Below are positions 1 through 64,000 of a stretch of DNA of 64,000 nt, in pieces. The notes below the pieces were generated by a model. The model saw only the letters and a list, made by a program, of their open reading frames with translations. It made no database searches and was not told where the DNA came from. This stretch comes from Adhaeretor mobilis (GTDB taxonomy: Bacteria > Planctomycetota > Planctomycetia > Pirellulales > Lacipirellulaceae): contig NZ_CP036263.1 in assembly GCF_007741515.1 (NCBI RefSeq), positions 3,955,178-4,019,177 on the forward strand, given 5' to 3'. A program made the position numbers and the translations under genes. Within the stretch, counting starts at the first letter, position 1. Each line of letters starts with the position of its first letter.

Positions 1-500
1 GCGTCGAGCTGCGGCAGGATCGGCTTCTTTAGGTCGTACTGGTAGAAACCCATACGGTAGCTCTTGATTCCTAAACCTGCTGCGGTTTGGAGAACCTTTT
101 CAGTCAGCGGCTGCTGCGGGTTCAGCACGTCTGAGGCCATCGTGGTGACTTCAAGATCCCGTTTTTTGAGCGCCTCAACCAGCTTAGGCAGGTCCTCTTC
201 AACACGCTCTGGCTGGACGTGCCCCTTGTTACGCACGGTTGCCTCAACGCCCACGAAGCCCAGTTCGGCAATCGTGTCCGCGAGCTCGTCGTAAGAGAGA
301 TCTTGCAGGAACTTCTCGAAAGCACAGATCCGATAGCTGCCGACGTTAGTCGCTGAAACGCTGGCGGATTCCTTCGCTAAGGTATCGCTTGCTACGCTTA
401 GCGGCCCTGCCAAGGCTACGGCACCGGCGGAAAGGACACCCTGGGAAATAAACTGGCGACGCTCTAGGTGACGACGCTCCATGGACTGGATATCGGACAT
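1..500 (-). CDS. Tat-exported sugar phosphate isomerase/epimerase-like TIM-barrel protein, 3' part outside the window
   Basis: The gene reads leftward from an ATG at 500 and is still open at base 1, so only about 166 N-terminal residues are visible. Residues 14-33 have a twin-arginine-like start (RRQFIS followed by a small-residue hydrophobic stretch), so export by Tat is likely. The following part (LSYDELADTIAELGFVGVEA, then LVEALKKRDLEV) has the alternating strand/helix pattern of the xylose-isomerase-like TIM-barrel family (AP_endonuc_2). This family isomerises or epimerises sugars or sugar phosphates; the substrate cannot be told. It is divergent from the XylR-type regulator to its right. 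The family call is reasonable; the exact activity is unknown. Confidence 0.8.
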   Translation of the reverse strand, partial: MSDIQSMERRHLERRQFISQGVLSAGAVALAGPLSVASDTLAKESASVSATNVGSYRICAFEKFLQDLSYDELADTIAELGFVGVEATVRNKGHVQPERVEEDLPKLVEALKKRDLEVTTMASDVLNPQQPLTEKVLQTAAGLGIKSYRMGFYQYDLKKPILPQLD

Positions 501-875
501 AGTGACTCTGCGTTGAAGGTGCGAGGAGTTTACGCAGACGCATTGGCTGCGATTTGCTTGTGGCTGATTCTTATGACGAATCCCTTGCGATTGGCTATTG
601 CCACACTAATGCAACTTAACAGGCAAACGAGTGCGAAGAGAGCTAAAAAAACGGCAGCCGATTCAGAAATTTTGACAGCAGCAGTCCCGCCTACTCCTGC
701 ACGTCTTGGCCACTCTAGGTGAGCTCAGACTTATCGTAGGGTACTATCCTCACCACGAGAAATGTAGAAAATACGGATGCAAATGCTGAAAAACAGGATT
801 CCCTCAGCTAGTATCTACTGTAGATTCGGCGCATCTTCTCCTTTCTCGCGTTCCTACCATGGCGGATGGACGATC
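501..875. other. divergent intergenic region
   Basis: This stretch separates the leftward isomerase-like gene from the rightward XylR-type regulator and must hold both promoters. I could not place a convincing -35/-10 pair. An 84-codon ORF at 468-722 overlaps the start of the isomerase-like gene on the other strand and has no recognisable features, so it is not called. An in-frame extension of the regulator reaches back to an ATG at 777. Confidence 0.5.
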
Positions 876-2051
876 GTGGCTTCAGGCAAAATCCCACACG
901 TGGCACTACTCATCGAAACCTCGCGCGAGTACGCGCGCGGCCTCTTGCGTGGCGTCGCCCGCTACCACCAAGAACATGGACCCTGGTCCATATACTTCGA
1001 ACCTCACGGCCTGAACGACCCAGCCCCTACTTGGCTAAAGAACTGGCAGGGCGATGGCATCTTGGGTCGCATCCAAGACCGGCACATGGCCGACGCGATT
1101 ATCGAATCGGGAATTCCTGCCGTCGATCTGCGCGGCGTGCATCCCGATCTGGAATTCCCATTTATCGGTGTCGATAACCGGCCCGTGTCCGAACTCGCTT
1201 TTGATCACCTCCAAGATTGCGGACTTCGGCACTTCGCATTTTGTGGTACGCCGCGCGGCGAGAATCCGAACCAAGACCGGCGCTGCGATTACTTTGTCGA
1301 TCATGTTGAGCAGGCCGGCTTCCAGTGCCAGGTATTCCTCGACGAGCAAAAGCCTGGAAGCTCAATGAGCTGGGAGCGTCAACAGGAACGCATTGCCAAG
1401 TGGCTCGTCAAATTGCCCAAGCCGGTTGGAATCATGACGTGCCACGACGATCGTGGGCATCAGGTTCTCGATGCGTGTCGTCGGGCGGAACTGCGGATCC
1501 CCGATGAAGTCGCCGTGCTGGGGGTCGATAACGACGTGTATCTTTGCAAGTTGGCGACACCTCAATTGAGCTCCATCGATGTGAACCCCAGTCGTATTGG
1601 CTATGAGGCCGCAGCGCTACTGGCTCGAATCATGGATGGCGAGAGTCCTCCGACTGAGCCCGTACTACTTGGTCCCCCGCGGGGCGTGGCGGCTCGGCAA
1701 TCGACCGACATGCTTTCGGTTGAGGACGAGGAGGTTGCTATCGCCATTCGTTACATTCGTGAACATGCCATCGAAGGCATCAAGGTGAGCGAAGTCGTCC
1801 GTCGTGCCAAGAAGTCTCCGAGCACGCTCGAACGCCGCATAAAGCGGCTTCTTGGTCGTACGATCAAAGCAGAAATCACGCGTGTGAAGCTAGTTCGTGC
1901 CAAACGCCTGCTAAGCGAAACGGAACTACCAATCGCTAAGATTGCCATCCGCAGTGGCTTTAGCGAGCCGAAGTACTTTTGCGATGTGTTCCGCAAGAAC
2001 GAGGATATGACTGCGACGGCTTATCGGAACAAGTTCCGCGATTTGGAGTGA
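876..2051 (+). CDS. XylR-family transcriptional regulator (periplasmic-binding-like domain plus AraC HTH)
   Basis: Cytoplasmic DNA-binding regulator. The N-terminal two thirds look like a LacI/XylR sugar-binding domain: VALLIETSREYARGLLRG at the start, GVDNRPVSELAFDHL in the middle, and AVLGVDNDVYLCKLATPQLSSID near its end. The last 100 residues are an AraC-type double helix-turn-helix (SPSTLERRIKRLLG, then IAKIAIRSGFSEPKYFCDVF). XylR-type proteins bind a sugar and activate catabolic genes. With PL6 lyases and a sugar isomerase nearby, control of this polysaccharide region is plausible but inferred. The GTG at 876 is chosen because family members begin just before VALLIETS; an in-frame ATG at 777 would add 33 residues of low-quality sequence. 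Confidence 0.9.
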   Translation: MASGKIPHVALLIETSREYARGLLRGVARYHQEHGPWSIYFEPHGLNDPAPTWLKNWQGDGILGRIQDRHMADAIIESGIPAVDLRGVHPDLEFPFIGVDNRPVSELAFDHLQDCGLRHFAFCGTPRGENPNQDRRCDYFVDHVEQAGFQCQVFLDEQKPGSSMSWERQQERIAKWLVKLPKPVGIMTCHDDRGHQVLDACRRAELRIPDEVAVLGVDNDVYLCKLATPQLSSIDVNPSRIGYEAAALLARIMDGESPPTEPVLLGPPRGVAARQSTDMLSVEDEEVAIAIRYIREHAIEGIKVSEVVRRAKKSPSTLERRIKRLLGRTIKAEITRVKLVRAKRLLSETELPIAKIAIRSGFSEPKYFCDVFRKNEDMTATAYRNKFRDLE

Positions 2052-2096
2052 GCCCAGCGACAGAAATTGCCGTACTTTCCGCGACAAACAAAAAAA

Positions 2097-2128
2097 AGCC
2101 CGACCCCAGCTAGCTGAGGTCGGGCTTG
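2097..2128 (-). terminator. intrinsic terminator for the leftward PEP-CTERM gene
   Basis: A 10-bp stem (AAGCCCGACC / GGTCGGGCTT) encloses a short loop with the palindrome CAGCTAGCTG. Read leftward it is followed by a run of eight or nine U residues, a textbook Rho-independent terminator for the gene at 2154-3146. It also lies just after the stop of the rightward XylR gene and may stop both transcripts. Confidence 0.9.
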
Positions 2129-2153
2129 CGTAGTTAATGGATTAGACTCTTGC

Positions 2154-3146
2154 CTACTTGCGACGAATAGCAGGAATCGCAAACATCGCACCCATCAGCA
2201 GAATCATGCTCGAAGGCTCAGGAACTTGCGAGAACTCGATCTTGATGTTCGAGAAATCGATACCGTTGTCAGCATCACCTGCGGAGTTTGACGAACCAAA
2301 CTTGTTCGAGTTCGTGTGGAAACCGAGGAAGCCAAATGAGTCCGAGTCGAACTCATCGGTTGTCGTGTGACTTGCACTGAATGCTCCGCTTGTACCAACG
2401 CTCGTACCGGACAATGTTGCTGTCAGTTCAAATTCGGTTGCACTGATGCGAGTGACCATGAACGAGCCCTCGTAATCCGTGTTTGGAGAGAACGTGTAGC
2501 CCACGTCCGGACCACTGCTTGGCACACTGTCAAAGCCCGATGTTGTAGCCATCAGGCGACCTGTTCCGGTAACCGTGTTGCTAGCGTGTGCGCGGAAGTT
2601 TAAGTCCGACTCGGTGGCATTGGCTGCTTCTCCGTCGTTGAAGACGTCCATATCAAGCATGTAGCCTGGTATAGCTAATGTGCCGGGTCCACCAACAGCT
2701 ATTCCCCAGCCGTAGAGATCGTTAGGGCTGCCGGAAGAAGCACTTATATCTGCATCGAGTCCAGCGCGACCCAAGGTGTCGTATAAGCCGATTCGAAGAG
2801 CACTGCCATTGCCGCCCGAAGTGTCAATGGTCGCAGGCGTGGTAAAGCTGTAGCTCGCCTTGAGACTGTCGCCGATATTCGTAAGTGATTGTGTTGGGAA
2901 GACTGTGTGAATACCTCGACCCGAGGTGCCAGTTACCAAACCGAGCGAACCGACCGAGATTTCCTTTCCTGAACTGGAAGAAGAGGTCCACCAGTTGGTG
3001 TCCAGAGCGCCGGTCTTGGCGAAATCGCCATCGGCAAAGCTATCGTCGACGATCGTGGTCGTCGCAGCTCGTAGAGAAGTGGCGAGCATGCATACAGCGA
3101 TGCAAGCCGCCAACGACAAAAAGAAACCCCTGCGTTGTGCACTCAT
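2154..3146 (-). CDS. PEP-CTERM sorting-domain protein, secreted, function unknown
   Basis: 330-residue secreted protein. It starts MSAQRRGFFLSLAACIAVCM, a good signal peptide ending near LRAA, and ends with VPEPSSMILLMGAMFAIPAIRRK: the PEP motif, a hydrophobic segment and a basic tail of the exosortase/archaeosortase sorting signal. The body is Gly/Ser/Thr/Asp rich and probably beta-rich (DSFADGDF near the mature N-terminus). The ATG at 3146 is preferred because a GGGAGA Shine-Dalgarno lies about 8 bases upstream. The same frame stays open to 3620, but that stretch is not protein-like. DSFADGDF resembles DGFGDGDI in the divergent neighbour at 3775, so the two may be distant paralogues. No catalytic motif is seen. 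Confidence 0.87.
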   Translation of the reverse strand: MSAQRRGFFLSLAACIAVCMLATSLRAATTTIVDDSFADGDFAKTGALDTNWWTSSSSSGKEISVGSLGLVTGTSGRGIHTVFPTQSLTNIGDSLKASYSFTTPATIDTSGGNGSALRIGLYDTLGRAGLDADISASSGSPNDLYGWGIAVGGPGTLAIPGYMLDMDVFNDGEAANATESDLNFRAHASNTVTGTGRLMATTSGFDSVPSSGPDVGYTFSPNTDYEGSFMVTRISATEFELTATLSGTSVGTSGAFSASHTTTDEFDSDSFGFLGFHTNSNKFGSSNSAGDADNGIDFSNIKIEFSQVPEPSSMILLMGAMFAIPAIRRK

Positions 3147-3774
3147 TAGAACAATCTCCCTTGGAACATGAGAAAACAAGACCGTGTGAATCGCATATGC
3201 GAACACACGTGGCCACAGATCTGTGAAAAACCTCCCCCAGACGCGGCTTCCGATAAGCTTCCCTTTCATTAAGTGCTGCAGCTCGGAATGCAGCAATCCA
3301 ATTTTACAGATTGGTACTCCGATTTTCCCGTTATTTCCCGCTAAACATCGTCGCCCAGTGCCTTCCAGTCGAGAACTTCCCCTGCATCCACTGCACCCGC
3401 GAGGAGAACATGCGCAATTACTAGCCTCAACAGGGCCAAGATTATGATTCACCGCAATTCCAGGCACTAGATTAGCAGCGGAGCCCCTAGCGGCAATCAA
3501 TTGAAAGGGCGAATCTGCCACTGTCCGCCCCGTGAAATACAGGAATCTGCTGACTTGTTTTCTGTATAATAATCGGAAGCGCAATCCGTGTAATTGGATT
3601 GCTGCTTTTGTAGTATTCAAGCAATCTAAGGGTACGGAAATTATCTTCTCCTGTAACTTCTCCTGGACAGAGTTCTACGCAGATTAAATCAGTTGTCAGC
3701 CTGGGTGCGTCTTGTCGTCTCCTGGTGTCGAGCTGAATCCGAATTTGCACCTATACTTTGAAAGGCTTTTCCCG
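3147..3774. other. 628-bp divergent intergenic region between two PEP-CTERM genes
   Basis: No convincing gene is present. It must carry the promoters of both flanking PEP-CTERM genes. A TATAAT hexamer and a small inverted repeat near 3565-3602 are annotated separately. Short ORFs here have no signal sequence, Shine-Dalgarno site or recognisable motif. Confidence 0.5.
3565..3602 (+). promoter_or_regulatory. candidate -10 box followed by a GCAATCC/GGATTGC inverted repeat
   Basis: TATAAT at 3565-3570 is a perfect -10 hexamer, but no good -35 lies 16-18 bases upstream. Just downstream, GCAATCC (3581-3587) and GGATTGC (3596-3602) form a 7-bp inverted repeat with an 8-base spacer, placed like an operator over the transcription start. 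About 170 bases separate it from the gene at 3775. The assignment rests on sequence pattern only. Confidence 0.35.
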
Positions 3775-5367
3775 ATGCGCGTAATTCACACTCCGATTCT
3801 GAAATTCTCTGGTGTCGTCCTCCTCGCGGTCGTTGCATTCGCCGCCGTCACACCTACGCAGGCGTTGGCTGGTGTCGTCATTTACGATGGCTTCGGCGAT
3901 GGAGACATCAATAACGATGGCTTGGCATTTGAGGGTGACGACGTGTACGGCGACTACATACCCTTCTATGACACTGTGAACATGGTGCAAAATGATTCAC
4001 CTGCTATCTATGCCCCTAACACGATGGTTGTCGGCCCTGATATTACCGACAGTGTGTACGATGCCAGTGACACAGGAATTCGTTGGCTGACAACAGCCGG
4101 TTTCGGGTCTACTGGTTCGGGATCGCCATCGGCTCAGGCAAGGATCATCAACGACTCGGCAGGTTATCTCCCCGAGACAGTTGGCAATCAAGGGTTCTTG
4201 AACACGATCCCGAGCACCAACGAAATCCAGCATGTCCCAGCTCTTGGCAAAGGTTACGCGCTCACCGCTGAGGTGAGAGGGCGTGGTCGTTCCTTTAGTG
4301 GATTTTTCGAAACCGATGGCGACTACTCCAACGGCAAGCAAGGCACTATCGAACTTGGCCCCAAAGTGGGTGACGAGGTTAAAGTTAGCTTTGATTTTCG
4401 AGTGTGGATGAGCGCCCCGAACTACAACGGAGCCAACGCAACGAATCAAGTCCCCGATTTTGGTCAACTGCGATTCGGTTTGTACGAGGATACTGATAAC
4501 GAGTTGGGGCAAAGCAACGCGTTCGCAGGCCTCGGTTTTACCCCAGCAGTTTGGGGCTTAGAGAATGGGTTGTTCCGGGGCGACCTTGCGGTGTTTGGCG
4601 GTGGCAATCGGCCCGATGGAAGCGGTGACGCGGGCTGGTACGTGCGGCTTCCGTTGCAAGATGAGGCTAGCACCAGAACGGACATCGACTTAATGACCGG
4701 CATCGATCAGCAAGCCAATGGTAATTATGCTCGCATCAACGAAGAGACCAATGAGGGGGACGCCGAAGAGTGGCTGTCGGGTACTGATAATCAGACAGTA
4801 GCCTTGCCAGACGATGAAGCGCCGGTCCCTGAATTCCTCAACATGTCCAACACCAGTCGCTACAATATTTCACTCTCTCTGGAGCGTTTTGACGAAACGG
4901 GCGGTAGTACCGATCCGATGGTTGATGGCGATAACATCAGAGCCACGGTGACCGTCACCGACCTTGATGATCCTGCTGAGACTTACTCACTCAGTGGCTT
5001 TGATTCACTGAGCGAAGGTATCCTCTCAGCTGGATTTTCTAGCGAAAAATGGGATTACTTTACTATGGCGCTCGCCGGTGCCTCGGACTCAGATGAGTTC
5101 GATTTTCTGATCGACGATTTCACTGTTGAGGTGAACGGTAGCAATGCCCCTGAGGGTGGAATTGATACCGAGCCAGATGGTGATGTGGATGGTGCGGACT
5201 TTCTGAATCTTCAAGTCAATGATTCGAGCCTCATCCCTGACTGGCAAGCAGGCTACGGTGCACCACCAGCAACCGCCAGTGCAGGAGCGGTCCCTGAACC
5301 CTCATCACTCATCAGCTTCTGCCTCGGCACCTTGCTCTTGATGGGCACTCGCCGTCGTCAACATTGA
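3775..5367 (+). CDS. PEP-CTERM protein with a dockerin-like calcium motif, function unknown
   Basis: 530-residue secreted protein. The ATG at 3775 opens a clear signal peptide (MRVIHTPILKFSGVVLLAVV, cleavage near ALAG). An upstream in-frame extension to 3712 is not used because it would bury the signal. Near the C-terminus is an EF-hand-like DGDVDGADFL motif of the single-repeat dockerin type common in planctomycetes, followed by VPEPSSLISFCLGTLLLMGTRRRQH, the PEP-CTERM sorting tail. The central 400 residues are acidic and probably beta-sandwich (long DFRVWMS and EFDFLIDDFTVEV strands). It is probably surface-exposed. It is followed closely by the DUF1559 gene. No enzymatic residues are recognised. 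Confidence 0.88.
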   Translation: MRVIHTPILKFSGVVLLAVVAFAAVTPTQALAGVVIYDGFGDGDINNDGLAFEGDDVYGDYIPFYDTVNMVQNDSPAIYAPNTMVVGPDITDSVYDASDTGIRWLTTAGFGSTGSGSPSAQARIINDSAGYLPETVGNQGFLNTIPSTNEIQHVPALGKGYALTAEVRGRGRSFSGFFETDGDYSNGKQGTIELGPKVGDEVKVSFDFRVWMSAPNYNGANATNQVPDFGQLRFGLYEDTDNELGQSNAFAGLGFTPAVWGLENGLFRGDLAVFGGGNRPDGSGDAGWYVRLPLQDEASTRTDIDLMTGIDQQANGNYARINEETNEGDAEEWLSGTDNQTVALPDDEAPVPEFLNMSNTSRYNISLSLERFDETGGSTDPMVDGDNIRATVTVTDLDDPAETYSLSGFDSLSEGILSAGFSSEKWDYFTMALAGASDSDEFDFLIDDFTVEVNGSNAPEGGIDTEPDGDVDGADFLNLQVNDSSLIPDWQAGYGAPPATASAGAVPEPSSLISFCLGTLLLMGTRRRQH

Positions 5368-5389
5368 GTCGCCCCAATACGAGGCGACT
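5367..5389 (+). terminator. possible hairpin terminator after the PEP-CTERM gene
   Basis: AGTCGCC and GGCGACT form a 7-bp stem with a 9-base loop that starts inside the stop codon of the gene at 3775-5367. No T-tract follows, so termination would be weak or Rho-assisted. Confidence 0.35.
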
Positions 5390-5490
5390 GTGTTGGATCC
5401 AACTCCGCACCTACCACGTTAGTTGCGACTCGGTAGAAAACACGAATTGAACCCGCATCCTTAGCCAAGGATGCCAACAAAGGATTAACC

Positions 5491-6546
5491 ATGAAGAAAT
5501 CCAAAGGCTTTACGCTCGTCGAATTGCTTGTCGTGATTGCGATCATTGGTGTATTAGTTGGCTTATTGCTACCCGCTGTGCAGGCTGCGCGTGAGGCCGC
5601 GCGGAGGATGACTTGTCAGAACAATCTCAAGCAAGTTGGGCTCGCCGATCTCAATCGCGAAAGTGCCGTTGGTCATTTGGTCCCTGCTCGCCTGGGTCCG
5701 GATTCGACCAGCTCAAAGGAGATGGCGCATTTAACAACTGCCGTGGGTCGCTCTGGTGCGAGCGGCTTTGTCTTGCTGCTCCCGTTCCTCGAGCAAGAAA
5801 ACCTTTTCGACCGGTTGGACATTTACAACAACGAGAGCATCTGGCCAGCCAAAGACTATAGCTCCGGGGTGTGGAGAACCGATGCGCGTGAGGAGGCGAT
5901 GTCTGAAGTGGTTGGATTCTTCGTTTGCCCCTCTGAGGGAAGCGAGTCGCATTTAGAAACTTATACGGGTTCCGGACCAGCGCCCGCTGTTGGGTCTTAC
6001 GCATTTAACGGCGGACACCGAGGTGGCAATGGCAACAGCCTGTATAGCTCAGTGAATGCATGTATGGTGAAGCATCATAATACGGGTCCGCATCTGTATT
6101 ACACGAAAGTCAAACTCAAACAAATTCAAGATGGCACAAGCAATACCTATTCTGTGGGTGAAGTCATCGAGACATCCGTTGGGGTAATGAATCCAGATGA
6201 TGCAGCACTGGTAGTCGACTCACGAAATGTTTGGACTAATACGCTTCGTTATCTCGACAGTTTTCGATTCACTGCCGTAGCACTGAACTCACCGCCATGG
6301 GCTGAAGCAGTCGTCCTCGATGAAAACCAAAAGGCGAACGGCGCGTTTGCTAGTCGTCATCCTGGGGGTGCTCATTTTGTCTTGGTGGATGGTCATGTCG
6401 AGTTTGTTAGCGAATCGATTGATTTCCAACTGTATCAGAACATGTCGACCATCGATGGCGATCCTACCGTGACTGATACGGGAGGGCCGTTCCCGACTCC
6501 TCCGCAGATTGATGTGGACGACAAAGAGTTCTGCGCTGGCGATTGA
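5491..6546 (+). CDS. DUF1559 domain protein (type II secretion pseudopilin-like, H-X9-DG)
   Basis: 351 residues. The N-terminus KGFTLVELLVVIAIIGVLVG is a prepilin cleavage/methylation signal: the G-FTLVE cut site and a hydrophobic helix, followed by LLPAVQAAREAARRMTCQNNLKQ, the standard planctomycete DUF1559 continuation. Near the C-terminus HPGGAHFVLVDGHVEFV matches the H-X9-DG signature. Such proteins are found in dozens of copies per planctomycete genome and are thought to form pseudopilus or fibre-like surface structures; no role is proven. It lies directly upstream of two small lipoproteins and a PL6 lyase on the same strand, which suggests a surface assembly tied to polysaccharide handling (inference). 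Confidence 0.93.
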   Translation: MKKSKGFTLVELLVVIAIIGVLVGLLLPAVQAAREAARRMTCQNNLKQVGLADLNRESAVGHLVPARLGPDSTSSKEMAHLTTAVGRSGASGFVLLLPFLEQENLFDRLDIYNNESIWPAKDYSSGVWRTDAREEAMSEVVGFFVCPSEGSESHLETYTGSGPAPAVGSYAFNGGHRGGNGNSLYSSVNACMVKHHNTGPHLYYTKVKLKQIQDGTSNTYSVGEVIETSVGVMNPDDAALVVDSRNVWTNTLRYLDSFRFTAVALNSPPWAEAVVLDENQKANGAFASRHPGGAHFVLVDGHVEFVSESIDFQLYQNMSTIDGDPTVTDTGGPFPTPPQIDVDDKEFCAGD

Positions 6547-6603
6547 CGCAACCATAACTGGAATTTTAGAAGTCACTGCAAGACCCGTGAACTGCGTGAA
6601 ATC

Positions 6604-7158
6604 ATGAAACAGAAGAGCGACGCAAATTGCCTATTCTGGACTGTCTTTGTGTCTTTGCTTTTCTGCTCATTCACAGCGGGGTGTTCACGGAACAATCGAA
6701 ATGAGGGACGTGTCCCCGTTGCGGGTGTGGTACTTCTTGACGGCAGCCCACTAGAGAGTGGATCCATTCGATTCGTTCCCACCGGCGGAAGACCTGTTTC
6801 GAGTCCCATCGGTAAAGACGGGTCGTTCAAGTTGCAAGAACTCTCCGTCTCTAACCCTGACAATGAACTAGATATCTTACCCGGGCGCTACCAAGTTGCT
6901 GTTTCAGCGTCTGAAATGATTGGCGAAGAGGCAAAAGAGATGCGCTGGCTAGCGCCAAGCCACTACGCAGATTATCGAACTTCTGGAATAGAAGTAGAGA
7001 TCGTATCAGCCAAGAGCGATTTGCAAATTGAGCTGAGCCAGGTCGTCAGAGAGTTCCCTGAACAATCTGAAGGAGCGGTTGAGACAGAACCAATTGCTAC
7101 TGGAATCAATGAAGCGCCCAACAAGCAGAAAAATCAAAAGGAGCTGCAAGAAAAATGA
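6604..7158 (+). CDS. small lipoprotein with a carboxypeptidase-regulatory/transthyretin-like fold
   Basis: 184 residues. The N-terminal hydrophobic stretch ends in a lipobox (FTAGCS), so the mature protein is probably lipid-anchored. VPVAGVVLLDGSPLESGSIRF followed by DGSFKLQEL and PGRYQVAVSASE is the pattern of small beta-sandwich 'carboxypeptidase regulatory-like' lipoproteins that commonly accompany DUF1559 genes in planctomycetes. A Glu/Asn/Gln-rich tail follows residue 155. Its stop codon overlaps the start of the next gene (ATGA), so the two are translationally coupled. It shares the RWLAP-x-x-YADYRTS block with that neighbour, marking a tandem duplication. Confidence 0.87.
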   Translation: MKQKSDANCLFWTVFVSLLFCSFTAGCSRNNRNEGRVPVAGVVLLDGSPLESGSIRFVPTGGRPVSSPIGKDGSFKLQELSVSNPDNELDILPGRYQVAVSASEMIGEEAKEMRWLAPSHYADYRTSGIEVEIVSAKSDLQIELSQVVREFPEQSEGAVETEPIATGINEAPNKQKNQKELQEK

Positions 7159-7625
7159 TAGGAGAAACGCAACTTCATTCCCGAGACTCGTGCCTAGCAG
7201 GTCTGACAACTCCTAGAACGGCGGCGGCCCTGCTTTCATTAGGTCTATTGCTCTCCGTGGGGTGCGATGATGGTCGACCAGAACGAGTGCAGGTCTCGGG
7301 GCAAGTGCTTATCGACGGGCAGCCCTTGAAATCAGGCAACCTGAAATTTGTGCCCGAAGGTGCGCGGCCTTCGACTGGCCGATTAGACGATCAGGGAAGA
7401 TTCAAACTCACGTGCTACGACGGTAATGATGGTGTGGTTCTTGGGACCCACCGTGTGCAAGTTTCCTCTTACGAATTAGCAGGCCCGGCAAAGGTCCGGT
7501 GGCTTGCGCCGCCGCAATACGCAGACTTCCGCACTTCTCGGTTGAAGTACGAAATCACTGAAGCGACCGATGACCTAAAGATCGAACTCACTTGGAACGG
7601 CGGCAAGCCGTTTGTCATGAAATAG
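7155..7625 (+). CDS. second, paralogous small lipoprotein of the DUF1559 neighbourhood
   Basis: 156 residues. The hydrophobic stretch LLSLGLLLSVGCDD contains a lipobox Cys about 36 residues from the start. The body (VQVSGQVLIDGQPLKSGNLKF, GRFKLTCYDG, GTHRVQVSSYE, VRWLAPPQYADFRTS) parallels the preceding gene almost block for block. It starts within the stop codon of that gene (ATGA overlap) and ends 22 bases before the PL6 lyase, so a DUF1559-lipoprotein-lipoprotein-lyase operon is likely. Function unknown; a structural or substrate-presenting role on the surface is speculation. Confidence 0.86.
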   Translation: MIGETQLHSRDSCLAGLTTPRTAAALLSLGLLLSVGCDDGRPERVQVSGQVLIDGQPLKSGNLKFVPEGARPSTGRLDDQGRFKLTCYDGNDGVVLGTHRVQVSSYELAGPAKVRWLAPPQYADFRTSRLKYEITEATDDLKIELTWNGGKPFVMK

Positions 7626-7647
7626 TTATCATTGAAGGCATAGCACT

Positions 7648-9978
7648 TTGCGGAAACGTCCACGACCTACTGAATCACCAACAAGGCAACTAGTACTGAG
7701 CACAGCCCTCGTACTGTGTCTCGCTACCTGTGCACCCGCAGCTGACTTCTTCGTTTCCAGCGCCTCTGAAATCACCAGCGTGCTCAACACCCAAGCCGGG
7801 CCGGGTGACACGTTGATCATGACCAACGGCACGTGGACCAACCAAACGATCAACTTCTCTGACGATGGCACCTCGGCCAATCCGATCACCCTCCGTGCCG
7901 AAACACCCGGTGGGGTGATTCTCAACGGCAACTCCACGCTCAACATCTCGGGCGATTGGCTCGTGGTCGATGGGCTGCGGTTTGAAGGAGGGGCCCTCAA
8001 CGACGGCTCCAACGCCATCGTGGAGTTTCGCGGCAACAATGGCGAGGCGACCAATAGCCGGTTCACCAACTCAGCCATCGTCAATTACAACCCGACCAAC
8101 GTCGACGATCGCTACCACTGGTTGGAAATGTTTGGGCAGAATAACCGGGTGGATAACAATCGCTTTGAAGGGCAAAACCACTCGGGCGTCACGGTCGTGG
8201 TGCGTCTAGACGATAATTTGAGTCTGTCCCAGAACCACCAGATTGATCGCAACCACTTTGTCGATCGACCGGAGCCTACTAACCCCAGCAGCTCCAATGG
8301 TTTCGAGACCATTCGGATCGGTACGAGTGCGCGTTCAATGGGCAATTCGAACACGGTGGTCGAGAACAACCTGTTTGAACGCACCGAGGGCGAAGTCGAG
8401 ATCATCTCCAACAAATCGGGCAGTAACACTTACCGCTACAATACCTTTCGCGAGTCGGCGGGTACGCTGACCTTGCGACATGGCAACGATACGCTTGTGG
8501 AAGGCAATTTCTTCCTTGGCGAGAATAAGAATGAGTCGGGTGGAATTCGCGTCATCGGCGAGCGGCAGACGATCGTCAACAATTACATTGCGAATGTTGA
8601 TGATCGAGCCGGTGCCGCGATTTCTATCTCTGCAGGGGTGCCCAATTCGGAGTTGAACCAATACTTCCAGGTGAAGGGTGCCCTGATTGCTCACAATACG
8701 ATTGTGAATACCCTCGGCAATCAAATCACTTTCGACGATGGGCTAGGCAGCAGCGGTCGCACGCTATTGGCAGAGGATGTAACCATCGCCAATAACCTCT
8801 TGAGAAGTTCCGGGGCCACGATCTTTGAAGGCAACGAAGGTGCCAACTGGACCTGGGAAGGCAACATCGCCTTCGGTGGCAACCTGGGACCCAAGGCAGG
8901 TGACTCGGGCATTAGCGTTGTGGATCCCCAGCTACAACTCGCCGCCGATGGACTGTGGCGGCCCAACAGTACCAGTCCCGCAATCAACGCCGCCCAAGGA
9001 GATTACTCCGCCCATTTGATCGACGATATGGACGGTCAACCGCGGATTGGCGTGTACGATGTGGGTGCGGATGAATTTTCCATGTCGACTATCGTGCGCA
9101 AGCCGCTTTCCGATGGCGACGTTGGTCCTTCTTGGATCACCGACCCGATCAATCTACCTAGTGGCGGCGGCTGCGGCCCCAATGGTTGTGCGATTCAAGC
9201 AGAGGACTACGATGCGCTGCTCGACCCTGATAACAACAGCCTCACTTGGACCGTGGAAAACGTTGCCGAGGCACTCGGCGGCGAGGTCCTTAAGGCCCCA
9301 AGTGGCAATCGGACTGACTTGCCCAGCGACACTCACGATGCGATAGCCGTTTTCGATGTTACCTTCGAGCAGGCGGGCACCTACAAAGCTTACTATCGGG
9401 CCCGTGGTTTTAGCGGCAGCTCGGACAGCATCTTCACACCCGATGATTTTGGGACGGATCCAGACAACCAGCAGTCGCTTTCTTCAGACGGAGAATTTCT
9501 CTGGGAAATAGGGGATTCTTTCACGATCTCTTCTGGCGAGGTTGATGTCCCGTTGGAGTTTCGCATTGGCAGGCGCGAGGGGCTGGCCGAACTCGACGCA
9601 CTCGTTTTGAATTTAGATGCGAACCTAACGCCCTCAGAACTCGACGCCCTGTTCGACATTACGATTGCCGCCAGCGACTTTGATGAAGATGGCGATGTCG
9701 ATGCGGACGATCTGGCCGCTTGGCAAACAGGCTTCGGCACCGCTAGTGGTGCGTTGCAGGGCGACGGCGATGGTAACGAAGATGGGGCCGTCAACGGGAT
9801 TGATTTCCTCAATTGGCAACTCGACTTCAATCCAACGGCAGCCACGGCTGCGAGCTCCAGTGTGCCCGAGCCTTCAAGCTTGATCCTGCTGATATGTCTC
9901 GGAGTCAGCGGTTGCCTAAAGCGGGGGCAACGCCACCCCGTGCGAATGATTCTTGAACGATTCGAAACTCGAAAATAG
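7648..9978 (+). CDS. PL6-family polysaccharide lyase (chondroitinase B/alginate lyase type) with CBM-like, dockerin-like and PEP-CTERM parts
   Basis: 776 residues, secreted. A TTG start at 7648 with GAAGG about 9 bases upstream gives a signal peptide (LVLSTALVLCLATCAPAA). Residues 33-480 are a right-handed beta-helix of PL6 type with recurring N-rich coils. Lys256 (IISNKSG) and Arg277 (TLRHGN) are 21 residues apart, exactly the spacing of the catalytic Lys250/Arg271 pair of chondroitinase B. The substrate is therefore probably alginate or dermatan-type uronate polymer. Residues 505-650 resemble a CBM6/35-type carbohydrate-binding module (AIQAEDYD). A DEDGDVDADDL dockerin-like motif and VPEPSS plus hydrophobic segment follow; unusually, about 18 residues extend beyond the normal PEP-CTERM end. 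Confidence 0.9.
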   Translation: MRKRPRPTESPTRQLVLSTALVLCLATCAPAADFFVSSASEITSVLNTQAGPGDTLIMTNGTWTNQTINFSDDGTSANPITLRAETPGGVILNGNSTLNISGDWLVVDGLRFEGGALNDGSNAIVEFRGNNGEATNSRFTNSAIVNYNPTNVDDRYHWLEMFGQNNRVDNNRFEGQNHSGVTVVVRLDDNLSLSQNHQIDRNHFVDRPEPTNPSSSNGFETIRIGTSARSMGNSNTVVENNLFERTEGEVEIISNKSGSNTYRYNTFRESAGTLTLRHGNDTLVEGNFFLGENKNESGGIRVIGERQTIVNNYIANVDDRAGAAISISAGVPNSELNQYFQVKGALIAHNTIVNTLGNQITFDDGLGSSGRTLLAEDVTIANNLLRSSGATIFEGNEGANWTWEGNIAFGGNLGPKAGDSGISVVDPQLQLAADGLWRPNSTSPAINAAQGDYSAHLIDDMDGQPRIGVYDVGADEFSMSTIVRKPLSDGDVGPSWITDPINLPSGGGCGPNGCAIQAEDYDALLDPDNNSLTWTVENVAEALGGEVLKAPSGNRTDLPSDTHDAIAVFDVTFEQAGTYKAYYRARGFSGSSDSIFTPDDFGTDPDNQQSLSSDGEFLWEIGDSFTISSGEVDVPLEFRIGRREGLAELDALVLNLDANLTPSELDALFDITIAASDFDEDGDVDADDLAAWQTGFGTASGALQGDGDGNEDGAVNGIDFLNWQLDFNPTAATAASSSVPEPSSLILLICLGVSGCLKRGQRHPVRMILERFETRK

Positions 9979-9992
9979 GAAGATCCTTAACG

Positions 9993-11396
9993 ATGCAAAA
10001 TCCAGCAAAAGACAACTCACAGCGCCAAGCTGACAGCACTCTGAACCGTCGTTCGTTCTTGAAAGACTCCGCGTTGAAGAGCTCGGCTCTAGCTGCCGCG
10101 GCGGCAACGCCCTACTTTGTGCCGTCCTCGGCATTTGGTGCTAATGCGCCTAGCAACCGCGTCACCATGGCATGCATTGGCGTGGGCAATCAGGGCTTCC
10201 CCGTGATGCAGCGGTTCCTGGGCTACGACGATTGCCAAGTGCTGGCTGTGTGCGACGTGAATAAAGGTAGCAACGGCTACAAAGAGGAAAAGCACTATTA
10301 CGGACGCGAGCCAGCCAAGCAAGAAGTTGAGAAGCACTACGGAAAGCAGCGTGAGAGTGGCACCTACAAAGGTTGTGATGCCTACAACGACTTCCGCGAA
10401 ATCTTGGAGCGGAAGGACATCGATACGGTCGTCATCGTCACGCCCGATCATTGGCACAGTGAAATGACGATCCGTGCGGCTGAAGCTGGCAAAGATATTT
10501 ACTGCGAAAAGCCGCTCGGCCTGACCATTACTGAACAGCAAGCGATGATCGAGGCTGTGCGGAAGAACAATCGCGTTTGTCAGACCGGCAGCCACGAACG
10601 TTCGAACCCCAACGTGATGAAGATGATCGAGTTGGTGCAAAGTGGTGCCATTGGCGACGTAAAGCGAGTCATCTGCAACATTGGCCGGCACAATAAGGTG
10701 GGTCCGGGCCCCGGCTGGAAAGAGATGCCGGTGCCTGAAGGGTTTGACTACGACATGTGGCTTGGCCCCGCGCCTCACGCACCTTTCCACGAGGACCGCT
10801 GCTTGTATCGGTTCCGGTTCAATTCGGACTATGCGGGCGGACAAGTGACCAACTTTGGAGCTCACTCTCTGGACATGGCTCAGTGGGGCCTGGGAATGGA
10901 TAAGTCCGGGCCAGTGAAGGTGAAGCATGTCTTCGCGGAATACCTACCCGAGGGGAGCCTTTATAATGCTCCGACCTTCGCACACTTCGAGGCGGAGTAC
11001 GCCAATGGTGTGCAACTGGTTTGTCGCACCGCCGAGCCCTCAGTCCGTTGCCAGTTTGAAGGGACCGATGGAATCGTTCGCATTGAAAACCAGGGGCGGA
11101 ACTTTGCCACGATTCCTTATTCCATCAAGGAAAAGCGATACGGCTCCGATGTGCCCGAGGTCTACAAGAGTAACGACGACCACCAACGCAACTTTATTGA
11201 TTGCGTGAAATCGCGTGATGAGCCAGCAGCACCGATCGAAGTAGGGCATCGCAGCGCGACCGTCTGTCATCTGGGCAACATTGCGATACGCCTGAAAAAA
11301 GAACTGAACTGGAACCCTGAGAGTGAACAATTCGTTGGCAACGACGCAGCAACAGCTCTCATGAGTCGTCCTGCCCGCAAGACTTGGCAAGCTTAG
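9993..11396 (+). CDS. Tat-exported Gfo/Idh/MocA-family oxidoreductase
   Basis: 467 residues. NRRSFLKDSALKSSALAAAA is a twin-arginine signal. The Rossmann core begins MACIGVGNQG (GxGxxG), and YCEKPLGLT is the EKP motif that contacts the nicotinamide in this family. GGQVTNFGAHSLDMAQWGLG carries the conserved His region. The family oxidises or isomerises sugars and uronic acids with NAD(P), often with tightly bound cofactor when exported by Tat. It lies 14 bases after the PL6 lyase and just before the enolase-superfamily gene, so processing of lyase products is plausible. The exact substrate cannot be read from sequence. Confidence 0.93.
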   Translation: MQNPAKDNSQRQADSTLNRRSFLKDSALKSSALAAAAATPYFVPSSAFGANAPSNRVTMACIGVGNQGFPVMQRFLGYDDCQVLAVCDVNKGSNGYKEEKHYYGREPAKQEVEKHYGKQRESGTYKGCDAYNDFREILERKDIDTVVIVTPDHWHSEMTIRAAEAGKDIYCEKPLGLTITEQQAMIEAVRKNNRVCQTGSHERSNPNVMKMIELVQSGAIGDVKRVICNIGRHNKVGPGPGWKEMPVPEGFDYDMWLGPAPHAPFHEDRCLYRFRFNSDYAGGQVTNFGAHSLDMAQWGLGMDKSGPVKVKHVFAEYLPEGSLYNAPTFAHFEAEYANGVQLVCRTAEPSVRCQFEGTDGIVRIENQGRNFATIPYSIKEKRYGSDVPEVYKSNDDHQRNFIDCVKSRDEPAAPIEVGHRSATVCHLGNIAIRLKKELNWNPESEQFVGNDAATALMSRPARKTWQA

Positions 11397-11420
11397 AACG
11401 TAATTTTTGATTTACCTGAA

Positions 11421-11493
11421 CCCCACGGCGCTAGCGTCGGGTAATCAAGCTATCCGGACATGAACCCGGGCCAACCGAGGCTAGCGCTACGGC
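11421..11493. repeat. inverted pair of GGCGCTAGCG-type intergenic repeats
   Basis: CCACGGCGCTAGCGTCGG near 11422-11440 pairs imperfectly (about 14 of 18) with CCGAGGCTAGCGCTACGG near 11475-11493. The two arms form a REP-like hairpin filling most of the gap between the oxidoreductase and the enolase-superfamily gene. Confidence 0.65.
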
Positions 11494-11574
11494 TCCGTAT
11501 TTTATTTTGCAATTTAAAACGCCTACTTACCACTAAACCTTAGTAGCGAGACAAGCCCGGAAAGCGAAGCACCA

Positions 11575-13035
11575 GTGAATCCTCAGCCGCTCGAAATCGA
11601 TGCACAAAAGAAGAATCCCGTGGCGAAAGTCACCGATGTGCACGTGCGCGGTGTGGAATTGTTCTTCCTACCCGTACGCACACGTGTCCCGTTAAAATTT
11701 GGTCCGGAAACTCTGACCGAAGTTACCTGCGCGCGGGCTAGAGTATTCGTTGAATCGACCGATGGTAAGCTGGCCGAAGGCTGGGGCGAGACTCCACTAA
11801 GCGTACCTTGGGTGTGGCCGTGTGATATGAGTTACACCTCACGCGACCAAGCTTTGCAAGACTTTTGCATTCGCCTGGCCAGCGCCTTGTCAGGGTTCGA
11901 GGTCACCGGCCACGCGATGGAGATTGGCTACGATTTTCAGCAGTCGATCTTGCCGGTACTTCTCGCCGAATTCAATCAAGATCGCGACCCGGCCGAGCAC
12001 ATGCCCTTGCTGGCAGCACTGGTTTGCTGCTCGGTATTCGATATCGCGATACACGATGCTTACGGTATCGCAAACAAGGTGCCTGTCTATCAAACTTATA
12101 ACCGTCGGTACATGAATCGCGACCTCTCGCGCTACCTGGCAGCGGCCGACGATGTCAACATTGATTTTTCTGATCGTTATCCCGAAGACTACCTGATCAT
12201 TCCTCCCGAGAAGAAGTTGCCCGTGTGGCATCTCGTCGGCGGCCTCGATCCTCTGGAGGTATCGGAACTGAATGGCAATGCACCGAACGATGGTGAGCCT
12301 TTTCTGTTAGAAGATTGGATTAAAAGAGATGGAATCACCTGCCTGAAAGTGAAGCTGCGAGGGAACGACCAGGCATGGGACTACCAGCGTCTCGTTCAAG
12401 TGGGGCATATCGCCAAGAGTCATGGTCCCTTTTGGCTCACTGCCGACTTCAACTGCACGGTCACCAACCCTGACTACGTGAACGAAGTCTTAGACCGACT
12501 ACGCGAAGAGCAACCAGCCATTCACGACGCGATCCTCTATGTCGAGCAGCCATTTCCTTACGATTTGGAAGCAAACCGCATCGATGTGCACAGCGTTTCC
12601 GAGCGCAAGCCGCTGCTCATGGACGAAAGCGCACACAACTGGGAACTCGTGAAGCTGGGACGAACGCTTGGCTGGACGGGGGTTGCTTTAAAGACCTGCA
12701 AGACGCAAACGGGCGCACTGTTGAGTCTCTGCTGGGCACGTGCACATGGCATGGATTTGATGGTCCAGGACCTGACCAATCCCATGCTTGCACAAATTCC
12801 TCATGTTCTGCTGGCGGCTTATGCGGACACACTCATGGGGGTCGAATCCAATGCGATGCAGTTCTACCCTAGCGCTTCGTTGCCCGAGGCGAAGGTTCAT
12901 CCGGGCCTCTATCAGCGACGCGGTGGGCAGCTTGATTTAACCTCCATCGAGGGCCCCGGCTTCGGCTATCGATTGAGCGAAATCGAGCGTGAGCTTGGAG
13001 CGCCTGCCGCTAGCTTCGGCGTCGCCTCTGCTTAA
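11575..13035 (+). CDS. enolase-superfamily enzyme, muconate-lactonizing (MLE) subgroup-like
   Basis: 486 residues, starting at GTG. The catalytic set of the MLE subgroup is visible in order: K-x-K in TCLKVKLRG, metal ligands in TADFNCTV (Asp), YVEQPFPYD (Glu) and LLMDESAH (Asp/Glu), then the second catalytic Lys in ALKTCKTQTG. Members abstract a proton alpha to a carboxylate and do dehydration, epimerisation or cycloisomerisation of acid sugars or related acids. It is about 100 residues longer than the usual 370-390, mainly in the N-terminal part. Its place between a Gfo/Idh/MocA enzyme and alginate-type lyases suggests an acid-sugar substrate; this is inference. Confidence 0.9.
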   Translation: MNPQPLEIDAQKKNPVAKVTDVHVRGVELFFLPVRTRVPLKFGPETLTEVTCARARVFVESTDGKLAEGWGETPLSVPWVWPCDMSYTSRDQALQDFCIRLASALSGFEVTGHAMEIGYDFQQSILPVLLAEFNQDRDPAEHMPLLAALVCCSVFDIAIHDAYGIANKVPVYQTYNRRYMNRDLSRYLAAADDVNIDFSDRYPEDYLIIPPEKKLPVWHLVGGLDPLEVSELNGNAPNDGEPFLLEDWIKRDGITCLKVKLRGNDQAWDYQRLVQVGHIAKSHGPFWLTADFNCTVTNPDYVNEVLDRLREEQPAIHDAILYVEQPFPYDLEANRIDVHSVSERKPLLMDESAHNWELVKLGRTLGWTGVALKTCKTQTGALLSLCWARAHGMDLMVQDLTNPMLAQIPHVLLAAYADTLMGVESNAMQFYPSASLPEAKVHPGLYQRRGGQLDLTSIEGPGFGYRLSEIERELGAPAASFGVASA

Positions 13036-13123
13036 CATCGTCTCCCCAAACCATGCCTTTCTCGAACTGTTGCTTCTCGAGTCGACTCCTCAGCTCTTGA
13101 GGCCAGTTTCTCAGGAAACTATC

Positions 13124-15844
13124 ATGCACCGCATACCCCTTCGCTGCTGGCTAGCCTTGGCCAGCATGGGATTTCTCGCCTGCGCCGCTCAAGCAGAAGA
13201 TCCGCGAACCGTTTATTGGGAGTCGTCGCATCTCGTTGCAACTAAGAGTCGCCTGTTAAAACTCGATGAGGAGCGGCAGCCCGCGGTCTTGAAGAGGCTG
13301 CGTAAAAGTGCCGCCCTCGCTCTAGAGCGAGGCCCTTACTCCGTCATGAATAAGAGGGAAGTGCCGCCCAGTGGTGACAAACACGACTACCAGAGTTTTA
13401 GCCGCTACTGGTGGCCCAACCCCGATACCCCGGATGGCCTGCCGTATGTGCGGCGCGATGGCGAAACAAATAGAGAGATTCGAGCAAGGGGCGATCGTGA
13501 TGCCATTGGCAAGCTGGTTCGAACTATTGAAGTACTCTCCCTTGCTTACTTCTTTTTCGAGCAAGAGGAGTATGCGGAACGTGCAATACATTTGATACGC
13601 ACGTGGTTTCTCGAAGAAGAAACCCGCATGAATCCTCACTTGCGGTTTGGTCAAGCCGTGCCGGGTAGAAGTGATGGGCGTGGCGTAGGGATTCTTGATA
13701 CACGAGGATTCATACTATTGCTGGATTCGGTTGCTCTGCTGGAACATTCCCGTAGTTTCACCACTAAGGACAAGCAGCAATTGCAAGCTTGGTTTAGCAA
13801 GTATCTCCGGTGGCTTCGCGAGAGTGAACTTGGGCGTGAGGAGCGATCGGCAAAGAACAACCACGGAAGTTGGTACGATGCACAAACCGCGCGGATCGCG
13901 ATATTCGTTGGGGACAGGAAGTTAGCACGAGAGATCGTTGAAGAGGTCAAAACGAAACGCATCCCGATGCAGTTCCAATCAGATGGCAGCCAACCGGCCG
14001 AGGAAGCACGAACTCGATCCCTGCACTACAGTTTCTTCAACCTCACGGCGCTGGCCGTGGTGGCCCGCGTTGGAGAACAGTTTGGTATTGATCTCTGGCA
14101 GGCGGATGCACCGGAAGGTGTCAGTCTTTCGGACGGCTTAAGTTACCTTCACCCCTACCTTCAGTCGCCGGGCAATTGGCCCCACCAGCAGATTGGTCAA
14201 TTTACACTCTCACCTCATGTGATCGAACTGTTGCGCATGGCTTCAGTCAGACTAGGAGAGCCGGCTTATCTTAAAATAGTTTCAGATGCCAAACAGCGGA
14301 ACAAGGAAGGAAATTACGCGGAGCTGCTCCATGCAGCTCAGAAGGCAGAAGGCGTCGGTGTTCCGCGAGACAATACTGGTCGAGTCCGCATTAGGAAAGG
14401 TAGTTTACTGACAGGCGACGAGCACTCTATTGATTCACCCAAGGAGCTAGCAGCCCTCCTTGAGTCGGGCAAGTTAACTCCAGGAGATACTATTCTCTGG
14501 GCGAGCGGCGAGTATCAGGACATAGCGATCAATATCGAGGGAATCGACGGTACGAAAGAGCAACCGATAACTCTGCGAGCCGCCACCCCAGGCGGAGCCA
14601 TATTTCGGGGGGCATCGCAAATGCGAATCGGCACCCAGTGGTGGGTCATCGAGGGGTTTCACTTCGATGGCACGACCGGGAGTGCCAATAGCTACAATCC
14701 GTTTCAATTTCGATCTCTAAGCGGAACAGGCGCCCAGCACGTGCGGCTGATCAACTGTGCCATGACCAATCTGACAACCGATGAGGAAACCTCCAAGTGG
14801 GTGCTCTTCTATGGACGCAACAACTCTATCGAGCATTGTCACTTTAGCGGAAAGCGCAGCAAAGGTGCCTTGATTACCGTAGAGTTGGGCGACTTGAAGG
14901 GAGACGAAACGGCTGAGCACCGAATTGAGAATTCGTATTTCGGCGATTTCGCGTATCAAGAAGGAACCGACAACGAGACGATTCGCATCGGCTCAAGTGG
15001 CGATCAAAACAAGCCCGCATCGTGTCTGGTACAGAGAAACCTGTTCGTCGGCTGTGACGGCGAGAATGAAGTCATTAGCAGCAAATCGAGTCACAACAGG
15101 GTTCTAGCCAACACTTTTCGACAGTGCAACGGTGCGTTGGTTCTCCGTCATGGGCATCATGCTCGCGTGGAGGGAAACTATTTCTTCGGAGACGGGGCAC
15201 AGCACTCGGGCGGCATTCGTGTGGTTGATAGCGACCATTTGATTATCAATAACTATTTGCAGGATCTGGAGGGTGACGGTTGGAACGCAGCTCTCTCGAT
15301 CATGGGCGGCAAGCAGCGTTCAACCGGCTCCAGCGACGGTTATCAAGCAGTAGACCGAATCGCAGTGATGCACAACACGATCGTGAATTGCAAGCGTAGC
15401 ATTCTGCTCAACGACGAAAAAGGCTCGCGTGCTCCTACCGGTACACTCGCAAACAATCTCATCTCCAGTTCAAACGGGCCGTTGATCAGTGGGGAATTCT
15501 CTCCCAGCAAACTTGTATGGGTGAGAAATCTTCTGCATGGAGCCTCTGTGGGAGCTTCCGTGGGAGCGGCGACTTCAGATCCCGAACTGTCGTTGAAGCA
15601 CGGATTACTGCGACCGTCACCAACAGGCCCTGCCGCCAACGGAGCGGTTGACACTCCCCTAGAGCAGCTACCGGAACTGCAGCGTGACATCGACGGCCAG
15701 CTTCGACCCAGCACGCAACGAGACATCGGGGCAGATGAGGTTTCCGGAGCTCAAGGGAAAATCACTTCCCCGCCTCTTACTCCGGAAGACGTGGGGGCGA
15801 ATTTCCTCACAGGCGAAAGCTCACATCAACCGAACAAGGAATAA
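13124..15844 (+). CDS. bimodular polysaccharide lyase: alginate-lyase (PF05426-type) domain fused to a PL6 beta-helix
   Basis: 906 residues, secreted (MHRIPLRCWLALASMGFLAC, cut near AQAE). Residues 30-390 match the alpha-helical alginate lyase superfamily: YQSFSRYWWPNPDTPDGLPY, the active-site NNHGSWYD at 245-252 and the SLHYSFFNL Tyr region at 299-307. Residues 420-880 are a PL6 right-handed beta-helix with Lys654 (ISSKSS) and Arg675 (VLRHGH), 21 apart as in chondroitinase B. Two unrelated lyase folds in one chain could attack the same polymer in different modes. The start at 13124 opens the signal peptide; the frame also runs back over the end of the preceding gene, which is not used. It precedes another PL6 gene. 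Confidence 0.9.
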   Translation: MHRIPLRCWLALASMGFLACAAQAEDPRTVYWESSHLVATKSRLLKLDEERQPAVLKRLRKSAALALERGPYSVMNKREVPPSGDKHDYQSFSRYWWPNPDTPDGLPYVRRDGETNREIRARGDRDAIGKLVRTIEVLSLAYFFFEQEEYAERAIHLIRTWFLEEETRMNPHLRFGQAVPGRSDGRGVGILDTRGFILLLDSVALLEHSRSFTTKDKQQLQAWFSKYLRWLRESELGREERSAKNNHGSWYDAQTARIAIFVGDRKLAREIVEEVKTKRIPMQFQSDGSQPAEEARTRSLHYSFFNLTALAVVARVGEQFGIDLWQADAPEGVSLSDGLSYLHPYLQSPGNWPHQQIGQFTLSPHVIELLRMASVRLGEPAYLKIVSDAKQRNKEGNYAELLHAAQKAEGVGVPRDNTGRVRIRKGSLLTGDEHSIDSPKELAALLESGKLTPGDTILWASGEYQDIAINIEGIDGTKEQPITLRAATPGGAIFRGASQMRIGTQWWVIEGFHFDGTTGSANSYNPFQFRSLSGTGAQHVRLINCAMTNLTTDEETSKWVLFYGRNNSIEHCHFSGKRSKGALITVELGDLKGDETAEHRIENSYFGDFAYQEGTDNETIRIGSSGDQNKPASCLVQRNLFVGCDGENEVISSKSSHNRVLANTFRQCNGALVLRHGHHARVEGNYFFGDGAQHSGGIRVVDSDHLIINNYLQDLEGDGWNAALSIMGGKQRSTGSSDGYQAVDRIAVMHNTIVNCKRSILLNDEKGSRAPTGTLANNLISSSNGPLISGEFSPSKLVWVRNLLHGASVGASVGAATSDPELSLKHGLLRPSPTGPAANGAVDTPLEQLPELQRDIDGQLRPSTQRDIGADEVSGAQGKITSPPLTPEDVGANFLTGESSHQPNKE

Positions 15845-15849
15845 CTACA

Positions 15850-17358
15850 ATTAACAACTATTTCTTCATCGCTGTTTTCATCAGTCTTATGGCCCCGCTC
15901 TCGCCGTCAGCAAATGCGAAAGAGGCGGTAGTCGTCAATTCTATAGATGAATTGCGGGAGGCGATCAAAGAGACGTCTCCTGGGTCGGTCATCGAGCTGG
16001 CCGACGGTGTTTACGATCTTCAGCGTGATCTCGAACTCAAGAGACAAATAGGCACGTCCGCCGCACCAATCACGATTCGTGCTCAACATCTCTTGAAGGC
16101 TGAGTTCAGCGGCAATCACATTGTGAAATTACGGGACTCAGAGTACCTGGTGCTGGAAGGATTCCGCTTCACCTTGAAAGCGGACGTCCATGGAAAAGGA
16201 GGCGCTCTCAGCGTACGAAACTGTCATCATTGCCGAATCACGCGCAACGACTTCGAGCTAGCCGAACAGGACACCGGTGACAAAAACCAAACCTGGCTGA
16301 CCCTGGACGGGCTCAAGAGCGGACACAATCTCATTGATCGGAATCGATTCTCAAACAAGAAGAAGCCAGGGCATTTCATCTTTGTCACCGGTGAAGATGA
16401 GTACGTCTCTCAGCAAGACATCATTGAGCGTAATCACTTTGCAAATCGGGCGTATGGAAACGACTCCAATGGGTTTGAGACCATTCGTGTCGGCGAGAGT
16501 CGTATCGGGAACGCGGGGGGGAAGTCATCGACGACCATTCGAGACAACCTTTTTGAAAAGTGTCAGGGCGAAGATGAAATGATCTCGTTTAAAGTCGGCG
16601 GAGGCTCGTTTACTGGCAATACCATTTTGAATTGCCACGGGAGCGTCGTCTTTCGGAACGGCAACGATGGAGTATTTGCTAACAACATGATTTTGAATAC
16701 CTATGCTAAGCGTCCCTTCGAAGCCTATCGCTCAGGAGGCATTCGATTCTATGGCTCTGGGCATCGCGTGTTTAACAATTATTTTGAAGGGCTGGATGGC
16801 ACTTCGATGAAAGCGCCCTTGGCGTTGATGCACGGAGCGCCGGCAGGCAGTGGCTCACTGGGGGTCGCTGACGGACTACCGGCGGTCGATTGTCAGGTGG
16901 TCCACAACACTTGGGTGCGCTGTGCGCAACTTCGTATTGGTATGTCTTCGAAAAAGCGTCCGCTCAAACCTCAGGATTGCATATTTAGCAACAATCTCGT
17001 GTCCGAGACGAACGATGATCGCCTGCTGGAACTCTACGAAGCCGAGGGCGTTCAGTTTCGCGGAAATATTCTTCACGCCACGAACGGCAAAGAAACGGGA
17101 GTCGAAGGGATGACCGACAAGCAGGCTTTCCAAATCGCCGATCCTAAGCTGAATCGCACCGGCAAGGTAATGCGCCTCGCACCTGGCTCGCCGGCAATTG
17201 ACAACGCATGGAGTGCTTTTCTTTACGTCCATGAAGACATGAATGGTCAGCCGCGAGACGATAAACCTGACGTTGGAGCTGATGAGTATTCCCCGGGATC
17301 GAGCGTTGAAAGAAATCCACTTACTCCAGATGAAGTCGGGCCTCACACCGTCGAGTAG
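15850..17358 (+). CDS. PL6-family polysaccharide lyase, probable ATT start
   Basis: 502 residues if read from ATT at 15850. Numbered that way, the beta-helix core carries Lys248 (MISFKVGG) and Arg269 (VVFRNGND), 21 apart as in PL6 catalytic pairs, although the usual His after Arg is Asn here. The first conventional start is ATG at 15889, but it cuts through a signal peptide: the 13 codons before it in frame encode NNYFFIAVFISL, giving a natural leader ending at SANA-KEA. An AAGGA site lies about 10 bases before the ATT, and no ATG, GTG or TTG occurs at a useful place upstream in frame. It follows the bimodular lyase by 5 bases, so it is in the same operon. No PEP-CTERM tail. Confidence 0.88.
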   Translation: MNNYFFIAVFISLMAPLSPSANAKEAVVVNSIDELREAIKETSPGSVIELADGVYDLQRDLELKRQIGTSAAPITIRAQHLLKAEFSGNHIVKLRDSEYLVLEGFRFTLKADVHGKGGALSVRNCHHCRITRNDFELAEQDTGDKNQTWLTLDGLKSGHNLIDRNRFSNKKKPGHFIFVTGEDEYVSQQDIIERNHFANRAYGNDSNGFETIRVGESRIGNAGGKSSTTIRDNLFEKCQGEDEMISFKVGGGSFTGNTILNCHGSVVFRNGNDGVFANNMILNTYAKRPFEAYRSGGIRFYGSGHRVFNNYFEGLDGTSMKAPLALMHGAPAGSGSLGVADGLPAVDCQVVHNTWVRCAQLRIGMSSKKRPLKPQDCIFSNNLVSETNDDRLLELYEAEGVQFRGNILHATNGKETGVEGMTDKQAFQIADPKLNRTGKVMRLAPGSPAIDNAWSAFLYVHEDMNGQPRDDKPDVGADEYSPGSSVERNPLTPDEVGPHTVE

Positions 17359-18072
17359 GCGTCTAACCCCACGATAGCCGGCCTGTAAAACAAGCAGATC
17401 ACGGTGTTCTCCACCGTAGCCTGCCCCTAGGAATCCAGATTCTGCGTTGACTAGCGGCGTCGGCGAGCGACTCCTTGACCACCGCAAACCCAGTAGTAGT
17501 GCACAGGCCGGTTAAGGAACGCTAATCGTGTCGATAGCTACCCCAACGAGGTCGTCGGCAATGGCGGCCAAACACAGAAATGCCAGCTACGAGCCGCCAA
17601 AAAGCACGAGACCACACTATGCCATCACTGATCCCATCAAGAAAGTGAAAGTAGTGCAGACGCCTGCTTGCAGACGCTGAGCCCCCCTCCCTCTTTAGCC
17701 CAATTGCTGAATTCCAAAACGGCTTGCCGCACCACGCCATAACATGATCAGGGGGGGAGTACGAACATTGCTGCTGTAAGCAGCCGATCTGGCCCCAAAA
17801 TCACGGGCCAACAGGCACGTGGATATCGGTGAGGGCTCATCGCTTCTGCACCAGCCAGCCTCCGCTCGCTCTGGGCCACGGGTAGCCGCAGTAGGTGCGC
17901 TGGTGCGACCGGTCTAATCCCACCACAGAAGCCGAGAACGTGTCGAGTTTTTCATCAGTGGTTTTCCGTAGATTTGACTCACTAACACCGCAATCTATGG
18001 TTTCACATGGCATTCGGCACCAGCTGACTGCTTCTCGGAAACCCGCAGTTACGCACCAAACGAGCCCGCACC
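17359..18072. other. 714-bp gene-poor region with a long-range inverted repeat
   Basis: CCGGCCTGT (17378-17386) and ACAGGCCGG (17503-17511) are complementary across about 116 bases. A possible 39-codon reading frame starts at ATG 17560 (MAAKHRNASY..., Lys/Arg/Pro-rich, TGA near 17679) with no Shine-Dalgarno; I do not call it. The GTCTAATCCCACC at about 17914 resembles a tRNA T-arm but has no cloverleaf around it. No riboswitch class was recognised. The right part must contain the promoter of the GGDEF gene. Confidence 0.45.
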
Positions 18073-19572
18073 ATGCTTCTCGGCATTGCCTTTACTAGTG
18101 TATTGATCGACGTCGGCCTCTCTTTGATTGCCGTCGTGGTCGGATTCTTGGGCGCGTATTTCTACCTACAACACACGGCTCATGCTAACCTGAAAGAGGG
18201 CGTTTCGGACCTGACCGAAGCTGAGCAAGCGCAGGCGGAGAATGATGCGGAACGCGCCAGCATGGCGGTCGATCAAGTTCGTGACCTCACCCGTGCCGTG
18301 GCAAGCGACGTCACTGAGCACAGTTCAGTAATCGAGGGCATAAGTAACCAGCTCAATGCCATCGACCAGACGAGTAAAGACTCCAGCCTAGCAATAGCCA
18401 ATGCGATTGCCCAAATGCTGGGGGCCAACGGACAATTGCAAGCTCGCCTGGAAGAAGCAGAGCAAAAGATTAAGAACCAAGCCGAAGAGCTGCGAACACA
18501 AGAGACCGAGGCTCGCACGGACTCCCTCACAAAACTGGCCAATAGAAGAGCCTTCGATCACTCCCTAGAGCACAATCTTGAGAAGTTTTGCAAAGAGCGA
18601 GTTCCGTTCGCAATGATCTTGCTCGACGTAGATCACTTCAAGAAATTCAACGACACCCACGGCCACCAAGCAGGTGATGAAGTCTTACGTGTGGTGGGTC
18701 GGACACTCAATGACGTCGTCAAAAAAACCGACTTACCATGCCGCTACGGCGGGGAAGAGTTCGCCATTGTGCTACCTAGCACGAATGCTCAACAGGGCCG
18801 CGTGGCTGCTGAACGCGTTCGCAAGGCCATTGAAGCGGCAACCGTGCCATTTGAGGGCAAGAACCTCAAGGTGACCGCCAGTGTAGGCCTCACCGAAGTG
18901 GCCCGGGGCGACCAAACAGATCAAATTATTCGCCGTGCCGACGATGCGGTTTACGCTGCCAAAGATAACGGACGCAATCGCAGCTACTGGCAAGACGGCC
19001 TAGAGTGCCTGCCTATCGTTAAAGGAGGCGGGCAGCTCCACTCGACTCAATCCACCAAGAAAACTGCTACTGTGAATAGTGGCAGTCTAGCTTCCCTCAC
19101 CGATTCGGATGCTTTTGTTGATGAACTCAGTCGCCGCGTGGCTGAAAACAATCGCTATGGGGTATCTCTCTCGGTGATGCACCTGCAGATCTGTGACTTC
19201 GCGGAGCATCAGGCCAAATTTGGTGAAGCTGTGGGCGAGTTGCTGATCGAATCCGTCGGTGGCTACATTAGAAGCACGTTGCGCGAGATGGATCTACTGG
19301 GCGATCTCAGCAACGGTCATTTTACGATAATGCTGCCGGGCAGCGGCGAACACGAAGCAAAGCTAGTTGGCAAACGTATCCAAACTGCGATCTCCAACTG
19401 CGTGATTCCTATGGGCAAGAATCCGTTGCGACTTGAGATGAATCTCGGAGTTGCAGTTGTGGAACCTGACGACGATGCCGTCTCGCTGTTGGACCGCGCC
19501 AGAGAGCTCATGGAACGAACGGCCAAGGGTTTACCTATCGACGTCTACGAACAGGTCGCGGCAAGGGTGTGA
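18073..19572 (+). CDS. membrane-anchored diguanylate cyclase with a second, degenerate GGDEF domain
   Basis: 499 residues. One N-terminal transmembrane helix (residues 8-30), then a coiled-coil-like Ala/Gln/Glu-rich linker (40-145), then a GGDEF domain with GGEEF at 226-230 and LLDVDHFKKFNDTHGH upstream; it should make c-di-GMP from two GTP. The product-inhibition I-site RxxD is KKTD here, so feedback inhibition may be lost. A second GGDEF-like domain covers about 345-495 (LSVMHLQICDF, then SNGHFTIMLPGSG), where the signature is replaced by SNGHF and is surely inactive. It may act as a GTP or partner sensor. Isolated from other signalling genes in this window. Confidence 0.92.
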   Translation: MLLGIAFTSVLIDVGLSLIAVVVGFLGAYFYLQHTAHANLKEGVSDLTEAEQAQAENDAERASMAVDQVRDLTRAVASDVTEHSSVIEGISNQLNAIDQTSKDSSLAIANAIAQMLGANGQLQARLEEAEQKIKNQAEELRTQETEARTDSLTKLANRRAFDHSLEHNLEKFCKERVPFAMILLDVDHFKKFNDTHGHQAGDEVLRVVGRTLNDVVKKTDLPCRYGGEEFAIVLPSTNAQQGRVAAERVRKAIEAATVPFEGKNLKVTASVGLTEVARGDQTDQIIRRADDAVYAAKDNGRNRSYWQDGLECLPIVKGGGQLHSTQSTKKTATVNSGSLASLTDSDAFVDELSRRVAENNRYGVSLSVMHLQICDFAEHQAKFGEAVGELLIESVGGYIRSTLREMDLLGDLSNGHFTIMLPGSGEHEAKLVGKRIQTAISNCVIPMGKNPLRLEMNLGVAVVEPDDDAVSLLDRARELMERTAKGLPIDVYEQVAARV

Positions 19573-19663
19573 GGGCAATAGTCAGCCCTTCGCTTCTGCC
19601 TTCTCAGTCACCGACTATTCCATAAGACACTGATTATTCTTCGGCAGTTGCTATAATCTCGCT

Positions 19664-20149
19664 ATGCCCAGCGAAACCAATCCGCCGCCAATGCTCCCGC
19701 CAGAAGCGAAGATGATTGGCACGGCGGCCTCAAGAAAGCCGGGAATTCGGTTCAGCATGAAGTCTTTGCTGATTGCAATGACCGGCGTAGCTGTGATTTG
19801 CGGCCTTTCGATTGCTTTGCCAGCCGAGATTTCACTAGTCTTCGTTGGCCTGATTTGGTTCGCGATCACCGGATTGATCTTTACAACTCTTTTCTTCGCG
19901 AGCGGGGAAATGCGCGCCTTTAGTATTGGTGCAGCAATTGTGGCCTCCTCGATGTGGACCGGCATTGGTGGGCAGTTCTTCCAAGGAATCCATCGAGTCC
20001 TCTACTTCCTGCTGGGCGGCACTGAGGTGCCACGTGGCTTAGCCGCGTGGGTCGACCTGCTGGTAATCATCGTCGCAGCAATTGCCAACGCAGTCTTCTG
20101 CGTTCACGTCAAACGCTTCATTGATCGACACAACCAAGGTGAGAAGTAG
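19664..20149 (+). CDS. small four-helix membrane protein, unknown function
   Basis: 161 residues. A Pro-rich N-terminus is followed by four hydrophobic segments (around residues 30-50, 53-77, 85-106 and 125-148) with a charged HVKRFIDRHNQ end. No family recognised. It stands alone between the GGDEF gene and the rRNA operon leader. Confidence 0.75.
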   Translation: MPSETNPPPMLPPEAKMIGTAASRKPGIRFSMKSLLIAMTGVAVICGLSIALPAEISLVFVGLIWFAITGLIFTTLFFASGEMRAFSIGAAIVASSMWTGIGGQFFQGIHRVLYFLLGGTEVPRGLAAWVDLLVIIVAAIANAVFCVHVKRFIDRHNQGEK

Positions 20150-20842
20150 CTGTAAAAGCTTACCGCTTTTACCATCGCCGCACGGCTCCGGGAAAGCTTT
20201 CTGTAAATTCTTCCTAACTCCCCTTGAACGATGCTCACATGCCCCTACAATTCGAGCCGATGAACGGGGAACGCTAGCAAAACTTGCTGGCCCCGATCAT
20301 CCCAAGGCTTGGAGGCCTTCTTGCGACCACTCTGGTTCGTGAAATTTTCTCCAAAAAACTTTCTGCGAGGGGTTTCACTCCCCGGACAGATCGCTAAGAT
20401 TTAGGATTCCCGCCCACAAGTTGGTGCAAGCAGTAAGAGTCGCGATTTTTTGAAATCGACTCTTCCCGCTTCCCCTCACTTGTGAGAGGTAGGCTCTCCC
20501 TGAGAGCCACGGCAACAGCCAATAGTGTTACTTCAACTGTACGACTTCCGTCGACGACTTTAGTGACATGCGGCTTAGCCAAACGATCTTTGACAATTTG
20601 GTGTTTTAAGCAAGAGTGGCATCTGAAGATTCACGATGCTTCTGGAGCGGCGAGTTTCACGACTCGTTTAGCAAGAGAAGCGTTAAGTGATTTTCCTTTG
20701 TCCTTAGACAAGATAATTTGAAGCGTTACTCAAGAGATCAACAGTGGCTTAGGCGCCACTGCCAAATCTCTTTGTAGCTTAATCATTTGTCGAATTGCTG
20801 GATGCTCACTGCGGAGACCTTCGGGTTGATGGAGTGCTAGCG
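20150..20842. other. leader region of the 23S-5S rRNA operon, no 16S gene present
   Basis: About 690 bases with no gene. A 16S rRNA 3' end (anti-Shine-Dalgarno region) and spacer tRNAs, which would normally sit here, are absent. An 8-bp hairpin GTAAAAGC/GCTTTTAC lies at 20152-20172, just after the preceding gene. An imperfect hairpin GAGTCGcGATTT/AAATCGACTC lies at 20437-20462. A boxA-like site lies near 20585. I could not place the rRNA promoter with confidence; it should be upstream of the boxA. Confidence 0.6.
20584..20597 (+). promoter_or_regulatory. boxA-like rRNA antitermination element
   Basis: GATCTTTGACAATT closely resembles the boxA of rRNA leaders (TGCTCTTTAACAA type), which loads NusB/S10 antitermination complexes. 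It lies about 260 bases before the 23S 5' end and implies a separate promoter for the 23S-5S unit. Confidence 0.55.
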
Positions 20843-20860
20843 GAGAGCTTTTGATAAATG

Positions 20861-20869
<9 letters not shown>
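20843..20869 (+). other. 5' arm of the 23S rRNA processing stem
   Basis: This 27-base segment is complementary, with one mismatch, to 23777-23803 at the other end of the 23S gene; 20853-20869 pairs perfectly. Such stems bring 23S ends together and are cut by RNase III. Confidence 0.8.
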
Positions 20870-23776
<2,907 letters not shown>

Positions 23777-23789
<13 letters not shown>

Positions 23790-23803
23790 TATCAAACGCT
23801 CTC
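23777..23803 (+). other. 3' arm of the 23S rRNA processing stem
   Basis: Complement of 20843-20869: GCTTGACCACATTTATC pairs perfectly with the 5' arm, and the pairing continues through CGCTCTC after one mismatch. Confidence 0.8.
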
Positions 23804-23900
23804 AAACTTTGTTTGAGGACGAAGGATAAGAAGGTCCACTCTTGCAAACAAAACACCAAAACGTTAGGTGGCATCGGTCGACAGGTCGATGTCATCTTTT

Positions 23901-24009
23901 CTGGTGACCATATGTACGTGGAGACACCTGTTCCCATTCCGAACACAGTAGTTAAGCGCGTCCAGCCGATGATAGTGAGAGCACTCGCGAAAGTAGGTAT
24001 CGCCAGGTT
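23901..24009 (+). rRNA. 5S ribosomal RNA
   Basis: About 109 bases. CTGGTGACCATA at the 5' end pairs with TATCGCCAGG at the 3' end to form helix I. GAGACACCTGTTCCCATTCC followed by GAACACAGTAGTTAAGC is the conserved loop A/helix III region. It lies about 110 bases after 23S and directly before a strong terminator. Confidence 0.95.
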
Positions 24010-24013
24010 TTAT

Positions 24014-24050
24014 AAAACCCACCCGGGAGAAATTCCGGGTGGGTTTTTTT
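24014..24050 (+). terminator. Rho-independent terminator of the 23S-5S operon
   Basis: AAAACCCACCCGG and CCGGGTGGGTTTT form a 13-bp GC-rich stem followed by a T-tract, five bases after 5S. Confidence 0.95.
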
Positions 24051-24263
24051 ATTGCGCTGAGGTCTCGAAAACAGCCGCTCGCCGGCTTAGCCGCTAACCA
24101 AGGCGCTCAAGTCCCGTTGGTTAGGAAGCTCGCAGAGTGCAAGGGCAAAGTATTGTAACGCTCAAATAACCCGTTAGGATGGGGGGGGTTGGTGGAGTTC
24201 TGCAAAGACCTGCTGTCTTCCGCTATTCATACAGGGGCAACATCTTTTATACGGAGCAGGCTA

Positions 24264-25721
24264 ATGACACTCAAAACAAGCAATTCGACGGCAAGACTCA
24301 CTCTCGTGCTGATCGCCGTGGCAATCTTGACATGGATTCTAACTTCTAGGGCTGAGGCAATCGTCGATGGGCAGCTAAACCTTCGCTACGCCAACCCGGC
24401 CGACGAATCGGCAGGCGGAACGTGGGACTTATTATTTCAAAGCACTGCTCCCGGTGGAGTATCAGGAATCCAGGCCCTCATCGGAGGTGCAACCGGCGTC
24501 ACCGGGGTCGATACCCCGATTAATGCAATCGTTCCCAACACCGACGTTTGGGACAATTCGGGGGACACGATTTTTCGTTTTCAGCCCATTTCTGGTGGTG
24601 CTGAAGTCGCCGCTGGCGACGCACTCTCGGGAGTCCTGCTCACGGGCATCGGCACTGGTGGCATGACTGCGGGCAACATTCCCGAGGACGATCTCTTCCC
24701 CAATAACGTCGTAGGCGATGATCCTTGGGACAATTCCGCATTGATCGCCTCGGGCACATTCGGTTCTAGCCGACCCAGCCTCACGATCGTCGCCAATGAG
24801 TTTGTGGGAGGAAGTGCAGTCTCCGCCACGATCGGCGATGTTGCAGTCCGCGGCGATGCTGCCATTGATGGCTTTGGAGCAGAAGAAATGCTCCTCGGAG
24901 ATGCGGATCGCAGTGGCACTATCGCCAACAACGACTTCAACATCGTCATCAATAACTTCAACACTAGCGGCAAGGGCTGGGACACGGGTGATGTCGACGG
25001 GACCAGCACGGGGCTAGTCAACGAAGATGATCGAAACATCGTCCTCGACAACTTTTTCCAATCAGCCGCAGATCCGAGCAGCGGATCTCTGGCATTGAAT
25101 TCAAGTCCAGCCAACACTGCCGCGGCAGCTTTCCCAGTTCCATTTACCTTGGACGCCAAAGTTACTGCTGCATTCGATCTGAGCAACACCCCCGTTGCGC
25201 TGCCGAATTTCAATCAGCCGGTCGGAACGCCCCTGGTTTATCAGGTCGAGTTCAGTGTCGAGACGTTGGCAGTTTTCCCCGGCGAACTTGGTTTCGCCAA
25301 TGTCGGGTTTAGCATTGTCACGGACAATCTGGACGACAGTTCTTCCGACTGGACACCGTCTGCGGAATCCGCCTTACTTCTCGAAACCAATCTGGATGCG
25401 GGTCTCCCTGACGACCTGGAAGGCATCCTCGCCTCGATCGCAGGTGGGTTGGACGATCCCTTGGACCTACGCACTCAGATCGGCCAGAACGGAGCAACCG
25501 TCATCGGATCGATTCTTGTCGAGTGGGATGGCGTGACGCCAGCCTCGTTATCCACTGCCGGAGTCTTATTCTCCGCTAACTCATTCAACGGTCAGTTCTT
25601 GCCATCAGTAGGCGGTGCCTCGACCACAATTCTGTTTGGATCCGTGCCCGAGCCCAGTTCGCTGATGTTACTCGTGACGACCATTTGTGGATGCCTAGTG
25701 ACTGGTCGCAAGAGATCGTAG
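24264..25721 (+). CDS. PEP-CTERM protein with dockerin-like repeats, function unknown
   Basis: 485-residue secreted protein. GGAGCAGG lies a few bases upstream of the ATG at 24264, and the leader ends near SRAEA. Residues 210-265 contain two EF-hand-like dockerin motifs (GDADRSGTIANNDFNIV and GDVDGTSTGLVNEDDRNIV). The C-terminus SVPEPSSLMLLVTTICGCLV followed by GRKRS is a PEP-CTERM signal. The remainder is Gly/Asn/Asp/Val-rich and probably beta-rich, with an arrangement reminiscent of cohesin-like or outer-surface planctomycete proteins; this is not certain. It is monocistronic, between the rRNA terminator and the IS3 remnant. Confidence 0.88.
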   Translation: MTLKTSNSTARLTLVLIAVAILTWILTSRAEAIVDGQLNLRYANPADESAGGTWDLLFQSTAPGGVSGIQALIGGATGVTGVDTPINAIVPNTDVWDNSGDTIFRFQPISGGAEVAAGDALSGVLLTGIGTGGMTAGNIPEDDLFPNNVVGDDPWDNSALIASGTFGSSRPSLTIVANEFVGGSAVSATIGDVAVRGDAAIDGFGAEEMLLGDADRSGTIANNDFNIVINNFNTSGKGWDTGDVDGTSTGLVNEDDRNIVLDNFFQSAADPSSGSLALNSSPANTAAAAFPVPFTLDAKVTAAFDLSNTPVALPNFNQPVGTPLVYQVEFSVETLAVFPGELGFANVGFSIVTDNLDDSSSDWTPSAESALLLETNLDAGLPDDLEGILASIAGGLDDPLDLRTQIGQNGATVIGSILVEWDGVTPASLSTAGVLFSANSFNGQFLPSVGGASTTILFGSVPEPSSLMLLVTTICGCLVTGRKRS

Positions 25722-25904
25722 TTGGTCATGCCTAGCTTCTCATGAAACTGGAATTACTCTCGGAATGCGTTAGCATTACTTCCGGAGAACGATTCCCGAA
25801 ATTCAATCGTGCTTGAGTTGCCCCGCACTGCCCAGCGCCTCATAATGCGTTTGAAATGGTGGTCGGATTGAATTCACCGGGGCTACAAGTCAGGGGGAGA
25901 AATC

Positions 25905-26535
25905 GTGAAGGACTGGTCAGAAAGTGATATCCAAGCACTCAAATCGCAACAAGCCAAAGATTTAGCGATTGAATTCTTGCAGCAACTTCATGCCAAACAG
26001 CAGGGACCACATCTGGGCATGGGACTTCATGTTTAACAAGACCAGCGGCGGCAGCCAGTTGAAGTGGCTAAGTATCGTGGACGAGTACTCGCGAGAATGT
26101 CTCGCGTTGAAGTGCGGCCGTAGCATCACCAGCGAGGATGTGATCGATACGCTGGCGGAGTTGTTCGCGATGCGTGGCGTTCCGCAGCACATCCCTAGTG
26201 ACAATGGACCAGAGTTCACGGCCCAGGCAATTCAGCGTTGGCTGAAGCAGCTTGAGATCGAAGCGTTGTACATCGAGCAAGGCAGTCCGTGGGAAAATGG
26301 CTATGCCGAGAGTTTCCACAGCCGCCTGCGAGATGAGTTTCTCGCGTTGGAAGAGTTTGAGAGTTTGGCCGCAGCACGGCAGCTGACCACGGCATGGAAG
26401 GACGATTACAACCATCATCGGCCACATGGCTCACTGGGGTACGTTGCCCCAGCGGAGTACGCGGCCCGCTTGGCAGCTTCCGTTCGGACTTCGGCTACGC
26501 CTCAGTCCTCAATCCAGCTGGCACGGGTGAAATAG
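25905..26535 (+). pseudogene. IS3-type transposase remnant (integrase core only) joined to an unrelated gene start
   Basis: From about 25990 to 26535 the frame used by ATG 25969 encodes an rve integrase core: WAWDF (first Asp), PSDNGPEF (second Asp) and ENGYAESFHSRLRDEF (Glu), then the NHHRPHGSLGY tail of IS3 OrfB. The N-terminal HTH_21 part is missing. Just upstream, a different frame starts at GTG 25905 after an AGGGGGAG site and encodes about 30 plausible residues (VKDWSESDIQALKSQQAKDL...) before running out. The two frames meet near 25985, consistent with a deletion that joined an older gene start to a decayed IS copy. No terminal repeats were found. Not expected to transpose. Confidence 0.82.
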
Positions 26536-26630
26536 GCATGTTTTTTTGCGGAACTCATGGCTTAATACCAGCTGTTGGTGAGTATCATAACTCATTGAGC
26601 CTCAATCATTCCTAGTAATGTCTATGCAGC

Positions 26631-27587
26631 ATGAACCAAGTACTACCATCACGATTGGTCTTGCTTCTGGCTCTCCTACTCGCTGAGCAGGCGATAGGGA
26701 GTGAGCTTGTCACCATGACCGATTGGGGGTCTGCAACTCTACAAGATGGCGTCTACGGCAATTTTTCTGGGATCTACAATCCCCGAACCACTTATTCCTA
26801 CGACAGGGAAGTCTTTGATAGAGACCCGTTGAGAAATCGAATCGACTGGGCCTTCACTGTCCAAACTCCTGAGTACCAGCGGATGGAGTGGAATTTCGAT
26901 GCCTACAGCACATTTTCTCCTGAAAGAACACTCACTGATCGGTTTGGCAATACAACCACCTATCCTGCTCATTACGATTCCACAGAGCTGACTGCTGAGA
27001 TCCCACTCGGTTTCAATGAGCCTGTGTATGTACGTGTCTCTTTGGAAGCCGCAGGAATTCGTGGAGTTGAGCGGTTGTCCGTCAACTACTTCGGAAGGTC
27101 TTTCACCTACGAGGCATCTCCCGCTACGCAAGAACTACTACCCTCGACCACTTTGATTCCAGACGGCACAACGACTGATCCACTAGACGTGCATAATTTT
27201 GTTGACTGGTTCGAAACTTCTGAGGATGGCGTGATCAATGTGGAACTTGAATCCGCCTATACCGAGGACGGAACTTTCCTTGATGGCGAGCTACGCCTAA
27301 TGTTCGATTTTGCGCAAGCCATCTCCTGGCAGGGCGACTATAATTTCGACGCGTTAATTAACGGCAGCGACTTTCTAGAGTGGCAGCTACGCGATAGTAA
27401 CACTACGGCACTACAACTATGGCAAACTAATTATGGAATCTTGGGGCCGCCGTCTGGCGGTGGTCCGGCGGCCGCTATGCTCGTACATCAACGGTCTGTG
27501 CCTGAGCCATCACAGATGGGGTTACTCGCCTTAGCTGCCTTGCAGCTTATCTTTCCGAGAGCTAAGAGACGCAACCTTTTTTTCTAG
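26631..27587 (+). CDS. PEP-CTERM protein, secreted, function unknown
   Basis: 318 residues with a short hydrophobic leader (LVLLLALLLAEQAIGS). The middle is aromatic- and Thr-rich with probable beta structure. Near residue 245 a reduced dockerin-like motif (GDYNFDALINGSDFLEWQL) is seen, then SVPEPSQMGLLALAALQLIF and a basic KRRN tail, a slightly weaker PEP-CTERM signal than in the other four proteins here. It is the only gene between the IS3 remnant and the membrane protein at 27753. Confidence 0.82.
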   Translation: MNQVLPSRLVLLLALLLAEQAIGSELVTMTDWGSATLQDGVYGNFSGIYNPRTTYSYDREVFDRDPLRNRIDWAFTVQTPEYQRMEWNFDAYSTFSPERTLTDRFGNTTTYPAHYDSTELTAEIPLGFNEPVYVRVSLEAAGIRGVERLSVNYFGRSFTYEASPATQELLPSTTLIPDGTTTDPLDVHNFVDWFETSEDGVINVELESAYTEDGTFLDGELRLMFDFAQAISWQGDYNFDALINGSDFLEWQLRDSNTTALQLWQTNYGILGPPSGGGPAAAMLVHQRSVPEPSQMGLLALAALQLIFPRAKRRNLFF

Positions 27588-27752
27588 GGTAGATTCTAGT
27601 TTCGGGAATCTCCCTTAAGTACCAAATCTCCGCGGCTCGTTGCTAGCAAAGCAAGTATCGCGGCAGTGAGGCAGTTGCATTAAAGTGCTATTCGCACGTT
27701 CACTACTTTTTTCGTGTTCCGACGTAGCATATTTCGCCGAACTATTGGGAAT

Positions 27753-28493
27753 ATGTCGCTTTCCCCCCTTAGCCCGGTTACTGATTATCAGTCGATGCTC
27801 AATCGCATCTTTTGGTTCACTTCAGGCGCTGCGCTAGCGGCGGTTTGGTTGTTGCGTACGAATCTGCCTTGGCTTGATGTGGCTTTGAAACAGGTAGATT
27901 TTTCGTTGGAGTTCGGTGGCGACAAAATTTTGCCGGTGCCAGGGGGTTACCTGCTGCCGGCGCTTGCCGTTGGACTGTGCTCGCGAATCTTCCGCATCCA
28001 TGGCAAATTGGCAGATTGGCTAGGCATTCGCGAACGGTTTGACTTGGATGTGATCATAGGCGAATTGGCTCATCGCACAGGTGTTGAACTCGAAGGATAT
28101 TCAGACGAGCAACTAGTTTCTCATCGGCACGATCTCATGCGCGGCGCTTTCTATCCGTTCGTGAGTGGGCGCGATCCACAGATAGACGAGACGCTCATTT
28201 ACCGAGCTCGCGATCTCTGGTCGTGGCTATGGATTGGACTGGAAGCGACGACCATTTTCGTTGCCACGGGCATGATGCTCGTTGCCACGGGTGCCCAGCA
28301 GCCAGGAATCACCGTGATGCTCACGACACTAGCGTTTGCTGCGGTAGGCCTACCGGCAGTGAGAAATGAATGCCGACGTCACGCTGTTGCTCAGGTGAGG
28401 GAGATTGTGCGCGATCCTGTGCGAGCGGAACTAGTACGACTGGCATTTCATGCGACGCTGTCTCAGCCGTTTGCCGCTAGGTTAGCCGCGTAG
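27753..28493 (+). CDS. multi-pass membrane protein, unknown function
   Basis: 246 residues from ATG 27753 (GTG at 27714 is an alternative). Hydrophobic segments are seen near residues 15-33, 57-75, 152-170 and 175-200, separated by a soluble middle stretch. No family recognised. Its TAG stop at 28491-28493 is supplied by the arm of a palindromic repeat that was later split by the IS1182-family insertion. Confidence 0.75.
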   Translation: MSLSPLSPVTDYQSMLNRIFWFTSGAALAAVWLLRTNLPWLDVALKQVDFSLEFGGDKILPVPGGYLLPALAVGLCSRIFRIHGKLADWLGIRERFDLDVIIGELAHRTGVELEGYSDEQLVSHRHDLMRGAFYPFVSGRDPQIDETLIYRARDLWSWLWIGLEATTIFVATGMMLVATGAQQPGITVMLTTLAFAAVGLPAVRNECRRHAVAQVREIVRDPVRAELVRLAFHATLSQPFAARLAA

Positions 28494-28504
28494 GGTCCGC
28501 TGTG
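28490..28504 (+). repeat. left fragment of a palindromic repeat split by the IS, with target duplication
   Basis: GTAGGGTCCGCTGTG is the first 15 bases of the repeat whose remainder lies at 30044-30125. The last five bases (CTGTG, 28500-28504) recur at 30044-30048 as the target-site duplication. Confidence 0.8.
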
Positions 28505-30043
28505 AGCTTGTGAATTATTCAGCTACCTACTCGGCAGCTAAGAATTTAGAATCGGTGACTGCTTTGATTCTAACATGCTTTACGATGGAGGTTCTTGATG
28601 GAACGTACCACACAGACCGGCACGGCCCGTTTTCAGCGTGCTGAGCGACGACAGATCGAGTTTCGCCCGCTCGCACTCGATCAATTGCTTGCTGAAGATC
28701 ACGCAGCGCGACTGATTTGGGCCTACGTGGAAGGACTCGACCTGACGCTCTTGTATCAGAAGATTAAGGCGGTGGATGGGAATGCTGGTCGCAATCCGAT
28801 CGATCCAAAGATTCTCCTCTCGTTGTGGCTCTTCGCCACCGTCGAGGGAGTCACCTCCGCTCGTCGACTCGCTAAGCTCTGCCAAGAACACTTGGCTTAC
28901 CTGTGGATCTGTGGCGAAGTGAGCGTGAATTACCATACGCTGAGCGACTTTCGCACCCAACACCATGAGTTTCTCGACGACCTGCTCACTCAAAGCGTGG
29001 CCACGCTGCTGCACCAGGGACTCATTGAACTCAACAGCCTGGCCCAAGACGGGATGCGTGTTCGCGCATCGGCCAGTTCGAGTTCCTTCCGCAGGAAGCC
29101 CACCCTCGATGAATGCCTCGCCCAGGCGGAGCAACATCTGGAAACACTTCAGAGGGAGAGCGAAGAAGATGTCGGGGTTGAGAACCGTCGTGAACAGGCA
29201 GCACGGGTGCGTGCGGCTCGTGAGCGGCAGGAGCGTATTGAAGCGGCTTTAGAAGAGCGTGAAACGCTCGTTCCGAAAATGGAGCGTCGTAAGAAGGGTT
29301 CTGGTAGCGAAGCACGCGCTTCGACCACCGACCCCGAAGCACGCAAGATGAAGATGGCCGATGGGGGCTTTCGTCCGGCCTATAACGTACAGTTTGCGAC
29401 GACCGATACGCTGGTGATTGCTGGTGTGGAGGTGGTCAATGCGGGGACTGACGGCGGTCAGATGAAGCCGATGATTGATCAACTTGAGCGGCGCTACCAG
29501 CAGGCTCCCGAGCAGTACCTGGCCGATGGGGGCTTCGTGAAGCTGGACGACATTACTGCCCTTGAGCAGGCGGGGGTCGAAGCGTATCTGCCGATCATGG
29601 AGCAAACACGTAAGGAGTCCAAGGGGATCGACCCGTTTGCTCCGGTGAAAGGCGATAGCGAAGAGGTCAAGCGGTGGCGTGCCCGGATGGGCACTTCCAC
29701 AGCGAAAGAGATCTATCAGCAGCGCAGTGCGACTGCTGAGTTCCCCAACGCCGGCTGTCGGAATCGGGGGCTGGGTCAGTTCCCGGTTCGAGGGTTGCTG
29801 AAAGCCAGAGCGATCTGTTTATGGCAGGCACTAGCGCACAACTTCCAGAGAACACTTGATTTACGGCGGCAAGCGACCGGGTAAGCTTGTGATGATCAGG
29901 CAAGGATGCCAACGCCATCGGGTCGTCAGCATCCCAAGCAACTTTAGCAAACAGGGGTGTTTAACAACGACACAACCAACCTTTCAAGAAAGCCCCCCCC
30001 GAGCACTAGGACCTCAGGCCCGGTTGAGAAAAATTCACGGCCT
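28505..30043. mobile_element. IS1182-family insertion sequence, about 1.54 kb
   Basis: The element is bounded by a 5-bp direct repeat CTGTG (28500-28504 and 30044-30048). Its termini form imperfect inverted repeats: the left end AGCTTGTGAATTATTC matches the reverse complement of the right end (AGGCCGTGAATTTTTC) at 12 of 16 positions. It carries one transposase gene. Removing it with one CTGTG copy restores a perfect 22-bp inverted repeat in the target, which confirms the ends. Confidence 0.85.
28598..29884 (+). CDS. IS1182-family transposase
   Basis: 428 residues from ATG 28598, with GGAGG six bases upstream. N-terminal DUF772-type region (FRPLALDQLLAEDHAARLIW, NPIDPKILLSLWLFATVEGV), then a DDE core: LAQDGMRVRA (first Asp), YLADGGF (second Asp) and the C-terminal AEFPNAGCRNRGLGQFPVRG (Glu) block typical of IS1182/IS5-like DDE_Tnp_1 enzymes. 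A charged coiled coil covers roughly residues 165-235. No frameshift or stop is seen, so the protein looks intact. Confidence 0.93.
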   Translation: MERTTQTGTARFQRAERRQIEFRPLALDQLLAEDHAARLIWAYVEGLDLTLLYQKIKAVDGNAGRNPIDPKILLSLWLFATVEGVTSARRLAKLCQEHLAYLWICGEVSVNYHTLSDFRTQHHEFLDDLLTQSVATLLHQGLIELNSLAQDGMRVRASASSSSFRRKPTLDECLAQAEQHLETLQRESEEDVGVENRREQAARVRAARERQERIEAALEERETLVPKMERRKKGSGSEARASTTDPEARKMKMADGGFRPAYNVQFATTDTLVIAGVEVVNAGTDGGQMKPMIDQLERRYQQAPEQYLADGGFVKLDDITALEQAGVEAYLPIMEQTRKESKGIDPFAPVKGDSEEVKRWRARMGTSTAKEIYQQRSATAEFPNAGCRNRGLGQFPVRGLLKARAICLWQALAHNFQRTLDLRRQATG

Positions 30044-30125
30044 CTGTGCGGACCATCTGCTTCACGCAAAGCAAAACGTTGCTTTATGGCTCTCCAGAGC
30101 TCTTGGTCCGCACAGCGGACCCTAC
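30044..30125 (+). repeat. right part of the palindromic repeat (REP/MITE-like) interrupted by the IS
   Basis: Joined to 28490-28504 (one CTGTG removed) this gives a 92-bp element whose ends are a perfect 22-bp inverted repeat, GTAGGGTCCG... to CGGACCA. Inside are smaller palindromes such as GCTCTCCAGAGC. The right end contains the TAG stop (30122-30124) of the leftward PQQ-propeller gene. Confidence 0.8.
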
Positions 30126-31372
30126 TTACCTATTGCAGCTAAAAACTCCTGTCGCTTCCCATCGACCATTTTCGTGTAGCGGTGATACAACCGCCCATCG
30201 GCAGGCGTCGGAGTGGCGAAGGCTTCATCGCCGAGCTGGTTTTCGCCAAGAGATTGAAACTCTTCTGGGTTGGCCTCGTACACGAAAATCGTACCCTTTT
30301 CGCTCGCAACGTAAATCTCGCTGCCAACAAGAACCGGCGAAGAACTGAAGCTACCACCGATACGCTGCTTCCACATTTGCTCGCCATCTCTGGCTCGCCA
30401 GCAGTAGGCGACTCCGCGATCCGTCACCGCGTAAAGATAGCCATCGGCGAGGAGTAGCGATTGCTCGTAGCACCTCGCCTGATTCTTCCAAACAATCTTG
30501 TGCTCGCCGCTCATTTCGACAGCTAAAGTAAACGTTTCAGGAAACCCGCCGCTAGCGAATGCTAGGCCAAGCCCTTCGTCCCAGACCATGGTGCCACAAG
30601 TAGCGTAGGTAGTGCCGGGCGTGCTCCACAACTCTTCACCTGAGGAGGGCTCGTACGCTGCGATCTGCTGATTGCCACTGAGCATCAATTGCAGCTTCCC
30701 GCCTGTCTGGACGCGGGCTACAGATGAGTAAGAAAGTGATTCGGGCCGGGGTGTTTTCCAACGCTGCTCTCCACTGGCACAATCAAACGCCACGAGACCG
30801 CTCTCTGGGCCATCGTACTCGCTGGTTACGATAACGAGCCCGTCGGCCACAACCGGCGAAGAACCAAACCCGAACTTGAACCGCTGCGGGTCGAACTCGA
30901 GGGCTCGTTTTTGCCAAATTTGCTGACCCTCTAGAGTGAATGCTGTGATCCATGCCGCGTTGTTGTTATGAAAGAGCGCAAACACACGTTTGCCGTCGGA
31001 TGCCACGGTTGGACTGGCGTTGGTGTTATTCGGGTGGACGTTCTGGGAAAGCCCACCCTCGTGAACTACTGGCTGGGCGAGGAGCTCGCCGGTTTGCCGA
31101 TCAAAGATCAACAGCGATTGCGTGCCCGCCGCATCGTCGGCCGTCGTTAAGTAGATGCGATTTCCAACCAGAGTAGGAGAGGAGTGCCCCCGCCCCAGCA
31201 CAGGTGTCTTCCAAGCCAGCCCTTCCGATTCGCTCCACTGGTTAGGAGCTGTCGCTCCTGCGGCCGCGTGATTATCGCCTGTGGGCCCCCGCCATTGGGG
31301 CCAATCTTCGGCTGCTAGCTGACTTCCCAACGTGATAAAAACCGCAACAAAGTAAGCTGGTAGAAGTCGCAT
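30122..31372 (-). CDS. secreted PQQ-like beta-propeller repeat protein
   Basis: 416 residues. The ATG at 31372 opens a signal peptide (MRLLPAYFVAVFITLGSQLAAE) followed by DWPQWRGPTGDN, the characteristic first strand of planctomycete PQQ-binding-like (BamB/quinoprotein) propellers. Repeated blades are visible: WKTPVLGRGHSSP, LIFDRQTGEL, VAFDCASGEQRWKTP, AAYEPSSGEELW, YCWRARDGEQMWKQ, FVYEANPEE. Such proteins occur in the periplasm; most lack PQQ and their role is unknown. Convergent with the membrane protein at 27753, originally separated only by the 92-bp repeat. Confidence 0.92.
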   Translation of the reverse strand: MRLLPAYFVAVFITLGSQLAAEDWPQWRGPTGDNHAAAGATAPNQWSESEGLAWKTPVLGRGHSSPTLVGNRIYLTTADDAAGTQSLLIFDRQTGELLAQPVVHEGGLSQNVHPNNTNASPTVASDGKRVFALFHNNNAAWITAFTLEGQQIWQKRALEFDPQRFKFGFGSSPVVADGLVIVTSEYDGPESGLVAFDCASGEQRWKTPRPESLSYSSVARVQTGGKLQLMLSGNQQIAAYEPSSGEELWSTPGTTYATCGTMVWDEGLGLAFASGGFPETFTLAVEMSGEHKIVWKNQARCYEQSLLLADGYLYAVTDRGVAYCWRARDGEQMWKQRIGGSFSSSPVLVGSEIYVASEKGTIFVYEANPEEFQSLGENQLGDEAFATPTPADGRLYHRYTKMVDGKRQEFLAAIGK

Positions 31373-31596
31373 TAGTCTTTCGCCGAAGGGGTGTACCGCC
31401 GTTTTATACCGTTTCCTTTCCCTCGGATAGTATCGTGGTTCGCCGCAAGAATGGCTGCACGAGTGCCGAGAAACTGCTATCACCCGGGGCGATTGACCTT
31501 GAAGGGTGCCGGAATATTGTCTCGAATCCTTCGACCCTGAGCCTCGCTACGGTTTGTCGTGTGAGCTCCTATCCATGTCCCCGGCTACAAGGCACC

Positions 31597-32217
31597 ATGT
31601 TCTTAAACGCTCCATTTCAGTTTCTCTCCACCACTTCCTGTCGCAAGCTGGTTGTTGCGGCGTGCGCTGCTTACTCTTTCACATGCCTAACTCCGACCAT
31701 ATCGTGCCTCGGGGCAGAGCCAGATTCGCCACAAGTATTGCCAGCGAAAACAGAGGCAAAGCCTGAAGTGAAGCCCGAGGCCGAAGCCGCTCCCAAGAAG
31801 CAAAAGCAGGTGATAGGCGCCATCGCAAAGGTAGAAGAGAAGCAAAGCGATCTGACCTTCACCGCCCGCGTCGACACTGGGGCTACCACGTCCTCAATAC
31901 ACGTCGAGCAGTGGAACATTGCCGACAGCGCAGAAAAGATGACCAAGAATCTTGGCAAGAAGATCCGCTTCCAAATCAAGAATGGCGACGGCGATAGAAA
32001 ATGGCTCGAACGGAAAATCGAAGCCATCTCCGTAGTAAAGACTTCGGAGCGCGAAGAAATGCGTTATAAGGTACCGGTCACGCTTACCTGCAACGGAGTG
32101 AAGAAGCGAGTGCTCGTATCGCTGAACGACCGCTCCCACATGAAGTTTCCCGTACTCCTGGGACGCAACTACCTGGAAGGCGACTTCCTAGTGGATGTTG
32201 AGCTGAGCAAAGAGTAA
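31597..32217 (+). CDS. retropepsin-like aspartic endopeptidase domain protein (RimK-lysin/Zn_protease type)
   Basis: 206 residues from ATG 31597, which opens a leader ending near ISCLGAE. A Glu/Pro/Lys-rich linker (residues 45-70) precedes the domain. ARVDTGATTSSIH is the single catalytic DTGA motif of the family formerly called 'ATP-dependent zinc protease' (PF05618), and VLLGRNYLEGDFLVDV is its conserved end. Family members work as dimers like retroviral proteases; native substrates are mostly unknown. The leader suggests periplasmic action here. It is divergent from the PQQ-propeller gene. Confidence 0.88.
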   Translation: MFLNAPFQFLSTTSCRKLVVAACAAYSFTCLTPTISCLGAEPDSPQVLPAKTEAKPEVKPEAEAAPKKQKQVIGAIAKVEEKQSDLTFTARVDTGATTSSIHVEQWNIADSAEKMTKNLGKKIRFQIKNGDGDRKWLERKIEAISVVKTSEREEMRYKVPVTLTCNGVKKRVLVSLNDRSHMKFPVLLGRNYLEGDFLVDVELSKE

Positions 32218-32522
32218 TGCGTAGCTGCTCAAGCGGTGTAAAAGCACTTTCTGAATGTGCACACTGCCTGCGATCTTCTAGCTGACCCCCGAGTACACGG
32301 TCTTTGATGGACTGTGAACTTAGGTAATTCACGTCGTGATTTCTCAATATCACGGTCGTGCGTCACATACTGGAAAGTTCGATATTTTCGTTCGTAATCT
32401 CCGATGCGAATAGTACGGCCGTATCACTCGGTCTTGTTGCGTTCGTTCAGTCCGACGATGAGGTCTGGTTTGTGAATGCTCGCTTGTAACGACCCTGCGT
32501 TCGTTTCTTGGAGATTGTATCG
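32218..32522. other. intergenic region with a small hairpin
   Basis: No gene. CGTGAT and ATCACG near 32334-32353 form a short hairpin within a longer CACG...CGTG palindrome. It should include the promoter of the MORN-type gene. Confidence 0.4.
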
Positions 32523-33746
32523 ATGAAAGCCAGCAAATTCACTCAATTTAAACGCGTGTTAGCTCCGCTGACTCTTTCCGCAGTACTGGCAACGCCAGTG
32601 GCAGCTCAGCAAGCGTTTTCTTTCGTAGAGGCAGAGCCTGCCGCTGAGCCGACACTAGCAGACACAAGTCCTGCAGAGATTTCATTCAGTCCTAGTACTA
32701 TTGAAGATGACTTTGAAAATGCATCGGCGGGCGGAGAGACGGAGACATTTATTGAACGTTATCCCGACGGCAAGCCTCATATTGAACGTGAAGTGACTCT
32801 CGATCCACAGGGCAACTATATCAACCACGGACAGTGGAAGATGCTCAATCACGAAGGTGCCGTGGTCGCAGAAGGCCGCTACGAGATGGGCCAGCGCGTT
32901 GGTGTTTGGTCGCGGTGGCAAGACCGCAAGTCCTCGCCTGCGTTTAGCCAATCACCTTACAATCGCTTCAAGGCGCCGTTTCTTTCGCAGGCGACTTTCA
33001 CCAACGGGCAGCTCGACGGCGAGTGGTTGATCTTTGATTCCAACCAAAGTAAATGCAGCCAGATCTCAATCAGCAACGGCCAGCGCCATGGCATGGCCGT
33101 GCTGTGGGACGCAAGCGGCAAAGTAATCCGAGAAACGCAATACAAGCAGGGTGTTCCCGTGGGCGATGTTATTCAGCTTGATCAACAAACTGGCCAGCCA
33201 AAGAAAGTAGCCACCTACCTAGACGGGCGGCAGATCGTGTCGAAGAACACCAACTTCGCACGCCGCGGTGGCAAAAAAACGGAAGCCCAGTACCTAGCAC
33301 CCCGAACCGTCGTGACCACACCAGACAGTTTCTGGGACATGGAGTTCGCTAAGTATGAGAACACAGGCGAACCCCTGCGTCATGGTAAGAGCCGAGCGTG
33401 GCACGCGAATGGTCAAATACAACTAGAAGGCCAGTACGAACACGACAAGCGAACCGGTCACTTCACCTACTGGCACCCCAATGGCCAGAAAGCGGCTGAG
33501 GGGACGTTCCGCAACGATGTGAACGAAGGCACTTGGGTCTGGTGGCACGAGAACGGACAGAAGGCAGCCATCGGTCACTATGACGGCGGATCACTCATCG
33601 GCCAGTGGCGTTGGTGGAAGGAAGACGGCAAACTCGCCAAGCAGAAAACCTACGATACACCTCAGCAAGTCACATCCGCTGACGAGTTGAAGGATCGGGT
33701 TGACGTGGGTGCGTTGCCTAGTAACGACTTGCGATTAGTGCGCTAG
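32523..33746 (+). CDS. exported MORN-repeat (YwqK-like) protein
   Basis: 407 residues. GGAG lies about 10 bases before the ATG at 32523, and the leader ends near PVAAQ. Two blocks of MORN_2-type repeats are seen: residues 83-130 (ERYPDGKPHIEREVTLD, GVVVAEGRYEMGQRVGVW-like) and 285-375 (HANGQIQLEGQYEHDKRTGHF, HPNGQKAAEGTF, HENGQKAAIGHY, WKEDGKLAKQKTY). The G-x-W/F-x-x-W/Y-H-x-N-G-Q pattern is shared with the YwqK family. These repeats form beta-hairpin sheets for binding; the partner is unknown. Followed by a strong hairpin at 33813. Confidence 0.88.
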   Translation: MKASKFTQFKRVLAPLTLSAVLATPVAAQQAFSFVEAEPAAEPTLADTSPAEISFSPSTIEDDFENASAGGETETFIERYPDGKPHIEREVTLDPQGNYINHGQWKMLNHEGAVVAEGRYEMGQRVGVWSRWQDRKSSPAFSQSPYNRFKAPFLSQATFTNGQLDGEWLIFDSNQSKCSQISISNGQRHGMAVLWDASGKVIRETQYKQGVPVGDVIQLDQQTGQPKKVATYLDGRQIVSKNTNFARRGGKKTEAQYLAPRTVVTTPDSFWDMEFAKYENTGEPLRHGKSRAWHANGQIQLEGQYEHDKRTGHFTYWHPNGQKAAEGTFRNDVNEGTWVWWHENGQKAAIGHYDGGSLIGQWRWWKEDGKLAKQKTYDTPQQVTSADELKDRVDVGALPSNDLRLVR

Positions 33747-33812
33747 ATTCGTTTAATTTGCCTACGATAGTAGGTAGACTAGAACGGCGAACTTCCAGCG
33801 ATGGAGAACAAG

Positions 33813-33846
33813 AGCTTGTCGAGCGATAATCGCTCGACAAGCTTTT
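33813..33846. terminator. hairpin terminator between convergent genes
   Basis: AGCTTGTCGAGCGA and its complement form a 14-bp perfect stem with a 3-base loop, followed by TTTT on the plus strand. It can terminate the MORN gene and perhaps the convergent methyltransferase gene. Confidence 0.8.
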
Positions 33847-33949
33847 CTTATTCAGTTCCTATCTCGGAGCCTGATTCTGGAGCAAGACTCACGTCGCCAT
33901 CAGTTCGGAAAGCCAATGGCACCTACGACGAAGGATCCGTCACCCTAAT

Positions 33950-34969
33950 TCACTCTTCCTGTTTTTCAAGCACCCAGCGAGTGAGAATTCCCGAGGCGTC
34001 CTCGAAATATCTCCAAGAAGCGGCGAAGAAAGTTACGTAGCGATTGTAGGTCTTCACATCCACAATCTTCAGCGCCGCTTCGCGATTCTCCACAAGCCGA
34101 TCAAACCACGCTCGTAGGGTAGGGCGGTAGTCGTGGACTGAGCAGTGCGCCACGCGAAAACCGGCTTGCTCAAAGGACTCTCGATGATGCCGGAACGGCG
34201 CTCCCATCGAACCGGGAAAATATATCTGCGAAGCAGCGGCTCCCGCGATCAGATTATCTTGAGTACGACAGAAGAAATGATGCACCATTCGTCCGTTGGG
34301 CTTGAGCGATCCGTAGAGTTTCTCCACGAGTTGGGGAATCTCACCTTGGCGAACATGTTCCCAGGCGCCTATCGAGTAAATCGCATCATACTTATTCGGC
34401 TCGTAGTCACGGGTCACAAAGTTGTCGTATTCGACATTGAATCCATTGTGTTGCTCGTTGTAAGCCAGTTGCTCACGAGAGAGGGTAAGCCCATAAAGGT
34501 TCTCCTTATCGCCAGTCTCTTCGGCAATACGCTTGAGCATCGGGCCCCAACCACAACCGAGTTCCAAGATTCGCTCGCCCGGCTTGGGATCTATCAAACC
34601 TAGTATGTGATCCGCTTTGTGTTGCTGAGCCTCTTCGATCGTTTCGTCCGGGCTGTGAAAGTCGGCACACGTATAGAACATGTACCTGTGATCTAGAAAC
34701 AGCTCATAAAAGTCATTGGACACGTCATAATGCTCGGCAATGCCCAAGGCATGATCTTGCTTCATTTTTGCACGGACCAACAGCGGGCGCAATGGTGCCA
34801 GTGGCCAGGCGGTACGTATCCACCTCAGTCCATAGGGAAGCTCTGTCGTCAACGCCGTCCACGCCTTCTCTTCGTTGAGCGGCTTGGGAGAGCGAATGAG
34901 AAATTGCAAGTACGCGTAGGAAATGCCGTAAACAAACCACTCGATGAAGAAAATCGGAACACGCAACAT
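33950..34969 (-). CDS. cyclopropane-fatty-acyl-phospholipid synthase family methyltransferase
   Basis: 339 residues from ATG 34969. ALGIAEHYDVSNDFYELFLD and YMFYTCADF are the substrate-side signature of the CFA synthase/mycolic acid methyltransferase family. ERILELGCGWGPMLKRIAEE is the SAM-binding motif I, and YDAIYSIGAWEHV the acidic loop. The family methylates unsaturated fatty acyl chains of membrane phospholipids using SAM. The N-terminal 60 residues are hydrophobic and not typical of E. coli Cfa, so membrane attachment is likely. The frame is open to 35035, but ATG 34969 gives the cleaner start. Confidence 0.88.
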   Translation of the reverse strand: MLRVPIFFIEWFVYGISYAYLQFLIRSPKPLNEEKAWTALTTELPYGLRWIRTAWPLAPLRPLLVRAKMKQDHALGIAEHYDVSNDFYELFLDHRYMFYTCADFHSPDETIEEAQQHKADHILGLIDPKPGERILELGCGWGPMLKRIAEETGDKENLYGLTLSREQLAYNEQHNGFNVEYDNFVTRDYEPNKYDAIYSIGAWEHVRQGEIPQLVEKLYGSLKPNGRMVHHFFCRTQDNLIAGAAASQIYFPGSMGAPFRHHRESFEQAGFRVAHCSVHDYRPTLRAWFDRLVENREAALKIVDVKTYNRYVTFFAASWRYFEDASGILTRWVLEKQEE

Positions 34970-35174
34970 GGAACACTCGGGGGGCCGAAGGCGACTTGAG
35001 AATGGCAGTATGGTTCGGGCAACCGCAATGAACAAGTCATCAGTCCAGAGTTTCTAGCGAATTTGATTGCGGAATGAGAAAGAAAATATTTGACGAAGCT
35101 ATGCCAACATGCAACATTGCATCCACACCCCCCCTCGGGATAGGTCTATCGTAGCTTCAGAGAGCGAGAAACGG

Positions 35175-35555
35175 ATGAGCATGCCCAAGAATGTACTTGG
35201 TGAGGAACTCCAACCTTGTTGTGGGGATCCGATGACTGGTTTCTATCGCGACGGCTATTGTCGTACGGGACTCGGCGACGATGGTGTTCATACCGTGTGC
35301 ATAGAAGCGAATGAAGGATTCCTGGAATTTTCCATGGCCTGCGGCAACGATCTCTCGACGCCTATCCCTGAGTACCAATTCCCGGGATTAGTCGCAGGCG
35401 ATCGTTGGTGCCTCTGTGCCCAACGTTGGCAGCAGGCGTTCGAGGCGGGCATGGCACCGGCTGTGCTGCTTGCTTCAACACACATTTCGACACTCGAATT
35501 CGTCGATCTAGAAAACCTGGAAGCACACGCCCTGGACGCTGAGAGACGTTCTTAG
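35175..35555 (+). CDS. DUF2237 family protein
   Basis: 126 residues starting MSMPKNVLGEELQPCC. The run KNVLG-x-x-L-x-x-C, TGFYRDGYCRTG, DDGVHTVCIE, EFLEFS-like, GNDLSTP and PGLVAGDRWCLCAQRW is the full pattern of DUF2237, a small widespread cytoplasmic family with conserved Cys residues. Function unknown. The frame is open to 35109, but ATG 35175 matches the family start. Confidence 0.92.
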   Translation: MSMPKNVLGEELQPCCGDPMTGFYRDGYCRTGLGDDGVHTVCIEANEGFLEFSMACGNDLSTPIPEYQFPGLVAGDRWCLCAQRWQQAFEAGMAPAVLLASTHISTLEFVDLENLEAHALDAERRS

Positions 35556-35613
35556 CACGACAAACGTGACATTCTTGTGAGAAGTAGCCCGCGCGAACTA
35601 CGCCCCATGCTAC

Positions 35614-35865
35614 ATGCCCTGGGTACTTCACACTGAAGGTGGAAAAACCCACCTCGGCTTGAAAATGCCGGAGAGTGGAGATCATGGGGCCGCTACGTAT
35701 AGTGATCCACAGGGAGAGCTGTTTAAGCTGCCCGACGGAGAGATCGAAATGCGAGCACCCTCAGATGTCTCGGTCATGCCAGCAGGTCTGGAAAAAACTC
35801 TGTCCGTTGAAGATTTCCGCGACTTGCTGGCGTTTTTATCTGGCGAATCGAATACTTCTGAATAA
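35614..35865 (+). pseudogene. C-terminal remnant of a planctomycete heme-binding-domain protein
   Basis: 83 codons. LFKLPDGEIEMRAPSDVSVMPAGLEKTLSVEDFRDLLAFL is close to the extreme C-terminus of the large exported 'putative heme-binding domain' proteins of planctomycetes (normally 700-1000 residues ending in MPEGLEK...DLLAFL). The rest of the gene is missing and there is no signal peptide or Shine-Dalgarno, so this is most likely a gene relic. Expression is doubtful. Confidence 0.6.
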
Positions 35866-35869
35866 CCCA

Positions 35870-35940
35870 TTTAGACGCTGAGCTTGCTCTCCGCTGGTAC
35901 CAATCCTCGAACTAATGGCAGAGCGAGCTCAGCCGCTAAA
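35870..35940. repeat. inverted repeat of the TTAGCCGCTGAGCTTGCTC family
   Basis: Left arm 35870-35892 and right arm 35918-35940 are complementary at 19 of 23 positions. The same family recurs at 59965-60021. It fills the gap before purF. Confidence 0.75.
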
Positions 35941-36046
35941 TTCGACTCGCCCGTTGAGAGATTATCGCTCACGGAATAGAATTCTTCTTTAGGCGTTGCA
36001 AGTTCCCCCCTGCCTCCCACTCTCCACGTCTGGCTTCCCCCCCCGA

Positions 36047-37672
36047 ATGAGCGAATTGCACCACGAATGTGGCGTTGCGGCGATCTATCACTTAGGTACT
36101 CAGCAGCAAGACGGACCCGTCAGCGACCTTAGCCCTCCGCAGGGGCCGGCCGAGATCTCTCGGCTAATGCCGCGTATGTTGCTGGATATTCAAAATCGCG
36201 GGCAACTTTCGGCAGGTATGACGACTTACAATCCGGCTCGTCAGCAGTTGATCGATACCCATCGTAAGCTGGGCACGGTGAGCGAGGCGTTTAGGTTGAA
36301 TCACCGCGGCAAGTGCGAAAGCCTCATGCAACAGTATGCCGGCTGTGCGGCCATCGGTCACGTTCGCTACGCCACCTGCGGGAAAGAGGACGAGAGCTAC
36401 GCCCAGCCGTTCGAGCGCCATCACCTGCAGAAGCACAAATGGTTTAGCTTCGCTTTCAACGGACAATTGGCCAATTACGCTCAGCTGCGCGATAAGCTAC
36501 TCGCCGAAGATGATCATCACCTCGCGCGTGCGACGGATACAGAGATCATCATGCACGAGATCAGCCGCGAATTATCTGGTGATCGCCGTATGCCGCTGAT
36601 CGACGTGATGCGTCACTTGGCCACTCGTTTCGATGGAGCTTACAGTTTGGCGCTTCTCAACGCGCAAGGCCAGATGCTCATCGCTCGCGATCCACTGGGC
36701 GTGAAACCGATGTGCTACGCAATTGAGGGGTCGTTGCTGGCTGCTGCGAGTGAAAGCGTGGCGTTACTAAACCTTGGCTTTCAGGCGGAGTCGATCAAGT
36801 CGCTGGAGCCTGGCACAGCCATTGTAGTGAACGGGAATGAGAAGTCTGGCAAAGAAATAACCATCGAGCGATTCAGCGACAACCCACGTCGTGCGCATTG
36901 CTTTTTTGAGTGGATCTATTTTGCCAATGTCGCCAGTAACATGGACGGACGCAGTGTGTATTTGTCTCGCAAGGCACTTGGCGAGGAGCTCGCCTTGCTA
37001 GAAGACGTGCCCAGAGACGAGGACACCATCGTAGTACCCGTGCCGGACACCAGCAAAGCGGCGGCCGACGCGATGGCCTACAAGCTGGGGATACCGAGCA
37101 TCGAGGGGCTCATCCGCAATCGCTATTCGGGGCGGACCTTTATCGAGGGGGGGGCAAACCGCAAGGCGAAGGCCGCGATTAAATACACACCGCTCCCTGA
37201 GGTACTAGCCGGCAAACGCGTGCTATTGGTTGAAGACTCGATCGTACGCTCTACAACCATGCGAGTCCTCATTTCCAAGATCCGCGAAGTGGGCCGGGCC
37301 AAGGAAATCCACGTGCGCGTGGCCTGTCCGCCGATCACCGCCCCCTGCTTCTACGGCATCGACATGTCCACGATCAGCGAGCTTTTTGCGCCAGCCTTTC
37401 TACCCGTAGGGAATGATCATTTAGCCGAAGGAAAAGACCGCGAGGCGATGTTCGCGGAAATGGCTGAAGAACTGGGGGCAGATTCTGTTCGTTTCCTCCC
37501 CGTGGAATCAATTGCGCGAGCTATTGAGAAACCAGTGGACAGTCTTTGCCAAGCTTGCCTCACCGGGGAGTACCCCACGGCTTGGGGTCAAAAGCTGTAC
37601 GACATTGCTTTGACTGCTGAGAAATCGAGCGACGATGATTCAACACGCACTTATGAAGTAGCGACGACTTAA
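36047..37672 (+). CDS. purF: amidophosphoribosyltransferase (glutamine PRPP amidotransferase)
   Basis: 541 residues. First committed step of purine synthesis: PRPP plus glutamine gives 5-phosphoribosylamine. [10 protein letters not shown] places the catalytic Cys at position 8 behind a short propeptide to be removed, as in the B. subtilis type. GHVRYATCG and [10 protein letters not shown] belong to the Ntn glutaminase half. [13 protein letters not shown] is the PRPP-binding loop. Cys residues at [22 protein letters not shown] and [12 protein letters not shown] fit the [4Fe-4S] cluster ligands of that type. The glutaminase half has an insertion near residues 20-35. Start chosen because the Cys must be near the N-terminus. 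Confidence 0.95.
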
Positions 37673-37688
37673 TCCCTTCTCCCGTTCT

Positions 37689-37762
37689 CCGGCGAGCCGT
37701 TGGCTCGCGGCTACTTTGCGAACCGAGAATTGAAGAATAGCCGCGGGCCAACGGCCCGCCGG
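37689..37762. repeat. inverted repeat between convergent purF and trmB
   Basis: Arms 37689-37713 (CCGGCGAGCCGTTGGCTCGC...) and 37738-37762 are complementary at 23 of 25 positions. Probably a REP-type element acting as a bidirectional transcript end. Confidence 0.85.
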
Positions 37763-37779
37763 TGCCCCTTCGCAAACGC

Positions 37780-38421
37780 CTACCTCTTCACGAACTCAGC
37801 CCGATAAACAGGCTCGTCATTGAGCCGCGTGCGTCGCTCGAAGTGCGTGCGATAGTCGAGATCGTGCTCTGCTGGTTTTTCGTTAACATCAACCGGCCCC
37901 TCCAGCGCTATCTTCTCCGCGATGAGTTCAAGTGTGGCGTCGAAATACCTCTGAACATCGGTCCAAAAGTGTAAACGCCCGTCGGGCAGCAGCGTGCGTA
38001 CAATATCGTTGAGAAACGCCTCGTTGAGTATGCGACGTTTGCGATGACGAGTTTTCCACCACGGATCGGGGAAGTAAACGTGCACCGCCGCCAGGGACGC
38101 ACTGGGGATGCACTCGCGAAACATGCGCAAGCCATCGCCATACACCGCCATGCCGTTCGTCCGACTCCCGCGAGCCAGCCGGGCGGCAGCGTGTAGGGCA
38201 TATTTTTGCCTCACCTCGACACCTAGGAAATTGTGCTCGGGGCACACCCCTGAGGCCGTCTGCAAGAAGAGCCCCTTGCCGCTGCCCATCTCTACTTCTA
38301 GGGGCTGCTCTTTGGCGAATAACTCAGCAGGGTTCCACGGTGCTGGCAGCTCCTCCACGGTACGGAAGTGCCCAGAGAGGTCGATCTTGGGATCAAGTTT
38401 TTTGAGCGCACGGCGACCCAT
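37780..38421 (-). CDS. trmB: tRNA (guanine-N7-)-methyltransferase
   Basis: 213 residues. PLEVEMGSGKGLFL is the SAM-binding motif I of TrmB, FLGVEVRQKYALHAAARLA follows, and VHVYFPDPWWKTRHRKRRI is the diagnostic FPDPWPKxRHxKRR motif. It methylates G46 in the variable loop of tRNAs. Length is typical. Convergent with purF, separated by an inverted repeat. Confidence 0.95.
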   Translation of the reverse strand: MGRRALKKLDPKIDLSGHFRTVEELPAPWNPAELFAKEQPLEVEMGSGKGLFLQTASGVCPEHNFLGVEVRQKYALHAAARLARGSRTNGMAVYGDGLRMFRECIPSASLAAVHVYFPDPWWKTRHRKRRILNEAFLNDIVRTLLPDGRLHFWTDVQRYFDATLELIAEKIALEGPVDVNEKPAEHDLDYRTHFERRTRLNDEPVYRAEFVKR

Positions 38422-38458
38422 GAATCAATACTCTTTTAATGTCGCAATACTTACTACA

Positions 38459-38518
38459 AGCCCGCAGCGCAAGCGAGTGAATTGAAAAACTCTGACTCGC
38501 TCGCTTGCGATTCGGGCT
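38459..38518. repeat. inverted repeat between trmB and the FabZ-like gene
   Basis: AGCCCGCAGCGCAAGCGAGTGA (38459-38480) pairs with 38497-38518 at 19 of 22 positions. A REP-like hairpin between two leftward genes. Confidence 0.8.
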
Positions 38519-38529
38519 GGTACCATTGA

Positions 38530-39027
38530 CTAGAGACTATCAACTGGCAGCGGGATTCCGCTCAGCTCACCGTCGCATTTGAGATCCGTACCCACGAAAC
38601 ACTGGAAGCGACAAGTGATCATGCGACCGCGACGCAACTTCAGTTTCTCGCACATCACGAGCAGGCGATCCCCTGGACGGACAAGTCCGCGAAACCGCAC
38701 CTTATCCAATCCGCCGAAGCCCACCATCACCGCGCCTAGCAAGTCGTGCCGCTGCGTGTGAAAGGAGCAAACTTGCGCCGCCGCTTCGCACATTACTACG
38801 CCGGGCATCAGAGGCATTCCGGGCATATGCCCAGCGACCCAAAATTCATTCGGCGTTAAATCGCGATAGCCGGCACAGATGCCGCGCTCCGGGTCATCGA
38901 CCACGATGGCCGAAAGCTGCTCCATGTCGCCGCGTTGCGGATTGTGCGAGCGAATCTCGTCGATATCAGCAACGATGGTTTCGTAGTCGATCTCAGCAGG
39001 ATCGAGAATTGCGTCACGAACTGGCAC
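38530..39027 (-). CDS. FabZ-like 3-hydroxyacyl-ACP dehydratase (hotdog fold)
   Basis: About 165 residues. GHMPGMPLMPGVVMCEAAAQV matches the hotdog signature GHFPGxPxxPGVLxxEAxAQ of FabZ, with the active-site His and Glu. The DKVRFRGLVRPGDRL strand follows as usual. FabZ dehydrates beta-hydroxyacyl-ACP in fatty acid synthesis; the N-terminal 40 residues and stand-alone position suggest a paralogue rather than the main FabZ. Start uncertain: GTG at 39027 (VPVRDAILDP) is used; the frame is open to a TTG at 39048. It lies 52 bases downstream of the bL37-like gene on the same strand. Confidence 0.85.
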   Translation of the reverse strand: MPVRDAILDPAEIDYETIVADIDEIRSHNPQRGDMEQLSAIVVDDPERGICAGYRDLTPNEFWVAGHMPGMPLMPGVVMCEAAAQVCSFHTQRHDLLGAVMVGFGGLDKVRFRGLVRPGDRLLVMCEKLKLRRGRMITCRFQCFVGTDLKCDGELSGIPLPVDSL

Positions 39028-39079
39028 TACCGAGAGAACTCCCAACAACTAAAACCGATTCTGCGGGGAAGGCAACGGC

Positions 39080-39178
39080 TCAGGTCTTCACCTTCTGGCG
39101 ACGACTCTTACGTGGGCGGCTGCAAGCTGGGCGCTTGCCGTGGTTCGCTTTTTTGACTTTTCGTCCTGGCTTAGCCAT
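39080..39178 (-). CDS. bL37-like small ribosomal protein, 32 residues
   Basis: ATG at 39178 to TGA at 39080-39082, preceded by a strong Shine-Dalgarno (AGAGGAGAG, GGAG eight bases before ATG). The product MAKPGRKVKK ANHGKRPACS... is extremely basic and shares the AK-x-GRK start and the KANHGKRP core with the 24-residue actinobacterial large-subunit protein bL37, as I recall it, plus a basic C-terminal extension (RPRKSRRQKVKT). Such a protein would lie buried in 23S rRNA. It is easily missed because of its length. The alternative, a random basic ORF, is unlikely given the ribosome-binding site and the core match. Confidence 0.75.
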   Translation of the reverse strand: MAKPGRKVKKANHGKRPACSRPRKSRRQKVKT

Positions 39179-39391
39179 GGGACACTCTCCTCTGGATATG
39201 GACTTAGTACTGAATTGGTCGCGTAAGTGTACCAGTTGAGACGTTCTGGGGAAAGCGGCGGTGAAGCTGGGTAGAGCCCCCCATTCATTTCAGCCCGACA
39301 GCCATCTCAGCGGCGGAGGAATCGGCCCGACCTCATAACCGACGCTGATTTCTCGGTCGCCGGCCCTTGGCTGAAATGACAAGACTTGCCT

Positions 39392-40390
39392 CTATTTCCC
39401 CTTCAAATCCCAGGCATCGAGCCATTCGATGGATATGGGGACCATCTTAAAACGCTTCTCCATGCGATCGTGCATGTCCGAAAGGTGCCCGGCACCGTAG
39501 AAAATGGCCAGTCGCTGCTTGCCTTCAGCCAGTTGCTTTTCCAAGACATCCAACGCGCGGATGTTTCGCTCCGTGATAATCGTCGAGCCATCAGGGCCAG
39601 CGAAGCCCATCATTACGGTTTCCATCCCTTCAAACTGCTTAGCCATGGCGATCTTCAGCTTGCGAGGCCGGTCTTTGGAGAAAAAAGCGGCAAATAGTTC
39701 GGCATCCGTCGACTGTCCTTGAGCCGCTTGCTGGCTTTGCTGCGCTAACGATGCACCCATCATTTTGGTGAACATGGTTAAAAAGCTCTCGTCGCGGCTC
39801 GCCATCTTTTGGCTGAATTCGGTGGGCGAAAAGTCGGCATGTACGAAATTCGGCTTCGTGTAATCGATCTGCTCCAGCTGATGCTCAACGAGCAGCATGT
39901 TCTTCATGCCATTTTGGACGGCACCCAGCGGGTGGGCACTGGAAGTGCCTCGCCCCTTCTGCACGACAGTTCCTTTGGGAGCCACCAACTCGTACAGCAC
40001 GCTATCGTACTCTTCAAATCGCTTGTTGAGGGCGTCGTAGTAGCTCTGATCCCCGATGTGGACTGCCCCAACCAAATCCACGAAGCGAGACGGCTTGGCA
40101 CCTTCCTTCTCGTCTGCAGGGATGTAACGCACGATGGCCGTCTGCATCGCTAGCGGCTTGCCAGCTTTGTCCTCTAGCAACCGGACCCACTGATCGCCCA
40201 GCTTAGGAGCCTCTTCGGAAGACTCAACCTTCGCCCCCGTGGCTTTCACCGCGGCCGGGGGCTGTGAATGAGCCTGCTTGGCAAACAGGCCTGTGGCAGC
40301 AAGCACCGCCACCAGTAATCGCACGGCCAGTCGAAAGGAAGCAAGACGCCTCAAGAGGTGGAAATAGTAGCTGCGGTTCTCTCTACCCAT
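39392..40390 (-). CDS. exported TraB/PrgY-like domain protein
   Basis: 332 residues with a signal peptide (hydrophobic RLLVAVLAATGLFA, cut near AHSQ). LVGAVHIGDQSYYDALNKRFEEYDSVLYELVAP near residue 105, TIITERN near 277 and LAIFYGAGHLSDM near 297 are the three conserved His/Glu/Arg-containing blocks of TraB/GumN-type proteins, which may be metal-dependent hydrolases. In planctomycetes they are common exported proteins of unknown function. It runs leftward, divergent from the BBP7 gene. Confidence 0.85.
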   Translation of the reverse strand: MGRENRSYYFHLLRRLASFRLAVRLLVAVLAATGLFAKQAHSQPPAAVKATGAKVESSEEAPKLGDQWVRLLEDKAGKPLAMQTAIVRYIPADEKEGAKPSRFVDLVGAVHIGDQSYYDALNKRFEEYDSVLYELVAPKGTVVQKGRGTSSAHPLGAVQNGMKNMLLVEHQLEQIDYTKPNFVHADFSPTEFSQKMASRDESFLTMFTKMMGASLAQQSQQAAQGQSTDAELFAAFFSKDRPRKLKIAMAKQFEGMETVMMGFAGPDGSTIITERNIRALDVLEKQLAEGKQRLAIFYGAGHLSDMHDRMEKRFKMVPISIEWLDAWDLKGK

Positions 40391-40819
40391 CAGATGGGGT
40401 CCTTCAAACGGGGGACATTGGTGACGCTAGCGAAAGTATATCTTCAGCAAGCACTGGGGACAAATCGATGTAGGGTCCTCTGTGCGGACCAATGGGACCC
40501 GCAAAAACATCGGAGTGCGGGCTCAATTTCTAGCGCGGAACCATTTGAACTCATCAGTCCCCACAGTTTGAACCAACTGGTCCGCTACTAGCCGCGTTTC
40601 AATAGTGCCCCCCCGAACAAGATGCTAGCACCCATCGAACATTAAAACCGTTAATTTCGTCAGAGTTTACCACTCTTTCTCAACCGGAGCTTCCGAAGGG
40701 GACGATACTACCGGCACAGATGATCTCTTTTTCCTTATGGAATCGTCCATCAGGGGAGCGGGAACCGACCATTGTTTCGCGGTGCAAAAGCCGCGTCCAC
40801 GAGGGGAAGCACGAATCTT
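40391..40819. other. divergent intergenic region with a repeat arm
   Basis: No gene is seen. It must contain promoters for the TraB-like and BBP7 genes. A single arm of the GTAGGGTCC repeat family lies at 40470-40491. A frame of the BBP7 gene is open back to 40772 but lacks a signal-like start there. Confidence 0.5.
40470..40491 (+). repeat. solo arm of the GTAGGGTCC palindromic repeat
   Basis: Matches the 22-bp arm reconstructed around the IS1182 insertion at 21 of 22 positions (T for G at the tenth base). GGGACCC follows, but no clear opposite arm. Confidence 0.75.
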
Positions 40820-42358
40820 ATGACTGCTCGAAACACTAATTTACTCTTGGCCACCACGCTCTTGTTGCTCTCCGCACGGACAGCCACAGCCCAAGTCGAA
40901 GACGGCTTTTGCGAACCTGCCTGCTACTCAGACGCGCAGTACTTCGCACCGGTCGACTTCGACTACGACTGCAACCCGATTCGCAAGGATTGCGGTTACA
41001 CCTTCTCCTACGATCGCATCGCGTGGTACGGAACGGGCGAACGGCATCCACTGGGGCTACAAGGGGGCCAAGCCGACGGTTCATTTAATCCGTTCCGAAT
41101 CTTCGAGACGGGCCAGCAAGTGGTGCCTATCGACCCGGCCGATCCGGATAGCGACTTGGTATTGATCCCGGGCACCGTCGTCGATATTCCTACCCCGTTC
41201 CGACCTAACGGAATCATGAATGCGGCCCCACGAGCAGAAATGGGTTATGGTCACCGCTACGAGCTGGGCTACTTCAGCGGCGATGCGGGTTGGTTGGTCG
41301 GGATACTCGATGGGCCTGATATCTTATCAGCTCAGGACTTTGGTTTCGGCTACACTCCCCAGGACAACACGAATGCAGGAGATTTGGGATTACCAAGCGA
41401 CATCCCCAACAATCCGAATAACCAATTGCTCAGCCCCTTCGGTTCGGTCCATATTGTATTCGAAGACCCGGACGACCTGATGCTGGGCTTCATCGACGTG
41501 TACGATGCCCTGAGCTTTGGTAACCAGCCTGGCAATATTCTCGCAGCTGATACGGACGGCGATGGTGTTCTCGACGGGGACGGTTTTGCCGACGACATCG
41601 ACAACGATGGCGTCCACGGTCCAGATGGCTTCGATTCAGAAGAACCCGGTGATGTCCCAGATAGTGTTGGCCCAGGCGTAGCTCCCGACTTCGACGATCT
41701 CGTACGCTTGCCGACGTCCTGGCAGTCGGTTCAGGTGCGGAACCGCACTCAAATCGATGGAATCGAGATCATGCGGACCCATCGGCTCAGTAATCGTCAC
41801 AAGATGGCCAAGAACCAGAACAGCTATATGCAACTTGGCTACGGTGTGCGTTACTACCAACTCGACGACAAATTCCGTGTCGATGGGCAGGGGGGTGTCA
41901 TGGGCGATAGTTTCTGGGACACCTCGATTGTGAACAACATTGTCGGGCCACAGGTTGCTCTGAACTACAAGGTCCAGAAGAAGCGATTTCTGTTCGACTT
42001 CAATGGTCGCTGTCTGCTCGGGTACAACATTCAGAACATGGATCAGACCGTCGGCATGGGCGAAGATCTGATCTACGCCCAGAACAACCACCCATTGAAC
42101 CTCCACCCCACCTATGCCAACCACGGCAAACAGGAAGAAGACTTCTCGCCGGTGGTAGAAATTAGGGCCAACGCCAGCTACCAAGTCACCGGGGCCATCG
42201 CCCTGCGACTCGGCTACACGGGCACCTTTGTGGACAACATCCGCCGGGCATCGCAACACGTTCGCTACCGCCTACCCGACATGGGTTTCCGAGAAGGCGC
42301 CGGCACGCAAGACATATTCATAAACGGTGTGAACGTGGGGGTCGAAGCGGTTTACTAG
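40820..42358 (+). CDS. BBP7-family outer-membrane beta-barrel protein
   Basis: 512 residues. The ATG at 40820 opens a signal peptide ending near ARTATAQ. The CGYTFSYDRIAWYGTGERHP stretch, the PRAEMGYGHRYELGYF block and the C-terminal alternating strands (LQLGYGVRYYQLDD, VALNYKVQKKRFLFDFNGRCLLGYN, AIALRLGYTGTFVDNIRRA, GVNVGVEAVY) fit the planctomycete BBP7 family of outer-membrane barrels. Between them (residues 250-310) is an Asp-rich DTDGDGVLDGDGFADDIDNDGV segment like thrombospondin type 3 calcium-binding repeats, probably a surface loop. A terminator follows the stop codon. Confidence 0.9.
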   Translation: MTARNTNLLLATTLLLLSARTATAQVEDGFCEPACYSDAQYFAPVDFDYDCNPIRKDCGYTFSYDRIAWYGTGERHPLGLQGGQADGSFNPFRIFETGQQVVPIDPADPDSDLVLIPGTVVDIPTPFRPNGIMNAAPRAEMGYGHRYELGYFSGDAGWLVGILDGPDILSAQDFGFGYTPQDNTNAGDLGLPSDIPNNPNNQLLSPFGSVHIVFEDPDDLMLGFIDVYDALSFGNQPGNILAADTDGDGVLDGDGFADDIDNDGVHGPDGFDSEEPGDVPDSVGPGVAPDFDDLVRLPTSWQSVQVRNRTQIDGIEIMRTHRLSNRHKMAKNQNSYMQLGYGVRYYQLDDKFRVDGQGGVMGDSFWDTSIVNNIVGPQVALNYKVQKKRFLFDFNGRCLLGYNIQNMDQTVGMGEDLIYAQNNHPLNLHPTYANHGKQEEDFSPVVEIRANASYQVTGAIALRLGYTGTFVDNIRRASQHVRYRLPDMGFREGAGTQDIFINGVNVGVEAVY

Positions 42359-42388
42359 GGGGTAGCGGTTATTAACACTCAATTGACG

Positions 42389-42423
42389 GGCCTCGTTCAA
42401 CTCAGTTGAGCGAGGCCATTTTT
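42389..42423 (+). terminator. intrinsic terminator of the BBP7 gene
   Basis: GGCCTCGTTCAAC and GTTGAGCGAGGCC form a 13-bp stem with one wobble and a 3-base loop, followed by ATTTTT. Confidence 0.9.
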
Positions 42424-42600
42424 CATTACCACTGAACGGTGTTCTATTCGAGAGAGCCAAAGGACAGTGCCCGAAGAATTGGCAAAATTGATATGCCGTG
42501 AACCAAAAGCTTCTGTTTCCCCAGTCGGCGATCTTTGCCCCGGTTGCCTAGCCTCACCTCTAGTTGATAATGGAAAAACCAAGGGGTCACCCTCGGAGCG

Positions 42601-44154
42601 TTGACATATACCCAAGCAGGAGCGGCTTTCAGGCCGGCCAGATTGAAGCCTAAGATTGACTACTTCTCAAGCGAATCGCTTCGTCACGATCTGAAGGGCA
42701 AGACCATCCGGGGGGGACTGGCCACGGGTATCGCCCAGGCGCTTCGCATTGTCATCGGGCTTGGTACCATTCCTGCGCTGGCCCGCTTACTGCAACCAGA
42801 GGACTTTGGCCTAGTCGCCATGGTAGGTTTCTTTACAAATTTCGGTGCAATGTTTGTCGACGCCGGATTGTCCAAGGCAACCGTTCAGCGCGAGGACATT
42901 ACTAAATCGCAAGTCAATACTCTGTTCTGGATCACCACGTCCCTTGCTATAAGTCTTGCCCTTGGGGTGGCTGCTATGTCACCGCTGATTGGCCGATTTT
43001 ATGGCGAACCTCGACTAGTCCCTATCACCCTCGCATTGACGATTTCATATCTTTTGAACGGGCTGACTGTACAATCACAAGCGCTACTCCGACGGGGTAT
43101 GCAGTTTAAGAGCCTTGCGTTTGCGGATGTATTTTCTCAGTTGATTGGTCAATCCGCAGGCATTGCCTGGGCATGGCGCTATTACCAGCAGCCGAATGAC
43201 TACTGGGCATTGGTACTGATTCCTTTGGTGATTGGTTCGGCGCGTTTGGTAATCATATGGATTGCCTGTGGATGGCTACCCTCGAAACCTGGTTACGACA
43301 AGACGGTCTGGCCTATGCTCTGGTATGGGCTTAATCTTAGCGGCGGCAACTTTACTAACTACTTCGCGCGTAACGGAGATACGGCGATCATAGGTTGGTA
43401 TTGGGGAGATACACCTTTAGGTTTTTATGAGCGTGCCTACAAACTGCTGCTTTACCCTCTGAACCTGATTAACGGTCCTCTGACAAGTATCGCCGTACCA
43501 GCACTGAGTCGACTGAAAACGAACCCTGCTGGGTACCGTAGATTTTTTCGTCGTGGTGTGCAGCTATCAACTAGCATTTTTATTCCACTTGTCATAGCTT
43601 CGTTCGTATTGGCTGAACCACTTGTGCTCACACTGCTCGGTTCTGGATGGGAAGAGTCGATCCCCATTTTCCTCGCCCTATGCCCAGCCGCGTTAGCTAC
43701 CGCGACAGCCCCATCCTCCACTTGGGTTTATCAGTCTTGGGGGCACACTGGCCTGTTTTTCAAGTTCGTCCTAGTAAACACCTTTTTTACTTTGCTAGGG
43801 TTTGTGATTGCCGTGCCATTCGGAACCTTTTGGGTTGCGGTAAGCTACTCCGTAGTTACTTGTGTTCTAAGAGTTCCCTACGTTTTCCTCTGTGTACGGC
43901 CAACTCCCTTGAAACCATCCGATCAATTCGGCCCAATGGTCATTCCAACCGTTGCTTCCATCGTTGCAGCTCTGGCGGTGTACTTAGCCCAAACGTGGTG
44001 GAGCGATTTTGAACTAAGTTTCGTGCAACTCATCGCAGGATCATCCGTATTCGGTGCCACCTACATGGGGAGTTTCGGAATCACCCCAGCGGGAAGAGAG
44101 TACCTACGCGAGATGATTTCGACCTTTCGCCCTAAAAAACGCACGCAAGCCTAG
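42601..44154 (+). CDS. polysaccharide flippase (Wzx/MOP-type lipopolysaccharide biosynthesis protein)
   Basis: 517 residues, strongly hydrophobic with 12-14 membrane segments. SLRHDLKGKTIRGGLATGIAQALR followed by LARLLQPEDFGLVAMVGFF is the usual N-terminus of the MOP-superfamily flippases (WzxC/RfbX type) that move lipid-linked glycan units across the inner membrane. It opens a cluster of exopolysaccharide genes that runs to 50115. It starts at TTG 42601 (GGAG close upstream); another TTG at 42643 is possible. Confidence 0.9.
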   Translation: MTYTQAGAAFRPARLKPKIDYFSSESLRHDLKGKTIRGGLATGIAQALRIVIGLGTIPALARLLQPEDFGLVAMVGFFTNFGAMFVDAGLSKATVQREDITKSQVNTLFWITTSLAISLALGVAAMSPLIGRFYGEPRLVPITLALTISYLLNGLTVQSQALLRRGMQFKSLAFADVFSQLIGQSAGIAWAWRYYQQPNDYWALVLIPLVIGSARLVIIWIACGWLPSKPGYDKTVWPMLWYGLNLSGGNFTNYFARNGDTAIIGWYWGDTPLGFYERAYKLLLYPLNLINGPLTSIAVPALSRLKTNPAGYRRFFRRGVQLSTSIFIPLVIASFVLAEPLVLTLLGSGWEESIPIFLALCPAALATATAPSSTWVYQSWGHTGLFFKFVLVNTFFTLLGFVIAVPFGTFWVAVSYSVVTCVLRVPYVFLCVRPTPLKPSDQFGPMVIPTVASIVAALAVYLAQTWWSDFELSFVQLIAGSSVFGATYMGSFGITPAGREYLREMISTFRPKKRTQA

Positions 44155-44214
44155 TACAATGCATCGTTTGTTTGCTCGCATCATGCCTAACCGCCACTCC
44201 AGATTGGGTCATCC

Positions 44215-45285
44215 ATGCTGAGTTCCGCCACTAAAAGCCTGAAACGATTCGTAAAGCCATGGTTTGCGAGTATCGACCTTCGACTAATGGCCCTCTGCGA
44301 GAAGTTCCCCTACTTGGCAAACATCTATTTCTGCCTCGATCGCAGCTTCGAAAGAGAGCACCATGCTGTGGTTGCCGGACGCCGACGCTATGAGAGGAGT
44401 ATACAAGGAGCCTCAACAGCAAGCCATGTTTATCGCTTGCGCCGGAACACCCACCGACTGGAGAAGGGCCTGATCTCGCGCCCGCTACGTGAAGTCTTTG
44501 CCTTGACATACCTTCAAGAAACCATTGAGTCCTTCGTCACACTCTACCAAGACCACCCTACCGAAGCTGACGATCCTCTCTTGCAGTGGTCCCGCTCAGT
44601 GCTTAGTGAATATTTCCGAGCTACTTCCCAGAGCAACGCACCGACGCTCGAAGAGTGCCGCCACAATTACGAACAACTCATCGAGCGTCTTCATCCGTCA
44701 ACGTGTGAGAAAAAACCTCAGCGCCGAGATACTACACCACTCTCAACGTCCATAGAAGATATGCAAAAGTTGGCGATCCGCCGCCGTAGTGTCCGCTGGT
44801 ACGATTCGACACCAGTGCCTCGCGATGTAATAGACAAGGCGGTCGAGGTCGCAGGCCTTTCGCCCAGCGCATGCAATCGACAGCCATTCAAGTTCCGCAT
44901 CTTTGACGATCCCAAGCTGGTCACCAAGTTGGCAAGCATCCCGATGGGCACACGCGGATTTAGCCACCAGTTCCCGGTCTTCATAGTCATAGTTGGTGAA
45001 CTCCACGCCTACCCATTTAGTCGCGACCGTCATGTAATCTATATAGACTCCTCGCTTGCCGCGATGGCCTTGGAATTCGCCCTCGAAGTGCAAGGCATAG
45101 CTACTTGCTCGATCAACTGGCCTGACATTCCTCACCTTGAAAAAAAAATTGCCGAGGCGCTCAATCTATCTCCCGATGAACGCGTGATTATGTGCATGTC
45201 TGCTGGCTACCCCGACCCCGAAGGGCTGGTTCCCTATTCTCAGAAGAAAACCTTAGACGAACTCCGGAGCTACAACCAGCAATGA
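44215..45285 (+). CDS. nitroreductase-family protein of the exopolysaccharide cluster
   Basis: 356 residues. The C-terminal half (from about 180) is a nitroreductase fold: RRRSVRWYDSTPVPRDVIDKAVEVAGLSPSACNRQPFKF is the FMN-binding start, and IDSSLAAMALEFALEVQGIATCSINWPD and MCMSAGYPDPEGLVPYSQKK follow. The N-terminal 170 residues are not part of the usual family; HVYRLRRNTHRLEKGLISRP is found in relatives sitting beside polysaccharide pyruvyl transferases. Its role in glycan assembly is unproven; it may reduce a sugar or a cofactor. Its stop overlaps the start of the next gene (ATGA). Confidence 0.88.
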   Translation: MLSSATKSLKRFVKPWFASIDLRLMALCEKFPYLANIYFCLDRSFEREHHAVVAGRRRYERSIQGASTASHVYRLRRNTHRLEKGLISRPLREVFALTYLQETIESFVTLYQDHPTEADDPLLQWSRSVLSEYFRATSQSNAPTLEECRHNYEQLIERLHPSTCEKKPQRRDTTPLSTSIEDMQKLAIRRRSVRWYDSTPVPRDVIDKAVEVAGLSPSACNRQPFKFRIFDDPKLVTKLASIPMGTRGFSHQFPVFIVIVGELHAYPFSRDRHVIYIDSSLAAMALEFALEVQGIATCSINWPDIPHLEKKIAEALNLSPDERVIMCMSAGYPDPEGLVPYSQKKTLDELRSYNQQ

Positions 45286-46514
45286 CCATCGAAATCTTTG
45301 GGGCTGGATTCACTAATAAGGGCGCTGAGCTAATGCTGCGGACGACAGCGCAGAGGCTCCGCCAACAGAATCCCGACTTGCGACTCGCGATTGAGCCCGA
45401 TGGCAATACGCCTTACGAACGCACTAGTGAGCTTCAACTGGCGCAGATTTTTCCCGCAAAGGCAACTTTCTCCCCTCGGGTTCGCCAGTTGATAACGCGG
45501 TCGTCCTGGGCGCAAAAACTGATCTACTCCGTTTTAAACGCGGTGATGCCTGACCAGTCTGAGCGGGTGCTTGGGTTAGTCAACCGAAAGCACGCGGATG
45601 CACTTGTGGACATTTCGGGCTATGCTTTTGGTGATGGGTTCTCGCCACTCAAATGCAGGAACGCGGCAGCACGCACAGGCATTTACGCTCGTCGGGGTAA
45701 GCCGGTGATCCTCATGCCGCAGATGTTCGGGCCGTTTGAGAATCCGAACACGCGACGACATTTTAAGTCATGTTGCGACAACGCCACTCTCATCTACGCG
45801 CGTGAGCAGGCTTCTTTTGACGCGGTCCGCGAGGTGATTGGAGACGACCCACGCCTGAAGATCGCGCCGGACATTACAATTTTCAGCTCGCCACCTCAAG
45901 GACTCAAAACTTCCGATCTACCGACCACTAATCGGCCGTACGCCGTAATCGTCCCAAATTTGCGAATGCTGGATCAAGGTTGCCAAGAGTGGGGAGAGAG
46001 CTACATTGCCCGATTGGTCGCTGCCGGTAAGCGTATGATTGAGCTCGACATCGAGCCGATCCTGTTAGTTCACTCCAATGAAGCTGGCGACTACGACCTT
46101 GCGAAACAGGTGGGCAAGACGATTGATGGTTCAACTGACCGCGGACCAGCAAGGATCTTTACTCATCCCAATCCGTACATATTAAAGAAATTCATCGCCG
46201 GAGCTCGATATCTGATCGGATCCAGGTTCCACAGTCTCGTGGCTGCCCTTTCTAGTGGCGTGCCTGGGGTTGCACTTGGTTGGGCTCATAAGTACGACAT
46301 GCTAGCCAGCGACTTTGGAGTCCCGCACCTTATCCATCGCGGCACTGACAAATCGAATGCTCTAATCGCTCTGATCGATAGTCTCTCAGTTGAGCAGCAA
46401 AATGCAGAAATCCGTACTATTTTACAGCAGCAGAAGGACGCGATGCAATTGCAATCAGACTCGATGTGGGCGGAAGTTTTTCAAACGCTTAGCGTTGAGG
46501 GCTCTTCTTCATGA
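45282..46514 (+). CDS. polysaccharide pyruvyl transferase family protein
   Basis: 410 residues starting MTIEIFGAGFTNKGAELMLR. GGF-like GAGFTNKGAEL, DISGYAFGDGFSP, GKPVILMPQMFGPFENP, IYAREQASFDAV and YLIGSRFHSLVAALSSGVPGVALGWAHKY are the conserved landmarks of the CsaB/WcaK-type family that transfers pyruvyl ketal groups from phosphoenolpyruvate to polysaccharide sugars. Translationally coupled to the nitroreductase-like gene. The acceptor sugar cannot be predicted. Confidence 0.9.
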   Translation: MTIEIFGAGFTNKGAELMLRTTAQRLRQQNPDLRLAIEPDGNTPYERTSELQLAQIFPAKATFSPRVRQLITRSSWAQKLIYSVLNAVMPDQSERVLGLVNRKHADALVDISGYAFGDGFSPLKCRNAAARTGIYARRGKPVILMPQMFGPFENPNTRRHFKSCCDNATLIYAREQASFDAVREVIGDDPRLKIAPDITIFSSPPQGLKTSDLPTTNRPYAVIVPNLRMLDQGCQEWGESYIARLVAAGKRMIELDIEPILLVHSNEAGDYDLAKQVGKTIDGSTDRGPARIFTHPNPYILKKFIAGARYLIGSRFHSLVAALSSGVPGVALGWAHKYDMLASDFGVPHLIHRGTDKSNALIALIDSLSVEQQNAEIRTILQQQKDAMQLQSDSMWAEVFQTLSVEGSSS

Positions 46515-46678
46515 AACGCCTCGCAAGCGCTCCGCAAAGCTCATTATAATTGCGAATTGAGCCGGTTGTGCGTGGAGCGTGATACCCTTCGCATAGGGAG
46601 TAAGTGCCAAACCAAGAAGCGCGTACCGGCACCTTTCCTTACTCAGCACACCAATTTCCCTCTAGTCGCCGCAAGTAT

Positions 46679-48262
46679 ATGTTATTCGAAGATACTAACT
46701 CCCTAGCTGATCAGACGTTCGACCCGAACCGCGTAGTTATAATCGGCGCCGGGACCGTGGGAATTCACCTCGCTGTTCAACTTGCTCGGCAAGGGCGATC
46801 AAGTTTAGTGCTTGAGTCAGGCGACCAAACACTCGGCAACTACTCTTCGGATAGCTACGCGGTCGTTGGGCGAAAGAACGAGGGAATTCGGCTCGGGCGA
46901 AGCGTTGCCCTTGGGGGCACTTCGAACCTGTGGGGCGGTCAGCTTGTCGAATTCAATCCAACCGACCTCAACGGCAGGCACTGGCTGGAAGGCTCGAAGT
47001 GGCCAATCAGCTATGAGGAATTAGCAGCCTACTATCCCGCAACCTATGACTCGTTGGGAATTGATACAAGCCTGCAAAATGACGAGGACGTCTGGAGAGA
47101 ATTAGGGACGGAACCTCCTGTACTGGGTGAGGGAACTGAACTGTTTCTATCTCGATGGATGAGAATTCCAAACATCGCAGCGCTATTTCGTCATGAAATT
47201 GAGACCAACCCAAAACTGCAAGTTGTGCTTAATGCAACAGTGACTGGGTTCGAGGGAAACGGCAGTCGCATCACCGGAGTCCAGATACTGTCCAGTAACG
47301 GCCAAAGAGAAATTATGAGCGGTTGTGACTTCGTACTTAGTGCAGGTACTGTAGAAAATTCCAGATTGTTGCTTCACACCGCAAGCGATCCGACCTGGCA
47401 ATGTCCGTGGCGTGAGAACGACAATGTCGGGCGTTATTTCCAAGATCATATTGGTGGGCGTGTTGCCATGATTAAGCCCCGCAATACCAAAAATTTTTAT
47501 GATCTCTTCAGCACGATCGTCTTGCGCGGACATAAATTTCAACCCAAAATCCGTCTTCAAAACGAGCTACTAGTCGAACAACCGACACTCAACACCCAGG
47601 CATGGATTGCCTTTGAAAATTCAATTAAAGAGAATTTTGTATTTCTAAAGCAGTTTTTCCAAGCAGCTGTATACAGCAGGAAAATTGGCTCTCTTGGTGA
47701 TTTTCTACGCAATGTGTTCGCGTGCTCTCGTCACATGATACCCTTGATGTGGAAGTATGTTGTCGAGCATCGCATTCTCATACCGAGTGGTTCGCGAATT
47801 GCCCTAACGGTTCAGTCTGAAGTTGAACCATTGCGTGAAAGCCGCATTACGATCGATCCAAACACTTGCGATGAGTTCGGACTTCCTCAGGCAATTCTCG
47901 ACTGGAATCTAGGTGGCCGTGAGTTCGAGTATATCATGGATTTCACGCGCAGAATTGACAAGGCATTGAGAGATTCTGATCTAGGCGAGCTAGTCCTCGA
48001 CGAACAGCTAGCCGCAGGAGACCCAAGCTTTCTCGATAAGCTCCACGACACGAATCACCACTCAGGGGGCTGTGTCATGGCAGACTCAGCAGAACAAGGC
48101 GTAGTCGATCTGAACCTTAAAGTCTTTGGGACGGATAATCTGTATGCCAACGGCGCCTGTGTCTTTCGTACCAACAGTAATGCCAACTGCACTTTTACCG
48201 CCATGGCTCTAGCCACTCGATTGGCAGACCATCTGGGAGTAGCAACCGATGCAACAGGTTGA
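46679..48262 (+). CDS. GMC-type FAD-dependent oxidoreductase
   Basis: 527 residues from ATG 46679 (a GTG at 46604 with AGGGAG upstream would add 25 residues). RVVIIGAGTVGIHLAVQLARQG is the FAD-binding GxGxxG motif; LGRSVALGGTSNLWGGQLVEF is the second FAD contact typical of GMC and sugar oxidases. DTNHHSGGCVMADS carries the active-site His region and CVFRTNSNANCTFTAMALATRLADHL is the C-terminal FAD motif. It oxidises a hydroxyl group, here probably on a sugar or lipid-linked sugar given the cluster. Its end overlaps the next gene by 14 bases. Confidence 0.9.
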   Translation: MLFEDTNSLADQTFDPNRVVIIGAGTVGIHLAVQLARQGRSSLVLESGDQTLGNYSSDSYAVVGRKNEGIRLGRSVALGGTSNLWGGQLVEFNPTDLNGRHWLEGSKWPISYEELAAYYPATYDSLGIDTSLQNDEDVWRELGTEPPVLGEGTELFLSRWMRIPNIAALFRHEIETNPKLQVVLNATVTGFEGNGSRITGVQILSSNGQREIMSGCDFVLSAGTVENSRLLLHTASDPTWQCPWRENDNVGRYFQDHIGGRVAMIKPRNTKNFYDLFSTIVLRGHKFQPKIRLQNELLVEQPTLNTQAWIAFENSIKENFVFLKQFFQAAVYSRKIGSLGDFLRNVFACSRHMIPLMWKYVVEHRILIPSGSRIALTVQSEVEPLRESRITIDPNTCDEFGLPQAILDWNLGGREFEYIMDFTRRIDKALRDSDLGELVLDEQLAAGDPSFLDKLHDTNHHSGGCVMADSAEQGVVDLNLKVFGTDNLYANGACVFRTNSNANCTFTAMALATRLADHLGVATDATG

Positions 48263-49073
48263 GTTCAAAGCACTCGGAAGAAGAGTCTCCTGCTTGGGAT
48301 TTGGGTGTGCTGGTTTGGATGGACGTCTAGGGCTACGTCGATCGACGAAGCTGCTGGAAACTGCCCTGAAACTAGGAATCACCTATTTCGATGTCGCTCC
48401 TTCGTATGGGACAGCAGAAGAGGCCATTGGTCACGTGATTGGCAATTCCAAGGAGGTTGTGATTGCCACGAAAGTGGGTCCGCCACGACGCCCTTATGAT
48501 CTCGTCAGTGCCTACGCCAAGTCCGTTCTCAAACCAAATATCGATCGAATTCGAAGGCTAAAAATCCTCTTGCGTGGAGTCGTAGCACCACCCCGGAATC
48601 AAAAAGTTCGACCTCGCTACGATTTTTCTTACGAAGCGCTGAACCGATCAATCGAAACGAGTCTCAAACACCTGCAACGCGACCATATAGACGTCTTTCT
48701 AGCACATGAACCTCACCGAGAAGACTTAGTTCCTGAAGTGGAAGAACGATTTCAATCGTTAGTAAACGGCAAGACGATCGGGGCTTTCGGCGTGGGAATC
48801 GGTGCTCGTGAAGACTCTTGGACTAAATTCGGGTCCATTTGGCAGTCAGCATGGCCGGCGGACCACATCTCTACCTACGACAAGGATATCTCGTACCTAT
48901 TCCATCGGGTGATACACAATGCTGCTCAGGATCGCTTCGGCCAAACGCAGGTCCCCGTCCCAAAACTTATCCAAGCTGCTCGCCGTCAAAGCCCCAATTC
49001 GGTGTTGATTGTTTCGGCATCAACGCCAAAACGTCTTGAAGAATTGGTGAATGCGTCCGAGTTGATGGAGTAA
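48249..49073 (+). CDS. aldo/keto reductase family protein
   Basis: 274 residues. VSCLGFGCAGLDG, then YFDVAPSYGTAEEAIGHVIG (active-site Asp and Tyr), VVIATKVGPP (Lys), and DHIDVFLAHEPHRED (His position) follow the AKR TIM-barrel order. NAD(P)H-dependent carbonyl reduction is expected. The coding overlap with the GMC oxidoreductase suggests an oxidation/reduction pair, for example inversion of a sugar hydroxyl through a keto intermediate; this is inference. The barrel is somewhat short at the C-terminus. Confidence 0.9.
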   Translation: MQQVEFKALGRRVSCLGFGCAGLDGRLGLRRSTKLLETALKLGITYFDVAPSYGTAEEAIGHVIGNSKEVVIATKVGPPRRPYDLVSAYAKSVLKPNIDRIRRLKILLRGVVAPPRNQKVRPRYDFSYEALNRSIETSLKHLQRDHIDVFLAHEPHREDLVPEVEERFQSLVNGKTIGAFGVGIGAREDSWTKFGSIWQSAWPADHISTYDKDISYLFHRVIHNAAQDRFGQTQVPVPKLIQAARRQSPNSVLIVSASTPKRLEELVNASELME

Positions 49074-49191
49074 TGCCGTTACATCTATGCCGCGATTCTC
49101 TCCCCGGCGTGCCTAACCGGCTACTCAGACTTGGGGCGAGGCCCCTTCCAATGAAAAACAGAACCAGCTGCAACACGAAAGGCAGACTGCA

Positions 49192-50115
49192 ATGTCATCA
49201 AAGCATGCATCTACTATCACCCTTTCAGTGATCATCCCCGTATATAACCAAGCTGACTACCTCGAACAATGCCTTGACGCACTCGCGCATCAGACGTTGC
49301 CAAGCGACCAGTTTGAAGTGATTGTAATTGATAACGGTTCGGACGTTCCTCCTAGAGAAATAGTAGAGAGCCATAACTTTGCACGGTACGGCGTTGAACC
49401 ACGCCCCGGTTCATTTGCTGCGCGAAACCATGCGATACCAATGGCCAAAGGAAAAATCTTAGCTTTCACGGACTCAGACTGTTTGCCTCACGCTGATTGG
49501 CTGGAGGCCGCGATCACTGCACTGCAATCTCCAGCGAGTATTGATGTTGTCGCAGGACGCATTGATGTGGTCAGTAAGGACCCCAATCATCCCTCCTCAA
49601 TAGAACTTTTCGATATTGCGATCCGACTTGACCAAGAGTCACGAGTTGCTGCGAGCAATGGTGTGGTCACCGCCAACATGGTTACTCGTCGTGAAATGTT
49701 CGATCGAGTTGGGCAGTTCGACGACTCGCTCATGAGCGGTGCAGACGCGGAATGGTCTCAGCGTGCCGCCGAGAAAGGCTACAATGTGAAATTCGTAGAT
49801 GAGGCTGTCGTGGTCCACCCCGCTCGAACAAGCTTGACTGAGGTTTTAACCCAAGTGCGACGGAGGGCTGGAGGACGGTTTGATATGCATTCGGGTAGAA
49901 CGAGAAAGCTGACGCTGTTCGAAACGGCTCGATCCGCAGCAAAAAAATTAATGCCTCGGATAGCAGGCCTATGCGGCGCGCGACGACGCCTTCAGCAGCG
50001 AGGCTACGGTTGGTGGTCCTGGCTTCGTATCATTCCTATCGTCCAACTCGTTCATTACTCGGCTTTAATAGAAATCGTACGGCGGAAGTGTGGCTTTGAG
50101 GCAGAACGTCGATAA
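49192..50115 (+). CDS. glycosyltransferase family 2
   Basis: 307 residues. LSVIIPVYNQADYLEQCLDALAHQ and VIVIDNGSD form the nucleotide-sugar-binding half, FAARNHAIPMAKGKILAFTDSDCLP includes the DxD-like TDSDC metal motif, and DSLMSGADAEWSQRAAEKGY contains the catalytic-base region of GT-A inverting enzymes. It transfers a sugar to a growing glycan at the inner face of the membrane. Last gene of the exopolysaccharide cluster; a truncated yjbQ-like gene follows on the other strand. Confidence 0.92.
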   Translation: MSSKHASTITLSVIIPVYNQADYLEQCLDALAHQTLPSDQFEVIVIDNGSDVPPREIVESHNFARYGVEPRPGSFAARNHAIPMAKGKILAFTDSDCLPHADWLEAAITALQSPASIDVVAGRIDVVSKDPNHPSSIELFDIAIRLDQESRVAASNGVVTANMVTRREMFDRVGQFDDSLMSGADAEWSQRAAEKGYNVKFVDEAVVVHPARTSLTEVLTQVRRRAGGRFDMHSGRTRKLTLFETARSAAKKLMPRIAGLCGARRRLQQRGYGWWSWLRIIPIVQLVHYSALIEIVRRKCGFEAERR

Positions 50116-50131
50116 CCCCACAGCCCACGCT

Positions 50132-50422
50132 TCAACTTTTTCCACAATGCGTGCTCCCGTAACGCTGAAACAACGCTCTGCACAAGCCGTGGCCGTAGTC
50201 GCGGCTGGGGGGAACCAGTCGATCAAGGATCGCCGGCATGTCTTCCTCCAGGCCGGGCTCGAACTCAATCGTGCCCACCACCCCTGTGCTGCCTACGTTA
50301 AACACATGCACCACGCCAGTCGAGATACCGCTGGCAGTAACCACTTCACCGATTTGCTTCGTCAGATCGTGCATGTGACCGTGGCCACGGTTTTCGACGG
50401 TAATTTCTTGCTGGTAGGTCAT
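50132..50422 (-). pseudogene. YjbQ/UPF0047 family gene truncated at its 3' end
   Basis: 96 codons. STGVVHVFNVGSTGVVGTIEFEPGLEEDM and LDRLVPPSRDYGH match the first two thirds of UPF0047 (secondary thiamine-phosphate synthase YjbQ, about 135-140 residues). After DYGHG the family sequence (normally containing the conserved HxHLxA stretch) is replaced by unrelated residues and a stop. The missing end lies towards the exopolysaccharide cluster, suggesting that a rearrangement at the cluster border removed it. Activity is unlikely. Confidence 0.75.
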
Positions 50423-50576
50423 TTGCTTAGCTCGCTCTGTGTGAAAATACCGAAAGCCGAGACGTGTAGTCTTACCATGCCGCGCACGGTATCTTGGGAT
50501 ACAGAACTCCTGAGCCGACCGTGCGACAATTGACTATTCTTTGCCCTTTTCTACACCGAGACAACCCAACCAACTC

Positions 50577-51866
50577 ATGCACGTTGAACCGCCAGCCACA
50601 ATTGCCATCATCGGTGCTGGCCCCATCGGCCTGGAAGTAGCCCTCTACGCGCGGTATCTCGGCTACAAAGTAACGATTTTTGAGCGAGGGGGATCGCCGG
50701 CGGCGAATGTGCGCGAGTGGGGCCATGTGCGATTGTTCACGCCGTTTGGCATGAACGCCTCGCCACTGGGCGTGGCCGCCTTGGAGGCCCAGGACCCGGA
50801 GTTTCAGTCACCTAGCGCTCAAGAGGTTCTCACCGGCAACGAACTTTGTGATTCCTATCTCGATCTCCTGGCCGCAAGCGACTTGCTGATCGATTCAATA
50901 AGGCTCGACACACGAGTGATTTCGATTGGGCGACCGAATTACAGGAAAGGGCAGGGCACGGGCAAGCCTGAGCGAGCAGAGCACGGCTTTCGACTGCTGG
51001 TTGAAAACCGAGCAGGCAACGACGGAGAACACAATGAGGAGTTCTTCGCGGCTGACATCGTGATCGATTGCAGCGGCACCTTTGGCAACGCCTGCGCGAT
51101 AGGGCAGGGGGGGGTGCTTGCTAAAGGTGAAAGGCAGACACGGGAGCGAATCGAGTTCGGTTTGCCTGACTTGCTCGGGGCGCAGCGTCAGCAATACGCC
51201 GGCAAGCACACACTTGTCATCGGCGCGGGCTACTCGGCTGCCACCAATGTGACGCTACTGGCAGACCTCGCCGAAGGCGATCCCAGTACGCAAGTCACTT
51301 GGCTGACACTCGCTAGCAACCAAGAGTTGCCCATCAGCAGAATCCCAGATGATACCCTCATCAAGCGCGATTCGTTGGCGCAACAGGCGAACCATTTCGC
51401 ATCAAGCCCTGGCCCCGTCACTTGGAAAACAACTGCCGGGATCACTGCCGTCACGTATCGTGAGCAATCTTCCGACTTCGAGATCCAACTGGCGGAAGAA
51501 GAACCTCCTATCATCGTCGACAACATCATCGCGAATGTGGGTTGCCAACCAGACAGCTCCTTTTTCCGTGAGCTCCAAGTCCACCAATGCTACTCCAGCG
51601 AAGGGCCCATGAAGCTGGCTTCGGCGTTGCTAAGCGACAAATCGGAAAGCGATGATTCTACGGATTGCCTAACTCAAGTGTCGCATGGCGGGGAATCTTT
51701 GCTTACCTCCGAGCCCAATTTCTATATTCTCGGAGCTAAGAGTTACGGCCGCGGCTCCAACTTCCTTCTACGCACCGGGCTGGAGCAAATCCGTGACCTG
51801 TTCACGCTCATTCGTGGCCGCGAAGACCTCGATCTTTATGCGACAATGCCTGCGATCCGAACCTGA
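50577..51866 (+). CDS. FAD/NAD(P)-binding oxidoreductase (flavin monooxygenase/thioredoxin reductase-like)
   Basis: 429 residues from ATG 50577 (TTG 50541 is an alternative). TIAIIGAGPIGLEVALYARYLGYKVTIFERG is a FAD-binding Rossmann motif. HTLVIGAGYSAATNVTLLADL is a second, NAD(P)-binding GxGxxA motif. VIDCSGTFGNACAIG sits at the domain junction and VDNIIANVGCQPDSSFF near the end, as in two-dinucleotide-binding flavoproteins. The substrate is unknown. It lies just upstream of a radical SAM gene on the same strand, with a repeat hairpin between them. Confidence 0.88.
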   Translation: MHVEPPATIAIIGAGPIGLEVALYARYLGYKVTIFERGGSPAANVREWGHVRLFTPFGMNASPLGVAALEAQDPEFQSPSAQEVLTGNELCDSYLDLLAASDLLIDSIRLDTRVISIGRPNYRKGQGTGKPERAEHGFRLLVENRAGNDGEHNEEFFAADIVIDCSGTFGNACAIGQGGVLAKGERQTRERIEFGLPDLLGAQRQQYAGKHTLVIGAGYSAATNVTLLADLAEGDPSTQVTWLTLASNQELPISRIPDDTLIKRDSLAQQANHFASSPGPVTWKTTAGITAVTYREQSSDFEIQLAEEEPPIIVDNIIANVGCQPDSSFFRELQVHQCYSSEGPMKLASALLSDKSESDDSTDCLTQVSHGGESLLTSEPNFYILGAKSYGRGSNFLLRTGLEQIRDLFTLIRGREDLDLYATMPAIRT

Positions 51867-51882
51867 CCTAACTTCAACAAAC

Positions 51883-51973
51883 TAACCACGAAGAGCACAA
51901 AGGACGCGAAGAAGCCTTGTATTAGTGTTCAATGCAACAATAGGCTTAGTGCTCTTTGTGTCCGTAGTGGTTA
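51883..51973. repeat. hairpin repeat of the ACCACGAAG...CACAAAG family
   Basis: TAACCACGAAGAGCACAAAGG (51883-51903) and CTTTGTGTCCGTAGTGGTTA (51954-51973) are inversely related, with a short AGCCT/AGGCT stem inside. Similar AACCACGAAG-type repeats are common between planctomycete genes. It separates the FAD oxidoreductase and radical SAM genes. Confidence 0.7.
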
Positions 51974-51981
51974 CCTAGTTA

Positions 51982-52878
51982 ATGACCGAGCGAGCAACTC
52001 CCACCGTTGAACTTTCGCACTTAGACCACCTGTGGTTTCAAGTTGCTGGGACGCTTTGCAATTTATCATGCCACCACTGTTTTATAAGCTGCCATCCGAA
52101 GAACGACTCGTTCGGATACTTATCGCTTCAAGAAGTTAGACGACGACTGGAAGAATCAGTACCGCTGGGCGTGAAGGAATATTACTTCACGGGGGGCGAG
52201 CCATTTCTGAATCGTGACATGACCGACATCCTCGTCGAGACGCTCCGCTATGGGCCTGCCACGGTGCTCACCAATGGAACGGTTCTCAAGGAAGAATGGC
52301 TGACCCGCTTGGCCGAGGCGGAAGCGATCAGCCCCTACTCGCTGGAGTTCCGCGTTTCGATTGATGGCTTCTCACCGGAGACGAACGACCCGATCCGTGG
52401 CGAGGGCACGTTCGAGCGGGCAATTGCTGGCGTACGCAAGCTTGTGGAGCACGGCTTTCTGCCGATTATCACTGCCGCCCGGACTTGGCCGGATGAGGAC
52501 GATCAACGGATTGTCGCCGAGTTCGTCGATGTGCTCAAAGGCGTTGGCTATTCGCGACCACGCTTGAAAATTTTGCCCGCCCTGCAGATGGGAGCCGAGG
52601 AAGAACGCACGCATGGATACCGCGAGAGTGAGCGGATCGACCAGGAGATGCTCGCCGACTACGACATGAGCCAACTTGTTTGTGAGCATAGCCGCATTGT
52701 TACGGATCGCGGCGTGCATGTGTGCCCGATTCTCATCGAATCGCCAGACGCCTTGCTAGCGGATACACTTGCCGAAGCGGATCGCCCCTTCGCGCTCAGC
52801 CACGGTGCCTGTTATACGTGTTACCAGTACGGAGCCATTTGCTCCAACGCTTCAAGTTCTGTTCAGGGAGATAAGTGA
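51982..52878 (+). CDS. radical SAM protein with a C-terminal Cys cluster
   Basis: 298 residues. CNLSCHHCFISCHP contains the CxxxCxxC motif for the SAM-binding [4Fe-4S] cluster; YYFTGGEPFLNRDM is the GGE motif; the barrel continues through EFRVSIDGFSPETNDPIRG. At the C-terminus HVCPILIESPD and GACYTCYQYGAICSNASS hold four further Cys residues that may bind an auxiliary cluster, as in SPASM/twitch proteins. The reaction is unknown. Its TGA stop overlaps the GTG start of the prolyl oligopeptidase (GTGA), so the two are co-translated. Confidence 0.92.
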   Translation: MTERATPTVELSHLDHLWFQVAGTLCNLSCHHCFISCHPKNDSFGYLSLQEVRRRLEESVPLGVKEYYFTGGEPFLNRDMTDILVETLRYGPATVLTNGTVLKEEWLTRLAEAEAISPYSLEFRVSIDGFSPETNDPIRGEGTFERAIAGVRKLVEHGFLPIITAARTWPDEDDQRIVAEFVDVLKGVGYSRPRLKILPALQMGAEEERTHGYRESERIDQEMLADYDMSQLVCEHSRIVTDRGVHVCPILIESPDALLADTLAEADRPFALSHGACYTCYQYGAICSNASSSVQGDK

Positions 52879-55064
52879 CCGCCGTGGTTCATTCACACGT
52901 GATTCAATCAATAAAGCCAACTCTCACAATCGCTTTCCTGTTTTCGATCGTAATGGCACCGTTCTGCAAGGCGAAGGAATCAGCTGTGGCTTATCCAGAA
53001 ACTAGACGTGTCGATCAGACCGATATCTACCATGGCCGCACTGTGCCCGACCCGTACCGGTGGCTGGAGGAAGATGTCCGCGAGTCCGCAGAAGTTGCCG
53101 CGTGGGCGAAGGCACAGAACGAAGTCACGCGCAAGTATCTCGACGCGATCCCCCAAAGGCAGGCGATTCATGATCGACTTACGGAGTTGTGGAACTACGA
53201 GCGGCAGTCCGTCCCCTGGCAAGTCGCCGGGCAGTACTTCTATTTCAAAAACGATGGTCTGCAAGACCAGCCGGTGCTGCTTACCGCCAATTCCTATGAC
53301 GAGGAAGGTCGCGTGCTGATCGACCCCAACAAATGGTCAGAAGATGGCACAGTCGCGTTGGGGCGGACGGTGGTCAGTGAGGACGGCCAGCGAATGGCCT
53401 ACACACGCAAGGAAGCAGGCTCCGATTGGTCAACCGTGCGGTTCATCGAGATCGACAGCGGCAAAGTCCTGGAAGACAAGCTCGAATGGGTCCGCCACGG
53501 CAACTTGGTCTGGAATGCAGCCTGCGATGGGTTGTACTACACGCGTTACCCCGAGCCACCGGAGGGAGAGAAGTTTCAGGCGCTATCGCTCAACCCAATG
53601 ATCTACTTCCATAAGCTGGGCACGCCTCAGTCGGAAGATACGCTCATCTTCCGCCGACCAGACGAGCCGAATTGGAGCTTTTGGCTGCGGCGCACAGAAG
53701 ACAATCGCTACCTGGTACTCACTATTCACCGCAGTACCGATCCGCAGAGTCGTGTGTACTTGCGAGAAGTGGGTGCCGCCGCCGATGCACCTTGGAATAA
53801 GCTGATCGATAACTTCGACCACGAGTACAGTCTGATCGGCAATCGCGATGCGACGCTCTATTTCTATACAGACCGCGACGCACCGCGGAAACGTGTCATT
53901 GCCATCGACGCCAATGCGGAAGACTCGTCCTCGTTCACAGAAGTCATTCCCGAGCGAGAGCAGGGGGGTACGCTCGAATATGTTGCACTTTTCGGTGACG
54001 AGCTCATCTGCAATTACCTGTCTGATGTGACCACTCGTCTTTTCCGCTACGACCTTGAAGGTGAGGAACTGGGCGCGATCGAGTTGCCGGGCTTAGGTAA
54101 TGCCAGCGGCTTCGGTGGAAGGCAGGACGATACGGAGACTTTCTATTCATTTACTAGCTACACCATGCCGACCGCGATCTACCGTTACGATGTGACCAGC
54201 GGCAAGAACGAGCTGATCCGCAGCTCGAAAGTCGACTTTGATCCCAAGCTCTACGAATCGAAGCAAGTCTTTGCCACCAGCAAGGATGGCACTCAGGTAC
54301 CAATCATTGTTTCTTACAAGAAGGGCCCCAGTGGCGCGGCTCGTAAGCTCGATCACAACAATCCCACACTACTCTACGGCTACGGTGGCTTCAATATCTC
54401 GCTAACGCCTTCGTTCGCGGTTACGAATGCTGCTTGGATGGACATGGGGGGAATCTATGCCGTTGCGAATCTGCGTGGTGGGGGCGAATACGGCGAGGCG
54501 TGGCATGCCGGCGGAAAAAGTGTGAATAAGCAAAACGTATTCGACGACTTCATCGCCGCCGCGGAGCATTTGATATCCACCGGCTACACCAAGCCTGAGA
54601 AGCTGGCCATCATGGGCGGCAGCAATGGCGGGCTGCTCGTGGGTGCCGCCATGACGCAACGGCCCGAGCTATTTGGTGCCTGTTTGCCAGCCGTTGGCGT
54701 GATGGACATGCTCCGCTTCCAGAACTTCACTGCCGGCCACTTCTGGCGACACGAGTACGGCACAGCAGACGACCCAGAAGAATTTGCCGCGCTGATTGCT
54801 TACTCTCCCTACCACAACCTGAAGCCCGATACGCACTACCCGGCAACGCTCGTCACTACAGCCGACACCGACGACCGCGTGGTTCCCATGCACAGCTTCA
54901 AATTCGCCGCCGAGTTGCAACATGACCAAGCGGGTGATGCACCGGTCCTGATCCGTATCGAAAGCAAAGCGGGCCACGGAGCCGGCACGCCGGTGAGCAA
55001 GCGAATCGACCTCGTGGCCGACAAATGGGCGTTCCTGTGGAAGTCTTTGAAGATGGCCGAGTAG
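52875..55064 (+). CDS. prolyl oligopeptidase family serine peptidase (S9A), exported
   Basis: 729 residues from GTG 52875, with AGGGAG just upstream. A hydrophobic segment (LTIAFLFSIVMAPFCKA) is a signal peptide. YPETRRVDQTDIYHGRTVPDPYRWLE is the classic S9A N-terminus and residues 100-440 are the beta-propeller. The hydrolase domain has YGYGGFNISLTPSF, the nucleophile in GGSNGGLLVGAAMTQRPELFG, Asp in DTDDRVVPMHS and His in SKAGHGAGTP. It cleaves short peptides after proline, here in the periplasm. Overlap with the radical SAM gene suggests shared function. Confidence 0.95.
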   Translation: MTAVVHSHVIQSIKPTLTIAFLFSIVMAPFCKAKESAVAYPETRRVDQTDIYHGRTVPDPYRWLEEDVRESAEVAAWAKAQNEVTRKYLDAIPQRQAIHDRLTELWNYERQSVPWQVAGQYFYFKNDGLQDQPVLLTANSYDEEGRVLIDPNKWSEDGTVALGRTVVSEDGQRMAYTRKEAGSDWSTVRFIEIDSGKVLEDKLEWVRHGNLVWNAACDGLYYTRYPEPPEGEKFQALSLNPMIYFHKLGTPQSEDTLIFRRPDEPNWSFWLRRTEDNRYLVLTIHRSTDPQSRVYLREVGAAADAPWNKLIDNFDHEYSLIGNRDATLYFYTDRDAPRKRVIAIDANAEDSSSFTEVIPEREQGGTLEYVALFGDELICNYLSDVTTRLFRYDLEGEELGAIELPGLGNASGFGGRQDDTETFYSFTSYTMPTAIYRYDVTSGKNELIRSSKVDFDPKLYESKQVFATSKDGTQVPIIVSYKKGPSGAARKLDHNNPTLLYGYGGFNISLTPSFAVTNAAWMDMGGIYAVANLRGGGEYGEAWHAGGKSVNKQNVFDDFIAAAEHLISTGYTKPEKLAIMGGSNGGLLVGAAMTQRPELFGACLPAVGVMDMLRFQNFTAGHFWRHEYGTADDPEEFAALIAYSPYHNLKPDTHYPATLVTTADTDDRVVPMHSFKFAAELQHDQAGDAPVLIRIESKAGHGAGTPVSKRIDLVADKWAFLWKSLKMAE

Positions 55065-55067
55065 CCC

Positions 55068-55181
55068 GTAGGGTCCGTTGGGCGGACCGAGAGCCCTACC
55101 AATCAAAACTGCACAATGCTGGCTAGAAGCTGGCTCGATTTGTTCTTGTGCGTTCAGAATGGTCCGCACAGCAGACCCTAC
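55068..55181. repeat. palindromic GTAGGGTCCG repeat between convergent genes
   Basis: Left arm 55068-55088 and right arm 55161-55181 are complementary at 18 of 21 positions; together they match the family rebuilt around the IS1182 insertion. It fills the space between the peptidase and ispH, and the right arm contains the ispH TAG stop (55178-55180). Confidence 0.85.
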
Positions 55182-56101
55182 ACCCGCAGCTCGCGCGGCA
55201 ACGGAAACGAGACATTCTCTTCCCGTAGGGTACGCACCTCGACTTCTGCGTGAAAATTTTCGCGAAGATAGTCAAGTACGGCTTCGACGACGACTTCCGG
55301 CGCACTTGCACCAGCAGTCACGAGCACGGTATCCACACCGGTGAGCCACTCGTCCTGGATACACTCCTGGCCATCGATGAGATGTGCCTCCACGCCAATC
55401 TCCCGAGAAAGTTCTGCCAGCCGCTGGCTGTTCGAACTATTTTGGCTGCCGAGCACCAGCGTCAGTTGAGCCTGCCCGGCAAGTTGAGCTACCGCTTCTT
55501 GGCGGTTCTGCGTGGCGTAGCAGATATCGTCCTTCGGGGGCGAGTGAATCTGCGGGAAGCGTGCCCTCAGGCGATCAATGATTCGGTTGGCATCGTCCAC
55601 GCTGAGCGTTGTCTGCGTAAGATATGCCAGCTTAGCCTCGTCGATGACCTCTAGCGTGTCGACGTCCTCCGGCGTTTCCACCAGGACAATGGCCTCTGGT
55701 GCTTCGCCCATGGTACCGATGACTTCGTCGTGGCCCTCGTGACCGATCAGGAAAATCGTGTAGCCGAGTCCCGCGTACTTAATCGCTTCGAGATGAACCT
55801 TGGTTACCAGCGGACAGGTAGCGTCAATGGCTTTGAGGTGCCGGTCGCGAGCCAATTGGCGAATCGCGGGTGAGATGCCGTGGGCAGAGAAAAGCAGCGT
55901 CGAGCCCTCGGGCACTTCCTCAAGTTCATCGACAAAGGTCACGCCACGATCGAGGAAAGACTCCACAACGTACTTATTGTGGACGATCTCGTGATAGACA
56001 TAAATTGGCGGCGGCAGGCGTTCCAGCGCCAGATCGAGCGCCTCGATCGCCATATTCACACCCGCGCAAAATCCTCGTGGGCTGGCAAGTAAGACTTTCA
56101 T
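55178..56101 (-). CDS. ispH: 4-hydroxy-3-methylbut-2-enyl diphosphate reductase
   Basis: 307 residues. Last enzyme of the MEP isoprenoid pathway, reducing HMBPP to IPP and DMAPP. LASPRGFCAGVNMAI (first cluster Cys), YVYHEIVHNKYVVESF (substrate His), LLFSAHGISPAIR (His), IDATCPLVTKVH (second Cys), YLTQTTLSVDD and the third Cys in DDICYATQNRQEAV, then GSQNSSNSQRL, are all in the canonical order. Length is typical. Its TAG stop codon lies inside a palindromic repeat arm. Confidence 0.97.
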   Translation of the reverse strand: MKVLLASPRGFCAGVNMAIEALDLALERLPPPIYVYHEIVHNKYVVESFLDRGVTFVDELEEVPEGSTLLFSAHGISPAIRQLARDRHLKAIDATCPLVTKVHLEAIKYAGLGYTIFLIGHEGHDEVIGTMGEAPEAIVLVETPEDVDTLEVIDEAKLAYLTQTTLSVDDANRIIDRLRARFPQIHSPPKDDICYATQNRQEAVAQLAGQAQLTLVLGSQNSSNSQRLAELSREIGVEAHLIDGQECIQDEWLTGVDTVLVTAGASAPEVVVEAVLDYLRENFHAEVEVRTLREENVSFPLPRELRV

Positions 56102-56210
56102 CGGAGGCGTATCTCATGCGAAGGGCAGGGGCCCGGTACGAAAAACCGAACAGGTCTACTATCCTACCCTCGAAACTGAGACCGCCTCAACCGGTCGCTC
56201 ATCAGGTTGA

Positions 56211-56411
56211 CTAGCGAGGCTTGTTCGGCTTGGGCTGCCAAGACTTGCGAAACTCACTCGGCCCGAGCTTCGCAACGACCCCGTGGTGGTCTTCCAGTTC
56301 GTGCAGGCTTTCGCTTAGCTTGTGGCCAAATTCGGCCAATGCCTCGGTATTCACCGGAATAGGCGGCAGCATCTGGCTAGTCCGACTGTGTAGCGGTGCG
56401 TATGCGCTCAT
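56211..56411 (-). CDS. small hypothetical protein, 66 residues
   Basis: ATG at 56411, with a GGAAAG site about 10 bases upstream on the minus strand. The product is soluble; the middle (NTEALAEFGHKLSESLHELEDHH) is a likely amphipathic helix and the tail is Lys/Pro-rich. No family recognised. It lies about 110 bases upstream of ispH on the same strand and could be co-transcribed. Confidence 0.6.
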   Translation of the reverse strand: MSAYAPLHSRTSQMLPPIPVNTEALAEFGHKLSESLHELEDHHGVVAKLGPSEFRKSWQPKPNKPR

Positions 56412-57341
56412 GGTGTTTTCTTTCCAAAAGCACCGCAATCTATGCGGCTGCCTGACATGTCTTCTCTGGACCGTGGCAGGCTATTTTCGTGGGCAACAAT
56501 CCCGATGCCCACAAGTAATGGAAGAGAGCCCTCACGTCAATGAACGCGGTGCTCCTGCTAACCGCTGGACAACTCGTCTCTTCCAGTGGTCGGTACTCTC
56601 ATGCCTTCTATTACGAGGGACTCCAATAGTCAGTTCGTGGTTCGCGACGTTTAATTCCTGAGATAATGCAAATCGTTTGGGTTGTGAGATTCACGAACAC
56701 ATCCTGATTCCCCGCTATTTCAGCTTAATCAAAGGTGATCATTTCGTATCTGAATTGTCATCGCGATGGCAGCGATTTGCGGAAAATACTTAATTCGGGG
56801 CTTATTTCACCGCATTCGTGGAGCCACGAAAGCGCTTTCGATAAGAAACCCACGATCAGCTATCAGTCGATGATTCGCCTTGACCCAAGTTTCGAGCTGC
56901 CGCTACGATCTGTGACGATACCGTTCTTGAGCGACCTTCTGACGTAAGATCAGCCCAGTAGTAGTGAACCTCGTAAGCTTTGTGCCGTAATACAATTAAC
57001 TGCTGACTTACAATCAGTTCGAGAGTTGCCGGCGGAATAATCTGCTCTAGCTGAACACCAGCACTTAGAAATGAACCCGAAACGCAACAGAGAATCGTTC
57101 GAGCCGTCGCACGCTGACCCCAATCGCGACTGACGCAGGCACGATTGGCACATCCCTTACAAAACTTGCTTGCGTAGCGACCCTACGTTTATAGCATTAG
57201 TTGAGAAAACACAGCACCTAGCGACGATCTCACCTTTAGTCACAAGTCACACCCAACGAAAACGCTTCTCCCCCAACCAATCTTCTCACAAAAAGCCTGA
57301 TCCATTGCCCGCAGCAATGTTTCACTCGGAGACCCAACACC
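56412..57341. other. 930-bp gene-poor region
   Basis: No ORF here has a recognisable family, signal peptide or good ribosome-binding site. A 47-codon frame at about 56518 and a 70-codon frame at 56735-56947 were considered and not called. The base composition is a little more AT-rich than in the coding parts, especially around 56640-56950. The promoter of the FlgM-like gene should lie at the right end. Confidence 0.45.
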
Positions 57342-57617
57342 ATGCAAATTCACGGTCCCAGCCAAGTTCACGGTCCTCAAGGCATCCAAGGTCCACAGGG
57401 TAGCCGCCCAGTAGGCAAAGCCCAGCCCGCTACTCCGACTGCTAAGGCAGACCGGGTGGATATCTCTCCCGCGGCCGAAGCGGCCGCCAGTGCCGCCGAA
57501 GGCGACATCCGTGCTGACCTCGTGTCACGCGTGAAGAGCGAAATCGCCTCAGGTATGTACGAAACGCCTGAGAAGCTTGATGCAGCACTCGATGGCTTTC
57601 TGAATGAGCTTGTGTAG
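57342..57617 (+). CDS. flgM: FlgM-like flagellar anti-sigma factor
   Basis: 91 residues. DRVDISPAAEAAAS followed by IRADLVSRVKSEIASGMYETPEKLDAALDGFLNEL matches the C-terminal sigma-28-binding helices of FlgM in planctomycetes. The first 35 residues are Gly/Pro/Gln/His-rich and probably disordered, as usual. FlgM binds FliA and is released through the flagellar export gate. No other flagellar gene is in the window, so the gene is isolated. Confidence 0.8.
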   Translation: MQIHGPSQVHGPQGIQGPQGSRPVGKAQPATPTAKADRVDISPAAEAAASAAEGDIRADLVSRVKSEIASGMYETPEKLDAALDGFLNELV

Positions 57618-57784
57618 AGTCGCCTCTTGTCCTATCAAACGAGCGGCAGCGACCGAGAAATCTAGATCGCACTCTAAGTTGAGTTGCGCTCCGAGGACTT
57701 GCCATCCCTTGAGGAATGACTGCCAAGCAGCAAATACCCGGTCTATTGAGACTCAGGCCCCGAGCGGGTAGAATCAATAAGCAG

Positions 57785-57811
57785 GGCACAGAGGCGTTTT
57801 TTCGCTGTGCC
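57785..57811 (+). other. hairpin upstream of the Fur-family gene
   Basis: GGCACAG and CTGTGCC form a stem around a T-rich loop with CG/CG pairing inside. It could be the FlgM transcript end or a leader structure of the Fur-family gene about 90 bases downstream. No T-tract follows. Confidence 0.35.
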
Positions 57812-57901
57812 GTTTACTATGGGCGGGAATCGCGTGTTCTCAATAACGCCCATAACCATTGCTTACTGAGACAAGCCACCGCCAATTGACGGGGAAGAAT
57901 C

Positions 57902-58441
57902 ATGGATACTGCGAGCGCCGATTCCGCGCAGAGCGCCTACGCCCTTGGGGCCGTGACTGTTGCCAGCTCGCCCCAGGAACGATTTAGCGAGTATCTGCAG
58001 AGCAAAGGGAAGAGAATCACCCAGCAGCGTCGGATCCTGGTCGATCACGTGTTTGAGCGGCACGACCATTTCGATGCGGACGAGCTAATCGCCAATCTCA
58101 GCCGAAGCCAACAAGAATGCGAAGAAGGCCGCAAGGTAAGCCGCCCGACGGTTTATCGCACGCTTAACGAGCTCGTCGAAGCGGGTCTATTACGGCGCAT
58201 GACCCTCAGCGGCCGCAGCGTGTACGAGCACGACTACGGCTACCCTCAGCACGATCACCTTCACTGCACCAAGTGCGACAAGCTGATCGAATTCCAAAGC
58301 GAAGAGCTAAAACAGCTCCGCCAAGCGGTGGCCAACGAACACGGCTTCCGCGTCACCGGCCACCGACTCATCGTTAGTGGCATCTGCGAACCGTGCGGGC
58401 GGAATCGGCACCGTGGGAAATCGCCGCTTGATTTGATTTAG
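57902..58441 (+). CDS. Fur-family transcriptional regulator
   Basis: 179 residues. After a 28-residue extension, RFSEYLQSKGKRITQQRRILVDHVF is the Fur winged-helix start, RPTVYRTLNELVEAGLLRRM the recognition helix, and YPQHDHLHCTKCDKLIEF the metal-site HDHxxC region. CTKC and CEPC are the structural zinc ligands. Family members sense Fe, Zn or peroxide; which one applies here cannot be read. Convergent with purB, only 44 bases apart. Confidence 0.93.
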   Translation: MDTASADSAQSAYALGAVTVASSPQERFSEYLQSKGKRITQQRRILVDHVFERHDHFDADELIANLSRSQQECEEGRKVSRPTVYRTLNELVEAGLLRRMTLSGRSVYEHDYGYPQHDHLHCTKCDKLIEFQSEELKQLRQAVANEHGFRVTGHRLIVSGICEPCGRNRHRGKSPLDLI

Positions 58442-58485
58442 AGTTAGGCTCAAGCCAAATACGTCGTTGCCTTCGATGTACAAAC

Positions 58486-59913
58486 TCACACCTTTAACTC
58501 GGCCGCTCCAACTTGGCTGCCCTTGTAACGCTCGCGAATTGGCTCAACGACATCTGCGATAAATTCATCGACCTGCTCCGGACTGCGGCCCACAAGATCA
58601 ATCGAAGCTGTAGCTGCGTTCAAGTCCACACCTGCAAAGGCTTCATCAGCAGCAAGGCGCGCCATTAGGTCGTTCGGCTTGCCCTTCTGCTTCACTTCAG
58701 CGGCAGCGGCTTGGGCGTGTTGGCGGATAAGCTCGTGAAGCTCTTGGCGATCTCCTCCTGCGGTAACAGCGGCCATGAGAATGTTCTCGGTGGCCATGAA
58801 GGGGAGTTCCTCGCCAAGATTCTTCGCGACGACTTCCGGGTACACCACCATGCCGCTCGCTACGTTGTGATAAATCGTGAGTACGGCATCCACGCCAAGG
58901 AAGGCCTGTGGGAGCGTCAGACGGCGGTTGGCGCTGTCGTCCAGAGTGCGTTCCATCCACTGCACAGCATGCGTTTGCACGGCGTTGGGGGCGAGGTTCA
59001 TGACAAAGCGAGCGATACCGCCGATGCGCTCGCTACGCATCGGGTTTCGCTTATAGGGCATGGCGGAAGAACCGATCTGAGACTTTTCGAAAGGTTCTTC
59101 AAGCTCTTTTCGCATGGCGAGAATGCGGAAATCGGAGGTTGCTTTATGAGCACTGGCAGCAACGCCGGCTAGTGCGTCGAGAACGAACTGATCTACCTTG
59201 CGAGAGTAGGTTTGCCCAGTCACCGCGTAGGCCGAATCGAACCCCATCTTTTGCATGACCAGCTTCTCCAACTGGCGGACCTTGTTGTGATCGCCATCGA
59301 AGAGCTCCAAGAAGCTCGCCTGAGTACCGGTGGTGCCCTTGGTGCTCCGTGCCTTGAGCGTGGCGAGACGGTGCTCAATCTCTTCGAGGTCCATGACCAA
59401 GTCATAGCACCACAGTGTAGCTCTTTTGCCAACCGTCGTTGGCTGGGCGGGCTGCAAGTGTGTGAAACCGAGGGTCGGCAGTGCCCGATGTTCCGCGGCA
59501 AACCTAGCCAATGCATCAATCACTGCGGCTAGGCGGCGCGCCACGAGCTGTAGCGAGTCTCGCATCAGCATCAGCTCGGTATTGCAATTCACGAACTGGC
59601 TGGTCGCACCAAGATGGATAATACCCCTGGCCGAGGGACACTGATCGCCATAGGCGTGGACATGTGCCATGACGTCGTGCCGCAGTTCGCGTTCGTACTT
59701 AGCGGCTGCGTCAAAGTCGATATCGTCTACGTGAGCTTTCAGCTCAGCGATTTGCTCAGGCTTGATCGGTAGCCCCAGTTCAGCTTCCGCTTCAGCCAGC
59801 GCAATCCATAGTCGCCGCCAAGTGCTGTGCTTGCGCTGGGCACCCCAAAGCTGGGCCATCTCGGTAGAGGCGTAGCGCGTGATCAGCGGGTTTTCGTAAC
59901 GGTCATGCGACAT
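58486..59913 (-). CDS. purB: adenylosuccinate lyase
   Basis: 475 residues. It cleaves SAICAR and adenylosuccinate to fumarate plus AICAR or [20 protein letters not shown] is the fumarase/aspartase superfamily signature loop with the catalytic Ser; [14 protein letters not shown] and [18 protein letters not shown] hold the active-site His and substrate contacts. Length is typical. It runs leftward and converges with the Fur-family gene. Confidence 0.96.
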
Positions 59914-59964
59914 GGGAATTTCTAGAGTGTCTGAGGAAGTTTTTACGCAATTTGAAATGCTTCG

Positions 59965-60021
59965 TTAGCCGTTGAGCTTGCTCGCCGTGGAGTCCCCGCG
60001 CCGAGCAAGCTCCGCGGCTAA
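59965..60021. repeat. inverted repeat of the TTAGCCGTTGAGCTTGCTCG family
   Basis: Arms 59965-59984 and 60002-60021 are complementary at 18 of 20 positions. Same family as 35870-35940. Located between the HD gene and purB, both leftward. Confidence 0.8.
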
Positions 60022-60048
60022 TGAAAGTTTCCACGACTTCAATACCAC

Positions 60049-61452
60049 TCACATATTCGTCAAATCATCTTCGCCTCGACTACCGAGCAATTCATCAACC
60101 GCTCGTCCAACTGCGGCTGCTTGCTCACGTGTCGCATCTTTTCGCAAATAGACGCGACACATCTTGTGGGTCACGGGCATTTGGTTGAAAAGTTGATCAT
60201 CAGTCAGCGGGCGAATGGATCCAGTCGCAGTATGGAACAGGAAGTTCTGCCCCGCGGTAGCAGCACGTGCGTCGGGTCGATAGATGTGACGCGGCAAATC
60301 GATCTGCATTTCCAGCTCGCGATTTTCCTCTGGCAACTTGCCTCGGATAGCTTGCGTCACCAATTCCACACTACTAAAGATGCTACTCTGCTCCGAATCG
60401 TCCGCCTTGAAAGCAAGATTTCGTTCATAAACAGATTCCCATTCCACTTGCCGACTCAATAGCTTCTTCCAACGTTCGCCAACGCTGCGCAAAGCCACGT
60501 TGTCGCTCTTGTGCCAGCGAGCCACATCGATCAGCAACGACCACTCGGTGAAGCCTTGATAGTCGTCTAAGTCATCGAGCGGATTGCCAGGGAACAGGTG
60601 CTCCTTGCTATCGCGAAACAACCCTTCGAGTGTCTTATCGATCGCTCGTACCGTGCGATGGAAGTAGACGGCGCGAAACAATTCGCTCTTTGTCTGCATG
60701 AATCGCAGCAGGGCGTTCAAACCGCGTTGGTGGATCGTGAGACCTCGCTCACTGAAGAAACTGTATCGCAGCAGTCGATCAAGATCGTAGGCTTTCTCGC
60801 TGTAGCCGCTCATGTACGCGTCCCGGAGTACGAAATCCATGTTGTCCACGGTATACAGACCGCAGAAGAGACTACGAAGCATGACTAGCCAACGAGGCTT
60901 ACCGTCCGTGTCATCCCCTTTAGGGCGCATGATGAGCCACGCGATTTGCTCAGGGTCAAGTTGCTCACCGGCTTCGAGTTCACTGTTGGGACAACGCCGC
61001 ACCTCGGCTAGCAGCTCTCCTAACTCTTCACGAATGATGTGAGCGCCAAGTGTTTCGTGCGTGAGCCCGTGGTCCTTGAGGAAGTGCGTATCGAAAAAAT
61101 GTCCGAATGGCCCGTGTCCCACATCGTGTAGCAACGCGGCCATGCGACACAGGCATTCCACGTACCCACGACTGGGCACGTCAGGGCAGATCTCCTGGAG
61201 GCTTGGGTAGAGCGACGCAACCGCCCGCCCGGCCATGTGCATGGAACCAACCACGTGTTGAAACCGTGTATGTTCTGCCGACGGGTAAACCCACCAGGCG
61301 GTTTGCAGCTGATGAATCTGCCGCAAGCGTTGCAACCAGGGATGGTCAAGCAGCTGACGCTCTGAGGTCTCGCCGGGCTCGACCACAGAGATGAAAGGGA
61401 TGTACCCGTGAATCGGGTCGTGGCAAAGGCTTTCTCGCTGAATATGCTTCAT
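60049..61452 (-). CDS. HD-domain phosphohydrolase (dNTPase-like)
   Basis: 467 residues from ATG 61452. DPIHGYIPF at the start, HTRFQHVVGSMHMAG (first His), AALLHDVGHGPFGHFFD (the HD pair) and GLYTVDNMDFVLRDAYMSGY (last Asp) give the H..HD..D metal ligands in the order typical of the COG1078 dNTPase/SAMHD1-like group. These hydrolyse dNTPs to nucleosides and triphosphate or other phosphoesters. The exact substrate is not predictable. A 12-residue upstream extension in frame is not used. Confidence 0.92.
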   Translation of the reverse strand: MKHIQRESLCHDPIHGYIPFISVVEPGETSERQLLDHPWLQRLRQIHQLQTAWWVYPSAEHTRFQHVVGSMHMAGRAVASLYPSLQEICPDVPSRGYVECLCRMAALLHDVGHGPFGHFFDTHFLKDHGLTHETLGAHIIREELGELLAEVRRCPNSELEAGEQLDPEQIAWLIMRPKGDDTDGKPRWLVMLRSLFCGLYTVDNMDFVLRDAYMSGYSEKAYDLDRLLRYSFFSERGLTIHQRGLNALLRFMQTKSELFRAVYFHRTVRAIDKTLEGLFRDSKEHLFPGNPLDDLDDYQGFTEWSLLIDVARWHKSDNVALRSVGERWKKLLSRQVEWESVYERNLAFKADDSEQSSIFSSVELVTQAIRGKLPEENRELEMQIDLPRHIYRPDARAATAGQNFLFHTATGSIRPLTDDQLFNQMPVTHKMCRVYLRKDATREQAAAVGRAVDELLGSRGEDDLTNM

Positions 61453-61591
61453 CTTTTCTATTGTGAAGCTGTTAGAGTAAATCGGCAATGGGCTAGTAGA
61501 TCGATGCCTCTGGCCTACATGATTTCCTACTCAGCCAGGATGGCCGAGCTACTTGCTTGCCACGTTCGCCAAGGGTGATAATCTAGGGAGT

Positions 61592-63454
61592 ATGCAACTC
61601 TCCCAAATGAACACTTATCAGGTGAACAAACGGCTGTTTCTACTGTGTGCTATAATGTGTGCCGCTGCGTGTACGGCATCCGCGCAAGACACAATCACTC
61701 GGCTGCGGCCGATCGATGTCTCTGGCACACTTCGAAGCATCGAGCCTGGCAAGCTGGCGATCGTGGATGCCCAGGGCAAGACCTATGCCTGCAAGATTCA
61801 GGAAGCCGACGCCAAGTTCGTTTCCCTAGCCGGGCTGAAGTTCGGCGTGAAGCTGCCGCCTGAAGTCAAAGTGACCGGCCAGCGAGCACTTGACTCACTG
61901 AAGCCGGGTGTGCTCCTGCAGTGCACTGCTGAAGTCAACCGGCTCGGAAACAGCAAAGGTGTTGTCACGACACTAAAGCTACTCGACGATGGCGCGGTCG
62001 AGCCTGGTATCAAGCTACAAGGAAAGCCGGCCTCTCGCCGTGAGCATACCTCGGCAGAAGTTACCGGGAGGCTCGCGAAAGTACGCCGCGATCGGGTAAC
62101 GCTCGATGTGGGCAAGTCTGAGATCAGCCGTAGCGGCCAAATCACTCTGCGAGTTGGCTCAGAGATGGCACTCGTCAGCAGCAAGAATCACCAGCGAGCA
62201 GCGGCAGGCGATCAGGTTGTCGCTGCGACACTCATTCCATTTAGTAATGGGGAGTATGTCGTCCGGAGCCTTGAAATCCTGCTTGGCTCTGAGCAAGCGA
62301 TCGATAGCGCGGAAACAGCCATGCTGCGCAAATACCAGAATCTTTCCGACGAGAGCACAACGCCGCGAGATGAACGCTCGAAGCACTTTCTCCTCCATAC
62401 GGATATCTCGCCACGCAGCTCCGCCATCCTGCTGGAGCGGTTGGAGCGCATGCTTGAGCTTGTGTCGCGCTACTTCGGGCGGCCGCCTGATCGCTTGATC
62501 GAATGCTACGTGGTTGCGGATCTGAAAAAGTGGCCACCCGACGCGATAGATCCGGCAGGCGTGGCGAAGATCGCTAGCGGCGAAGGGGTAACGCTCTCAC
62601 GAAGCTTGGGTAAGCAGCGGCGCTCGGTCGTGTATTCGAGCAAGAAGCATGGCATCGTGCAGCATGAGGCAGTTCACGCGTATTGCTTCCAGACATTTGG
62701 AAGCACAGGCCCCACTTGGTTTGCAGAGGGGGTGGCCGAGATGGGCAACTACTGGAAGCAGGGAGAGCTGGCGGTGAATATCAACCCTGTGGCGATCGAT
62801 CTCATCCAGAATGGTCAGCCCGAACCGCTGCTAAAGATCGTCGCTCCTGGACAAGTGACAGGCGACTCCTGGAAAGCGTACTGCTGGCGTTGGGCGTTGT
62901 GTAACATGCTGGCAAACAATCCCAACTACTCCGGTCGTTTCAAGGAATTGGGCATCGCGATGATGTCCGGTAAGCCGGTAAGCTTCGAGACGGCTTACGG
63001 CGCGGTCGCTAAGGAAATCTCGTTCGAGTACCTCCAGTTCGTCAAGCATGTCGAGAATGGTTACCGGAGCGATCTAGCCGCCTGGCAATGGGGGCGAAAG
63101 TTCTCGCCGGTGGGAAGCACTCGCCCACGTCGAGTGAAAATACGAGCTGCCGCGGGGTGGCAGGCCTCAGGCGTGAGCGTCGAGTCCGGCGGCCAATATA
63201 GGATAGAGACCAAAGGCACCTGGACAATCGGCCCCGGCACGACAGTCACCCCAGACGGCGCCGCGGGAGGTAGAGGGCAACTGCAGGGTGTCGTTATGAA
63301 CGACTGGAAACTGAGCAAGCCGTTTGAGCTAGGCACAGAAGCGACCTTCACAGCTCCAATCGACGGCAATCTTTACTTGCGCTGCCGCGATGCCTGGAAT
63401 GAACTGGGCGACAACGACGGAGAAATCCAAGCGTCAGTTCGGCGAGCGAAGTAG
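61592..63454 (+). CDS. exported protein with a HExxH peptidase-like domain
   Basis: About 620 residues. The leader (RLFLLCAIMCAAACTASAQ) is a signal peptide. Residues 30-220 look like two beta-barrel-type domains (SGTLRSIEPGKLAIVDAQGKTY, VTGRLAKVRRDRVTLDVG). Residues 270-510 include HFLLHTDISPRSSAILLERLERM and QHEAVHAYCFQTFG with WFAEGVAEMGNYW downstream, a gluzincin-type HEAVH...E site as in DUF1570/peptidase_MA proteins. A C-terminal beta-domain (YRIETKGTWTI) resembles a small sugar-binding or LecA/PA-IL-like module. Start uncertain: AGGGAG is one base before ATG 61592 and 16 before ATG 61607. Confidence 0.85.
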   Translation: MQLSQMNTYQVNKRLFLLCAIMCAAACTASAQDTITRLRPIDVSGTLRSIEPGKLAIVDAQGKTYACKIQEADAKFVSLAGLKFGVKLPPEVKVTGQRALDSLKPGVLLQCTAEVNRLGNSKGVVTTLKLLDDGAVEPGIKLQGKPASRREHTSAEVTGRLAKVRRDRVTLDVGKSEISRSGQITLRVGSEMALVSSKNHQRAAAGDQVVAATLIPFSNGEYVVRSLEILLGSEQAIDSAETAMLRKYQNLSDESTTPRDERSKHFLLHTDISPRSSAILLERLERMLELVSRYFGRPPDRLIECYVVADLKKWPPDAIDPAGVAKIASGEGVTLSRSLGKQRRSVVYSSKKHGIVQHEAVHAYCFQTFGSTGPTWFAEGVAEMGNYWKQGELAVNINPVAIDLIQNGQPEPLLKIVAPGQVTGDSWKAYCWRWALCNMLANNPNYSGRFKELGIAMMSGKPVSFETAYGAVAKEISFEYLQFVKHVENGYRSDLAAWQWGRKFSPVGSTRPRRVKIRAAAGWQASGVSVESGGQYRIETKGTWTIGPGTTVTPDGAAGGRGQLQGVVMNDWKLSKPFELGTEATFTAPIDGNLYLRCRDAWNELGDNDGEIQASVRRAK

Positions 63455-63532
63455 ATTGTCGAGCCTTCGCTCCGTGAATCTTGCATCACTGTAGAAGGGT
63501 TCCCGAGACTCGCGGAGCGAGTCTCGACAATC
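63454..63532. repeat. inverted repeat ATTGTCGAG between convergent genes
   Basis: GATTGTCGAGCCTTCGCTCC (63454-63473) and the reverse complement of 63511-63532 (GATTGTCGAGACTCGCTCCG) match closely. The stop codons of both convergent genes (TAG at 63452-63454, TGA at 63531-63533) touch the arms. Confidence 0.8.
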
Positions 63533-63764
63533 ACACCGCTGGCGGCGGATCATCCAAAGAGCGAACCGCCAACACAACCACCAACGCCGTAATGCTGACC
63601 AACCACAGGATGCCAGCACCGCGTCCGATCTGGTTGACTACATTGGCTGTTGTCTCATCGCCAATAGAAGTGAGCAGCCCGGCTACCCACACCAGCAAGG
63701 TCTGCAGCACGGGCAAGCCGAGGGTTGTGATGAGCAGAAATTTTAGTGCGCCGCGCAGGTTCAT
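63531..63764 (-). CDS. small membrane protein, two predicted helices
   Basis: 77 residues from ATG 63764 (MNLRGALKFLLITTLGLPVL). Two hydrophobic segments (about residues 7-30 and 48-66) and a Pro/Asp-rich tail. No family recognised. The frame is open to 63860, but the sequence before ATG 63764 is not protein-like. Convergent with the HExxH protein gene. Confidence 0.65.
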   Translation of the reverse strand: MNLRGALKFLLITTLGLPVLQTLLVWVAGLLTSIGDETTANVVNQIGRGAGILWLVSITALVVVLAVRSLDDPPPAV

Positions 63765-63910
63765 GGCATAATCGTGTGCAAAGTTGTCCAGCGGAGGCGC
63801 CCGTTCTAGCGAACCGGCTGACAAACCGTAAAAACGGAAAATTCCACCCAAGCGGCCCAATCTTCGAGCGGTTTGCCAGCAATGTCAAGCGCCTAGCTGT
63901 TTTCAGGCCC

Positions 63911-64000
63911 ATGAGGGCAATGTTTTCCGTGATTCGCCAGCTTGTTGACTCCTCAGAGCAGCTAGCAAAAGTAAGATTAGAGAGTCACCTCCAAGTACTT
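63911..64000 (+). CDS. possible start of a gene running off the window
   Basis: ATG at 63911 (or 63920) opens a frame that stays open for 30 codons to the end of the window; the product starts MRAMFSVIRQLVDSSEQLAK and looks like an amphipathic helix. No Shine-Dalgarno is obvious. Too short to assign. Confidence 0.35.
   Translation, partial: MRAMFSVIRQLVDSSEQLAKVRLESHLQVL

Follow-up and report, generated by a model that had tools for sequence, protein, structure and literature searches.

The 64,000-nucleotide stretch of the Adhaeretor mobilis genome analysed here (hereafter the window) carries on its minus strand a 32-codon open reading frame with an ATG start and a TGA stop, whose very basic product contains the motif KANHGKRP followed by a basic C-terminal extension (Table 1). 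At this length the gene is easily overlooked. An initial annotation had already proposed the short ORF, the core motif and a strong Shine-Dalgarno sequence, leaving the strand unstated, and all three features were confirmed: the core occupies residues 10-17, and the sequence 5' of the ATG, ccagAGGAGagtgtcccATG, contains an AGGAG separated from the start codon by 8 nt. GA-rich, Shine-Dalgarno-like stretches were likewise found ahead of the start of many homologues. Two genes follow on the same strand, encoding a FabA/FabZ-like dehydratase and a TrmB-like tRNA methyltransferase. The window also holds a 23S and a 5S rRNA gene, and no 16S match was found within it; split rRNA operons are known in planctomycetes.

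Table 1. Features of the bL37 locus and of the rRNA genes in the window (positions counted from the first letter of the window).
Feature	Position	Strand	Basis or remark
23S rRNA gene	20862..23786	+	
5S rRNA gene, 109 nt, arm IV shortened	23900..24008	+	Rfam alignment
trmB-like tRNA methyltransferase gene, second downstream of bL37	37780..38421	-	PF02390, E 1.9e-34
FabA/FabZ-like dehydratase gene, next downstream of bL37	38530..39048 (start codon approximate)	-	PF07977, E 5.5e-22
bL37 gene, planctomycete long form, 32 aa MAKPGRKVKKANHGKRPACSRPRKSRRQKVKT	39080..39178 (stop included)	-	NF047429, 68.2 bits against a cut-off of 40; purifying selection
C-terminal basic extension codons, residues 18-32	39083..39127	-	Mostly absent from actinobacterial bL37; helix predicted at residues 20-29
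Core codons, K10-A-N-H-G-K-R-P17	39128..39151	-	Conserved in planctomycetes, actinobacteria and Tetrahymena mL102 (KANHGARP)
Shine-Dalgarno AGGAG	39187..39191	-	Ends 8 nt before the ATG; read from the sequence

When compared with NCBIfam (release 20), the protein matched the equivalog model NF047429 (ribo_Plancto_bL37, '50S ribosomal protein bL37') over residues 1-32 of 32, with an E-value of 5.5e-19 and a score above the curated cut-off (Table 1). Its family is therefore one already catalogued, and because this equivalog exists, planctomycete bL37 is not new to databases. The model of actinobacterial bL37, NF047428, reached 19.8 bits over residues 5-17 only, below its cut-off of 30 bits, and a six-frame search of the entire 6 Mb genome with it gave this same ORF as its best match (E 0.013). 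A Pfam search of the protein returned no family above cut-off. When the window was scanned in all six frames, a profile of planctomycete bL37 scored 59.4 bits at the ORF and 7.1 bits at the next best site, a result that, unlike the matches to the two NCBIfam models, is not an independent test because the window protein is one of the profile's 30 training sequences; in five Markov-resampled windows the top scores were 6.3 to 11.7 bits.

We then quantified the conservation of the gene in related genomes and across the phylum. It exceeded the NF047429 cut-off in 53 of 59 relatives, and three of the six assemblies without it have a completeness of 58-68%. Among 393 genomes drawn evenly from the phylum, 86 exceeded the cut-off and 118 matched at E<=0.001, while a profile built from 30 planctomycete members (A1) recorded the gene in 120 genomes (~30%), its scores dropping from 39.5 bits to 31.8 and 22.7 for the last two matches. 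All listed members of three family groups within the class (f22, f23 and f24) are without bL37, as are most sampled genomes of the phylum outside the class. Most of the divergent planctomycete proteins (L057-L083) score below the NF047429 cut-off, which is too strict for divergent lineages in other families of the phylum. The family is single-copy in nearly all genomes; one fragmented assembly (G002) has two different bL37 genes (L096 and L005, on contigs C132 and C117), owing to contamination or to a paralogue. No phage-borne copies were found in IMG/VR.

The order bL37, FabA/FabZ-like, TrmB-like recurs in a minority of the 60 loci compared, the FabA/FabZ-like gene being present in up to 15 and the TrmB-like gene in up to 13, and the remaining loci have other neighbours. 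At divergent planctomycete loci (L058, L072 and similar ones) the neighbour resembles, by eye, a tRNA-guanine transglycosylase instead of FabZ or TrmB.

Comparison of 24 bL37 sequences of the same family (276 pairs) gave a pN of 0.056 and a pS of 0.629, corresponding to a Jukes-Cantor (JC)-corrected omega of ~0.04, and the variable columns at the three codon positions numbered 9, 6 and 31 of 32. Identity was 0.82 within the ORF as against ~0.3 (near-random, ungapped) in the 60 bases on either side. These data demonstrate that the ORF is under strong purifying selection at the protein level. The initial annotation had named a lack of conservation in relatives, or a near-neutral ratio of synonymous to nonsynonymous change, as findings that would speak against the gene, and neither was observed. 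A chance ORF is ruled out by the codon-position pattern, the conservation and the resampled windows.

The relation of this protein to actinobacterial bL37 was assessed by profile and by single sequence. An hhalign comparison of 30 planctomycete with 18 actinobacterial sequences gave a probability of 97.0% (E 1.2e-10, as printed for one pair), the alignment covering the N-terminus and the core with a five-residue gap. Single actinobacterial sequences score weakly against the planctomycete profile, the common stretch being the 8 core residues and their basic flanks; in 14 of 16 such sequences 0-2 of 2000 same-composition shuffles reached the real score, and in the other two 9 and 12 did. Actinobacterial bL37 (NF047428; PDB 5O60, 7KGB, 8CRX and others), which reads MAKRGRKKRDRKHSKANHGKRPNS or similar, resembles the planctomycete protein in being very short and basic, in its MAK/MSK basic N-terminus and in its KANHGKRP core, which is near-invariant in both groups. 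The two differ, however, in the arrangement around this core: actinobacterial bL37 has ~14-15 residues before it and usually 1-6 after it, whereas the planctomycete form has 9 and ~15, respectively, and the helix that is N-terminal in mycobacterial bL37 (PMC5876184) is predicted to be C-terminal in the planctomycete form. The best AlphaFold model, of modest confidence (mean pLDDT 86, pTM 0.42), places a helix at residues 20-29 and none N-terminally; the other four of the five models were worse (mean pLDDT ~67-70). Judged by these alignments, homology is limited to KANHGKRP and the basic N-terminus.

Thus, the proposal that a relative of bL37 with a basic C-terminal extension exists beyond the Actinomycetota is supported by NF047429, hhalign, the shuffles, conservation and selection, and the HMM comparison that had been suggested as a check bore it out, with NF047428 alone staying below its cut-off. 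The description of this relative as a 'longer form' holds for the extension after the core, and does not hold in the sense of a mere added tail, since fewer residues precede the core and the predicted helix follows rather than precedes it. In the actinobacterial sample the bL37 model matched 41 of 197 genomes, and the planctomycete-type model gave 0 of 149 above cut-off. Two variants in this sample (L155 and L158) end right after the core (GRSNHGRRPA and GRANHGRRPA) and fall below the NF047428 cut-off, one of them being a second bL37 copy in its genome (G608). In published structural work, bL37 was stated to exist only in actinobacteria (M. smegmatis; PMC5876184) or to be found only in mycobacterial ribosomes (Borrelia; PMC10618245), and our literature search found no paper linking bL37 with planctomycetes.

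Searching all PDB sequences with a planctomycete-only profile, we obtained as the best match not actinobacterial bL37, which came second (E 0.0018-0.0038), but the Tetrahymena mitoribosomal protein mL102 (6Z1P chain AQ, residues 62-88, RNARPPKKANHGARPCSSVMRRLKKKY, E 4.1e-7). These two, both large-subunit proteins, were the only kinds of solved protein below E 0.01, and for mL102 0 of 2000 shuffles reached the real score. The KANHGARP core and basic C-terminal segment of Tetrahymena mL102 match the planctomycete core and extension. The Tetrahymena segment in turn reached Toxoplasma mL184/mL102 at E 0.0073 and 0.11; this counterpart (9I05 chain AH, mL102; 9G6K chain UI, mL184) has ARYPKKGNKGCRPVCRAMRKIRKR, with a degraded core (KKGNKGCRP), and matches the window protein weakly (E 0.75). 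Both mitochondrial proteins are larger and have other parts (109 aa in Tetrahymena, 396 aa in Toxoplasma). A profile that includes the mitochondrial segments necessarily recovers them and so adds no independent evidence. The actinobacterial bL37 profile did not reach mL102, and the planctomycete form is therefore the bridge between the two. The place described for mL102, between the central protuberance and the L7/L12 stalk and reaching the A-site tRNA (PMC7326499), is in broadly the same part of the large subunit as the bL37 cavity, by description rather than by coordinates. Our literature search found no paper linking bL37 with mL102.

The profile surveys covered planctomycetes, one actinobacterial sample and one alphaproteobacterial sample. 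A collection-wide scan for the KANHGKRP pattern returned 6 planctomycete matches, 3 actinobacterial ones and a single match in a Hyphomonadaceae record (L124), which has no ATG start and is probably due to chance; as the scan was restricted mostly to codons ending in A/T so as to keep the number of matches down, it misses G+C-rich coding, and so other phyla are not excluded by it. An alphaproteobacterial source of the mitochondrial form was considered and rejected: 386 genomes of the class of L124, which we take to be the Alphaproteobacteria, yielded 4 weak matches (18.7-22.1 bits), and those inspected were unlike a bL37 gene.

We next examined the surroundings of the proposed binding site. 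No match to uL30 (PF00327) was obtained in any of 40 planctomycete genomes, whether or not they carry bL37, as against 13 of 14 control genomes, and actinobacterial bL37, in contrast, coexists with uL30; losses of uL30 have occurred several times in bacteria (PMC3353972). When the 5S rRNA of the window was aligned to the Rfam consensus, 9 of the 11 deleted positions fell in the arm IV region, and between fixed anchors arm IV measures 8-10 nt in 18 planctomycete genomes. This is 5-7 nt shorter than in E. coli, which has 15 nt between the same anchors. Planctomycete 5S rRNAs (that of the window and L183-L200) are ~108-110 nt long, with a short arm IV in the presence or absence of bL37, and we accordingly rejected the idea that arm length predicts the presence of bL37 in this phylum. 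Since the 5S arm is just as short in planctomycetes that lack bL37, and all those tested are without uL30, neither feature predicts bL37 within the phylum. Loop D of arm IV lies near H39 and H89, and for this reason we equate the arm IV tip with the '5S tip' named in the bL37 papers. In these papers, bL37 is placed beneath the 5S tip, at H39/H40, the H41/H42 joint, H72 and H89 (PMC5876184; PMC10085706). Other occupants of this site have been described: in Borrelia it is taken by an N-terminal extension of uL30 (PMC10618245), a substitute in the cleft that differs from the planctomycete case, where no uL30 was found, and in Coxiella a compact 5S is linked with the peptide CLaSP in the bL37 cleft (PMC13392368), a functional substitute for which no substantial sequence identity to bL37 was reported.

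Taken together, these results make it highly likely that the product of the gene is the long form of bL37 typical of planctomycetes, a peptide with a structural role in the 50S subunit; its membership in the ribosome, its site, its bracing role and the path of its extension are what we infer. By homology with the actinobacterial protein, the KANHGKRP core would bind in the rRNA cavity delimited by H39-H42, H72, H89 and the 5S tip, beside the peptidyl transferase centre, where bL37 would brace H89 against 5S and domain II. The 15-residue basic, probably helical extension probably reaches into space that the truncated 5S arm IV and the missing uL30 leave freer in planctomycetes, a space-filling proposal that leaves the short 5S arm and missing uL30 of bL37-less planctomycetes unexplained.

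The same data bear on three other explanations, of which the least improbable, though still unlikely, is that the protein is ribosomal and sits at a 50S site other than that of actinobacterial bL37, the common core reflecting similar rRNA contacts. The differently placed basic arms, the predicted helix on the other side of the core and the differing surroundings at the 5S tip and uL30 would all fit such a site; the core is nevertheless near-invariant in both groups, and mL102, which matches the planctomycete form, has been described in the same general large-subunit region. Were the KANHGKRP motif a product of convergence, the protein might instead be a small basic nucleic-acid-binding or antimicrobial-like peptide acting outside the ribosome. 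C. acnes bL37 was antimicrobial in a disc assay (PMC10085706), alignments between short basic sequences arise readily, and chance KANHGKRP stretches do occur, as in L124. We nonetheless regard convergence as very improbable: few shuffled basic sequences score as high as the real ones, the solved matches below E 0.01 are all large-subunit ribosomal proteins, and a very low dN/dS with near-universal presence in relatives is easier to reconcile with a core component than with a peptide weapon.

The position of the ORF just upstream of the fabZ-like and trmB genes on the same strand could also point to a leader peptide or a non-coding regulatory stretch ahead of them. This we consider the most far-fetched of the three, as homologues retain the protein in other gene contexts, the constraint acts on amino acids rather than nucleotides with unconserved flanks, and neither an Rfam family nor a terminator-like site was found.

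Beyond the reading of the gene as a planctomycete bL37, we propose tentatively, at slightly less than even confidence, that bL37 is a family common to two bacterial phyla and mitochondria, in which alveolate mL102 is a homologue of the planctomycete long form and occupies the same cavity. The C-terminal extension would go with a reduction of the 5S tip (by truncation in planctomycetes, and by the complete absence of 5S in Tetrahymena mitochondria) and the short actinobacterial form with the presence of uL30. The mL102 match goes beyond the databases and papers that we searched, as does the association with a short 5S arm and the lack of uL30.

At the sequence level, the statement in structural papers that bL37 is confined to actinobacteria is wrong, and the curated planctomycete model that already exists misses divergent members of the family. 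Should the link to mL102 prove correct, bacteria would have relatives of a protein that was named as new in the mitoribosomes of ciliates and apicomplexans, and several lineages would fill the cavity next to the peptidyl transferase centre in different ways, with bL37, a uL30 extension, CLaSP or mL102.
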